64,000 nucleotides of DNA from Diphasiastrum complanatum (taxonomy: Eukaryota; Streptophyta; Lycopodiopsida; Lycopodiales; Lycopodiaceae), in contig CM055098.1 of the NCBI GenBank assembly GCA_029204225.1, positions 5,387,246-5,451,245 of the forward strand, written 5' to 3'. Made by a program: the position numbers and the translations under genes. Below, piece by piece: positions 1-64,000 of the stretch. The notes under the pieces are model-generated. The model saw only the letters and a program-made list of their open reading frames with translations, was not told the DNA's origin and ran no database searches. Each line of letters starts with the position of its first letter. The stretch's first letter is position 1.

Positions 1-565
1 GTAGCAGTAGTGCTCAATAATCTGACAAAAGGGGGTTGTTAATAAAAATAAAAAGAGGAATCAACCTAGTTCGCCTATTGTTTGGAACGAGAAATTGCAC
101 CAGTGTTTTGAGAAATATAAAACTCTATTTGTTTTAGCTCTTGTGTTATATATTGCATATTCAAATTTAACTTACATCGTGAGAACAAGTGGTACTGCAA
201 TTGGAGGAGTTCTATTACATATGTCATGAGCCACCTGTTGTTGATGTTGAGACTTGATCGGATGATTGAGAGAAACGTGTTGTAATTCCTTGATTCCTTT
301 TGATTCTTCATTCATGGAAGAATTCTCCTCTAAAATACTTTCGTTCATACCAGCACCTTGGTGAGCTAAGAGTTTACATTTTGATTGTTCTAAGGAGTCT
401 TGCTGGTGAATAGGAATTTTTTTTTCTGTTGAGACTTCAATTTGGTCCGCAGTTATCCATGCACTTAAAACCTAGAGACACTACTTGTATGGTAGTAAGT
501 TTATAGTGTATACGGATTACCAGACTTTTAAGTACTTCTGTAGTCAGCGTGATTTTTGAGGGAGG
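1..565. other. No gene recognised
   Basis: AT-rich sequence without a coding frame I can recognise. The only open stretch, about 75-311 on the minus strand, has no familiar motif and no splice context that I can defend. Confidence 0.5.
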
Positions 566-1185
566 TGTGGGGTCGAAGATCTCTCGTAGTATAGCCCTTC
601 CGCCTGTCAACAAAGGTTAGATCACTGAATAGGTACCTAACTATGCATAGATGCTACTTTTAGTTAATTTCCTACTTTCTCCCTTAACTCTACTCACCAC
701 TAACACTACTCTCCCTTAACTCTCTCCTCTACAATAACATTCATCATGGTTTTGGTTGAAGAGAAGGAATGGAGAAGAAGAGATTGAGAAGGGAAGAGAA
801 AGAGAGAGATAGAGAGTGAGGGTGGAGGTTAAATGCTCCTTATGCTTGCTAATGGAAAAGCATTCATTATGGCAAACAATAAACATGAAAATAGAAAGCA
901 ATAAAAAACACAATCAAGAGCATTAGCAAGTAGTGAATAGCAAATGAGGATGCTTCTCTTCCAAAAATGGTAGAGTTTTCTCCTTCTCATTAAGCATGAA
1001 AATAGTGTACAAATGGTGCCTTTTTATAAAATGGGGAAGGCCCTTGCCCCTCAATCCTATTGGCTACTATTCACAATGATCCTATCCATTCATCTTGGAC
1101 CCAACTTGATCCAAGGGTCCACAAAAAGTACATTAGAAATTACAAGATTCATGTGAGTCCCAATTTGGACCCAACTCTAAAAAGT
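566..1185 (-). mobile_element. LTR fragment, Tat/Athila-like gypsy family A
   Basis: This stretch matches the LTRs at 10429-11278 (same direction) and 9241-10089 (opposite direction), from its TGTGGGGTCGAAG edge to the shared TTGGACCCAACTCTAAAAAG stretch. After that the similarity stops, so it is a partial copy. Its short GA-rich tract lies where the two other copies carry a long GA/CT microsatellite. Family placement rests on the tRNA-Asp-type primer site that follows the 9241 copy. Confidence 0.75.
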
Positions 1186-1910
1186 GATCTCCCCACTTCA
1201 GTTGTGGTTGGAGGGCGGGTAAGGCTTGCAGTTCTTTTCCCTTGATGGTCTGAGCTGAGAATGATATCTTCCAGCCGTCTCTTGATGACTCGTGGGGATA
1301 TTTAGATAAAAATTCATTGATGTTCTCCTCCACGGACTTCGACCTTCAGAAGGCCCGGTTGACAGATATCGTACGCGAACCTCTGGATAACGTTGCTTGG
1401 CCTTGGCTGGTGGTTGCGCCTTGGCTCTGGTCTCATGTCTCAGTAGTCTAAGACCTCAGGGAAGTCTGCGAGAGTTCAGAAGGTGATTTGACTACTATGC
1501 GAAGGTTTTGTGAGGGTTCAGGCTGTCTGCGAGGGTTAAACTCTCGCAGGAAGTCATCTCTCGCACAACTTGTTCCAGTGATTGGATTTTTAAGATCAGA
1601 CCATGTAGCAGGCTAATTTCACTACTCTGGTTTCATTTAGACACCTTGCGAAGGTTGTTAATTTGATCTTGATGCTCTGCGAGAGTTATGAAAATTCAGC
1701 TGCTGGGAACTCTCGCATACACTAAAAAATGATGATTCCTCCATCAAGAACTCTTGCAAAGATTTTCATGGATGCATCTAGGTCAGATCTGGTGACTGTC
1801 CAAGTTTCAAGAGCTATCTACCAGGGGATCTCAAAAAAATCATGAAAAAAGTGCTCTTTCAGAGTGTTTTTTGACGAGATCTCGAGATTTTCTGATACCA
1901 ATCACAAAAG
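1186..1910. repeat. Leader-like stretch with alternating TGCGAGAGTT / AACTCTCGCA motifs
   Basis: At least eight copies of a TGCGAGAGTT-type motif or its reverse complement are scattered here, for example near 1467, 1527, 1537, 1677, 1709 and 1750. The same motif system fills the untranslated leader of the gypsy element at 11284-12110. This is therefore probably leader sequence of a relative. No protein is evident. Confidence 0.5.
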
Positions 1911-2397
1911 CATACACTAGTGAGAGCTGAATAGGTATACTTATACCCTCCAAGGCCCATGCACCACTAGTAGTGCACTGTGATACCTCACTGAACACCT
2001 CTGCAGCCTATCTGGGCCACATCATTCAGTTTCCCAAAAAAAACTCATTAATAGACCCATACAAATCCACCATCAAGAGTTTAGGCCTACAACCATTAAG
2101 TATGACCTTATACACATAAGGGCCCCAATTCTCTTATAGTCACAATTAACTTACGGGTTGTTGTCTACTGATCCCTAGCGTGGACACGCTACCCAAGACC
2201 AGTCATGGGCATGACAATTATCCTTATTAATTACTTTGAAGGGCCTAAAGAGGGAACTGCCTTGTTCTTAAGGCTAATAGCTCCTTTTGGGGCTACAAAG
2301 CTTACATTGGATATTATCTTGCATGTATAAGCATGGATGTACTAACAGTACATGACATGTTGCGCAGTAAACAAGGGATAGATAGTAAGTTTGTAGC
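1911..2397. other. No feature recognised
   Basis: Unique-looking, moderately AT-rich DNA. I see no coding frame, LTR edge or repeat structure that I can support. Confidence 0.4.
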
Positions 2398-3180
2398 TTG
2401 GGAACGTGTCCTGTTTGGGAAGGCAACAAGGCTTCTTCAATTTGGGGATTCAAGATTTATGCCCTAGGAATGGGAATGTGGGAATATGGGAATGTGAGAA
2501 TGTGTTCTTGGATTTGGGAACGTGGATTCAAAAATCAAATGGGGACTAGAAAAATGAAGATTGGGGAATGTGGAAATGGATCTTAGATCAGGAAATCAAA
2601 TCTTGGGAATGTGATGGTAACATCTAAGGAAGGTAGGTAATTGGGAATGTAGGTCTGTAAACAAGGGAATATGGAAACTTGGAAATGTGGGAACAAGGTG
2701 AGTGGATCTTGGGAGTTGGGGTATGCAAAAAGAATGGCGAATGTGGAGTTGGGAAATGTCAAAAGTTGGAAATGTAAGTGAATAAATGCAAGGGGATGGT
2801 ATGGGAATGTAGGTTGGGGAATGTAAACTGGGGAAGGTAAATTGGGGAATGTAGATTGGGGAAGGTGAAAAGACTTGAGGATGTGGATCTGGGGGATGGA
2901 AAGTGAATGAGAGAAAATGATATGGGAATGGTGAATGTGAATGGGGAGATTGGGAAGTGCAAAAACTGGGAATATGGGATTCTAGAATTTGAGAATATGG
3001 GTGGATGTGAATTGGGGACTGTAAGGGGTTGGAGATGCAAGGTGAATGAGAAGAGATTGGAAATGTCAAATAGGTCATCGGGGAATGCAAAATCTGGAAT
3101 TTAGAAAATTCAAAAGATGGGAACGTGAGTTGGTGAAATCAAAAAGTATGATGGTGGGAGATGGGTTGGGAATTTAGATT
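2398..3180 (+). repeat. Degenerate purine-rich array, GGGAATGTGG-type unit
   Basis: The plus strand is built from dozens of imperfect copies of short words such as GGGAATGTGG, TTGGGGAATG and GGGAATATGG, with irregular spacing of roughly 10-20 bases. The strand is strongly purine-biased, which makes spurious open frames on both strands. The long minus frame at 2596-3090 reads as Ser/Pro/His-rich low complexity and is explained by the array. I know no transposon family with this interior. It may be a decayed minisatellite. Confidence 0.7.
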
Positions 3181-5476
3181 CTCCAATTTGGCTAGTGATA
3201 AAGGTTGGATGGTGGAAGATAAATACTAAGGGAGAAGTTTGGATGGTCAATTTTGAGAACCTAGGATGATTTTGGGATTGTAAGAGACTGGGAGTGAAAA
3301 ATAACAAGATGTAAAGATCCCTTGGGAGATTAGGCTTGCCCTCCTGGGGATTGAAAGATCTATCTAGATCTCTCAAATCTGAAAGTGGTGAGCCAAGATC
3401 TTCAAAATTGAAATGTATAGATCAAAATAGTAATTTTGGAATTTTAAACCTTTCTGGCTGATCATGTGGGTGTCTTGGCTCGTCTGACTCGAGTTAAGCT
3501 CTTCTTGAGTGGGGAATACAACAACCTGCAAACAGGCAAACCAAGATCTTGGGAGAGCAGTGAGAGTGAGACTTTGGGATTGTACAGCTCTTGATCCCAA
3601 TTGGCAGGCTGTACAGATCTGGAAGAGTACAAATCTGAAATTTTACTTGCATTGGGGAATGATTTGATGGAGTTTATACTCCCCTTGAGTACATTAGCTA
3701 AAACAGAAGTGAAATTAAGCACTTGTAGATGGGGGAACCAAAACGTACTGTTGGGATCCCAGAAAGTGCAAAATTCAAAAATTTTACACTTTCCAATATA
3801 GAATGATGGATTATTGGGTCTTGGATCCCCCATTGGGCAGTGTACTGGGCTCAGTGAGATCTATCAATGATGAAGGAGGCGAGCCAAAATGGGTTTTTGT
3901 TGAGGCTGTAGAGGCAAGAATGTCTAGAACTTTGACATCATATTTCTTGGGAATGGTGCATGGCTAATCTAAATATGGTCTATTGTCAAATAAAGTTATC
4001 TTAAATGGTTAAAGAGTCTTAAGAAAATAAAAAAATTCTATGCTCCAAAAATGCTTATTCGAGTACCTGGCCATCTTCTCGGATTCTCCCGAATGGATTA
4101 TTGTTGTGAAAGAACTCGTTGTGAGAAAATAGTTGTCCGCGTTGTCAGTGTCTATCGTGTGTGAGCGAGAATCCGAGACAAAAATATACTGGCATGAAAA
4201 TAGAAGAATGCTATGTTTCCAAGGTCATGTGGGAGAAAATGGAACGTGAGAAACTTTATATAGTGGTGGACTCCAAATTTTACAAGAATGGATTTATAAA
4301 AATTTCAAATCCATTGATTGAATTTAATGTTTTTTGGGATTCGCGATTGAGAGTATAAGGGCCTTGGAATTGACATTTAAGTGATATTGGTTTGTTTTTT
4401 TTTGTGCTCTTTGTGCAGCTTGTTTTCACTATGTCTATATCCATCTCATTATACGAGACGTCTGTATCTTGTTGGTAGATTCCCTACCAATCACAATCAG
4501 CTGAAGGAATATTTTTGGCTGATCCGAGATCATAGAGTAACTAGACTTGTAAGTTATAGACCCAACCATGGAATCTTGTTGTGTAAGACCATGAGTTGAG
4601 GACAAACTAGTTAGTTGCTTGAGAGTTAGTTGGATGTGACATGAGAGTGGAGAGCTAAGAAACAATATTCAGTTGTAGAGACAACGATAGCCAAGAAACT
4701 AAGTGGCAGGTAAAAGATAGAGAAGATAGAAAAGAGAAACACACAAAAGGAAGAGGGAGTCGAAGAGACAAAAGTTAGTGAAGAGGCTAACGAGTGGAGG
4801 AGGAGTGGGTGAGTTAAAGAGAGTGAGTTGATGATTGAGGAGCAGTGTCTAGAGAATGAGCAATCTAGAAATCAGTCAGTGGATCGAAATCGGGCAATTT
4901 AGAGAAGGATAGTCGATTTGATGCGTTGATGATTAGAATTGTAGAGTGAATGTGCATTTGATGCATAGAGATTGTAAAGAAGCTATTGTCATTGGAATGA
5001 AAATTCTTGGAACACTTCTTATCAATTCTATGTGTTATCTGTTGTATATAACTGTGTATTGAATGATTATGATATTTTGTTGTTAACTAGGATGAATTGT
5101 GAGTGAGAGTAAGAATTTATCTGCTGCATAAGTCTGAGATCATAGACGTGAAATCATAAATTTGATGTTTGTGATAGGAGAATTCGTAAGATGTATGATA
5201 AGTGAGTAGATCTTATCTGAGTTACTTGTGAAGACAGGCCGAAGTTATGATGTCAAATGCTTAGAATAAGTTTGTTGAATTATGTTTGCCATGTTGCACT
5301 TTCTGTGGAATGCTGATGAGTTGAAGTATGTTAGGAATAGCAATACTCTCAGTTGTTTGAGTAGGAGTGATAGGTCGCTTGACCGCTTAGTACAGGTTCT
5401 AAGTAGTTGTTTGTGATTGAGCGAATCGTTCAACGTTGGTAGAAGATTGATTAACCGAGAGAGGAAAAGAACCAAA
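3181..5476. other. Unassigned; possible LTR of the following gypsy fragment at its right part
   Basis: The purine bias of the preceding array fades until about 3400 and then ordinary sequence follows. No coding frame here has a motif I recognise. The rightmost kilobase may contain the LTR belonging to the gag fragment that starts after 5481, because a primer-site-like sequence lies at 5481. I could not find TG/CA edges that I trust. Confidence 0.35.
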
Positions 5477-6888
5477 CATTTGGCGTTGTTGACAACGAGC
5501 TTACATCTACACGATACGATCAGCTTTCACTAGCAATGTCCATCGCATTCAATTTTAAAATTGTTTCGGTTTCAATATTTTCTTGCTTCTAGCTTACATT
5601 TTATTCTGATTTACATTCTAACCTTCTTTTTATTTGTGTAGCACTTTATTACAATTAATCAACTCTTTTTTCTTCATCCACTTGTTTCATGCTCCACACT
5701 AACCGAAATTTTTTCTTTTTTACTTTCACCAACCCATTTTCATCCACCACAGTCCTATTCCCACCCACTCTCTGTGCGGAGAGGATAGACAAGTAGTATT
5801 ATCATACTACTTCGTACTGATCATGAACACTAAAAATTTTGATGAGCGATATCTCCCAGAACTGCACCTTCTGAATGAACAGCCTGAATCAAGTTAGCGG
5901 ACAAGACCACAATTAAGATCTATCACACATGACCCAAGGAATAGAGCTAATCATTACAAAGGAAGATATGATGATCGACCTTTTAGATTATCTCCTAGAT
6001 GAAGATCACTTGCGTTTGAACAAAGAACTCCCAAATTAGATTTATCGAAATTTGATGGGAGAACGGATCCTCATCGATTTATTCAAATCTTTGAGAATGC
6101 ATGTGAAGTATATGGAGATTCTTCACATGAAAGCATGGCCCAACTCTTCTCCATGACCTTGCTAGGTGTCGCTCGAGATTGGTTTTTCAACCTTGACCGA
6201 GATGAACGCAATGAGTGGGAAGTCTTGAAAGAAGCTTTCATTAAGCAATTCAAACTCGATGATTATCAGATAGTCCTTTTGTACTATTAAGCCAAATCAA
6301 GATGAAAGAAAAAGAAAAAGTAAGAGACTATATTGAGAGATATAAATTTCTTCGCAGACAATGCCAAGAAGGATTAACTGAAAAGATGCTAATCACTTGG
6401 TTCGTAGTCGGTCATCCAAACAGGATTTGATGTGAGCCTAAACTTGTTGATGATTATCGTTAATCAAAGCAAGCCATGTTAGAAGCTATAAGAGAAGAGG
6501 ACAAAGAGTCAGATGATGAGGATCATCATTTTGATAACCGCCAAGAAAATTTAAAAGAACGAAGAACAGAACGTCTTGTGGAAGGGATTATTGAACAAAG
6601 ATTAATCGAAAGATCACGCACTTTGGATATGCGGAATGAGACCGAAAGAATAACCAAAATCCATAACATTCAGTTAGATGAGATCCAAAAAACCTTGAAA
6701 GATCTTCAAACCTAGAATACAACCCAAGACGAGAGGGCGTGGTGTTCTATCTGTAGGGGAAACCACACTGGGAATGAATGTCCAAATAAGGGTCCAACAC
6801 ACTATCAATTTAGATGTGTGTTCTATAATAGATGTGATCACGAATCTTTTAAGTGCCCCTACAATCTGATTAATCAACACATCCGTTG
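5477..6888 (+). mobile_element. Ty3/gypsy gag fragment (Tat/Athila-like), broken
   Basis: Near 6030-6240 the plus strand encodes a gypsy capsid-type stretch (PHRFIQIFENACEVYGD, then ARDWFFNL) that parallels the gag at 12420-12580. Zinc-knuckle sequence (CSICRGNHTGNEC) follows near 6740, with a second Cys/His cluster up to about 6870. A sequence resembling a tRNA-Asp primer site (TGGCGTTGTTGACAACGA) lies at 5481. Pol is absent, since sequence of an oppositely oriented element begins right after. The copy is old and carries several interruptions. Confidence 0.75.
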
Positions 6889-6929
6889 AATGATTCTCTT
6901 GTTGGATCATCATTAACTTTGACCTTTCT

Positions 6930-7620
6930 TGATTCTAACCTCCAACCTTATGGTCTACATTATGACCTTGATTTTTTAACCGAGTGTTTTGTACTGGACA
7001 TTCAGTGCATGCATGATTTCCAAAACAATATCCACACTGGCCCGAGTGAAAAAATTTCATTTTGCAAGCCTTAGGCTTTTGTTGGTCATCTTCTTGATGG
7101 TCAACTTTGTGACATGCGACACTTGGTTCTGCCTCTTGACTCTGCTTTGAGGCCGTGTCTTCCTCTCTTGCATGATTGTCTAACGTTGTGGATTTTGGTT
7201 TCTCTGATGCCCCATTCGATGATGCAGCAATAGAATAGGGATGATCCACCTCCTCCATTAAGATCTTTGCTTCCATAAGAGCGGCATCTTGACAAATTTG
7301 TACAAATGAAGTATAGGACGCCAAGTCTGCCATGCCAGATCTGATCTCATTGGGCAGTCCAGCATAGTAGTTCATCATTATGATTTCGCAGGTAGAGGTG
7401 GATCACAACTCTTCACGATGTTGTAAATCTTATAAGTATAGTGTTGAATAGTTTCATCAAAAAACATTTGTACTTCAAACAATGTGCAAGTGGAGTCGCC
7501 ATAGCTAGACAATGGAGTGTAGTAGAGATAGTTGCATGCTGAATTGCTTCAGTGCCAACACAATGATGGCGTTCCATTTTATTTTTTTTGAAACGAGAAA
7601 AAAGAAAAAAGAAAAGACTA
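6930..7620 (-). mobile_element. Ty3/gypsy gag fragment, minus strand (element E2)
   Basis: The minus strand encodes a gag end: the MNYYAGLPNEIRSGM region is typical of gypsy capsid, followed by a charged linker and a zinc knuckle of form CGYCFGNHACTEC near 6995. Upstream gag-like sequence extends to about 7600. It belongs with the leader, primer site and LTR on its right, all on the minus strand. Pol is not present, and the fragment abuts the plus-strand gag at about 6890. It looks old and incomplete. Confidence 0.75.
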
Positions 7621-8795
7621 AATAAAAATTGATCAATATGGATGAAAAAATATGAATAACAAAAACAAGAGTCACAGTAACATATGGATGTAACAGATGA
7701 ATTTAACAAATAGATACAACAGATGGAGTTTACAAATAGATGGATTTTACAAATCGATATCACAGGTGAATAAGATGAAGGTTACACAATGGAGATGAGA
7801 AAAAATGAACATTGTGATAGCTCAGATGGTAACTGATGTGAAGGAACAATAGTAACTATGGTGCTGGGCGGGTGGGATCCGGGGCCTCTCCACTGAGGCT
7901 CCGGTGATGGTATGACTTGTTTGCAATTGAGCGAATGATTGGCGTGTCAAGTCATTAGCCGACGAGACCTCCTTTAAAAATAAAAAATAAAAAGAGGACG
8001 AGTAATACACAGTGGACGAGTAATGATGGGCGAGTAATTACAATGGCCGAGTAATGATGGGCAAGTAAAACACAGTGGACGAGTAATGAAGGTGAGTAAT
8101 CACAGTGGGTGAGTAATAAGTGATGAGTAATGGAGATGAGTAATGATGATGAGTAATGGAGACGAGTTATATTGGGCGCGAGTAATAGCTCTGATGGCGA
8201 GTAATAAATTATAACTCGTCAAGCTCTCAGAAGATAGATCAGTATGTGTGCAGGCCTCAACTCTGATGGTGAGTAAATATAGTGAACAAAAAATAAAAAA
8301 AAACTCTGATGGCGGGTTATAACTGGCGAGTAAAAAACTCATGGCGAGTTATAAATCTCTGATACCGAGTTATAACTGGCGAGTAATAAAAAGGACGGGA
8401 ATAAAAAAATGACGGGAAAATTTAAAATGATGAGCAATAGCTCTGAGTGCGAGTAATAAATTATAACACGTCGATCACCAAGAAGATGTCTCTGAGCTTG
8501 TTGATCACTCTGCTATGATGGCGAGTAAAATTGATGAGAAAAAAGTGAAAAAAAAAATGGTCTAGCGAATAAAAGGTGGATGGGTGAGTAAAAGTACTGA
8601 TGGCGAGTTATAACTTATAACTCGTTGAGCTTACAAAACAATGTCTGGAGCCTGCCTAGCTCTCTGGAGAAGTGGCGAATAAAGAGGAGAAGGAAAAAGT
8701 GGAAAAAAGCCTGTAGGCGAGTAATAAACCTGTCAAAAAGAGAGAAAATAGCAGAAAAGTGCAAAATAAAAAATCACTTTTAGGACTGTTTAGCA
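7621..8795 (-). repeat. Leader of element E2 with GAGTAATGATGGGC-type and ACAAATAGATGG-type arrays
   Basis: Between gag and primer site the sequence is dominated by short imperfect repeats. The part at about 7620-7780 uses words like ACAAATAGATGG. The part at about 7990-8740 carries around thirty copies of a GGCGAGTAAT core, with interspersed TTATAACTCG words. No coding frame is supported. The position, between primer site and gag, marks it as untranslated leader. Confidence 0.65.
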
Positions 8796-8800
8796 TCGTT

Positions 8801-8817
8801 CCCTGGCAACGGCGCCA
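8801..8817 (-). promoter_or_regulatory. Primer binding site, tRNA-Asp type
   Basis: On the minus strand this reads TGGCGCCGTTGCCAGGG, complementary to the 3' end of plant tRNA-Asp as used by Athila-type elements. It lies a few bases inside the LTR edge at 8824. Confidence 0.8.
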
Positions 8818-8823
8818 AAAAAA

Positions 8824-9240
8824 TGTTTAACCCTTTCCGTGCCTCCCTAATCGGTCGGATCTAGAGGGCAAAGAAGGGGTCTTGTCGTGTAGTATTGGAC
8901 CGCGATCCAATAGGGAGAGGACTAAGCGACGAAATAGGAGTGGGGATCTAGGCTTGCTAAGGTTGTCAGTCTTAGCTTCGGATCGGATCATGGAATAGCC
9001 TAGATTGGTGTGGCGTTCATCTCGGGATGTTATCTCTCTTTTTGGTCTTTTCTCGGTTTTGTTTATTTGTGCTTATATAGGCGTTCTTGGCTCTAGATCT
9101 TTTCCTCATGAGGCTTATCTTCTCAAGGGAGGTGAACTGTGAAAGAAACTCTACCTATGGATCTTAATTATCGCTCCATGATTTTCTTAGAGAGAGAGAG
9201 AGAAACGAATATAGTTTTATTAGGAAGAGTAGAAGATGAT
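8824..9240 (-). mobile_element. 5' LTR of element E2
   Basis: The LTR is bounded on the primer-site side by TGTTTAACCC (plus-strand reading). On the minus strand it contains a CCTATATAAGC box near 9075, a plausible promoter. It runs up to the TGTTGG edge of the next element's LTR at 9241. Whether its own far edge is intact is unclear. Confidence 0.6.
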
Positions 9241-9806
9241 TGTTGGAGATATTCCCAACATAGAGCGAATAAAAGAAAATGAGTCAATAAATGTGTTGCG
9301 AGGGAACGACTTCATGCGCATATAAGTCCATGACCCAAGGAGCACGCAAGGCGACTGTGAATAGAAATAATGGACTTGGGCCCCTTGTAATTAAAATAAA
9401 ACTTGAGGCCCAAAGTCATTTTAAGCTTAGAAGTTCATTATCTTAGAGTTGGGTCCAACTTTGGACTCACATGAATCTTGTGAATTCTATTGTACTTTTT
9501 GTGGACCCTTGGATTAAGTTGGGTCCAGGATGAATGGTTAGGATCAATGTACATATTAGCCAATAGAATTTTGGGGCAAGGGCCTTTCCTTGGTTTATAA
9601 AAAGACACCATTTGTACTCTATTTTGCATGCTTATTGAGAAGGAGGAAAATCTACCAAACTTTGGAGAGAAGCATCCTCATTTGCTATTCACTACTTGCT
9701 AATGCTTTTGATTGTGCTTTCTATTTGCTTCTAGTTTACATGTTTTTGGTTGTGATAGCGAATGTTTCTCCATTAGCAAGCATAAAGAGCATTTGAGCTA
9801 CCCTCC

Positions 9807-9897
<91 letters not shown>

Positions 9898-10089
9898 TCT
9901 CTTTCACAAAAATCATGATGAATGTAGGTTTAGTGGAGTAGAGTTAAGGGTGAGTAGTGTTAGTGGTGTTAGTGTTAGGAAAAAAGTAGAGAACTATCTG
10001 CATCTATGCATAGTTGGGCACCTATCCAGTGTTCTAACCCTTGTTGACAGGCGGGAGGGCTACTACGACGTGAGAACATCGACCCTACA
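9241..10089 (+). mobile_element. 5' LTR of E3
   Basis: The LTR starts TGTTGGAGATATTCCCAACA and ends CGACCCTACA, and the primer site follows one base later. A TATAAAAAG box at about 9596 is a likely promoter. A long CT tract lies inside it. It is the same length, within a base or so, as the inverted copy at 10429-11278. Confidence 0.85.
9810..9894. repeat. (CT)n microsatellite inside an LTR
   Basis: An almost pure CT tract of about 85 bases. It lies at the same place as the GA tract of the inverted LTR at 10649-10713, so the tract belongs to the LTR family and has changed length between copies. Confidence 0.95.
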
Positions 10090-10090
10090 G

Positions 10091-10107
10091 TGGCGTCGTT
10101 GCCGAGG
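10091..10107 (+). promoter_or_regulatory. Primer binding site of E3, tRNA-Asp type
   Basis: TGGCGTCGTTGCCGAGG lies one base after the LTR and is close to the complement of the plant tRNA-Asp 3' end. Confidence 0.8.
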
Positions 10108-10428
10108 ATAGGTTTTCACTAACTAGCATAGCTGCATTTTAGTTATTTCTTACTTTTTAAAGTAGTTTTAGGTGGATTTTGGAGTAGGAAGAGTTAGTTT
10201 TCTGTATTTTATTGCGTTTGGACTGTTCCCAGCTAGCGGAGCAGATGTGAGAGGGTGGAGGAGATCCTGAACAGCCTCTAAGGGCTTGACATCCAAACCA
10301 AAACCTGAGACCAATCTGCATTTTGGAGGGAAAAAGAGCCAAATTTTTCATCAGATTTTATTTTCTCCAAAACCAATGAGAGATAACCCTCGCATGACTG
10401 GCAGCAGCTCTAGGGTACTGACCCGGAC

Positions 10429-10645
10429 TGTAGGGTCGAAGATCTTGCGTAGTATAGCCCTCCCGCTTGTCAACAAGGGTTAGATCACTGGATAGGCACC
10501 TAACTATGCATAGATGCTATTTTTAGTTAGTTTCCTACTTTCTTCCTTAACTCTATTCACCACTAACACTACCCTCCTTTAACTCTACTCCTCTACACTA
10601 ACATTCATCATGCTTTTGGCTGAAGGGAAAGGATAGACAAGAAGG

Positions 10646-10718
<73 letters not shown>

Positions 10719-11278
10719 TAGCTCAAATGCTCAATGTCATTGCTTATGGAGAAACCTTAACTAATCACAAACAAAAAGCATGGAAGAAATGGAAATAACA
10801 AGCAAACACAACAATAGCATAAGCAAGATTGATTAGCAAATGAGGATGCTTGAGCTCTCAAAATAGTAGAGTCTCCTCCTCTCTATTAAGCATGCAAATA
10901 GTGTACAAATGGTGTCTTTTTATAGAATGGGGAAGGCCCTTGCCCCTCAATCCTATTGGCTAATATTCACATTGATCCTATCCATTCATCTTGGACCCAA
11001 CTTGATCCAAGGGTCCACAAAAAGTACATTGGAAATCACAAGATTCATGTGAGTCCAAAATTGGACCCAACTCTAAAAAGTAAACTCTAAGTTTAAAATT
11101 GAATTTGGGCCTCAAGTTTTATTTTAATTACAAAGGCCCGAGTCTATTTTATTTCATTTACACTTTGGCTTGCGTGCTCATTGGGCCATGGGCTTATACG
11201 CACAGGATGCCATGCCCTCGCAACACATTTTATTGGACGATTTTATTTATTTACACTTTGTTGGGAATACCCCCAACA
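10429..11278 (-). mobile_element. Solo LTR of family A, inverted, nested in the E3 leader
   Basis: On the minus strand it starts TGTTGGGGGTATTCCCAACA and ends CGACCCTACA, matching the whole length of the 9241-10089 LTR. It is flanked by CGGAC on the left and CGGAT on the right, a 5-bp target duplication with one difference. No internal region accompanies it, so it fits a solo LTR left by recombination between two LTRs. A GA tract lies at 10649-10713. Confidence 0.85.
10649..10713. repeat. (GA)n microsatellite inside the solo LTR
   Basis: A pure GA tract of about 65 bases, the counterpart of the CT tract in the 5' LTR at 9810. Confidence 0.95.
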
Positions 11279-11283
11279 CGGAT

Positions 11284-12110
11284 TTGCATAGAAGCCTGCG
11301 AGAGTTAGTTCCAAGCAGATTGCAAAAATCAGAGAAAAAAATCATAAAAATTCAAAAAATCCTTGTAAAAAACCAAAAAAATTTCAAATCTTCACAAGAA
11401 CTCTCGCAAAGCTCCCTGAAGTTCCATCTCAATGAGACTAGGACACGGAGAAGCTTGCGAGAGTTAGTTCATTATTTAAGTGCCTGTGAGTTCTTAATGA
11501 AAAAAAGATGGAAAAGTACCAAAGAACTCTCACAAACACTAAAATTTTCAGTTTTAGTGGTCAAGAATCCTCGTAGAGAGTTTGAAGTTCCATCTCAGTG
11601 AGACTAGGACACAAAAGAGTTCGCGAGAGTTAGTTTGATTCCATTGAGCAAAAAATTGGGTTTAAGTGCTAAAAAATCACTAAAAAGTGAAGATCCGGCA
11701 AATCCTTCCAGAGAGAACTCTCGTAGATGATTCCAATTGATCCAGAATGTCAATTTCCATTAGTGATGAAGCCTGCAAGAGTTAGTATTGATTATTGTTG
11801 AAGATCAAGCCAAATTAGTGGTTTTGAACCCTCGCAAACAGTGGAATTTTCACTTAATGCAAGAGTAACTCTCGTAGAGATTTTTAGAGTCAGATCTAGG
11901 CTAGATTCAGCTCATGTGATCCTTGCGAGAGTTACTTCCCAATGATCTGAGAGATATCAAGATTTTTTGTCTGCAAGACAGCTAAAGAACCCTCGCAAAG
12001 CCAACCCTCGCACTAAAGAACCCTTGCAGACTAGATCAGTGGAAAGAGTTGCATCAGATCCAGCTACTATCAAAATCTCAGGACAATCAGTACAAGGAGT
12101 AAAAATTTAT
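11284..12110 (+). promoter_or_regulatory. E3 untranslated leader with alternating TGCGAGAGTTAGTT / GAACTCTCGCAAAG motifs
   Basis: I count about fourteen motif copies in 750 bases. Forward forms lie near 11297, 11456, 11622, 11772 and 11925. Reverse-complement forms lie near 11399, 11524, 11567, 11720, 11829, 11866, 11989, 12004 and 12019. Each pair could form a stem in the transcript. The region lies between primer site and gag, where plant gypsy elements keep packaging and translation signals, but a role here is inference. Confidence 0.6.
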
Positions 12111-12112
12111 CA

Positions 12113-13730
12113 ATGAAAAACCACCGTACAAGGCCTGAATCCTCAACACCGGCCTATCAGTTTGATCAGATCCATAAGATCCAGATTGCATCCCACTGTA
12201 CAAGTAAGATCCAATTATCTTGGACCCCACCATCGGATGAATCTGAGATCTGGATGATCAATAGCAAGAAGGACAGCGAATCAAGCACCACACCTTCCGG
12301 ATTAGTAGCTGCGCAACAAGAAGCAGAACCGAAACCAGTGCCAATGGATCCAATGGGTCAACCCGTACCTGTCGCTCCCTTGCAAGCAGTCCGGAGGGCA
12401 CCTCGGATAGAGATACCAAAATATGACGGATCATCAGATCCCATCCACTTCCTCCAGATCTACGAGCAAGCTTGTGAAATCTATGGCGATCGGACACCTG
12501 CAAAGAAGTTGATGTTGTTCCCCATTTCACTAGTAACGGTGGCCCAAGATTGGTTTTTCAATTTGTCAGAGGAAGAAAAATCCACCTGAAAAGCGGCTAA
12601 AGCGGCTCTCATCACGAGCTTTAAACCAAGGAAGTCCCTAGAAGACCCATTTCTCTGCTCAGCAAGGTCAAGATGGGAAAAAGAAAAAGAGTCAGGGACT
12701 ATATTGAGAGGGTCAAACATCTATAATCCGAGTGCAGTGCAACCCTAACTCCTGATCATGCGGTGATCATGTGGTTTCTAGCGGGAATACCACGTAGCAT
12801 CAGGAGAGAACTGAAATGACAGGAGCAGTACGCTACTCTGCAAGAAGCTATGGAGGATGCCATCAGGGAAGAGGATGAGGGATCTGACGACGAATATCCA
12901 TCCACCCTTACTCCTACTCCCTCAATAGCATCGACATCATCAAATGCTTCCACTCTATTCATAGAACTGTTGTTGAAACAAATGACAAAATTACACAAAC
13001 AGCAACTGGAGCAACTTACGGCGCAGTTTGATAAAAAACTGAAAGCCTTACAAAGAGCTGTAACAGCAACGCCCAATCTACCGAACAAAACCAGCTACAA
13101 TATCCTCGTCGCAAAAATATATGGTGTTTAGTATGCACACAAAACCATACAACAAACGAGTGCCCAGTCCTAAAGCAATATCTGAGACTGACCCATAGAA
13201 TTTGACATTTGTGCAATGCAACATCGCACGATATGGCCTTTTGCCCATTTAACCCCCGGATTGTCCAACAAAAGAGGAGTCCTTATCAGACTTCTTATCC
13301 ATATCGTCAAGGGGCACCAAATGCGACACCAAGGTACGGCGCACCGAATAATCAACAACACATGGCCTTACCTGCTCCACCAGAGCCAGCCAATCAACAA
13401 GTTGCCCATGTAAACTTGACAACTACAGAACCAGAGATGCCAGTACCACCTCAACCTGAGTAGCAGCAATGGTATGGGCCGGATGAACCATATATGGATC
13501 CTATCATTAATGAATATATTGCAACCTATGCAGCTCAAACTCAGCGTCAAGGGGGAAGAAATTACGGTTGCTACGGATGTGGCGAAGGACACATAATTGC
13601 TGAATGTCCTTACAAGGGACAATATACATCCTTTTGTCGAGAATGCGATTATGGACACTGCTTCAAGAATTGTCCATTGAGACCTAGGACCAGCACACCA
13701 TTGAATTTCATTGCAATCCAATGAGCAACA
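12113..13730 (+). mobile_element. Gag region of E3
   Basis: The region opens with a poorly conserved N-terminus, then the capsid stretch RIEIPKYDGSSDPIHFLQI with AQDWFFNL about 55 residues later, as in other Tat/Athila gags. A coiled-coil-like Gln/Leu-rich segment lies near 12960-13060. Four Cys/His clusters follow, including CLVCTQNHTTNEC near 13130, CYGCGEGHIIAEC near 13570 and CRECDYGHCFKNC near 13640. The protein would coat the element's RNA. The region carries a few interruptions. Confidence 0.8.
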
Positions 13731-14199
13731 GTTCCAGTGGGGATGCCAACGGAAAGACAACATTTACATGTCCCTGTGTTAGCCGTTATGTGAGCATAGA
13801 AGAGGAAGGAAGTGGCTCCCTCACCACCTCCATCGGTGACCGATGACCAACCCTCAACTTCAACACCATATCCGAATGTGAGGGAAGAAAGGGGACAATA
13901 CCAGAAGATACGACACTGGGTACAAAGAGCACAAGCAAAGGAAAAAGAGCAATAAAGGGACAACCCTACGGAACCTCCTACTGATGACAAATGGGGAACC
14001 ACGAATGGGCTCACCATTGTGCACTGATCAAAATGATCAATTGCATCATCATGAACCACCTTTCCACATGGTGGAGCCCGAGGAACCATACACTGAAAGG
14101 CTCACAAGCCTACTGGCGAGCCGTGTTAGTTTACCCCTCGGGGAATTACTACGGATTGCACCACAAGCTAAAAGCCTTTTGGTTGAATGGGCCAAAGTG

Positions 14200-14620
14200 G
14201 ATGCGGAACCAGTAGCGCCAGTGCCCATATACTATACGAGCTACGAAGAGACTAGTAACGTCCTCCACATCGAGGCAGCGTGGGAAAGAGAGAAACACAA
14301 CATCACCCTGTCGATCAAACACAAGAGATTCGAGGACGAGGCAACAGTGGTAGATGGAGGATCCGTTGTCAATTTGATCTCCACTACTTTGTATCAAAAG
14401 TGGGGTTTATAGGGATTGAAACCAGCAAGATTCACCATCAAGTTAGCAGATCAATCCTGTGTAAAATCGAAGTGTGTGGTTGCCGATATCCCTGTAAAAA
14501 TAGCAGGCATGCAGTTTGTGATCACCTTTGTAGTAATGGATATACCTGAATCTCCATCTGCATACTGTGTTTTACTGAGAAGACCATGGTTGAGGACTAC
14601 GCAAGTAGTACACAACTAGG
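14200..14620 (+). mobile_element. Retropepsin-like protease region of E3
   Basis: The stretch ATVVDGGSVVNLIS near 14340 has the D-G/S-G-S layout of the retropepsin active site, followed by the hydrophobic strand and a YCVLLRRPWL segment near 14565. This aspartic protease would cleave the Gag-Pol precursor. It sits between gag and RT as expected for gypsy. The region is interrupted. Confidence 0.7.
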
Positions 14621-15639
14621 GTACGGGAAAACTCACCTTTGAGAACAGAGAGCAGACTATAAAGGTTGATCCAACCACATGGGCGGTGAAACTACGCACC
14701 CAAGGCTGATGATGGATCATCCATGACAGATCACACGATAGATCACCCGAGGCAAGCCAAGGGTGGTCACTATGATTCAGAGACAAATGTCATCAGATGG
14801 ACGGATGCATTAGCAATGATTGACTACCAAGCGTGTCAATATGAATCAGATCTTGAACCCAGCACATCTTCACCTAAGTGTTACACCATGGACACACCAA
14901 TTACATTTGGAGTGAATATAATAAACGTAGCATGGCTGTCAGCGGAATCTATTGAGAACCCAGTGGACGATGATTTAGTCCCTTGGCAACATGCTCTGAC
15001 TTACAACAAAGAGACTAAGCTGACTGATGAGCAGGTCCTATAGCACATGGACCCCGATTTGTTATGGAATTAAGAAAGTACCAGCTCAACTGCTGCAAAA
15101 GTCTACAATGGCGAAAGTTTCAAGGATAGATCCACCAAGGGCACCTGCGTACAAGAAGAATCACTTGCAGCAACACTACAACCAGGTGATTTGATGGAGT
15201 GATCTGCTCGAAGAAGCTATAGCTACAGTGGATATTGATATTCACAACCACGAGCGAATGTCACACCAGTTCCGAAGAAAGACAACATGGACAAATCCAC
15301 CGATATGATAAAAAGAGACAAAAATAAGGTGTTGGAGTCCTTGAAGTCAATCAGGATGAGCTCTGATACAACGTCATCCTCTACTCAGATGACAGAGAAT
15401 CAAAAGATGACCAGTCGGGCTAAGATCAATATGCTAAAGGAGGAATCTCGACGAGCACCAGTTCACGAGATATCTCGAACTTTCAAGAATTGTACCTTGG
15501 ACGACGTGGTAATTATGTTGCCGCAAGCCCAACAAGAACTTGATCAAAGTCAGGTGCCAGTGGAACAAGTCTTCGAGGGACCTGTGCAAACACAACCAAT
15601 TAACCTTGTTGAGCCAGATGAAGAAGAAAAGATAGTGCA

Positions 15640-17030
15640 TGTGGGAGAGCAGTTAACGCCCACAAAATTCAAAAGACTACAATCATTGTTGGTGGATTAC
15701 AAGGATTGTTTTGCCTAGAATTACAGTGATCTGAAGGGCATAACACCAACAGTAGTCTAGCACACCATACCCTTGGTGGATGGAGCAGTTCCCAAGGTGA
15801 GTCGTTACTACTGCTGCAACCCAAATTATACGAAACTGATCAAGCAGGAATTGCAAAAGTTGTTAGACGCAGATTTCATTTACAAAATCGAGCACACTGA
15901 ATGGGTATCGTCGATAGTTATAGTACCCAAGAAGAATGGCAAAATGCAAATTTGTGTGAATCTGAAGGCGCTAAATGCAGTCACCAAAAAGGATAAATTT
16001 CCTTTGCCCTTTACGGAAAGTGTCCTTGACAGAGTAGCTGAAGCCGAAGCCTACAGTTTTTCAGCAGTTACAACCAAGTGAAGATAGCACCCCAAGACTA
16101 GCATAAGACAACATTTGCCATGGAATGGAAAACCTATGCCTATAAGGTGATGCCATTCGGACTTTGTAATACCCCAAGCACCTTCCAGTGAGTCATGCAG
16201 GTGGCATTCAAAGAGTATTTGCAGAAATTTCTGGACATTTTCTTGGACGATATATGCGGGCATGGACCAGACTCCGCACACTTATCCAATCTGGAGAAGT
16301 GCTACAAAAATGTCGCAAATTCTAGATCTCCTTGAATCCATAAAAATGTCAATTTTGGGTTACACATGGCTTGATTCTCGGCCATATAGTATCTAGACAC
16401 GGGATCACCACAGACCTATCAAAAATTAGGATCATTGTTGATCTACCACCACCATGAACGATCCGTGAGGTCTACATCTTTATGGGTAATGCTAACTATT
16501 ATAGGATTTTCATTTTAGATTTTGCGGAGTTAGCACGACCAATTTACAAGCTCACAACGGAACCACATTGGAATGAGAAAGCCCTAAACGCTTTCCAGAA
16601 ACTTAAAGATGCATTGGTTTCAGCACCAATCTTATGGCAACCCAATTGGTCCATTGAGTTTCATGTGCATGCGGACGCATCAATGGTATGCAGTTGGAGC
16701 AGTCTTAACCCAGCCAGGAGAACACAAAAAGGATTTTCCGATCCGATTTGCAAGCCGACAGCTCAGTGATATAGAAATGAATCATTCAACCACATAGTGG
16801 GAAGCACTGGCAATGATATATGTGGTTAAGAAGTTTCGGCATTACCTTATGGCCACTCACTTTGCCTTTTATATGGACCATCAACCCTTGCTCTATCTCG
16901 TTAACAAAACCTGCAACACATGGAGAATCAATCAATGGCTACTTCTGTTGTTAGAGTTTGATTTTTGGATAGTAGTTCGCAAGGGAAAACAACACTACAT
17001 GGCAAATCATGTGTTGCATATCAAGGGGAA
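15640..17030 (+). mobile_element. Reverse transcriptase and RNase H regions of E3
   Basis: RT is visible from the segment WVSSIVIVPKKNGKMQICVN near 15905, with fingers and palm sequence around it. RNase H follows: the HADAS motif is near 16670 and the FYMDHQPLLYLVNK stretch near 16870. Together they copy the element's RNA into DNA and degrade the template. The reading is broken several times. Confidence 0.8.
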
Positions 17031-17039
17031 GGAGGTTGC

Positions 17040-17645
17040 AACCCAACCCGATGATGAGCTGCTTGATGCTATCTTACTATACATAGATACAGTACCAGAA
17101 TGGGCTGACGACATAGTTGAATACCTAATGAGGGGCCAACCAGACAAGTTACTACCAAAGGTGAATCAGCGAAAATTGATCTTAAAAGCTAGACCTTATC
17201 AACTGGTTGCCGGCCAACTGTACCGAAGAGGACCAAATGGGATTCTTCGGCGGTGTATTCTTCCTCATGAGGCCACCCAAATCATTTTGCTTTCACATGA
17301 AGGCATGGGTGGAGGCCATTTTGCATCCAACATTACAGCTCGCAAGACCTTGCAATCAGGATGTTGGTGGCCAATGATTCATAAGGATACGGAGGAATAC
17401 CTGAGGAAATGCAATGTGTGCCAAAGGGCAAAGAGACCAACGAGATTGAATTATGACCTTCTACACCCCGGTCTTAGCCCCAACACCATTTGAAAAGTGG
17501 GATTGGATTACATTGGTCCAATTCACCCTGCAGCAAGAAGTACCTAGGCTTGCTACATAATTGTGGCCACCAACTACCTCACCATGTGGGTCGAAGCCAA
17601 GGCAGTAAGAGTAGTTGATGCTACCACTGCCAAGTTTCTCTATGA
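17040..17645 (+). mobile_element. Integrase N-terminal part of E3
   Basis: The HHCC zinc-binding module is clear, with SHEGMGGGHF followed by CNVCQRAKRP about 40 residues later, ending near 17440. The beginning of the catalytic core (VGLDYIGPIHP-like, MWVEAKAV) follows to about 17645, where the similarity stops. The remaining core, the C-terminal domain and the 3' LTR are missing. Confidence 0.8.
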
Positions 17646-18036
17646 AAAAAATAGCTCTAGTAGTTAAGATATTCCAGCCCACATTAAGGGCAATGTTTTA
17701 GATGAAGGGAGTGTTATGGACATACATTATAGTCCATCCTTCTCTATTTTTTGACAATATTTTGGGACACATGGTTATATTACATGTGACAGGCCTAGAA
17801 ACACCATTTACATGGTTTTCTAATTTTGGCTCTAATTTTTGAATTTCACCTTTCCTCCAATTCTATTTGAAGGGAGGTAGGTTTTGTCCATTATAAATAG
17901 CCACTAAGGCTAGTCATTTAGTAGCTTTGATCATTTTGAGTCTTGGGCTTCTTGTAGGAGACCGCTGTATTGTTGTTTTCTTTCTTGGGTTATACATTTT
18001 GTGCTAGTGATGTCAGTCCAATAGTTGAATCCCCTA
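17646..18036 (+). mobile_element. LTR-like segment of another element
   Basis: A purine-rich stretch (GATGAAGGGAG, about 17701-17711) is followed by TGTTATGGACATAC, which looks like a polypurine tract and LTR start. A TATAAATAGCC box lies near 17901 and the segment ends CCCCTACA at about 18036. No primer site follows, so it reads as a 3' or solo LTR. It could instead belong to the minus-strand element on its right. I prefer the plus strand because of the polypurine tract and TATA box. Confidence 0.5.
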
Positions 18037-18369
18037 CAGCCGCGGAAAACCGCTTTTAGTACAATGAAGCTAAGAGATTTCTATCTCAATTCTAGTAGTT
18101 GCTAAGGTTGGATCAATATGTGAGTAGCGGCGGTCGTCGAGCAACTGAGGTATCATCATCAAGTGATGGAGAATCAACAGCTGGAGTAGCAAGAGCATCG
18201 GAGCCATCAATATTAGGCAAGTCAACAAGAGGTGCAATAGCAATAGCATGTGAATCAAGAACTGCATCAGAAACATCAGCAAGATGTGGATCAGCAACTG
18301 CAACAATAGGGCATAAAGTGGTGCATCAGCTGGTGACGAAGCCGTAGTGTCGTGTACTAATTCATGAAG

Positions 18370-19660
18370 AGAGCGAGCCTGTTCCTGCAATAAAGGTGAG
18401 TTTGCAAAAGCATCAAAAGACTCCCAAGCAGCCTCATCAACTGGACGATCGTCCCATTGGACTAAGAATTGGACAATACGACAACGACGATGCAAAAGGA
18501 CTTGAACTTGCAAAATAGTAGTAGGTAAAAATGGAAAAAGTTCTAGGTCACTAAGAAATGACGAATCACGTGGCTCACCGGGAAAAAGAGACGAATATAG
18601 TAGACTAACATGAAAAATATCACAAGCACATGTAGTAACAGGTAACTGTAAATGGTAAATAATAGGGCTAAGCTTCTCGACAATCACAAAAGGACCATAA
18701 TGACGAGCAAACAATTTTTCAGTAATAAAACAACCTTGAACAAACTTATGACGTGCAAATGAAAGAGAAGATAAACAGACTGGCCCTCAATAAACTCTAT
18801 AAAAGACCTGTGACGATCAATCAAGGACTTATAACGATGTTGAGCTCGCGCCAAATGCTGTTGTGCTTGTACAATAGAATTACAAGAACTTGTAAGAGAA
18901 GAAGACAAAGTAACAGGAATGTCATCAGGAGAGGGTGGAACACCTGAAAGTAACAGAGAATATTCATTAGCTAGCAGAAATGGAGACACACCTATATTGG
19001 TACTGACAGAACTGTTATAGCAGTAATCTACAAAACACAAATGCTGATCCCAATCTCGACCAGAAGGTGAGACAAAGCTACGTAGATAATCTTCAACAAT
19101 ACGATTAAGGACTTTATACTGGTCGTCAGCAGAAGAATGATAGGCTGTACCCATAAAATTTTTAATATTTAAGATATACATAAGTTCAGTCCAAAACCTA
19201 GAAGTAAAACGAGTATAACGGTATGTAAGAATAGAACTAGGGAGACGATGTAATCGAAAAATGTCAGATAAAAAGATACAGTAATGGTAGCACGAACAGG
19301 AATGAAATGTGCATGTTTAGAAAAACGATCTACGACCACAAGACAAGTATCATGGCCACATTGTGTGTGTGGTAAGCCCAAAATAAAATTCATAGAAATA
19401 TCAGTCCACTGGCGATGGAAAATTGGCCAATGCTGAAGAAGACCAAAAGGCTTAGTCCGTGAATACTTATTACGAGCACAGAACATACACTGCTGGATAA
19501 GAGCTAGTAATTCAAGTTTCATCTGTGGCCAATAAAAGTAAGGTTTCAGATGAGCAAAGGACTTTTGATAACCGTAATGACCGCCAGCACGAGAATAATG
19601 AGCATCATGTAATAAACGGGATCGAACATCAGGTAGACTAGGAACACACAAAGCGCCATA
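18370..19660 (-). mobile_element. Integrase and chromodomain regions of the chromovirus
   Basis: The zinc module reads AGGHYGYQKS then CMFCARNKY, near 19590-19470. The core includes MNFILGLPHTQ near 19390 and VVVDRFSKHAHFIPV near 19320. At the C-terminus, VQFLVQWDDRPVDEAAWE near 18440 is a chromodomain strand-helix pair. The low-complexity Leu/Ile/His tail predicted beyond about 18360 is probably not real protein. Confidence 0.8.
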
Positions 19661-19879
19661 GTGGTATAAACGATCGACAAGAGAATAAACCTGGTGGCAA
19701 ATGGACGATGGAGACTGAAAATCGAGACAAGTCTCATATGCCGTGGGAAGTAAGTCAAGCTAATTGGGAAAAATGGTAGTAAGAGTAGTAAGAGGGGCAG
19801 GTAACCGAGACAAAGCGTCGGCACCAGCGTTACTCCTACCAGGGAGATATTGTAACTGATAATGGAAATGCTATAAAAA

Positions 19880-20930
19880 TTGCAACCAACGAAACTGTCG
19901 ATCGCTAAGCTGCTTTTGAGTCTCAAGATATCGGAAAGATTGATGATCCGTGTATAAATCAAAAGTTGAAGGCTGAAGATAATGGCGCCACTTAGTAAGG
20001 GCATGAATGATAGCTAAGAGTTCTTTTTCGTGAGTAGAATAACGTGTCTCATAGGAATTTAAACAACAACATTCGTAAGCAAATAACATAAGAATCTTGA
20101 CGTAAAAGGGCCCCAACACCAACAACACTGGCATCAATTTCAACAATAAAACGCTTGCTAAAATTGGGTAAAGCAAGAACATGAGCAAAAGCAAGGGTAC
20201 TTTGAAGCTTAATAAAAGCTTCTTCATAAAGGGGTCCAATCAAACTTAGCACCCTTACGAAGTAAGGAATAAAGCAGAGGAGCCATAGTAGCAAAATGGG
20301 GGACATGCTTATGCAGATGTGTAGCAAGGCCTAAAAACATACGAACGGCGTGAACATCGGTAGGGATGGGCCATTGAACGATAGCATGAACTTCAGAAGG
20401 ATCAAGGGAAATGGTGCCGTTACTAACAATGAACCCCAGAAAATCGATAGAGGAAATGACAAAAGTACATTTAGACCGTTTAGCATAAAGCTGATGTTCC
20501 ACAAGAATTTGAAATACAACACGTAAATGGGCAGCATGAGATGACATATCAGAACTGTATACGAGAATATCATCAAAATAAACAAGGACACAACTACCAA
20601 GCAAGGGCCAAATATTATTATTCATAACATTCTGAAAGGTAGGAGGGCCATTGGTGACACCAAAAGGTAAGACTCAAAACTTATAGAGACTTGTAGAAGT
20701 ACGAAAAGCAGTCTCAAACTCATCACTAGGGTGAATACGAATCTGATGGTAACCGGATCACAAATTGATCTTAGAAAAGGTTTGAGCTTTACCCAAGTGG
20801 TCAAATAAATCATCCATGTGAGGAATGGGGTATTGATTACGAATAGTAAGATAATTAAGATCACGATAATCAATACATAGGCACTTAGTGTCGTCTTTCT
20901 TATTGACTAGTAAAACAGGAGGTCCAAAAG
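19880..20930 (-). mobile_element. RT and RNase H regions of the chromovirus
   Basis: The RT palm box appears as VYFDDILVYS near 20580, followed by the thumb region with IDFLGFIVSNGTI near 20430. RNase H begins near 20200 (FIVEIDASVVGVGALL) and ends around 19890 with FDLYTDHQSFRYL. All regions are in the expected order on the minus strand. Confidence 0.85.
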
Positions 20931-21299
20931 GAATCTGACTAGGAACAATGAGGCCTTGTTGTAATAGATCGGAAACTTGTCGCTAGACCTCGGCTTGTTC
21001 AAAGTGGGACATACGATAAGCTGCTCAAGAAGGCGGATGGGTGTCTGGAATAAGATCAATGCGATGATTGATAAATCATAATGGAGGTAACGTAGAAGGC
21101 TCGGCAAACACAGAAGTGTATGTCATTAGTATATCAGAAATAACAGGTGGCAATAACGTAACAAGGGCCGGAGAAGTAGCCAACTGAACGCATAAAAGCG
21201 CTGCACAATGTGCCTTAGGAAGGCTATGAACAAATTACTTAACATAAATAAGTGAATAGTCTACAAAAGAATCAATACCAATGAACGTATAGGGATTTT

Positions 21300-22461
21300 T
21301 GTCAATTAAAATAGAAATATGCTAGGCAGTAAGATTAATAGTAACATCCCCCAAGGAAGCAAACCAGCCTGCTCCGAGGATCGGGTCATAACACTCAAGA
21401 GGAAGGACATAGTAGTCAGCTTGACCAGAAAAAGTTCCAATCTGATAAGGAAGGAGATGGAACATAGAAATGCTCTGAAGAGAATGAGAACTAGCGACCT
21501 CAACACGCAAAGGAGGTGAAACAAGAAGTGTGGGACTATGGATGCGAGAAGCAATAGACTGGCTAAGAAAAGAATGAGTGCTACTAGAATCAACAAGAGC
21601 GATAAATTCGCGTCCAGCAATACGGACACGTAAACGAATATGATGGGGACTCACAGTGCTAGACCAAGTGGCATAGGCCAACTAAGCGAGACACTCTGCA
21701 GAAGCCTCAGGAGGGGCGGAAGGAGGATCACCTAGAGGACACTCCTCAATTAGGTAGAGGGATGAATCATTAGGGTCTAAAACATCATGGACTTGTAAAG
21801 TAGTTGGTGGGCATGGGTGTGGACAGTTACGGTTCAAATGGTTGGGGCTATGGTAGTTAAAACATAGATTTTTAGCACGAATCTCAACCATTTCCTGTGG
21901 TGTATACCATTTCAAGATAATGGGACAAGGAGCAGTAGGGGTACGAACAATAGAGAAAGGAGGAGAAATGGTCAAAGAAATAGCGGGCGATTGAGATGGT
22001 GGAATGGTGGAACGAGAAAACGGTGGACGAGATAGCGAACGAGATTGAAAAGATGATTGTTGGTCAAGGTACTTATGTTGTAAAGTAGAGGCAAGCGACA
22101 TAGCACGATCTAATGAAGTAGGCTGAAAAGACTAAACATCATCACGTAAAGAACCACGAATGCTAGAAATATAATGACCAATTAATTCAACAAGTGGAAG
22201 ATCAGAAAAGTGATAAGAAAATTCAACAAATTTTTCATTGTATTCAAGAAGCGTATCGATTTGTGTGACTTGTCTATAGAGGTCGAGTTGAGATTGAAAC
22301 CATGTTGGATCAATCATGGCAAAATGAATGGCAACTTTGAACTTGTTCCAAGTAGCAGAAGTATCAAATAGTTTTGGGGGGTTTGCGGATCCCGAGGCCA
22401 CCCTAACCCTAGTTAATAAGTGAGAGGGATTTGGCACCCTGCGTGTGTAAGTCCAACCCAA
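21300..22461 (-). mobile_element. Gag and protease regions of the chromovirus
   Basis: The capsid-type segment lies around 22130-22460. A zinc knuckle of form CFNYHSPNHLNRNC lies near 21840. The protease region shows FIALVDSSSTHSFLS near 21590, the D-S/T-G-like site with flanking strands of a retropepsin. Their order and spacing fit a chromovirus. Confidence 0.75.
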
Positions 22462-22659
22462 TGATCACATAATTTTTTGATAATAAAAAGTCAATAAAAG
22501 GACTTTAGGTCTTTTTGTGGGACTTTTACTGTCGCAGGCCTAAATGTCAAGTTAGTGAATAAAGTTGGGTCTCCCTCCAATTTTGGATGGTTTCCACTCT
22601 TTTTTAAATTTGAATAGTTAGGGAGGCAGAATTGGACCAATAGGATTAGCAGCAATGGA

Positions 22660-23603
22660 CATTCTCTGATGGAGAATCAAACATGGACAGTCATTGAGCT
22701 GCCAAAGGACCGAAACCCCATTCCATTAAAATGGATATTTAAGACGAAGTATGATGCTGAAGAAAGACTAAATCATTATAAGGCTAGGCTAGTCGCCAAA
22801 GGCTTTTCCCATATTCCAAATTTTGATTATTCAGAAACCTCAACCCAGTTGTCAAACATGCTTCGATCTGCCTACTCCTCTCCTTTGCAGCTGCAACAGA
22901 TCTTGAAGTCCACGAGATGGATGTCCAGACTGCTTTCCTCAATGGAACCATTGAAGAGGAAATCTATATGATGCAGCCAGAGGGATGGGAACTCAACGGC
23001 AAGCATCAGCACCTTGTATGCAAAATCCACAAGGCGCTCTACGGGCTGAAGCAGTCATCCAGAGCCTTTTCTAGAAGATTAATGTATTTTTGATAGAGAA
23101 TGGTTTTATTCCAAACTCGGCAGACTCAAATGTCTACTTCAAGTCTGTATCAGATTACTTCATTATCATCACTCTCTATATAGATGATACACTCTTATTC
23201 AATAATAATCTGAATATGATGAAGGATACAAAATGTATGCTGGCCCAAGAATACAAGATGAATAACATGGGTCCAACCCACAATTGTCTCGGAATCCAAA
23301 TCTAATGAGATTGACCCAGCAGACTGATTTTTATCAAGCAGCAACGATATCTCAACAACGTGCTGGAAAAGTATGGAATGGCCAATTGCAAACCAAGTCA
23401 CTTTTCACTCGACCCTGGACTAAAGTTATCAAAGGAACAGTCTCCTCAAACTGAGGCAGAAAAGGAGAAGATGAAGCGCTACCCATTTCAATCCATCATC
23501 GGCTCACTGATGTATGCAATGGTCTGCACGCGACTAGACCTTGCATATTTGATCGGTTCCTCACACGTGTGGAGTACTATCCACTATACAGCCTGCACCT
23601 GAA
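22660..23603 (+). mobile_element. Ty1/copia RT fragment, broken
   Basis: The segment IPLKWIFKTKYDAEERLNHY with KARLVAKGF is the classic start of copia RT. YGLKQSSRAF follows near 23045 and YIDDTLLF near 23180 is the palm box. The connection region (IIGSLMYAMVCTRLDLAY) ends near 23600. It is cut on both sides, carries a few interruptions, and no LTR is visible. Confidence 0.85.
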
Positions 23604-24160
23604 ACAACAAGTACATAGGTTCTTGATAGCAATCATTCAATAGAATCACAATTCTATTGACTAGAAATCTCGCAAAAGGGTAGAATGCAAAAGTCTTATT
23701 AATCTCATTAGCAAAATGATGATCCTTTTATGGATCAAGTACATCCACGAGTCTGGTACAATCCAGCAGGTCTTCACATGTGTGAAGAGTGCCACATCAC
23801 TCAGATCTATCCATTTGATCCATCCTTGATCCTTATCCAAAGTTGACCTTCTAGAATATGGCTAAAGTCCAAAGAGCTACTCTCCTAGAATATAGGAATA
23901 TTCTCTACAAAATAGGATCTAAGAAAAATGGTCAACTCTTATCCTCTAGAACTCTATACACACGTGTGAACATCCACTTGACATGTGGGAGCATTTACTC
24001 ATGCACATGCAAGAATAAACTAACTTCTAGTTATAAATTGGGAGACAACTCGAGTAATTATGATAAATGTTTTTTGTTATGTCAACTTTCAACAAGAGAG
24101 AATAATTCATGTATAATACAACAATGTTGAAATTGATAATCTTCTTACTCTCTTCCGTAG
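23604..24160. other. No feature recognised
   Basis: AT-rich sequence between a copia fragment and a spliced gene tail. It may be intronic or upstream sequence of the three-exon tail at 24161. I see no motif that proves it. Confidence 0.35.
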
Positions 24161-24629
24161 GAGGCACACGAGAGTCCTAGGGAAGAGCATCAGAGGCAAG
24201 AAGAGGGGTCGGAGGACGAGCCCACACAGGTCTGCACATTATCTCTCTTTTGATTTCCCTCTTGTTCATATATTGTGTTCATATATTTGTATTCTGTTTT
24301 TCACATGTAATGTCCTCACTGAGGTATCAATTAGTAAAAAAAAAACTCATAATATCTTCTGTTTTTGCAGCCGGAGCACGAAGAGAGCGAGGAGGTATTG
24401 TACCTTTTATCTCTCCACCATTTTTCTCCCCTAAGCCATTTCTCGTTGTATCTCTTTTCTCTATCTACCTTTTCTGGACACGTTGGTAAACTAACAGAAG
24501 CTCTATTGTTTTGTAACTATGCAGGAGTTTATAATTAGAGGCGGCAGGGCGGTGTCGCTCAACCGTTCTGCTTCAACTCGCTCGGCGCGGCAAAAGCAAC
24601 CACTTAGGAGAAATAGGAGTCATAGATAG
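24161..24629 (+). CDS. Three-exon C-terminal tail of an unrecognised protein
   Basis: Three short segments are each flanked by good splice signals and share one reading phase. Exon 24161-24229 (CGTAG before, GTCTGC after) encodes a Glu-rich stretch. Exon 24371-24394 (TTTTTGCAG before, GTATTG after) encodes PEHEESEE. Exon 24525-24629 (TATGCAG before) encodes EFIIRGGRAV and a Ser/Arg-rich end closed by TAG. All introns are phase 0. The acidic-then-basic character is not diagnostic. The upstream part of the gene is not identifiable. It may be a captured host gene end or the end of a CACTA-type gene. Confidence in the splice structure is moderate and no function is claimed. Confidence 0.5.
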
Positions 24630-25028
24630 ACTTATTTAGTCTGTGTGCATTATAATGACAACATGCAAGATATGTATTCAATGTGCTTCTACACAAAATA
24701 TAAATAAGAGACGTTATTTAAACTCATGATTGGAATGTAATTGTAAATGTTTAGATCCATTACCATTTTTGGAAAGCAAATGTTTTTTGATGGAATAGCG
24801 ATAATAATAATGATATGGATATGTATTGTTGATTATAGATAGTTTAAATTGTCAATCTAAGTTTTTTTTTTTTTTTTTTTTTCAGTTCAGCTTATTCACC
24901 AAGCAAGTATAAATAAGCAAGTAAAAATAAAATAGTCATACCTCTCACCTTCCCTACCCTCCCTCTCCTACCCTACTTCCCTACCTCCCTCCTACCCGAC
25001 CCGCCCTCCCCTCTCTCCTACTCCTGCC
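24630..25028. other. Intergenic, poly-T and C-rich tracts
   Basis: Contains a T run at about 24860-24882 and a pyrimidine-rich CCCTACC stretch at about 24950-25025 just before a candidate start codon. No gene is seen. Confidence 0.5.
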
Positions 25029-25766
25029 ATGCCGCCAAAGTGAGTCTTTAAGCACTGCAAGGGAGTAGACAATAGCTTCCATTGTAGGTACTTAGATGAG
25101 GATAGGTATCGCTTACCAAATCTCAAATTAACCTTGGAAATTAGAATCTTTCACCTGAAATCTTAAGAATGAAAAACTTGTAGAAAATGTTTTATAATGA
25201 AAAATTTGGCTCATTTTTTTTTTTGGGTACACACAATTAATGATTGATGTTTTCACAAATGTTTGTTTTTATGTCATTCTTAGCCGAAACAGTATTTTAG
25301 ATAAATCATAAAGACATATATTTTAATACTTGCTAGTTTTATTATGGTTATGTTTTTAGTTTTCATGCATTAGAAACTAAATCTTTGCCTAGATGTCATT
25401 CTCAGGATTTCCCAGCTCTCTAGTAAGAGAGTATCAAACAATGTTGAATGTAATAATGACAAAAGAGAGGAAAAGGAGTATGCAGCTGAAAACCACTACA
25501 AATTATGAGCAGAGTAGTCCCAGCACATGTAATCATAGTATATAAGTTTATTACATTCATGGTGCTTGATTGTCATATAGCATATCATAACTTCTTACAT
25601 GTTCATATTTATTTCAGGTGATAATACTGAAAAATCAGAATATAACTCCAATGATGGGGAATCCATTGAGTCCCCCATTGTGCTAAAGAGATTAAAAAAT
25701 AAAGAGAGACAAAAGCAACGACGAGAAAACGAAACTTTTTTTGTGCTAATCCCACCCTAAATTATT

Positions 25767-25915
25767 GCGCCAGGGAAAATGCAATTGACAAGGCCGTTGA
25801 CATGACCTTGGATGATTGCCCCAGGTAAGAAGCAATTGACATGGCTGCTAACGCCACCTTGGATGGTTGCCCCATGGAAAAAGCAGTTGATATGGCCGCT
25901 AATGCCGATGAGCCA
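25767..25915 (+). repeat. 51-bp in-frame tandem repeat (17 codons), about 2.8 copies
   Basis: Units beginning GCGCCAGGGAAAATGCAATT, GCCCCAGGTAAGAAGCAATT and GCCCCATGGAAAAAGCAGTT follow each other at 51-base spacing. The encoded unit is of the form CxxxxAIDMAANATLDG. One unit contains an in-frame TAA. Confidence 0.8.
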
Positions 25916-26206
25916 AATATAAAGATGCTAGCCTCCAGAAAAAAAAAAGTACAATGCTAGCAAACGAGAGAGAAGATTGATTAGACGTGCTCAAAATCTT
26001 AATGAAGGTTCAATTTTTGTTGAGGTTATTGATGGACACCCTACCGGAATACATAAAGATAGATTTGCACAGTCATTTGGCTCTTTGATGAAGGCCAAGT
26101 TGGATCTACATTATCCAACAATTAGAGATGTTCCAAAGGTGCAAATCGAAGCTATTCGTCAAGCATTGCTGGTACTACTCCACTTTTATTTGAATCTTAT
26201 ATAGAT

Positions 26207-26365
<159 letters not shown>

Positions 26366-27240
26366 TTTGATGAATTTTATTGCATATCACATGCAGAATA
26401 TGATTGTCAGTTTTCATCACAGTACTTCAAGGACAAATTGTTGTCCAGTTTTTGTTCATTGAGACAGAGACTCAAGAACGACATTGATAAAGCAGAGGCA
26501 AAAAATTTGACGCTAAAATGTCTTGAGTAGATGGAAAAGGAGAGATGGCAACTTCTACGTCAATATTTAAAAAGCGAAACTTTCCAAGTTGTATTCCACT
26601 TTTTTGTTTTGTCTATGTATTTTGAAACCAGAATTTGACTTGAATGCTTTGTCATCTCTAGTTAGTGCATGATTTATTTATCCTACTACTGACTTATTAT
26701 TCATTTGTTTGATATGTGTGCAATAATTTGCTTAGAAATTGAGTCAACAAAACAAGATCAACAAAGCAAAACAACAAAAGATGCCGAATGTTGGTCGAGG
26801 TGTATAGTGTTTGTTAAAATCTGCTAGTTCTAAATGTTTTTAGAATGAGATCATACCATAAAAAAAAGAGAACGAAAAAAGTGCTAAACCAAAGGAGTTC
26901 GAGGTATATAATATCTCATAAATATGTTATTATTTGTTTTATGTATTCATTATTAGTTATATTGGGCTCACAATGTCAAATATTTGAGGTTTTCTCGTAA
27001 GTATATGCAGAGAGTTAACATATTGAGCATTTGGAACAAAGTAGTTGGTACTGGGATTGTTTTGAGCAAGAATCCCAAGCACCTTTGCCATGGGAAAGCA
27101 TTGGGTGTAGGGTTTTGCTGTGAAATTACATGTGGTTCGAGAGAATGCCCTATTATTAAGGCCATGTAAAAAGTTTAAAACTATGGGGGGACTCAAAAGA
27201 TTCTGAAGTTATTTGGCCTTCGAAAGCTGTACAGATCATC

Positions 27241-28060
27241 TCTGACAATGGTACACCCTTATCACTTTTTTGTTCTCAATACAAATTTGAGTAAGCTTAT
27301 TTTTCTTGTTTAAACATAATTTTTCTTTCACGATGTAAATATTGGCTTGAACTTTGCTCTTGAATGCAGAAATCAGATTTTGAAGAGTTTTGAAGTCTCC
27401 AGCTATCAATTTTTTAGTTTTGAAGTCTCCAGCTATCAATTTTTCTAGAAATTGCAACATAACAAGTGCAACATTTTATACGATTTTGATCGTAACATTA
27501 TTGAAGGCCTAAATTATCTTTATAGTTTTTATTTTAGGAGATTGTATAAGACACTTGACATGTCGATGTAATTTAACAGAAAATTTGAGATGCACATGCA
27601 ATCGAGCCTTGTATTCACCTTATTGTGTATATATATGATAAGAAATTTATCTCTCTTTTGGTCCATTTGATTGGGTGGTTTAATTTAATTTGCTGTTTTA
27701 ATTTTGGACTGAAATCCTCTAATCGTACTAATCATAAGTGATCGACATGTGTACGCTATGTAAGAGTTGTTCCAAATGTTTGCAATGGAGATAGTTTGTA
27801 TGTATACTTGAATATGGCACTGTGATTGTTGGATTCCTTACACAGAGATATTGTACATGTTGAGCAAAAAAGAGTTCAATTTGAGTCCTTATAACTAGCT
27901 GACAAATTGACAAACTATGCCAAGATACATAGAAGTTGAGACCTCTTATTAATTTTTAAAAGTGTTACATTTTTTAGTAAGGACTCGGAGTGAATCCCTA
28001 GCTTTATGCTATGGAATCCATATAAGAAATGTGCAAGGCCAATTATTTATTTCCATAATT
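27241..28060. other. CACTA interior, no gene seen
   Basis: AT-rich sequence between the accessory gene and the subterminal repeats. A 28-base phrase (TTTTGAAGTCTCCAGC and flanks) is duplicated in tandem at about 27384-27440. Confidence 0.5.
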
Positions 28061-28693
28061 TTAGCCAAAATTTGTTTCTAAATAGTCGAGACTGTCAAAA
28101 TTTGTAAAATAAAGCTACAATTCTGGACAAAAACTTGGAGACATTTTTGCAATTGTATCGGTGATATTTTTTCATTTTTTGTAATTTTTTTTTCAAAATA
28201 GTGTATAGAAATTGTGAAAAATAAATCAGTTTTTCACAGTTTTTATTTTCTATTGCGGAATTATTTTTCGCAATTTTTTGACACCATTTTGGAAAAAATT
28301 GCGAAAATGAATTCGCAATTTTTTTTCGCAATTTATGCAAAAACGTTGCAGAAATATATCCGTAATTTTTGCCACAACAATTGCGAAAATGAATTTCTTC
28401 AATTTTTGTCCAAAAAATCTGCCAAAAAATATCAGTCAAACAAATTGCGGAAACAAATTGCGAAAATAAATCCATAATTATCATGCCAAAAAATTGCGGG
28501 TGGGTTTTCGCAATTTTTTTCATTGTTAATTTAGCCATAAAAATTGCGAAAAATTAGCCAAAATAATTGCGGGACCGAAATTGCGGATTTGCCAAAAAAA
28601 AATTGCAGTAACGGTTACCGCACTTTTTTTTGGCAAAAAAGACAAAAATTGGAAAATTTTTTTTTGCAATTTTTGTCATCTTTTCTTGTAGTG
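28061..28693 (+). mobile_element. CACTA element right end: subterminal repeats and TIR
   Basis: The last 13 bases, TTTTCTTGTAGTG at 28681-28693, are the inverted form of the plant CACTA terminus CACTACAAGAAAA. The preceding 600 bases carry dozens of AATTGCGAAAA / TTTTTCGCAATTT words in both directions, as expected for transposase-binding subterminal repeats. The left terminus was not found in the window. Confidence 0.85.
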
Positions 28694-29833
28694 ATAGAAG
28701 AAAGCGAACGAAGAAGAGAACAGAAATATTGCAAAATAGCTCTCCAGTTCTGATCGGCTGCTAGGTGCAAAAACAATCTAATAGACAGCTTATGCTAAGT
28801 GTAATCACAATTTTAAGTGTTCTAATTACCCAACGAGATTTTAAAAATTAATTCATACTCTAAAACAAGAGTAAAGTCCACCGAAGAGATTAGAGATGGT
28901 TTGTATGTGGTACTACTGAAATCAGATTCAACGTGAAGTATAGTTCTGAAATAAATGGAAGAGCAGTATGATATCGCAAGTTCCTCAGACGTCAAAGATG
29001 GCCTTCGTCTGATCAGAAACTGAGGAGTCGTAGACGTCTGTGTTCTGATCCAAGTGAGTAAACAAGCGTGATCAAACAACAATAAAAGTGCATTCAATCA
29101 CAACAATCATTCATCTACGTTGTACACAAATAAAAACGTGTTGCTGTTATATTACACTGAAGCACAATACAAATAGCAATTACTAACAAAAATTGATGGC
29201 ATAATTGGGAGGCTCAAATAATGTGTCTCATGGATGAAATTACCACTAATCTGTGCTTGGACGATCTATTTATAGATTTCATCCGTGTATTAATTACATT
29301 GAATGCTTGTCACCTAATTAGGAAAGTCGTTGTACTTAAAAGTATGTGGCTTTCGTGACAACTGTACACAGTATATACGGTCAATAATTCAGCATCACGG
29401 TGATGTCTTTAAAACAGTTTAACGCATGAAAATAGATGACCTTCGGGATTTTCTCTCTCTTTGCATTTTTTGCAAAGAGCCGAAGGTGTGTTAAAAAATA
29501 AACTTTTGAACTATGCAAGTTTTCGCATTTCATAGAAATGGTTGTTGAACAAGTCTTCAATGACTTCAAGCTATTAAACTTAATATCTGAACTTTAAAAT
29601 TATGACAAGATTCGTTACCCTTTGTTGGAGATCAGTTGGAAGCCCGTTGTAGACGTTCTTCAAATAAATTGACTGTTTAAGTTTGTGATTCCTACAAGTA
29701 TCAGATGAGCAGACGTAGAACCAAAGTTGGTTTCACTTGACCCTAAATCAATGATCAATAAATATGCAAGAAGAATCATAAAATAGAAATTAGTCATTCA
29801 CCAAGGAGGCAACTGTGGGCTTAATTTCCAACA
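28694..29833. other. No gene recognised
   Basis: AT-rich sequence with no supported coding frame. Words such as GCATTTTTTGCAAAGAGCCGAAGG near 29461 resemble words in the LTR-like stretch near 60440, so part may be copia LTR debris. Confidence 0.4.
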
Positions 29834-29920
29834 CGATCGAGATGCCAACCAGAGGACGCGGTCGAGACGCCAACCAGAGGATGCGGTCGAGACTACAACC
29901 AGAGGACGTGATCGAGACTT
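29834..29920 (+). repeat. 25-bp tandem repeat, about 3.5 copies
   Basis: Units of the form CGGTCGAGACGCCAACCAGA plus five bases repeat at exactly 25-base spacing at 29834, 29859, 29884 and partially at 29909. Copies differ at a few bases each. Confidence 0.9.
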
Positions 29921-30259
29921 GAAGTAAATGCCTGGTTGAGTCCTTTATCTCAGTGATGTTGTTGGAAAACTTCATGAAGAAAAAAGGACAGTGTCGAAAC
30001 ATGTAGAAGTTCTCAGTTGGACATGGTATCTCAACTACCAGATGTGTGCCATGGGTGGAATATATGAGATATTATAATTTCAGAAAGGAAATGGATCGAC
30101 ATAAGTATAAAATCTATCCTTGTGAGCTAAACCATCAGATGTTGACTTGTATCACACTTAAAAGAAAGTTGATATAGATGAAAAAACTAAAAGAGAACAA
30201 GAATGCATTGAATACAAACATAGGCAGTCAAAAACACATAGAATTTGGTAAAATAAAAG

Positions 30260-31905
30260 GCAATAAGATATTATCAAAAAATATATACAAGGGTAAGGGT
30301 GATGAATCTAGATGGAGTCAACAAGAAACAACTCTTCGTAATACCACCATTTACGACAGTGTCGAGGAGGACTCCGCCAAGTGTTTCTAACTGGACTGCT
30401 CCATTTGGGAAGATTTTATTTATGACATATGGCCCTTTGCTTATGAATTTTAGTTTTTCAAGGTGCTTCTTAGATGTGTATAGAAGTACCTAATCACCTA
30501 CGTGTCGAGGAGGACTCCATTAAGTGGTTCTAACTAGATTGTTCCATTTGGGAAGATTTTATTTATGACATATGGCCCTTCGCTTCTGAATTTAAATTTT
30601 TTGGGGTGCTTTTTAGATGTGTATAGAAGTACATGATCACCTAAGTTTAGGTCTTTATTGCACAGGTGATGATCATGCCAGGTCTTTGTCGACCATTATT
30701 AACTAGTTGTGCGTGATACGAGATGAGTCGAGTCTCACACAATTGGGCTAATGTAAATAGCATGTTTTGGACTTCTTATTTGATTGCAACTTTCTCACAT
30801 AGATCGGCAGAGAAAGCTTGTATGACTCGCAAGGAAGAAACTAAAAATTCAATAGGCATTACTGTCTCTTGACCATAGACGAGATGGAAGGGAGTAACCC
30901 ATCCAGTGGCCTTCTTGGGAGTGGTGCAATATGTCTAGATAGCGAAGAATAGCCTGGTTTCCCAATTTGATTGACTAGTTTCAACAAACTTGGTGAGGAT
31001 CTTATATATGGTCTTGTTGGTGGATTCTACCTGGCCATTACATCTAACAAGGTAATGGCATAAGAGATTATCAATCACTTCATTTAAGAAGTGTGAACCT
31101 CTATCCCTAACAAGCTCAATTGGACAACCAAAGCGCGTAATAATATTTTCATAAAGAAAACGTGCAACGGCCTTCGCATTGGCGTCCTTTGTGGCGCATG
31201 CTTCTATCCAGTTGGTGGCATAATCAATTCCAATCTGGATATAGCATGCTTGAGTATTTTTGGCTGCTGGGCTAATGGGCCCAACAAAGTTTATACCCCA
31301 GTTATGGAAGGCTTCGCCTTCTATAATGAAGGTAAGTTGTGTGACGTTTGCTTTTGTAGTCTTTTTGGCTCGTTGGCAAACATCACATGTTTTGATGATA
31401 GCAAATGTATCCTTAAACAGTGATGGCCACCATAAGCCCGCTCGGAGTATGATCTTAGCAGTCGCTTCGGTAGAGAAGTGACCACCACCAGTGTCCTCAT
31501 GTGCTTGAGATATGATAGGTCGTATCTCATATTCATAAGCGCATCTGTGTATAATACCGTCAACGCCCCATTTATATAATTGTCCAACGATAAGTTGAAA
31601 TAGTGCTGCCTTGGGCAAAAAAATTTCCTTTAGCTACTGTATTTAGCCCTTCTATGAGTCTACCAGTCGTAAGGAACTGAGTGATTTCCTCAGCCCATAG
31701 GGAAGTGGCATCAATCTAGAAAAGGCATGCATCAGGTAGATGGTCGTTGACTGATGCATCAACCTTTTTAACATTGGGAAGTCTGGAGCGGTGGTCGGCC
31801 ATGAAGTTTTGTGTGCCTTTCCTGATGACTATGCAGAATGTGAATTCCTCAAGTATTAAGAGCCATAAAGCTATGCATCCGGTTTTATAGGTTCACATAG
31901 TCTAA
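30260..31905 (-). mobile_element. Ty3/gypsy integrase with RNase H end, Tat-like, broken
   Basis: On the minus strand the RNase H end (NFMADHRSRLP near 31790) leads into the HHCC module (AHEDTGGGHF, CDVCQRAKK near 31380) and the catalytic core (INFVGPISP near 31275, IDYATNWIEA near 31215, QVESTNKTIYK near 31025). A C-terminal GPY-type segment (SKGPYVINKIFPNGAVQLE) lies near 30420. Gag, protease, RT and LTRs are absent. The core is open over about 225 codons, so this fragment is better kept than others in the window, with only a few interruptions overall. Confidence 0.85.
30360..30645. repeat. 143-bp tandem duplication in the integrase C-terminal region
   Basis: The segment starting TGTCGAGGAGGACTCC at 30360 recurs at 30503 at an exact 143-base offset, with about 10 percent difference by eye. 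It duplicates the GPY-type C-terminal part of the minus-strand integrase. Confidence 0.85.
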
Positions 31906-32134
31906 TATGGGTTGGAAATACCCATGGGAAAACATCAATAACACATATTGCGAGAAAAAACTCATTAATTATCCATAACTAAGTACCCCACCTTTACACC
32001 TACCACGCATGCACAGCTCAAGTTTTCTAGGAAAAACTTAAGTTAACATTACCCCCCCCCCCTCGCCCCTCTCTTCCCTCCAAATCCTGCTCCTCGAGCC
32101 TCCCATTCTTCCTGCGCACATCTATCCAGGCCAA

Positions 32135-32136
<2 letters not shown>

Positions 32137-32192
<56 letters not shown>
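32137..32192. repeat. (GA)n microsatellite, left flank of an LTR element
   Basis: A pure GA tract directly touching the left LTR at 32193. A matching tract touches the right LTR end at 37390. Confidence 0.95.
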
Positions 32193-32196
<4 letters not shown>

Positions 32197-32670
32197 ATGG
32201 CCATATTCGGCTAAGGACCTGGAATAGTCCTAATATGGTAGACCGGCCCTCCAGTATTTGAGATTATTGGTCACGCCATGATTTAATTCCATGTCAAGGC
32301 CTGTTGTGACTAATTGCCTTGAGATGACCCATACACTCTAATTGAGACATATGGAGTATTGCATGCCTGTGTGACGGATATTAGGCAGGAGGACTGCATG
32401 AAGATAAGTGATCTATTTATAGTTGACATGCATGGGAGTTGCATGGTTTCATGCATAGATTTCTACTCTCTATATAATGAGGTAGGGATTCTCCCATCGA
32501 CATGTTGTGTTTAGATTACCAGTTTCTCTTTTCTCCTCTTGCTTCACATGGCATGGCTTGGGGGCTAGATTCAGGTTTGCTATAGGATTGGTTGGGCGGT
32601 TTGGCTCCATAGTCTCTCTTAGTGTGTTCTCCTATCCTCATCTTAGAGGCAAAACATTGGGGTCTTTACA
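32193..32670 (+). mobile_element. 5' LTR of the 32193-37389 element
   Basis: It ends GGGGTCTTTACA directly before the primer site. A CTCTATATAATGAGG promoter box lies near 32472. Its outer edge merges into the GA tract. Confidence 0.85.
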
Positions 32671-32671
32671 T

Positions 32672-32684
32672 TGGTATCAGAGCC
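32672..32684 (+). promoter_or_regulatory. Primer binding site, initiator tRNA-Met type
   Basis: TGGTATCAGAGCC lies one base after the LTR and is the standard plant initiator-Met primer site. Confidence 0.9.
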
Positions 32685-35600
32685 AGGTTAAGATGCATGT
32701 CTTGGATAGGAAGGAAGCAAGCTCTACATCAGGTTGGAAGATGAAAGCACTTGGATTCAAATCTTGAATGAAGTGCTGATTTCTCGAGGGAAGTTTAGAA
32801 TTGGAGTTCTAAATCTTTCAGCTTTTCAAAGTTTGTGGTAGAGTGCCCTTCTACACATTCACTTTTGACAATGATGCTGAAAAATTAGTATAGAGTTCAT
32901 TCTTAAATTTCTGGTGCCTTCAAAAAAATTTCATTGGATGTAGAAGTTCTGCATGTGCAATTCTGTTTTGGGAGCTTCGAACAGATTCCATTAAATCTTA
33001 ATGATGTGTGAAATTTGAAATCCATGATTGTTCTAAAATGTTTATTGAGAAACTGAGTTGGAATCGGTCTGTTCTTGGATAAACTAAAGGAACTGGTGGT
33101 TGTGAAATTGAATTTCAGTTGCATTCTGGGGATTTATGATTAATCCTCCTATAAGGCAAGCAAAATACATTCATTGTTGGGATATTACGAATTTGTATAG
33201 TTTCTTGTATAAGCAAAAAAAAATAAGACATGCATAATCTCAGTGTTCATATGGTCTGCCACGGATGTTAACTATTCCATGTGTAAGAAAGCTATGTTGA
33301 TGGCAGTCCTGTTTCTTGTTGGAAAGTAGGGTGGTAAACATAGTAATTTGAAACATGTCGTCTAAAATCTCTTCTCAAAGCCTTCCTCATTGTTGAGCTT
33401 ATGTGTACCAGCAAGTTTTGATGCATGTTGAGAGACTGAAGAGTTGTGGAACCTTGTTCTGAATCTATGTAAACACAGATTGGACCTATTGTTTTGAAAC
33501 CCGAGCGTCCATTTAAGGAACTAGAGATAACGTTGACCTTGATGGTTGAGCGGATCTAGATTCTGCGGAGACAGAGCTCAGATCTGAATCAGTTTTGGAT
33601 CTACAGATTATCCATTGATGTGTATTTATCAGAGATTTAGGATCAAAGAAAGTCAGATTTCATGTGCTATTCATGGATGCAGTCGGTTACAGCCAGATTG
33701 GTGGTCGCATGTGTTTTTCACTTTGCTGAAATGCATGTCCGATGGTAGGTGAGTGAAGGCGGAGCTTGATGTCAATTGATTTTGTGCCTCTTGTCTCTGC
33801 TTTGGTGTTCTGTGACGTGACGGAGGAGGGTAACTGATGCGTGATTTAGCCTGTGCTCTCCCTGTCTCTACATGTACACATTGCTCTCACTATTCTCTCT
33901 CTCTCTCTCTCTCTCTCTCATGATGCCCAAACTATGGAGATGCGAAGGGGGGTGTCGGCCCTGATTCCTCTCGCATTTGGAGTGACCGCGACCCTGCTCT
34001 TCCAAATGTCTGTTCTCTCTTGATCTCGATGGGAGGCTAGACGTATAGCATGCATGGTGGCGGCTATTAGGATTTTTGGAGAAGGGGGGGAGGGGCGAGG
34101 GGAGGAGAGGAGGGTTAACCTAGTCGCGGTATGGGAAAGAAGAAAAACATTTGATCAAATGTGGGGTATTTTGAAATTTTTTGAGGTTTAATCTAGATCC
34201 CAGTGGGGTATCTCATTATTTACAAAATCAGAGGCCCTCAAATCTATTTCTTGCTTTCTTAATTAATCCTTTACTTCTTAGTAATTTCTCAAATATAGGA
34301 TATCAGACTGATTTATATGATTCTTTCCAGCATGAAGTTATTCTTCTGAAAGACTTTTATGTCATATAAATTACTACTTGTAGGAATAGACTTGGAATTC
34401 AGACAAATTCTAAGGTTAAAATGTTTCAATTTCTTAAACCATGGAATATCTTTGTTGCATAAATGGATTTCGATGGAATAGTAGTTTCTATCACTCAGAG
34501 TGAAAATATTTGAAGGAAAAGTCCTATGTGTAATAGGGAATCCTTTAGTGGAAGCATTTATTACTGACTTTTCTAGGATTTAGATATTTTCACATATCAT
34601 CTTTCCAGTTAACTTTTATGGAAATTTATAATTTCCTTAAAAGGAGGGGTGAAGTGGTGGGATAAAATTCTATTTGGGAATATATTGGTTGCATAGCTTT
34701 CAGAAGAGAACTAGCTAGGGTATAGAAATGAGATTGGATCTGAAAGAAATTTCGGATAGATTCAGAGTAAGATGCCTAATTGGAACTTTTTGAATAAGAG
34801 AAATTCTCTAGGGATTGTATGGACAATCTAGATCTAGAGCAGGTTTGAAAGTTGAATCATTATCTATAAGTAGTACAGTGAAAGGTCAAAGGTTACTAGT
34901 TTCATTTTGATTGGAATAGAAGTAAGTTTGATCAGGATATAAGTCTGAGAGTTCTATATTGGATCAACCTAATCTTAGTTTAAGTACTAGGATCATAGAG
35001 GGGTTAATCAGGTGTGAGAAATTATGTAATTAGACGTAAGTGGGATTGGAAAACTGTTGAGAGTGAATTTTATTCGTCTCAGAGATTTCTCGGATATGTT
35101 ATTTACTCATGAGAAGTAGAAAATATTTTGTAGCTGAGTTACAAGATCTCAGTGAGATATGTGAGTAACATATGTGGGTTCTAGAGAAACTGCCTAATAA
35201 GAATGTGTTTATGTATTGGGTCATAGTGAGATTATTCACATATGTGCATGATTAATCTTGTATGAATCTACTGTGTATTCCTGGTTACTAGAGTTATTTG
35301 GTGCACTTAACCTAATCGGTGAACATGAACATATGATCAAGTATTGTTTTGACAGATACTTGCAGAGTTAACAAATCTTTGGATTGGAGATTTATGGATT
35401 AACTTATAAATGGTTTGGATGAGAATCTAAATGTGGTGTCATACTAGTATAATTGAGATCTACACCTAGACATTTGAGATTTCTAATTTTGACAATTAAC
35501 TTGAGTAGTTGATTACTTCAGAGTGAAGTTAATTGGTAAAACGATCAGTGTGATGTGGATTCACCAGAAGCTAATGGTTTTGATTTATATTGCTTGTATG

Positions 35601-36913
35601 ACGCATAGTTAGTGAATCATTTGGGTTCATCAGTTAAAATTATGTGCATTGGATATACAGGATTCTTGGGATAGAGTATTCCTTAGTTAAGGAATAGACT
35701 CAGCTCATTAGTGATTATATCCCAGAGCGCTCAATTGGATAACAAATCATAATGAATCCAAGAATAATATCTGAATTGATATTTAGGAGGACTTTGGGTA
35801 TCTAGATTTGATTCTAGATTGTAATTCAAAGTTTTTGTAGTTGAAGATGATTGTCATCTTGGTATGCGTTCAATCTTTAATTACCAGTGGTTTCTAGACC
35901 TTGAATCTTGTACTTCAGTTAAAGAATCCTGGTTGAAGAATATTCCTAAATCTAGTATTTTCTAAGTGGAAAGATTTTGGAGTAATTCTTACTTTTTCTG
36001 AGTTGTGTTGGACATATACTCTAGTATCCTGTAAATGATTATGGGTTTTAAATTCTAGTGAATTATGATTGACGAATCATATGAATCAAATATTTATGGC
36101 TGATGGATCATAAATAGATACTTAATTATTGTCAAAGGATTATAAGGAATTGTAATGATTCTTAAGTGTGACGATTAAAGTCTTGGTATGTTAATTGAGT
36201 AAGAATTCAGATCAGTGTTTTGAATCTCTTTACTCCAGTATTTTAATTGAGAACCTATGGATCTCAGAGACATTATTTAGTGGATGCTATTCTACTACAG
36301 TATGGTCTACAGATGCTCGAGTACAGTTCTTCATTTGATTGGATCTCCAGTTATCATAGGAGGTAGACAAGCCTATTAAGATGAATGAATGCTATTTTTT
36401 TGCATTTGGTGCTAGGAATAGGAGCATTTAACTCAAAAGAGTATCTGTAATGCTCAGAGTTGAGTTTTAATCATTCTATATCTTAATGATTCTCATAGAG
36501 ATTCTAATTGAATGAATTATCGCATTTTAGAAATGGATTCTAAGGATATTTGTACTTGAAAGCTTATGAATTATCAATCAGAGTTTGTGGATCATTTCAT
36601 ACTGTAATTATTATTCCTTTAACTTTAATCTCTTAAGTTAGGTTATTTCACCAGTGTTTCATGTAAGTGTTTTAAATGAAGTTGATGTTACTAACTTGTG
36701 TTGAGTGTAACCCTTGTGAAAAAATATATCTCTTAATTTCCAAACCAGAATTTGTACTCCAGAGCAGAGATTAACGGTTGAAAACAGTTTTTTTTCCGAG
36801 TACTTGTTTGATATGAAAGTCAAATTAAGGATAATGATTTTTTCAATTAATACTGAAAGTTAAAGGAACTGTAATTCTTTCCTGTTCTTTGGAGCTTCTA
36901 AGGATAGAAGCAG

Positions 36914-36929
36914 TTTAAGGAGGGAAGAA
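36914..36929 (+). promoter_or_regulatory. Polypurine tract
   Basis: The purine-rich stretch TTAAGGAGGGAAGAA directly precedes the TGTTATGG start of the right LTR, as expected for plus-strand priming. Confidence 0.75.
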
Positions 36930-37491
<562 letters not shown>

Positions 37492-37855
37492 TGAGATGAG
37501 AGATGGGGCCCTCCATCCCTCCATCTCTTCTACTCTGAAAGGTGTTACCATGCAGGTGTTTTTTGTAAACTAGTAATCAGCTTCATCCAGGCTTGATCTG
37601 ATTGTTGATAGTTCTTTAGAAGTTCTGATGGATTCTTGGTAGTAGATCCATCAGTCAATCTGATAATCTACTTCCTTTTTTATCCTATCAGGATCTGGAT
37701 CCTCCTTGGATTCTGATGGATTTTTCCGATCTTGCCAGATCTGGCTGAATCTTGATGGATTTAGCTTGATTTGGCTTGATCGTCTTAGATCTAGTGGTGA
37801 TGGATGAGCATATTACCTTTTTGTAATGTGCCATCCCCAATCTGGATCTGTCTCA

Positions 37856-38300
37856 CTATGGGGGCCAGTACTTGTGCAATCGGCTACCGTTGACGGGTGT
37901 GTCGAATGGCATCCCATCTAGCTTTTCTAAGTTCACGGCTCCATGATTCAAAATTTCCTTGATCCGATAAGGACCTTCGCCTGTGAATTTTAACTTCCCC
38001 TTGATCGCCTTGGTTTTATACATTAGGACCAGATCTCCTGAACAAAGATCCTTCTTTTGTAGTCTGCGATCATGCCAAGCTTTGTGTCTTTCCTTTTCAA
38101 CTGCCAGTGCATGCACAACTAGTAAGCGTGTTTCACAGAGTTTATGCAAAGCTTCGTGGCGTAGCTGTAGAGATTTGGACTCATTAAGACGTTGCGCGGT
38201 GGCAATCCTTAATGAAGGAACCAAAAACTCTACTAAAATTACAACATCCTAACCATATACCAACTTGAAGGGTGTTTGATCAGTGCTTCCTTTATATGTT
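37856..38300 (-). mobile_element. Ty3/gypsy integrase C-terminal fragment
   Basis: The minus strand encodes an open stretch of about 122 codons ending a gypsy integrase. HKAWHDRRLQKKDLCSGDLV is followed by GEGPYRIKEILNHGAVNLEK, the GPY/F module, then PVNGSRLHKYW. Upstream, TPFKLVYG lies near 38270. The element is cut on the right at about 38300. It resembles the C-terminal part of the fragment at 30260-31905 and may be of the same branch. Confidence 0.8.
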
Positions 38301-38398
38301 GTCTAGAATGCCCACAGTGTAGCATGCAACTTGTGTTCTCAATCTGATCTGCTGCTAGCATCGAACATAGAGTTGAGTAGATTCTGGAAATCGACTTT

Positions 38399-38425
38399 AT
38401 ATTCGACGCTGCTAGCGTCGAATAT
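38399..38425. repeat. Perfect 12-bp inverted repeat with 3-base loop
   Basis: ATATTCGACGCT and AGCGTCGAATAT flank GCT. A partial echo (GCTGCTAGCATCGAACAT) lies 50 bases upstream. Confidence 0.85.
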
Positions 38426-39074
38426 AGGGTCGATCTGCAGAACTTAATAGACGCCGGTCTAAGAAAAAAACTGGGTCGCGACGTAGGTATTTTCAGAATG
38501 TTGTGGCGAATCGACTTTTCTTGAATTGTTATTTCAAATCAACGAGGTGTTATCACAATTTGGACGGAGATTCTACATTTCAAAAGAACGCACCTGCCAA
38601 TGGAATGGAAGAACAAGAAAAGGAAAAAGTTGAAGATACATCAGGTATTTACATATATCTATAATCATTGTCTCGAATCTAGCAATTTCATACAAAATTT
38701 TATGAGATAGGGTTTCCCTTACAGACATCGGATTTTCCTTACGCATATAAGTCATACCGTAGGTACGAGGGCGCTGCCCCCGAAAACTTGCCAGGGCACG
38801 ATGACCCTGGACCCCATCTAGAGGGGGTAATCCCCTCAGATTAGGTACCCAACTGCTCTTATGCTTCTTCTCACAATGGGGCGCTTACAGTGTGAGCTAG
38901 TCGGAACCATGCAGTACCAGAGGGTGGAGCATTTATTTCTAACAATTTTTTAACTAGATGTGTAGGTAAGACAATCAAAAGTTTCTCGTTTTGTACTTAT
39001 GTTGGTATGCATGTTTTTTGTTTAGTTTTTTTACACATTTTATAAAAGTATTGATTTTCTTTTTATGGAGTAGA
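38426..39074. other. CACTA interior or flank, no gene seen
   Basis: Contains a GC-rich stretch near 38765-38840 (GGCGCTGCCCCCGAAAACTT and a following CCAGGGCA/CCCTGG pair). No coding frame is supported. It may be the left part of the CACTA element whose transposase follows. Confidence 0.4.
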
Positions 39075-41495
39075 TCATGGAGCAAATGCTGCGCATGATT
39101 GGTTCATTTGAGGAAATTAGAGAGGATGTTGTCAGACGAGGTGTGATCATGGTTTCTTGCCGATGTGCCAATTGTAGAGGCCTGGAATTTATGTCCCTTG
39201 ATGTAATTGAAAAGCATTTGTTGAGAAGAGGCTGGTCAACATTAAAAAAAAAAAAAACCAAAGGATAATGCAAAGGTATCATACTAAACTATGCATTATT
39301 AATGTACTAGAAACTTGGTATGTTATTGATTTTAGAAATTAAGCATTTGGCCTTTTGTGAAATATCTTTTACTAACTTTTCTAAATCGTCTTGTACATGT
39401 CTTTATCATTTGTCTCCTGATAGTATATGTTAATGCTATACTCCATCACATGATGGCAAGAATTGAGTTGATATACCTCTATGATGTGATTCCTCTCAAA
39501 GTGACAACATACGATATTTTTAAATAGACAAAAGCACACGCGACATGGAGTAGTAGTCACCCACGTAAAAAGAAGGACGATCCTTCAAAAGTAACGGGTT
39601 GGAAAAGACTATCTATTTTGTATAGTTTATCATATTGGTAGGTATATGTAATTTCGTCTTAATATGAGTTACACAATAGTTAATATTTCGGTTTGTGTTT
39701 ACATGTGCATGTACATCATCATACAATCTAACAATATTAGTATGTGTATGTGGCATGTACAACATCTTCTGATTCGAAATACATTGGATGTTATGCATGT
39801 GAAAAAGAATGTAGCCGAAAATATTCTAAAAACTATTCTTAGAATGGGTGACAAAGATTCAATCAAAGTGCGGGAAGACATGAAAGAGCTCGGCATTAGA
39901 CAATCTCTCTGGCCAAGGAGATGTGAAAATGATACGAAGAAGATTTTTTTGCTGTATGCACCATACACATTCACAAAGCCAGAAAAAGAGACATCTTTTC
40001 AATTGTAAAATATATGAAAACTCCGACAGGATGTAGTGCCTTTATGAGAAAACACATTGCAGGGTTTTTTATACTCAACTTATTCTATTGCATGTTATAA
40101 CTCAACTATGCAAACCTCATTGTGCCTAATTGGTGTCTCGTACACATGTTATATTGATACCAATTGAATGTATCATTCTTGTTTGAAATAGACAGAAAGC
40201 TTAAGAGCATGAAAACTCACGACTATCATGTCTTCATGCAACAAATACTTCCAGTGGCTGTACGTTGCGGCATATCTGACATAGCACGAGCTGGCATTTT
40301 AAAGATTAGTCATTTTTTTCAAATTATATGTGCACGAACTATAGACCCATCAGAACTAGAATCTCTACAACTAGAAGTGGTTGAGGCACTTTGTGTTTTA
40401 GAAAGATCTTTTCCACCATCATTTTTTGATATTATGACACATCTTGTTGTCCATGTTGTAGAGGATATTAGAATTTGTGAGCCTATTAGTTTGTGATGGA
40501 TGTATCCATTCTAAAGAATCATGAAACTTTTAAAACAATATGTGAAAATTTTAGCAAGGCCAGAGGGTTGTATGGCGGAAACTTATGCAATTGAAGAGGC
40601 ACTTGGCTTTCAAACAGAATACATCCAAGCCTATGAAGGTACTTCTCATAGAGTATGGGATGGAGAAGAAGATCCACGAATGAACAGTGTGGTTCCTAAA
40701 GGAAAAAGGCACAATCTTTTATCTTGATTCAGTAATTGAAGATATTATCTTGACGTTTCATTTATTTTCACGCTTTGTCATGAAATTAATATAATTCGCT
40801 ATTTTTTCTTTTGAATACTAGGTAAATGAACTCGATGAAGCAGGCGAGATGCTAGATTCCATGTTGATTGATTTGGCAACAGGACCAAAGCACCGTGCAA
40901 CATCATATTCAGGTCTCTGGGTGAATGACTATCATTTTTGTACTAGGGATGAAGATTTGAGTAAAGTAACTCAAGACAATGGTATTACAGCATGTTTTAC
41001 AACTTGGAGCCGCAGTAGTGTGAGAGACAGAAATTCTATTTCAACCAATCTTTGTAATTTGGATGGATTTGCAAAATTTTGGAAATTGAATATGGTTTTA
41101 ATTCAGTTATTCTTCTTTATGGCAAATGGGTGAAACCAAATATAGCTAGAAAGCATGCAAGCATGATGATGGACAACAATGGTTTTTGCTTGATAGATGT
41201 AACAAAAACACTCCGACAAACTAGCATGGAAGATCAGCCATTTGTTATGCCTAAGCATGTGCAACAAGTGTTTTATGTCCAGGACCCGATGGCAACGAAT
41301 TGGAATGTTGTATTGCATCATTATGCTAGGGGAACTCGTGATGGTAAGGATGAGAATAATGTCATGGATTTTTCATTGGTCGAGGACTTTTGCACGACAT
41401 CAGTAGATCTTATCGTGGATGAAGAGGAATGTACATCTTGTGTGGATATTGTTGAAGGACATGTTATCGATCTCCTCACAAGATCCCCAAAGTAG
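39075..41495 (+). pseudogene. CACTA transposase gene, TNP2-like with DUF4216, decayed
   Basis: Exon-like pieces align in order with plant CACTA transposases. At 39075-39268 is an N-terminal piece with a CRCANCRG cysteine module. At 39740-40008 lies RNTLDVMHVKKNVAENIL with MKELGIRQSLW, the end of the TNP2 domain. At 40190-40500 lies MKTHDYHVFMQQILPVAVRC followed by PPSFFDIMTHLVVHVVEDI. At 40521-40727 lies ARPEGCMAETYAIEEA. At 40822-41495 is the DUF4216 part (SYSGLWVNDYHF, then VFYVQDPMATNWNVVLH). The central TNP2 catalytic part between 39270 and 39740 is missing, and there are a few in-frame stops and frame changes, so the copy cannot make a transposase. Right-end subterminal repeats follow at 42250-43038. 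Confidence 0.8.
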
Positions 41496-43038
<1,543 letters not shown>

Positions 43039-43054
43039 TATCTCTCTTGCCGTA

Positions 43055-44385
43055 TCAGAGTGGTATCAGAACATAGCTCAAATAAACCGAGAGATTAAGT
43101 TTATTCTATTTGTATACAGTTATCATGTTTCATATAGGTAGCTCTTCATCTTCATCACTGAGTGAAGCTAGAGTCATGGACAAGTTCAATGGTTCTAACT
43201 TCTACATTTGGAAGTTAAAACTTAGAATGATTTAAAAAAATAGAGATCTTTGGGATGTAGTAGAAGGTACATACCTGAAACTAGAAGATGGTGATCAAGC
43301 AAAGGCTTGGAGGATAAAAAATCAGAAGGTCTTAGCATGTATCACGCTCAATCTGGCCGACTCCCAAATACCTCATATTACCACGTGCAAAACCTCTAAG
43401 GAAATAATGGATTTGTTATCAAGCCTTTATGAGACTCACGATGTAACCATGAGATTACATCTTAGGAGGAAGTTCTTTACTCTTAGTATGTCTGATTCTA
43501 CTACCATCACATCTCACATCAACAGCTTCAAATCCATGTTAACTGTAGGATGTTCTATTCAAGATGATGATGCCGTCATGACCTTGTTTTCTTCTCTTCT
43601 GAAGTCCTATGAGCACTTTGTGGTGATGATCTCTATACAACCCGACCTCACTTTTCAAAAGGTGATCGGTCATCTTCTTCAAGAAGAAATACGGAGAAAA
43701 ACTAGCCGCTTGTCCATCAAAGACAAATCCATGGCTCTATACACTAAGAAGAAAGATTATTTCAAGGGCAAGAATCAAGTGCAGCAGCAACAACAGAAGC
43801 CTCACACTCAAAGTGAGCATGGTGGATCGCGCAAGAAGCTTTTCTGCAGATATTGCAAAAGAGCTAATCACGACATCAAGGAGTGTCGCATCAGGATCTA
43901 CAACAAGGCAGAGAGGCAACAACAGCAGCACCCAGACTTCTTGTTAATGGCTTACAGCAGCAACGAAGACTGTAATAGCCGGACAGTGGCGCTACCGAAC
44001 ACATTGATCTCTCACAATGAGTGGTTTACGGAGTATTCAACTTACAACAGAGGCCAATTTATCTACTTCGGAGATTCTAGCACCATACGCATGAAAGGCA
44101 AAGGAGCAGTGAAGATCAGCTTCAACAACGATATGTCCATTTGTGTTCCTAATGTCCTTCATGTTCCTCAGTTGTCAAAGAACCTGTTATCAGTCTCTAA
44201 GATAACTGATGAGGGCTACACTGTTACTTTCTCATCTGAGTAGTGTACAATACTCGAGGAAGATACTCCTCTGACTACATGCACTAGAGTCGGAAATCTT
44301 TACATACTCTCTAATTCAGTTGCATTAGCTAGTATCTCTAATGAAAATGTAAACGGCGGTGTTGTCTTTAGAGGAGTTCTCAATA
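43055..44385 (+). mobile_element. Ty1/copia gag fragment with primer-site-like start
   Basis: TGGTATCAGAAC near 43071 resembles an initiator-Met primer site. Gag begins with MDKFNGSNFYIWKLKLRM near 43176. It continues through a UBN2-type core to the knuckle CRYCKRANHDIKEC near 43848, then a protease-like segment and the gag-pre-integrase start to about 44385. The open frame covers most of gag, with few interruptions. Integrase and RT are absent. The CACTA right end lies about 30 bases before the primer site. Confidence 0.8.
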
Positions 44386-44814
44386 TCAAAAAGACCCTTT
44401 GTAAAAATACTTTTATTTTTTTTCTTTAGTTTCGACCGTCACCAGGCCCAATCAAAATGCACAGATTTGAAATCTATGTAACATAGTTCAAATTAACTAA
44501 AAAATGAAAATGCAATGTAGAAAACTTTGAAATTTGTGTCCGGGCAGCATGGACGTATCCCATTGGTTTCTTCTTCCTGTCCGATGTCAATACCTCAAAT
44601 TAAATTTACTTGACTATGCTGGTTAGTATAATGAAATTTTCTAACTATACTAGTTACAGTTATAGAAATATAGTATGTACAGTTACATAAAATATGGTAT
44701 ACGCAGTAACTGTGACTTTGTTGGCATTCACATTAGATTAAATGTGATACGAAAAATTGAAATTAAGTATCATATTAGAGAGATTTTTGGTGCCCAGGCT
44801 TTGAAAATAGCAAT
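44386..44814 (+). other. Upstream part of the following gene, unresolved
   Basis: Probably holds 5' exons or introns of the plus-strand gene that becomes readable at about 44815. A candidate start at 44549 (GGCAGCATGGAC) with a donor near 44622 is possible but does not lead to a convincing next exon. Confidence 0.3.
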
Positions 44815-46176
44815 GGCAAAGAGACCCAGATCTACAATCGAGTCTGCGATTCTTTACAATGAGAAAGATGAAGCTGATAACTGGAAGCCAACAAAATATA
44901 CGAAGAACTCATGGGTATTGCTACATCCATCATCAAAGGCCAATTTTCGACAAAAGAAAAAAACAAAAATGACTTACAAATCTTATCGGAAAGCAAAAAT
45001 TTTGGAGTTTAAGACTATCCCGGGAGGTCAATTTATATCATAAGTCTTAGTACAACATGTATATATGCATTTAGAAATCAAAGTACATGATATCAATCCT
45101 CATGATCATCAAAAATGTAATTGTAAGTATATCAAAACATATGCACTCTACAACAATCATAGGTGATTTTTTTTATTGATGCTCTTCAGATTATGATTTA
45201 AATGCTTCAACATTGTTTTTTTCTTTCAGATTTATATCCATCATGCATAAGTGAATGGGAGCCCGCACAATCACTTGTAGGAATATTAGACGTGATTCAC
45301 TCTGATGTTGGAAAGCTACAATACAGAGGAAGAAGTCCAAAGGAACTTACAGATTGTGGTATCTATTTTTATGAATCTTTATATATGCCACAAATAGATG
45401 GAAGTTTTGCATTGCCTAGTTTTCAAAGTGATGAGTGGCCTACTCCTGACAGCATTGTTTCTGAATCCTTGAGATGCAAGCTACTCATTGATATTAGAAA
45501 TGCTATGAAGATAAGCACAGGCTCGAAAATTGTTCACCTAAGTTGGTTTATCTCATTACATATATTTGTTGATTTTTTCTCGAGTGCTAGTGTTCGTAGG
45601 ACACCAACTTTATTTGTTTGCAAGGATTTATCAGACGAGACTTTGTCAGATCTCATGGATCAAGGCTGGGATAGTAAAACAAATAATGACATAGAATGCA
45701 GGATTAAAAAGTCCTCAATGATCTTTTATTATCATATTGAAAAGCAAATGCTCAGTCTCACATTTAACTACCAGAGATACAAAAAAATTGAAGGTACATG
45801 GCTACCACTGGATCAAGACTTTGAACTAAATGGTCACACAAACCGAATGGAGATAAGCATTATTTACAATGAGAAATATTTGACTATGGTTGAGGTGGAA
45901 GAGCATTGGAAGCTTGATTTTATCAAAACAGAGCTCATGCTATTACAAACCAATCTACCAACAATTCATCATCAATGGAAGACTCGTAAGTACTTTAGGT
46001 TTATTGCCATTTCAAAATAGAACAAATCAATAGAAAATGTCATCATTTACAATTGCACATTCACTAATATTTGCCATGTCATAGATGCGAAAAAGATAGG
46101 AGCTGATAATGTGCTGCAAAGATCTACCTACAACAATTACCATTGTGGGAGAACAATAGTTTCAAATAAACTTTAG
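44815..46176 (+). CDS. Unrecognised multi-exon protein, first gene of the 44-51 kb cluster (5' end unresolved)
   Basis: Three exons join in phase. The first runs from about 44793-44815 to 45026 (ends GGGAG before GTCAAT, phase 1). The second is 45230-45985 (acceptor TTTCTTTCAG, donor GTAAGTAC, phase 1). The third is 46085-46176 (acceptor TGTCATAG), ending with TAG. About 360 codons are open with no internal stop, unlike the neighbours. The first part is Lys/Arg-rich (FRQKKKTKMTYKSYRKAK). The second has an LVGILDVIHSDVGKLQYRG segment and several aromatic-rich strands. I recognise no domain. AATAAA near 46206 could serve as the polyadenylation signal. The gene is convergent with the H3-Ulp1 gene, whose stop lies about 180 bases away. 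Confidence 0.6.
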
Positions 46177-46354
46177 TAAAAATCTGTGTATACACTCTTT
46201 CATTCAATAAATGAAAGCCCAAGTTGGGGATCAGTACATGTATTTTGTGCTCCCAAATTCATAAACTGGAGCAACATTTGATATATTAATGTATATTTTT
46301 CTATGAATTCTATACATGTGTTTTTGTTCTATGCTATCTATATTTGTTCTGATC

Positions 46355-48150
46355 TTAATTTAATATAACTAAATCATCCTTTGCCCCATCATCAATAACG
46401 GGAGGCTGAAGCCTTGCCCTAGCCAATATACTCAAGATAATTTCTTGTCTAAATCTGTACACTTGGCTTGATGTGTACTCAAGAAGTGTAAACTGCAAAA
46501 TAGAACATTCATGTATTAGTAATGGCCAAAAACATCAACAAAGTAGAAAACTAATCATGATTTTAAAATAAGAATAAACAAAATTTATTACCTTAGAAAT
46601 ATCAACATCTTGCTGAAGGTTGAACCACTCAAAAAATAACTTTGCATTGTATAATGTGTACCACCCACAGCTGAATGAATCATTTTGCTGGGGTGACTAC
46701 AAAATAATTCGACACACAATAAATCAATTATGAAACAAAATGAATTAGAATGAAACAATTACATTAGAATACTGATTTCAAAATGCTATTAAGAAAGATA
46801 GAGTTTACCTCCAAACTGACGATCTGCCAATCCACGGAATGGAGAACATTTGTAAGAATATATTTACTTAGATATGGAAGTTATATATCTACATCCTTAT
46901 GCGTATTTCTTGCCGAATTCATCTTGACACAAAAACCATTAATAATATTATCTACAGATCTCTTAATAGAGATCAGGTTTAAACTCCAGTGGTCACTGCA
47001 AAATAAGATTGAAATTTCTTTAGCTGCAATTCTGAGAACTATTTCCATTGACAATGCCAATGTTAATGCATAAAACAACAAGAAGCATTTAATATATCTT
47101 ACTTCGTATGATAAGGGATGAGTAGATACTTTGTTGCTGGTGTGAATCCACTTGTCAGACACTGTGACAATGTGTCATTATTCTCCTTGAAGGCTTGAAG
47201 CAGAAAGTTACTCAGCACCAGCAACTCATTGGATGAATCTCTTGCAATGTCATATTGCAAGAGTGTAAGCTCGAACTCTATCATAGGATCACTGATAGAA
47301 GCCCGTCTGTCTTTGAGATCCAAGCAATCTAGAACTCTAAAATTAATACTAAAATCAAGTTCATCTAGTCTAAAACAAAAAGGAGTACCAATTGTATCTA
47401 TAGCATCGGATATGTCTTTATCAAATTTAAGATAATCATCCGAATCTATATATGTATAAAAATTTGGAGGAGGAGGAGGAGGAGGAGGTGGTGGATGTGT
47501 AGTATCTACAGGAATTAAAGGGGTATCCAAAATAAATGTAGCTATATTTACAACATTATCAACAACAATATTATCTACAATGGATTCCGGATTAGGCTTC
47601 ACAGAATCTGTGGTGTCTACCCTCCTTACTTTCTTCGAAGCTCTCTTGGGGACTGTCTGCTTCCTAGGACGCTTCGTAGGAAGATCAGTCCTATCTAGAG
47701 GAGTTGGTCTAGGAGAAGCAGACTGAGATACGTGTAACCTACAATACCTATTCCTCATTCTCATCAGGAGCTGAAAATCCTTGGGCATTATGGTGACTCT
47801 CTTGGAATGGATTGCAAGCAAAAAAGAATCCTAAAAAAAAAGGCTAATGTAATCTTCAGCAGCCTCCTGAAGGCATTGAAGAGCACTGGGTGTGAATCTA
47901 ACTAGCTGTCCGAGATTATTTCTTGTTATGTTTCGGACAACATGGTAGAATGGAGCTCTTGGGATCAACAAAGTTGTTGATCTCTGATACTTGCGTATCT
48001 CAGAGAGCCACCTGCTGCGGTTGTGCGTTCTAGGTCTAGCAGGTGGTGTAATGGCAACCGCAGGGGCTGAGGATGAGCCAGGAGAGAAGAAGTCTCTCCT
48101 TGTCTGCTTTCTCCTATCCGTGGATGTGTACTATGGAATAGCAGACTTGT
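46355..48150 (-). pseudogene. Histone H3-like fold fused to a Ulp1/C48 cysteine protease
   Basis: Four exons on the minus strand join in phase: A about 48150-47103, B 46995-46809 (TTTTGCAG before, GTAAAC after), C 46696-46592 and D 46492-46355, ending with TAA. Exon A encodes a histone H3-like fold at about 48030-47755: SRWLSEIRKYQRSTTLLIP, then LQEAAEDYI, then LAIHSKRVTIMPKDFQLL. In the same frame a basic linker (TKRPRKQTVPKRASKKVRR) and a run of ten prolines lead into the protease. Ulp1 signatures are NDHWSLNLI (exon B, His 46989-46991) and SPQQNDSFSCGW (exon C, Gln six residues before Cys 46667-46669). The residue 17 after His, normally Asp, is Asn. Two in-frame stops (47831-47833 in the H3 part, 46881-46883 in exon B) suggest a decaying copy. 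H3 packs DNA and Ulp1 proteases cut SUMO-like conjugates; the joint role is unknown. Confidence 0.7.
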
Positions 48151-48954
48151 GCGTGACGGTTAGGATGAGCAGGGAGGGATGATAAAGACCTCATAGATGA
48201 CCGATATGTACAGACAGAATGTACGGTATATCGGACCTGTGCGAGCCGAATATAAGAGAGAGCGATTAGTTTTGAAGAAAGATGCACAAGTGCGATACGG
48301 GGAGACACGTAGGCAGATGTATTGAACTTGTGCGCATGGAAGGTGGTAGGAGGAATATCGATTGTGAAGGATGCGCACAAGTGCGATATGCGGAGCAAAA
48401 AGAAAAAGTGAAAAAAAATCATCGAAGTTTGTGATTTTATATCGCGGTTCGCACGTGTGAAAGAACGTCCTATCACGCATGTGAGAGTTATACGGACAAA
48501 TGCGAGAGCAACATATGTCACCCTGTCACATTACACGTGTGGGATTTGTACAAGCAAATGCGAGAGTGACACGTGTTGTCGAGCAAACGAATGAACATGT
48601 GAAACGTGTCTAGGTGTCATTTCACACGTGTCCAGGTGTCACCTCACACGTGCCGGTGCCTGTAGTCCAATTGAAAGTAGACATGTGTCCTTTGTTCATT
48701 GACCACACGTGCAAAAATTTAGTATAAATGGCACAAAAACCGATTAATTTTTTACCTTTTCCGTTCTCAAAATTCGTGACATATCGCTCTTGTGCGCGCG
48801 CATTGTTGTCCGTTTGCTTGCAACGATACCTACTTGTGCACAAGTGCGATATTCGGTATCTGCCTGCCGTACATATCCCTCTTGTGCGCCATCTTGATAG
48901 CTAGTTTTGTTTCAGTTCTCCCTCGCACACAAGTGTGATATTCACGTTACTGCC
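48151..48954. promoter_or_regulatory. Divergent intergenic region with CACAAGTGCGATAT and CACACGTG motif arrays
   Basis: About 800 bases separate the minus H3-Ulp1 gene from the plus gene at 48955. At least four copies of CACAAGTGCGATA-type words (near 48284, 48373, 48839, 48928) and five TTGTGCG-type reverse words flank a central block. The central block has six ACGTG-core words (near 48452, 48533, 48570, 48624, 48646, 48704). ACGTG is the core of plant G-box sites. The array is a plausible two-way promoter or transposase-binding region; neither role is shown. Confidence 0.5.
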
Positions 48955-49560
48955 ATGGCCTCTTCCTCATGATCCTCACGAGATTCGGGTTTGAGTTCAT
49001 TTCTTAGTGAATTTGGGATTACTGAAAACCTAGACTACTTCCACAGCCTATTCAAGCCATATCTACATGTTTTCAGGACTGTACAACCAAATTCTGACAT
49101 ATTTTATGAACATTATGTTAGATTCAGAGATATACTTAGTAAGCCTGTTTTCTCCATAGGTCCACTCCAATACATGCATTATACTGATCTTGTTCATTTC
49201 TTCCCAACTTTCATACATAGACTGGATAGAATGTTCACCAAATTGTTTGATCTTTTCAAAAGCAGGTCAATGTGTCCGTATTGCAACAAGAAATGTCGAT
49301 TGGTTGAATATCAGAGTGGTTTCGTATTTTTTCTGTTAGTTCAAATTTCAGATGATGAGGAAGTTTCTGTTGCTGACCCTCCTTTTGCATCATCCGCTGT
49401 TCAGTCAGCTATTAAGGATATCAGTCACTTTCTTATTGACACTCCTGATAAGGAAAGTGACTTTATTGATGTAAATACTGATGTTCTCCGGGATTCTTTT
49501 ATTGGCCAAAATACATCTGATGATGAATCCATTGGGTATTTCTCCTCTCTTGTTCAATGA
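48955..49560 (+). CDS. Unrecognised single-exon protein, third gene of the cluster
   Basis: The frame starts at ATG 48955 in a good context (CTGCCATGGCC) and ends with TGA at 49558-49560, about 200 codons. Codon six is TGA, after which the frame stays open. A later in-frame start would give about 189 codons. Visible features are an aromatic helix-rich N-terminal half (FHSLFKPYLHVFRTV), a CPYCNKKC cysteine module near 49275 that could bind zinc, and an acidic C-terminal half. I recognise no family. It diverges from the H3-Ulp1 gene and converges with the transposase-like gene, stop to stop only 62 bases apart. Confidence 0.5.
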
Positions 49561-49622
49561 ATTTGCAAAGCAATTCTGAACATGTCATGATTTGATGACA
49601 AAGATAATCTTCTACTCAACAA

Positions 49623-51220
49623 TCATCTAATTTTCTCTTCCTGTATGAACTTGCATGCTTTTCTAAACTTGTTGTATTGTGTGGACTTTGTTATATGTCG
49701 AATCTGAACTCTGCGGTGGAACCACTAAAACAATTGACAAATGTAGTTTCGTTTTTCATTGGTTCCTCCATGTTGTGTATTTCGATGAAATGCTGCTCGT
49801 GCTTGCCAGTGTGACTTCTCCATCCCATGTGATGACTATACACTCAAGCTTCCATATGTATTTGCAAAAAATGTTGTATGATCTCTTAGTATGTGCTGCA
49901 TATGTCAAAATCGTAATGTTAGTCTTATGTTTGGATCTAAATATTTATGAAAATTTGAAAGCATTTTGAAAATTTTATACTAACCATGTAATGAGTGATG
50001 TGATCTTCTCCCCATGCTTTTGGTACTGCATTAACAAACTCGACACAAGTCCTTTGGACAGCTTTCTTATCAATATCAGAGTATTTTTCTTTTCTTAAAA
50101 TAGCAATCATACTATCAGGCTTTTTCCATACATCAACTTTTAGTACTCTGGTTTTGCCGTCTTTCTCGAAGTCCTGAGTGGCAACAATAATATCTGTACA
50201 GACTGAGTGTTGAATATTAGAAGCCTTACCAGTATGATTTGATAGGAAATGATGTGCTTTTGCTCCTCCTATGCTTGGCTTAGTTGGCATGTTCCCATTC
50301 TTTCCTGAAAGCTTTTCATCTTTTTGAATTTTGACATGTCCTTTACGGAGTCCTGCTTTTGATAAAACATCTTCTAATCGAGAGATAGCTTCCTTTGCTA
50401 ATGATGTTGGCTTAGTTTTCCAAGCAAAAACTATATAAAGATAAATGATCTTTTCTACCAATCTAACTTCTACATGAAGAGTGCAAACATGCACATTTTA
50501 TAAGGAGATAGGCAGCACAGGCTTCCAGTCTGGATCTGCATATTCTCTAGTAATTCCTGTACTCCTAGTTACATCTTTTGCCATTTTCATTCAATACAAA
50601 CAAGGGTGTTTTGATGTAGCACCGTGAGAGACATTATACATACATTTCAATGTTTTCAAATCACCTGCTAAGTGCCATTCAACATTGAAGTCTCCAACTC
50701 CTGGAACATTGAGAAGTCCTCCATCCATATGGTCCTTGATGATCCTAGGATAAGATGTCCTTGAGAATATAGATGATAATATATCATGATCCTCTTTCAG
50801 CACCTGTCCAAAGGATTAATCAGACTTAGTTTACAATGTACTAATACTATTCAATGAATGTAATGTAATAATGAGACTAGTTACCTGAAACACTGCCAAC
50901 CACCATATATCATTTTCTGACTGGACACTGAGTCTGAAATCTTCTTGGTTCTCTGTTTGTGATAGAGCACCATTCATGAGAGTTATACTAACCCTCTCCA
51001 TCTTCTGCCCTTTCACAATTTCTGACTCATCTAACTTAAGTACTATGATTATTTTGCCATTCACCTTTTCATAGGTCATATCATAGAATGTGACAATGTA
51101 TCTCAACAAGTAATTTAGATCAATAAATGAATTGTTTGATAAATTATAGAATATCGATCTTCCATCAGTTTCATATACCTCCTCAATATGAAATGGAGTT
51201 CCAGTGATATTATGCATACC
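49623..51220 (-). pseudogene. DDE transposase-like gene, unfamiliar family, 5' end missing
   Basis: Exons on the minus strand are about 51220-50885 (donor GTAACT), 50803 to about 50540-50490 (acceptor TTTGGACAG), 50430-49985 (donor GTTAGT) and 49895-49623 (acceptor CATATGCAG), ending with TGA. Three acidic sites are spaced as in RNase H-fold transposases: KLDES (Asp 51029-51031), HLAGDLKTLK (Asp 50660-50662) and SSHGMEKSHW (Glu 49818-49820). ATSKHPCLY after the second Asp recalls the Cys-bearing insertion of several eukaryotic DDE families. TQHGG and a WF-type end follow the Glu. Assigning DDE residues is inference from pattern and order. I see three in-frame stops; one replaces an expected Cys and one an expected Trp. 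The N-terminus is lost at the copia LTR junction near 51236. Confidence 0.6.
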
Positions 51221-51239
51221 TATGTTTAATGTATCTCTC

Positions 51240-51618
51240 TTTGTTCAAGTGATATGTCCTAGGGATTGGGACTTTATATCTCCACTGTGTGAAGTTTACA
51301 AGATAGCTAAATAGAGAATTACAAGAGTAGTTAACGCTAATCAACTAGTTAGTTATTCTCCGTTATTGCTAACTCTTTCAGCTGAGCGTGAAGTACAAGA
51401 CACCATGTCCGTTGAACTGCTAGCTGGCAGTGCAAATTGGTTTCTTTCATTTTCTTTTTGTTTCATGTCTTTTGGTCCTCAAGGTATGTTTGACTTTCGC
51501 GAATTGTTCGTCATTCGACCTTCACTTCATTTTGTGCTTTAGGGTTTTCGAGGTATGTTTGTTCTTCGATCTTCGCTTCGCTCCGTGACAAAGTTACAGG
51601 AGTTCACAATTCCTGACA
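51240..51618 (-). mobile_element. 3' LTR of the minus-strand copia element
   Basis: On the minus strand a GGTTCAAGAGGGAG polypurine tract precedes TGTCAGGAATTGTG, the LTR start at 51618. The far edge lies near 51240-51250 and is not exactly placed. RNase H end sequence (VDLLTKPLNKPLFAKQ) lies just before the polypurine tract. Confidence 0.75.
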
Positions 51619-51803
51619 CTCCCTCTTGAACCTTGCAACTTTGTATGTTTAATCCAATTGTCTTCCTTTGCTTTGCAAAGAGTGGCTTGTTGAGCGGCTT
51701 CGTGAGCAGATCTACAATCAGGTCTTCAAACTTTATGTACTAGACCTTGAGCTCTCCTTTTGAGATCAGATCTCGAATGTGATGGTACTTCAGAGGTATA
51801 TGT

Positions 51804-52450
51804 TGTGAAAAATACAGATCCTAAGTGGATCTAAACTCCAAGATCATTGGCTTGAATGCTTGCACTCCAAACTACATAAGCTAGGAATTGGCAACACATT
51901 CTATGCTACCTAGAATGCAAAGAACTTGATCAAAAAGCATTTATCACAAATGGAAACTTCCATAAACATCAAGTGTGGCCCAAAATAGCATTATACAGTC
52001 CATAATACATCAGCCTATCACTTTTGGAAAGAACCTAAGATCATACACACAAAGCTTGAACTCAATCACTACACAATGCCAACAATGGAAGGAGAACCCA
52101 ATAGAAAAATCTCTCATTAAGCAAATGAATACAATGGATCTGCTCCAACCTGTTTCTCCACGGCCTACCTGCTATATATAGCTGAGAGAGATGACTCTCT
52201 CTCCTCTCTCTAGACCCTCCTTACCTAAAATATGCCCTATATAGGTAAAATTGGCATATATGTCCAAAATACATGAAAATGGACTCATTTCGAAAGTCTT
52301 GAAGTTTGACACTTCTTCATACTGAAAAAATACACTTACTAAAAATATCTAGACCTGTTTCACACGTGTGAAAAGTCAGATCCTAAACTATGTGCCATTT
52401 TTAGCAATTTTGGCCTAAAACTAGACAAGGAAATGTTGACAATTTTCACA
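51804..52450 (-). mobile_element. LTR of the Gag-only element
   Basis: 647 bases from TGTGAAAAATAC to AATTTTCACA. The first 178 bases are almost identical to the truncated LTR at 63372-63550. A TATATATAG box lies near 52172 (plus-strand reading). Confidence 0.85.
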
Positions 52451-52463
52451 CTCCCTCTTCAAC

Positions 52464-55400
52464 TTAACTTGCTAGTTTTACAACACTACTTTGTTCCAAC
52501 TTAAGAATGATCTCCATCATCAGAATAGATCTCTTCTCAAGGATCCTAATATGTACAAAATAGGACACAACATAATTGATATAGATAATAGTGTCCATAT
52601 AGGATGCTTCACTATTTCTTACATCAATTTTACATAGAATCATAAAAATGGTACATGTAAAAGAACATAGAATCTCAATTAATGAATTCCTCCATGTATC
52701 CATCTCTGGTTTCTCTGTAAAATAGCAGCAAACAATTTGTAAATGAAAGTGATCAACAAGTGTTTGCATGCCTCCTCCACATTTCACTATACATATAGTG
52801 AATGCAACATGTATCTCCATGAATGAACTTCCATCACCACCTTGCCTTTGTAGATCTTCAATCCATGAAAGCCTTTGAGTGAATGAATGCCAAAAAGATG
52901 TGTTCCCTACTCCATTTGAATGACCAAAACCTGAACTTGAAATACTTGAAGTACCTCCACAAGATTTGCACACAACGCTTGATCCTACAATGTCAACAAG
53001 TTGCCAATTTGCCAACACTAGAATACTAGATCTTGAACTTTGTTCAAAAGAAAACATATTGACCACTTCAATACCTTTCAAGATCTGAATGAATTCATGT
53101 ACTTGATCATACAAACCAGCAATGATAACTATTCCATCTCCAAGATCCAAAGGATGCAAAACTATGGAACTAGTTTTATTGAAATTTGACAATTTCAACA
53201 CATTGACATAACAATGTTCATACATGAGATTAGGCAAGTGAGGTAGAGTAAGAAGACACTTCCTTGCAGCTCCAAAGACCTTACTTGAACCTTCAAGAAC
53301 CTGTAAAAACAGATCCAAAATGCCTTGACCATTTGTCTCTTCTTTGATGCTTTTCACTAGCTTCGAATTGCCACTTGTCTCTTGGTGTTGATGAAGCAAT
53401 CCAAGATCAACCTCTTGATCTTCCAATAAGACATCAAAGATCTTGCATATGTGAACATCTTCAGATCTGAAACTCTGAAGATACTCCCTCTCAAACACAT
53501 GATTAAGATCCCACAAGATCTCATCAATGCTCAAATTTGACCCTTCACTATAGTTAGTGAAAACAATGCCACCATCATAAACCAAAAGATAGATTCCAAC
53601 ATTTCCATTTAACATGAAGTAGAGTAGGTGAAGATGAGTATCAAACCTAATCAAAACAGCCCTCTTGAGTTCATAACAAACCTCAATAAGCTCACCAATG
53701 ATATCTCCCTTGCCTTGAAGAAGTTGCCACTTGAGTTGCTCCATGTAGTCTTCTTCAACCAACCTTTTGCCATCTTGACCATGAATGAACAATCCACCAC
53801 AATCATAGAATGCTTTGAGTTGATGAAGAGATGTTAGATCCATGCTTTGGATCTTCCCAAGAACCACTCTTCCATTGCCCTTTCCTTCACAAGACTCCCT
53901 CTTAATGCTAGCACCACAAAAGTTAGAAACCTCCCTCTTGATAGTTGCACCATAAGAAGTAGAAGACTCTTGAATATTAGAAGCCAAGAAAAGAATCCTT
54001 AGTACCTTCAACATAAGAGTGATTGAAGTACTCTCTCTTTTCAAACATGAACTTCTACTCAATGATTTAGGTAATGAGTCATATGATAATGATTCTTCCT
54101 CACTATCGTTCATAAAAACATCATTCAAAGTACATCCTACTTTGAACACTTCACATACTTCTCTTCCTTTTGACTTGTGATCTCCCTCACCAAGTCTCAT
54201 GATAGAAACCTTTGATCTACTCTTTTTATGAAGAAATGTGACACCACTTGTTGCACAAATGACTTTATCACAAAAAGATGTAAAAGAACCATTTCCTTCA
54301 AGCATGCTCAAAGCACCATCATCTTTTCCCACATGATTACATACATCAATATGAAAAGAATTAGAAGAACAACCATCTTCTTGCAAAGAATGACACTTAG
54401 CATCTCCATCTTTTTCCATATGAACAAACAAGTCATTAGCAACAATCACTTCCAAAGAAGAATCTTCATCAACTCCATTGATGAAGTTAGCTCCTTCCTT
54501 ACCTTTTCCATTTTTGCACTTGCCATCTAGCACCATTGAAGAACCAACAAGCCTTGGAAGTACATGAGTAGAAGAGTACAAACATGATGCTAATTTAGCT
54601 CCACATGACTCCATTTGACTAGTAGGTAGCACTAGTCCATCTTCAAGATCCAATGGATCCAAAAAATTGACCATAGATTCACCAAAGCTTGCCAAGTTAG
54701 CACAACAATTATCATCTCCAAGAAGTACATTAGATCTCAACCTAGATCTAGCATTTTGTTTCTTATGGCATTCATTTGCAAAATGTCCTTTCACTCCACA
54801 ATAAAAACATTTGAACTTGGACTTATCTTGCTTCCTACTTTGCAAAGAAGAAGAATGCTTTCCATGCTCCAAACTACCTTGCTTGGACCACTTGCCTTTG
54901 AACTTGCCCTTTGTGAAAAGAGCTTCTTCATCTCCACCTTGTGTTGATGCACCACCACCTTTGGCTTGCAACCTATGCTCTTCAGCCACCAAGATCTCTT
55001 GCAAGTCATTGACACTTGGCAAGGACTTTTGTATAGCAAAGCATTGTACAAGGTTAGAATGTTCATCAAGCAAACCATTCAACATGACTTGAACTAGTTC
55101 CCCATCCTTTATGCTTTCATCTATGCATGCTAGATCATCATTCAAGGATTTAACCTTCAAGACAAATGAATGTGCACTCTCTCCCTCTCTTTGACAACTT
55201 TGGAAGATTTGCCTTCTTAGGGTGAGAACCCTAGATGTGGATTTGGACTCATAGATCTTCTTCAAAGCATTCCATGCTTCACTTGAAGAAGTACATTTAC
55301 CAACTTCTTTAAGAAGTTCATTGGTAACATTCATCTTTATGATATGTAAGGCTCTTTTAGCCCTTCTATCAAAATTTAGTTGCTCTTGAAGAATTAGAGG

Positions 55401-55604
55401 TCTTTCTTCAACTCCCACAACTATATCCATTAGCTCATTCAACTCTAGTAAAGACTCCATCCTCACTTTCCAAGTTGAATAGTTTGTAGAGTTTAACCTC
55501 TCTTTAGCTTCCAACATGATTCCACCATTGGATGTCATGATGCTAAAATCTTCTTGTGTCCTTAGGCTCTGTTCTAATGCACCTAGCACTCTCCTTTCTC
55601 TCAA
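52464..55604 (-). mobile_element. Long Gag frame of the Gag-only element with a large C-terminal extension
   Basis: One uninterrupted frame of 1046 codons. Residues about 23-215 form a copia-type Gag core (LNSTNYSTWKVRMESLLELN at 38-57, then the UBN2-like LRRQIFQSCQREGESAHSFV). A CCHC zinc knuckle, CFYCGVKGHFANEC, lies at residues 266-279. The real start is probably Met 23. Residues about 280-1046 match no protease, integrase or RT pattern I know. They are Ser- and Asp-rich at first, then mixed hydrophobic, with no obvious membrane or coiled-coil layout. The frame stops 14 bases before the LTR, next to the polypurine tract. Confidence 0.85.
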
Positions 55605-56050
55605 TAAATGAAGAAGGAGAAGATCTTAAAAGATTTAGAACCCTAAATGACCTCTATCTTGAAACTATTTGGCTTTCAAGCATAGAAAGGAAGATTGAAA
55701 ACACATGCAACACTTTGCACACACTAAGAATGGATTACAAACTCAAACCAACCTGAACACACTCTTGCTTAAGCTCTCAAACTTTCCAGCAAGTGACCAA
55801 ATCAAGTTATGGTGTGAAGAGTTACTTGCATTCTTAGAAAATACCCAAAACTAGGATGCCAAGATTACCTAGTAATGAACAAACTTGATCAACATATGAT
55901 CAACACACTAAGATATTGATTCAACCTGTAAAACCACATGTAAACCACACTTCTAAAAGTTTATAAACTCCAGCAAGTGATAAATACAAGATTTAGAGGT
56001 GAATGAATGAGCACACTTAGTGAATCACAAGACTAGCTTCACTATCTTGT
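55605..56050 (-). other. Leader region of the Gag-only element
   Basis: Untranslated sequence upstream of the long frame. It shares phrases such as TTCCAGCAA and AGAGTTACTT with 62806-62900, the leader of the second copy. A primer site is not visible here. Confidence 0.6.
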
Positions 56051-56101
56051 CAATTTTGGCCTAAAACTAGACAAGGAAATGTTGACAATTTTCACATATG
56101 T

Positions 56102-57460
56102 TTTGTCTTTGAATGGAAGACAAGATCTTTGGACAGATATATGACACTTTGAGAATCCATCATCATTGTGCATGGTTCTCCTTGTGGTATGCCAATTGCC
56201 TCCAAGATCATCTATAACCAAACTACCTCGTTCGCCACCTTTGAAGTTGTGACATATTCAGCTTCGCATGAGGGTTGAGCTACCAAGGATTACTTTTTGC
56301 ATATCCAACTGATTGATGCTTCGCACGCCATTAAACATCCTCCTGTCACGGACTTGCTGTCATCTTTGCAGCTCACCCAGTGCAGCTCACCCAGCTTGCA
56401 TTACTGTAGTGGTGCAGCTTGAATCCTTCTCTTTCGTTGTATGCTTTGTAGGTTAATCCCATGGTTTGGGTACCCTTCAGATATTGTAGGATTCATTTTG
56501 CCATTTGCCAATGCACCATGCCAAGATTGGAAAGGATTGGCTTAAAGCATAGACAAAAAAATCCAAATCGGATATGGTACAAATTGTAAGGTACGTCAAA
56601 CTACCGATCAAATTTTGGTAGGGTGTACCTTCCATCTTTTGTTTTTTTCCTCTACTTTCGGGTAATCATGCTTTATCAATTTTGCTCCAGCTATCATTGG
56701 TGTGGCTTTTTCTTTGCAGTCCATCATTCGATACTGATTCAACACTTTTTTGGTGTATTTTGAATGACTCAAATGTATTTCATCTTTTATTCAATCTCTT
56801 CTGATCTTCATCCCAAGGCATTTCGTTGCTTCTCCCAGATCTGTGATTTCATAATTTTTAGAAATCTGACTCTTCGCGTCCTTGATTAGGATCAAGGAGT
56901 TTTCTATCATAAGAGAATCATCCACGAAAATAGTCAAAATCACAATATCTTTTTCTACTCTCTTTATATAGACATTATAGTCTGGTTGTGTGGGATTGAA
57001 GTCTAGAGACTTCAGAAGACTGTCGAACTTCTTGTACCAAGCTCGTGATGCCTGCTTCAGACCATAAATGCATCTCTGTAACCAACAGACATATTGTCGA
57101 TTGTCGGGGTCTTCAAATCCTTTAGGATGCTTCATGAAGATTTCTTCTTCTAGATCTTTGTGGAGAAAGGCTATCTTTACATCAATCTGGTGAATTTTCA
57201 AATTGTGTTGTGTAGCATATGCAAGGAGCAGTCAAATGCTTGTTATCTTGACCATTGGCGAATACGTGTCGAAATAGTCGACTCCGTACCTTTGTGTGTA
57301 GCCCTTTGCAACAAGCCTTGCTTTGTAATGTCCAATAGTGCCATCTGATTTTATTTTATTTTTATATACCCATTTGCATTCGATGATCTTTTTATTTTCG
57401 GGCAGTGGCTCTAGTGTCCATGCCTTGTTTCGCCTCATTGATTCAATCTCCTCTGACATT
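56102..57460 (-). mobile_element. RT region of the minus-strand copia element
   Basis: The N-terminal RT part (AWTLEPLPENKKIIECKWVY with YKARLVAKGYTQ) lies near 57420-57300. It continues to VKIAFLHKDLEEEIFMKHPK, YGLKQASRAWYKKF and the palm box LTIFVDDSLM near 56920. The connection region reaches the duplication at 56101 and resumes left of the nested element. Confidence 0.85.
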
Positions 57461-57686
57461 GCCTACTTCCAGGATTCTCCCTTTGGACTCTAGACAACTT
57501 CTAGATATGTAGTTGGCTCTTCAGTGAAGCTGCAGTACTCGAATTTTATGTCTTCACTCCACTGAAGATTGTCAACGTATCAATTTGGAGGTCTTCTTTG
57601 TCTTGTTGTCTTCTGGGTTCGTTTCGTCGCTGCTCAAATGTTTCTGCTTCGTGGGGTTGATCTTTTGCTTCTTGCTGCTCTGGAGT

Positions 57687-58739
57687 CTAGGACTCAACAT
57701 TCTGATTTGACGTCTGTCCTCGATCTCCCTCTTGAATTGGCAACAGTGTGAAGATTTCATGGCCTTTTTCATCCTTCAGTCCAGGGAATGTGGACTCATC
57801 GAACTTCACATCTCTACTCGAAACAACCTTCTTTGTGGTTGGATTGTAGAGTCTGTACACTTGTGATCCATTCGAGTACCCGACCGTGATTGTTTGTTCT
57901 AATTTATCATCGAGCTTGTTTCTTCTTTCTTTTGGAATGTGCTTGTATGCTGCACATCCAAACACACACACTAATGATAGATGAGGCTTTCTACCTATCC
58001 ACATTTTGTACGGTGTCTTGTTTTCTAGAGATATCATTGTTGATCTGTTCTGCACTGCTGCAGCTATTGCCTCAGTCCAAAATTGACTTGGCAATCGAGC
58101 CTGTGCCATCATGCATCGGGCTCCTTTGACTAGCATCCTGTTTTTTCTTTCTGCGATACCATGATATTCGGGTGCATATGCAGGAGTGAATTGATGCTCT
58201 ATCCCCTGTTCTTGGCAAAATTTAGAAAATTTTGTGCTCTTGTACTCACCTCCATTATCAGGTCTAATGATTTGAATCTTCTTTGAGGTGTGTCTTTTTG
58301 CAAATGCCACGAACTTCTTGAAAGAGTCAAACACTTCATATTTTTTCTTTAGGTAGTAGATCGTTGTCATCCGGCTGTAGTCATCAATGAACGTCAAGAA
58401 ATACCTCGATCTTGAGGGCGAATCAACTTTCATTGGTCCACAGACATCTGAGTGGACGAGCTCAAGAACTTCTTTGGCTCTTCTTCCCTCATGTGTGAAT
58501 GGATTCCGATGCTATTTGCCTTTCTGACAGGCTTCATAGAACTCAGTATTGGGTCTGGATACCTTTAGACCTGTGACTATGTCTTTCTTGCACATGTCAT
58601 ACAAGCTCCTCATGTTCAGATGATACATTCTTCTGTGCCAGAGCTGATTTTCATTTTCTGATGCATTTAGTATGCTATCAGAACTGCTAATTATCTTGTC
58701 TTGGTAGAGATTTCCTTTTCTGCATCCAACTGTCAACAA
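57687..58739 (-). mobile_element. Integrase region of the minus-strand copia element
   Basis: The gag-pre-integrase zinc segment (LWHRRMYHLNMRSLYDMCKK) lies near 58630. The core shows LTFIDDYSRM near 58390, IRPDNGGEY near 58260 and PEYHGIAERKNRM near 58160, supplying the D, D and E positions. A GKKP-like C-terminal part runs to about 57690. Open over about 248 codons. Confidence 0.85.
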
Positions 58740-58925
58740 TTAGTTTGTTGTTTTCTCGATCATTCGGCATGTATTGCCATCGAACAAAATTCGAATTTCA
58801 AGATCTGCCATCTTGGAGACTGATAGCAAGTCTTTTCTTAGTGAAGGTACGTAGAGTACTCCTGGCAGCTCTGCTTGAGCTGACAGTGTTCGCAGTTGTA
58901 GAGTCCCGATGCCCTTGACATCGTG

Positions 58926-59123
58926 TCAGCTCCCATCACCTTTGAGTTCTCTGAAGTCGATCAAGATTTTTTTGTTGCAGGTGATGTGTGATGTTGCTCC
59001 TGAATCAATGACTACATTGTAGTCTTGTTCAGTGTAGCTTGTTGAAGCTTCATCGAGTATTGTGAATGCTTCATCACCTTTATCTGCATTCTTGGATGAT
59101 TCTGTAACATTTGCTTTGATCAC
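58926..59123 (-). mobile_element. Protease region of the minus-strand copia element
   Basis: NVVIDSGATSHITCNKKI near 59000 is the copia retropepsin active-site segment (DSGA). It marks the right limit of the recognisable element. Gag is not found beyond it. Confidence 0.8.
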
Positions 59124-59139
59124 ACCCTCAGATCCTTAG

Positions 59140-60116
59140 GATTTCAACCATTGATGACTGACTACAATGTCTATACAAAGGTCATAGATGGAGAAATCAT
59201 AATCATTGTTGTCTACATTGATGACACTTTGATTTTGTCCAGAAGCGACAACTTGATTGCTCAGGTGAAGCAGGATATTTTTTAGCATATCAGACTTAGG
59301 GAAAACAGGATGCTACCTAGGATTGCAGATTGACAAAGATCTTCACAAAGGGAAATTGTATCTTCACTAGTCAAGATACATCCAGAAAATCATTGATGAT
59401 TTTCAGATGACAGACTGCAAGAGAACTAATATGTCGATGGTAGCTGGAATGATTCTGACGAAGCAGGACTGCCCGCAGAATGCAAAAGAGCAGGAAGCCA
59501 TGCAGAATGTGCCCTATAGGAGGTTGATCGGATCACTTATGTACCTGACAGATAATACGTGCCCAGACATTGCCTACGCAATTTTCAGAATGAGCCAATT
59601 CAATATCAATCTAGGCCCTACGCATTGGAAGATAGCCAAGAGATACCTTCAATAGACGAAGAGTTATGGACTGTGTTTCTCTCAGCATGGAGGATTCCAG
59701 ATCAAATCCTACAACGATGCAAGCTGGGCGTCCCTGAAAGATGACTACAAGAGCATCTCATGAGGATGCACAATAGCAACAGGTGCAATTGTGGTATGGA
59801 TCAACAAGAAACAGACCATAACTATGCAATCATCTTGTGAAGCAGAGTATGTTGTAGCAACCAAGATGGCGAATGAGCTTACATGGCTCAAGCAGTTCCT
59901 TGATGGACTGGGAGAGTATTTCATTCCAGGACGAAACACATTGCTATCAGATATCATCTGATAAGGGATCTGGTTGAGAAAAACAGGCTGCAGATCGAGT
60001 TTATTCCAACGAAACTAATAGTGGCTGATATTTTCACAAAGCCTCTTGACAAGACAATTTCTGAGAAGTAGCGTGCAAGCCTAGGAATAAAAAAAATACC
60101 AGCTTTGAGAGGGAGT
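59140..60116 (+). mobile_element. Ty1/copia RT-RNase H end, plus strand, broken
   Basis: VYIDDTLILSRSDNLIAQVK near 59220 is the RT palm region. YRRLIGSLMYLTDNTCPDIA follows near 59510, and the RNase H part has QSSCEAEYVVATKMANE near 59830. ADIFTKPLDKTISEK near 60020 ends pol. It lies head-to-head with the minus-strand copia at about 59130. A few interruptions are visible. Confidence 0.85.
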
Positions 60117-62490
60117 TGTAGAAACAAAGAGTTTCTATCTTTCAAAGCCTTAGCATTTTTCTTAGTTTTTTCTTGCTGTCATTCCTGACTGCTGTATTTT
60201 TTTAAACTATGTTTCGCACAGTCTGCATTTTGAATTGTTTCGTTGCACAATTCGCAATTTTTTGGTCATGAGTAAAATGTATCACTAAGTTAAGACACTT
60301 AAAAAATAATTCTGGCCAACTGTCCCGACACTGTGGCATTTTTTGCATTTCGAAAAATTGTGACACTAACTTGTAAATGTCTTAGAAATATTTTCAGGTC
60401 TACTTTTGGGCTCTTCACCCTTCAGTAAAAATGCGACAGTCTCCAAATGTCTTCCAAAAAATGCGAAGGTGTCTCTTTCTAAAATGCGAAGGTCTGCAAC
60501 GTGAAGGCACAGTCTAACGGACAAAAAGTGGCTCATGCATGAAAGACAATGACGGAAAATTAGAGTCAGTTTTGATTAAGCCTAATACATTTCTTTTGAT
60601 TAGAGTTTTAACTTAATCAGTTCCCTGGATTGATCAAAGAATCAACAAAAGTTACAAAAAGAATGATCGCACATACAGACTGATACAGTCACGGATATAG
60701 AACAAACAGAACTGTAAGAGTTTGATATAACTCGAGAGTGAATTTACAGATTAGCAGTAGTACTCGTGAGAGAGAACACCTCTCTTGCACCAACGCGCTG
60801 ATCTGAGAAACAAACAGCTAAAAAAAAACATTGTAAATTCTTCTGACAATAGAAGCGATTTCAGCAATACTTCGTTCTGTAATGTGTATGATCTGCAATA
60901 TTGGAATGCATGCTAGCAGTAGATAACTTTCCATTGTTGCTTTATACAACATTATTTGTTGTTTACAAGTTTAATCTTTTCAACAGATCGTCAGAAATGA
61001 TTTGGGGCTTGGAAGAGAATTAGACCGCGATCAGCAGCAATAGCTATGCCTGTCGAGTTGGCTCTATCCGACCTTCATCTCCTAGAAACGTCCTCAAAGG
61101 TTCTCATCAAAAGAACAGCTGATCATGTGAAAATTGCTAAATTCTAACACCTTTTTGCTTGCTTTTGGATTTTTTGTCTCGCCATTCCGCAATTGTGGTG
61201 ACTGAGCCCCCTCTTCCTACTGAGCAGCAACCAGAAACACAATACTTCAGTTTTATATTAGTAAAAAGTCAGAGGACATTTAAAAATTTGCACGACATCA
61301 TCGGCTATTACAATTCGCATAAGCGGGCCAATTTTAAGGCCGTAAAATATTTTATGGGCCAATTCTAAGGCCTCAAAATTCTCTCTAGCCACATTTTGGA
61401 CGGGCTGGAACCCCTAACTATAGGCAACTTTGTGCCGATTTTAATATTAATATCCGGGTTTTAGATGCCGATTTTACAAAATTGTGAAAATTATTTTAAA
61501 AATAGCCCAATAAATGGAATAAAGGACATAATATTTGGTGGTAGCTCTATATTCGATAAGAAATAAATGTATTGAATATCGTAAAAGAGTACCCAGATCC
61601 AAATTTTAAGGACTTTCCATTAGGTTCACGCAACTTTAACTAAGTAATACTTAAGCTAGTTTAGTCAAAAGGGTGGTAACCTGTCAAAGGAGTTTTCGGT
61701 GCCTTCGTTGATGAAATTTTTGGGTGACCAAAAAAAAACTCTAAGGGAGGAAAAAAATGAGATGCTTGTGTAGGTAAATGTGATTTTGTTATGTAATTTG
61801 AATTGATAAATAATCCCTGTAAGAAAATTGCATAGACCCTGGATTCAGATCAAACTAGGTCTAATAAATCCGACCCAGTGTATAGATTTTGAACCTTTAT
61901 AAAATTCCGACCCTTTGTACTGTCAACTCGGAAATCCGACCCACGTCACGACGTTGACAGTCCGCCTACTTCTATACACAACTCTCTTGCAAAAATGACG
62001 GCTACCTACTGCAGGACAAATGTAGTTAATTAAGTAGGTCAATGTAAGCTTTCAATGTACTAATCATCTGACTTCCAATCATCAAGGAAGATCTACTGGA
62101 GTCAGCGCTCTGATCAAGTTATCATCTTGCAGGCATTATGTTGTAAATAGTCAAGTTCAGTTTTCAAGTTTTTGAGTAGTCATCAATGAACTAAACTGAA
62201 GACTAATTTGTGCCCACTGATTTACGCTAGCTTCAAGCTCTTGTACTCAGTTTTGATTACTATCAGAGTGCATTTTTGTGTCTACACTACTACCTTGTTC
62301 TATTGCGTATTGTAGTTATTCGATCCATCTTGAACTTGCTTTGCTAGTAGCTACTACACTTTTGATCCACTACAACACCACCTGCACCATTTTCATTGAT
62401 CTCCGACTTGATATCAGAGAGTCTGTTTCTATCAGATCTCTACTATTCCAATATCAGTCGCTCATCTCTGAATCCATCGAAATCCTACAT
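60117..62490 (+). other. LTR-like and leader-like sequence, limits unresolved
   Basis: A GAGAGGGAG polypurine tract ends at 60115 and TGTAGAAACAAAG starts at 60117, consistent with the 3' LTR of the preceding copia. The right LTR edge is not placed. The remaining sequence up to 62490 is AT-rich with no supported coding frame. Words such as AAAATCCGACCC around 61870-61950 resemble words at the window's right edge. Confidence 0.4.
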
Positions 62491-62805
62491 GGTATTAGAG
62501 CATCTGTTTTTATCAGAGCTCTATTAATTCGATATCATCTTGATTTCTCTGATTTTTCAACATGATATCAGAGCAGGTGACTTAGTAATTTGCATTTTCA
62601 TTGCGGATTCAGTCTTGTTTCTACCAAGACTTCATCTCAGCAAGTGCGCAGCCAACAATATTCCGTTATTGTTGTTTCTAGCAATGATATCACTAGTACA
62701 CTAGAATGGATTCTACTTGTAGTTAGATGTAGATCTAAGATCACTTCACATGAGAATGTTCCTCAACCTGTTAAGAACCTGAAAACACACTTGCATAATG
62801 GTTAA
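62491..62805. other. Primer-site-like phrases, unassigned
   Basis: TGGTATTAGAGCA near 62494 and TGATATCAGAGCAGG near 62571 both resemble initiator-Met primer sites. They may belong to a decayed copia leader. No gag is readable after them. Confidence 0.4.
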
Positions 62806-63550
62806 CACCTTCCAGCAAATGCTCCAATCAAATTACATAAGGAGAGTTACTTACATGCTCAACAAAGTACACCAAAATTTATGCCAAAATTGATGACAAT
62901 CTTTACAATATGCTCTTCACAATGGAGCTTACAATATGTTCACCCAAAAAAGGGGATCTTTCATCCAAATGGGAGCTTTGCTCAGCCTTTAGGAGAATTA
63001 CAACTCACTCAAAAGAGCATTTGTCATCCACTTAAGGAGAAGTTTCATCCACTTAAGGAGAGTGTTCATCCAAGAATGGAGATTGTCAACAATAGGATTG
63101 AAAAGAACATTGTTAGTATTGAATATGCACAAGCCTCACAATCACAAATGATTAGGTGTTATGATCTGATCCAAAATAGTTTCTTTTCAGCCTCTGATCT
63201 TCAATAGACCTGAAATATGCTTTTGATCCACAAGTTCAACTCACAAAACAAAGGTTAGTAAGATTTGATCAACAAAGCAATGCAAAATCATGCTAGAACT
63301 TGATCAAACATCCAAATATCACCAAAAATGGAATACTTACTGTAAATAGAAGCCAACCAGCTCTGATACCATGTGAAAAATACAGATCCTAAGTGGATCT
63401 AAACTCCAAGATCATTGGCTTGAATGCTTGCACTCCAAACTACATAAGCTAGGAATTGGCAACACATTCTATGCTACCTAGAATGCAAAGAACTTGATCA
63501 AAAAGCATTTATCACAAATGGAAACTTCCATAAACATCAAGTGCGGCCCA
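62806..63550 (-). mobile_element. Second, truncated copy of the Gag-only LTR family (leader, primer site, part of 5' LTR)
   Basis: On the minus strand a partial LTR (63550-63372) is followed by the primer site TGGTATCAGAGC at 63371-63360. A leader with a short CATCCACTTAAGGAG repeat near 63028-63062 comes next. The LTR part agrees with 51804-51982 at all but one or two bases by eye, while the leaders are clearly less similar. Gag is not present. Confidence 0.75.
63360..63371 (-). promoter_or_regulatory. Primer binding site, initiator tRNA-Met type
   Basis: Plus-strand GCTCTGATACCA, the reverse complement of TGGTATCAGAGC, directly touches the TGTGAAAAATAC LTR edge at 63372. Confidence 0.85.
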
Positions 63551-63589
63551 TCTATTGTGACAACCCAAGCACAAGGGTAATTTCTTTGG

Positions 63590-63706
63590 TTTATTGCAGG
63601 ACAGAGTCTATGGCAACAGATTACTTCACCAAGGAGCACTATCTTAGATTTAACAATCAGCTAAATATGAAGATCGAATCTTTCCACAATCCACATTAAG
63701 GGGGAG
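63590..63706 (+). mobile_element. Copia pol end and polypurine tract
   Basis: A short coding tail (TDYFTKEHYLRFNNQLNMKI) ends just before CACATTAAGGGGGAG, a typical polypurine tract, and the LTR start at 63707. Confidence 0.6.
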
Positions 63707-64000
63707 TGTTGGAATTCCATGCTCAAGCCCAATTCCATTAGGTAATGAGCATCCTGGAAAATTCTTGTTTATATCTATTCTTGAAAATAACAAAAAGAAA
63801 GAAGTAAAAAGACTCGAACTTTTGTACAAAAGATCGGAAAAATCATGATCAAATTTTTTGACCCATGCCTATTTTTCGACCCAATGTTAATCCCATCAAA
63901 GAGAGATTTTCCAATCCCAGATCGGATCGAATCGAGACAGAAAATATTCGGACGTCTTCGACCCTGGATCGGATTAGATCGGGTCTAATTTATCCGACCC
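63707..64000 (+). mobile_element. 3' LTR start, continues beyond the window
   Basis: Begins TGTTGGAATTCCATGC after the polypurine tract. GATCGGATCGAATCGAGAC-type words near the edge recall plant LTR sequence. The right limit is outside the window. Confidence 0.6.

Follow-up and report, generated by a model that had tools for sequence, protein, structure and literature searches.

Does a histone H3 fold that shares its reading frame with a Ulp1-type cysteine protease domain belong to a true gene, and if so, what carries this gene and what could it serve for? The question is raised by a gene on the minus strand, at positions 48121-46355, of a 64,000-nt stretch of DNA from the clubmoss Diphasiastrum complanatum, the whole of which is called the window in the following. 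Four exons are predicted for this gene:

47103 to 48121, minus strand: exon A, comprising the tail (48121-48011), the H3 core (48010-47738), the linker and the start of the Ulp1 domain (about 47380-47103)
46809 to 46995, minus strand: exon B, with the DHW motif and the catalytic His, and with a TAA at 46883-46881
46592 to 46696, minus strand: exon C, with the active-site Gln and Cys of the Ulp1 domain
46355 to 46492, minus strand: exon D, with the C-terminus and the stop

As claimed in the first-pass annotation, exon A holds an H3-like core and, in the same reading frame, the linker and the first part of the Ulp1 domain. Three further phase-matched exons follow, which according to the predicted splicing feature GT-AG borders and join in frame to 483 codons, the last one being a stop codon. 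The profile comparison proposed for these minus-strand exons recognized both domains: Pfam Histone (PF00125) scored 58.9 bits (E 7.8e-16) ahead of an in-frame TAG and 23.4 bits past it, i.e., under the cut-off of 26.4, and Peptidase_C48 (PF02902) reached 34.2 bits (E 3.1e-8; cut-off 20.7) on the joined exons B-D with an X at the stop. Likewise, the reported His-Gln-Cys spacing of 64 and 6 was recovered (residues 342, 406 and 412), and the longer loop 1 corresponds to one extra residue relative to host H3 at the place expected for this loop. The architecture described earlier for the window accordingly stands; its intactness does not, since three lesions had been omitted. The start codon is ACG (ATG in 21 of 23 copies spliced by homology), the H3 core is interrupted by the in-frame TAG at 47833-47831 and exon B by the TAA; because of these changes, the window copy of the fused gene is dead.

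Copies of the gene and the transposon that carries them

In the 1.74 Gb of genome searched, PF00125 gave at least 153 matches from the best 150 of 6325 candidates. Among the matches listed, 13 are near-canonical H3 with 163.7-165 bits, and the remaining ones score 109.5 bits or less. A first sample of 20 divergent H3 loci (19 of the top 22 and one lower-ranked) comprised seven window-like loci, referred to as class I, 12 loci of a class II, and locus L013 as a third type. The H3 of class I in this sample is 83-88% identical to that of the window, excluding one 22-residue piece at 91%, and that of class II 47-49%. A second sample of 20 H3 loci, spread by hand down the list, added 12 class I and eight class II loci; L045 and L049 therein share merely 66-67% identity with class II. 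All 40 loci were selected on their H3 score with Ulp1 ignored. Pieces of the Ulp1 exons lie downstream of H3 in 17 of the 19 class I copies (6/7 and 11/12), the exceptions being L022 and L052. Downstream of class II H3, such pieces were found in none of 12 loci (10 kb each, E up to 5) and in none of eight further ones (1.9-kb stretches, E up to 0.001).

When exon A of copy L018 (335 aa) served as query, the best 120 of 9565 candidates in the genome, which include L018 itself and the window, all cover at least 304 of the 335 residues at 79-100% identity, a full span that is partly a selection effect because only the best candidates are scored; certain rows among them also resemble duplicate haplotypes. 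Exon A is stop-free in 24 of these 120 (21 of the 24 being full length) and carries stops in 96. The point on which the first-pass annotation had made its claim depend, namely whether H3 and Ulp1 always occur as separate genes, is answered in the negative by both data sets: H3, the linker and the first Ulp1 part share one frame at 120 places (best of 9565, so that the complete coverage is partly due to selection), and in the sample drawn without regard to Ulp1, pieces of this domain follow in the 17 of 19 copies mentioned.

In total, 23 class I copies were spliced by homology (the window, the 7 and 12 sampled copies and three picked for an open exon A). The predicted splice sites are kept in most of them. 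All exons join without an internal stop in four of the 23, two of them sampled (L048, L056) and two picked (L058, L059), with L058 having lost the final stop codon; the third picked copy, L060, contains one internal stop, and many other copies are frame-shifted somewhere. Both Pfam domains were recognized within one protein in L048 and in L058. Pfam Histone scored 104.1 bits in L018, and Peptidase_C48 scored 33.1, 42.2 and 36.2 bits in other class I copies (cut-off 20.7). The PF02902 search of the genome returned at least three matches from the best 150 of 520 candidates, a low number which we think is due to the splitting of the domain by introns and which makes this search unsuited to counting copies. 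An intact gene is predicted to encode one protein of 470-480 aa, consisting of an H3-like tail, the H3 fold, the linker and the Ulp1/C48-like domain. As related copies carry the fusion stop-free, the union of H3 and Ulp1 is, judged by the aligned copies, a trait of the family.

The surroundings of the fused gene in the window contain the following further features:

44368 to 44400, plus strand: terminal inverted repeat (TIR) on the side downstream of Ulp1, equal over 33 bp to the left TIR of L022, with the outermost bases altered
44801 to 45960, plus strand: ORF4, with tblastn matches in copies of both classes and one stop or more in the window copy
48973 to 49560, plus strand: ORF2, first part only, about 1 kb of the L018 and L026 version being missing at 49531
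49698 to 51275, minus strand: pieces of a RAG1/Transib-like DDE transposase in a broken frame, matching other copies

The TIR reads CATTAGAGGAGTTCTCAATATCAAAAAGACCCTTT in class I and TTAGGGCCCTTTTTGGACTCAAAAAGGGCC in class II. Both ends are present in the elements L018, L026, L016, L011, L012 and L027, the class I copies among them being L018 with L029 (8.2 kb) and L026 with L031 (7.7 kb). The two classes feature homologous transposase, ORF2, ORF4 and H3 genes in a differing arrangement. In the window, one end lies at 44368, and the similarity to other copies breaks off at 51275; from the left 1.5 kb of L022, the TIR alone was found there. On this comparison, the window element is taken to be a decayed copy of a four-gene TIR DNA transposon of about 8 kb, so that the mobile context assumed earlier for the fused gene proved to be a repeated transposon with its own transposase. 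That the element is such a four-gene transposon with an H3-Ulp1 gene appears nearly certain.

In 18 aligned transposase proteins, D18, D113, H176 and H181 are invariant and C133 and C136 nearly so; the last catalytic E likely lies within GMEKSH/GMERSH in the C-terminal part. The CACTA-Mirage-Chapaev-Transib/RAG1 (CMCT) group is described as having a DDE transposase whose second D and last E enclose C(2)C and H(3-4)H (PMC12730594). The element exhibits these transposase motifs, TIRs and the RAG1/Transib-like fold, which was obtained for the transposase of a class II relative. A plant transposase of this fold, with relatives in a fern and elsewhere, is encoded at L016:5742-8208 (minus) and, in pieces, at window 49698-51275. 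Searches for transposase relatives yielded 18 pattern matches in viral_contigs and eight in genome_contigs, with none confirmed in either collection, from which records near the genome of the window are possibly absent. Inspection of the six two-ended elements by eye showed no 8-bp target-site duplication (TSD). In addition, the insertion L012, which sits inside a copia-like element, was compared with a 70%-identical empty relative (L020:9686-9810); this single site suggests insertion without a TSD. A TSD of AT or of TA, which had been considered, does not fit this sole empty site. A BAH domain, guessed by eye for ORF4, was likewise dropped, with no Pfam match and a poor structure model (mean pLDDT 41). 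Elsewhere in the window, fragments resembling a CACTA transposase (DUF4218-like) at 39652-41495 and, between identical 46-bp direct repeats at 52405-56096, a copia-like gag frame (52464-55625, minus) were noticed by eye.

Selection and the chemistry of both domains

Selection was estimated as dN/dS over the 23 class I copies by comparing the three frames, with 95% ranges bootstrapped over a third of the pairs. The H3 core gave 0.20 (0.12-0.28; wrong frames 0.84 and 1.20), the Ulp1 domain 0.28 (0.20-0.38; wrong frames 0.63 and 0.97) and the class I tail 0.42 (0.20-0.88; wrong frames 1.31 and 0.71). The linker value of 0.61 (0.38-1.02; wrong frames 0.60 and 0.62) is uninformative on constraint because the three frames are equal. 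Leaving out each of the first eight copies in turn kept H3 at 0.16-0.20 and Ulp1 at 0.26-0.29. The median dN/dS amounts to 0.81 in close pairs (dS <0.08, n=29) and to 0.28 in distant pairs (dS >0.24, n=138). As we read it, an active lineage probably kept both domains, and inserted copies then decay. For class II, the H3 core gave 0.30 (0.18-0.78; wrong frames 0.98 and 0.94) and the first 60 codons 0.54 (0.26-1.27; wrong frames 0.93 and 0.49). Constraint on the tail appears weak in class I, and the class II range spans 1; because of this weak constraint, any argument from K9 rests on residue identity.

The Ulp1-like domain resembles Peptidase C48/Ulp1-SENP proteins (PF02902; yeast Ulp1 1euv) in its His, Gln and Cys motifs and its profile match, and differs from them by its position behind an H3 fold and by the missing catalytic Asp. 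Its residues are readable in 20 of the 23 spliced copies and unreadable in three. In the readable copies, the His is kept in 19/20, the Gln of Q-x5-C in 20/20 and the Cys in 16/20. The site aligned to the catalytic Asp (VDS of yeast Ulp1) is Val in all 20, and another aligner, run against the host C48 protein L035 with its usual YDS, placed Lys or a gap at this site, and no Asp. The view of the domain as a SUMO-type protease hence retains its profile, His, Gln and Cys and is weakened by the Val. Since the usual catalytic Asp is missing, the domain is regarded as a putative protease which may be a pseudo-protease; since acids near the site (columns 370, 372 and 391) are conserved, activity is neither affirmed nor denied.

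The tail of class I reads MDRRKQTRRD, with Lys 4 in 23/23 copies and Asp at residue 9 in 21/23. Class II-type H3 was studied at 13 loci (12 class II and L013), at one of which, L024, no tail was seen. In the other 12, the tail is exactly MARTKQTAR, as in host H3, nine times and shows one change three times (L009, L011, L020); residue 9, where host H3 has a Lys, is Asp in nine, Glu in one (L013) and Gly in two (L015, L020). The canonical tail ARTKQTARKS and the K27 region are absent in class I, and in class II, residues 1-8 persist in most copies, without K9. The K4 context is kept in both classes (ARTKQTAR or RRKQTRR), residue 9 being an acid or another non-lysine. Because an earlier ATG (MSEE) lies in the class II frame, MARTKQTAR may lie further in from the N-terminus there. 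In a tree of H3 cores, which contains several long branches with a program warning of false joins and includes no plant CENH3, the second H3 of L013 groups with class I (97/92) and the first with class II (86/56). The region L013:2617-7010 contains adjoining remains of both H3 types plus matches to both ORF2 types. A further observation concerns L010:6659-7909 (minus) and its relatives in the second transposon class, which encode an unfused H3 protein of about 412 aa; its tail reads MARTKQTARD, it includes a long stretch rich in proline, and the H3 fold lies at the C-terminus.

CENH3 is defined by a longer loop 1 and a divergent tail. The H3 of the element is also divergent, with an altered tail and a longer loop 1; it differs from CENH3/CENP-A in being a transposon gene and in scoring no nearer to fission-yeast Cnp1 than to canonical H3. 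As the H3 part scores about equally against both (80.6 bits versus Cnp1, 83.1 bits versus H3), the special link to CENH3 and centromeres suggested earlier finds no support in these scores.

Known relatives and a possible role in chromatin

Ulp1 domains captured by plant DNA transposons are known from the Kaonashi/KIU members of the MULE (Vandal) group (PMC13317346, PMC6117577). Some Vandal elements carry the domain, with unknown function and conserved in eudicots, on the anti-silencing gene VANC (PMC13317346). At least some Kaonashi/KIU elements escape silencing (PMC13317346, PMC6117577), and Kaonashi proteins are deemed unlikely to act on SUMO (PMC6117577). Like the clubmoss element, these elements are plant DNA transposons in which an accessory gene retains a conserved Ulp1/C48 domain. 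In contrast, they are MULEs, and the word "histone" is absent from the main text of PMC13317346, whereas the clubmoss element combines a RAG1/Transib-like transposase with an Ulp1 domain behind an H3 fold. VANC proteins bind specific non-coding repeats and strip silent marks from their own transposon family (PMC10398659). The likeness lies in an accessory protein by which a plant DNA transposon acts on its own silencing, which for the clubmoss element would be by inference; the chromatin part of the latter is an H3 fold. Further DNA transposons, including CACTA-Mirage-Chapaev-Transib lineages, encode chromatin-modifying accessory proteins, i.e., TET/JBP dioxygenases or SET methyltransferases, and for fungal and oomycete hosts the available text describes no transposon-encoded histone (PMC12730594).

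Histone capture as such has precedents in fungi. In Pyrenophora, H3 has reportedly been captured by a hAT transposon (PMC3538342). For Pseudocercospora fijiensis, a hAT transposon with captured H3 and an 8-bp TSD is described, of which RIP inactivated every copy except the original (available text of PMC6710886). Like the clubmoss element, these DNA transposons carry and multiply an H3-like sequence; the clubmoss element differs by its RAG1/Transib-like transposase and its divergent, constrained and Ulp1-fused H3. A search of 5.8 billion proteins, which demands shared words and similar length so that absence from it weighs little, returned 28 matches of 5437 candidates for the H3-Ulp1 protein, none with a listed PF02902. 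The best two (P0004 and P0005) contain two H3 domains each, which raises their scores. Six others (P0001-P0003, P0008, P0014, P0028) are H3-like proteins with long N-terminal extensions, that of P0003 starting SAP-like by eye. Titles and abstract openings of open-licence papers likewise held no H3-Ulp1 fusion. Within this limited coverage, the statement that no such fusion has been described holds. Ulp1 in plant transposons and H3 in fungal transposons are known; for the joining of both, we found no example.

In several eukaryotes, the silencing of transposons is supported by SUMO; RAG2 is a reader of H3K4me3. The preferred explanation is an anti-silencing or chromatin-targeting function of the fused protein. 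Its H3 module would pair with host H4 and be placed in, or bind to, chromatin at the element or at its target, presenting a tail without K9 and without the ARKS/K27 context used for silencing. Through this module, the Ulp1-like domain would reach chromatin proteins that carry SUMO, and as a result silencing of the element could be relieved or the target opened. The captured Ulp1 domain on VANC genes is the nearest precedent, and the doubt about an action of Kaonashi proteins on SUMO (PMC6117577) speaks against it. The occurrence of Ulp1 domains in some anti-silencing proteins of plant transposons raises the confidence in this mechanism, which comes to lie slightly below an even chance; for the explanation as a whole, i.e., the identity of the element together with the chromatin mechanism, the balance is even.

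Other explanations differ in how much of this they give up. The suspicion that two neighbouring genes were misread as one draws on introns predicted from sequence; with H3, linker and first Ulp1 part in one frame of one exon and four copies joining all exons without an internal stop, it is extremely improbable. That host histone and protease genes were captured by chance and ride along without function is conceivable from the published hAT capture of H3 (PMC6710886) and from the stops in 96 of the 120 exon A copies (best of 9565). This passenger capture is disfavoured and largely refuted by the dN/dS values, controlled by wrong frames, leave-one-out runs and bootstrapping, which point to purifying selection on both domains and none on the linker; moreover, an H3 is retained in each of two element classes, with a class II core value of 0.30 in a wide range (0.18-0.78). 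Such an origin without function is considered very improbable.

Two readings retain a function for the protein. According to one, which we consider unlikely, the transposase complex is tethered by the H3 module to nucleosomes or H3 readers so as to choose integration sites, with no anti-silencing involved. The presence of an H3 fold with an H3-type tail in two element classes and a transposase of RAG1 fold would suit such a targeting factor, as would the reading of H3K4me3 by RAG2; the preferred insertion sites and the contact between transposase and H3 are hypothetical. According to the other, the Ulp1-like part is an inactive module for SUMO binding or folding, and the H3 part alone acts. 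The catalytic Asp, absent from all 20 readable copies and present as YDS in host L035, speaks for this, and the retained His (19/20), Gln (20/20) and Cys (16/20) together with the dN/dS of 0.28 speak against it, leaving it on the improbable side. In a bolder version that we hold to be quite unlikely, a lineage of RAG1/Transib-like plant transposons might make its own H3 variants without K9, so that chromatin containing them would escape methylation at K9 and the element would resist silencing. In the Ulp1-fused class, the Ulp1-like domain would additionally remove or bind SUMO on silencing factors, and the K4-type tail might be read by the transposition machinery.

A transposon with a constrained gene of its own that combines an H3 variant with a SUMO protease-like domain would be a mobile element providing one of the building blocks of its own chromatin. 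It would offer a direct test of histone variants as selfish anti-silencing tools. Moreover, the element adds a transposition machinery from a plant that is related to RAG1/Transib and may be studied alongside.
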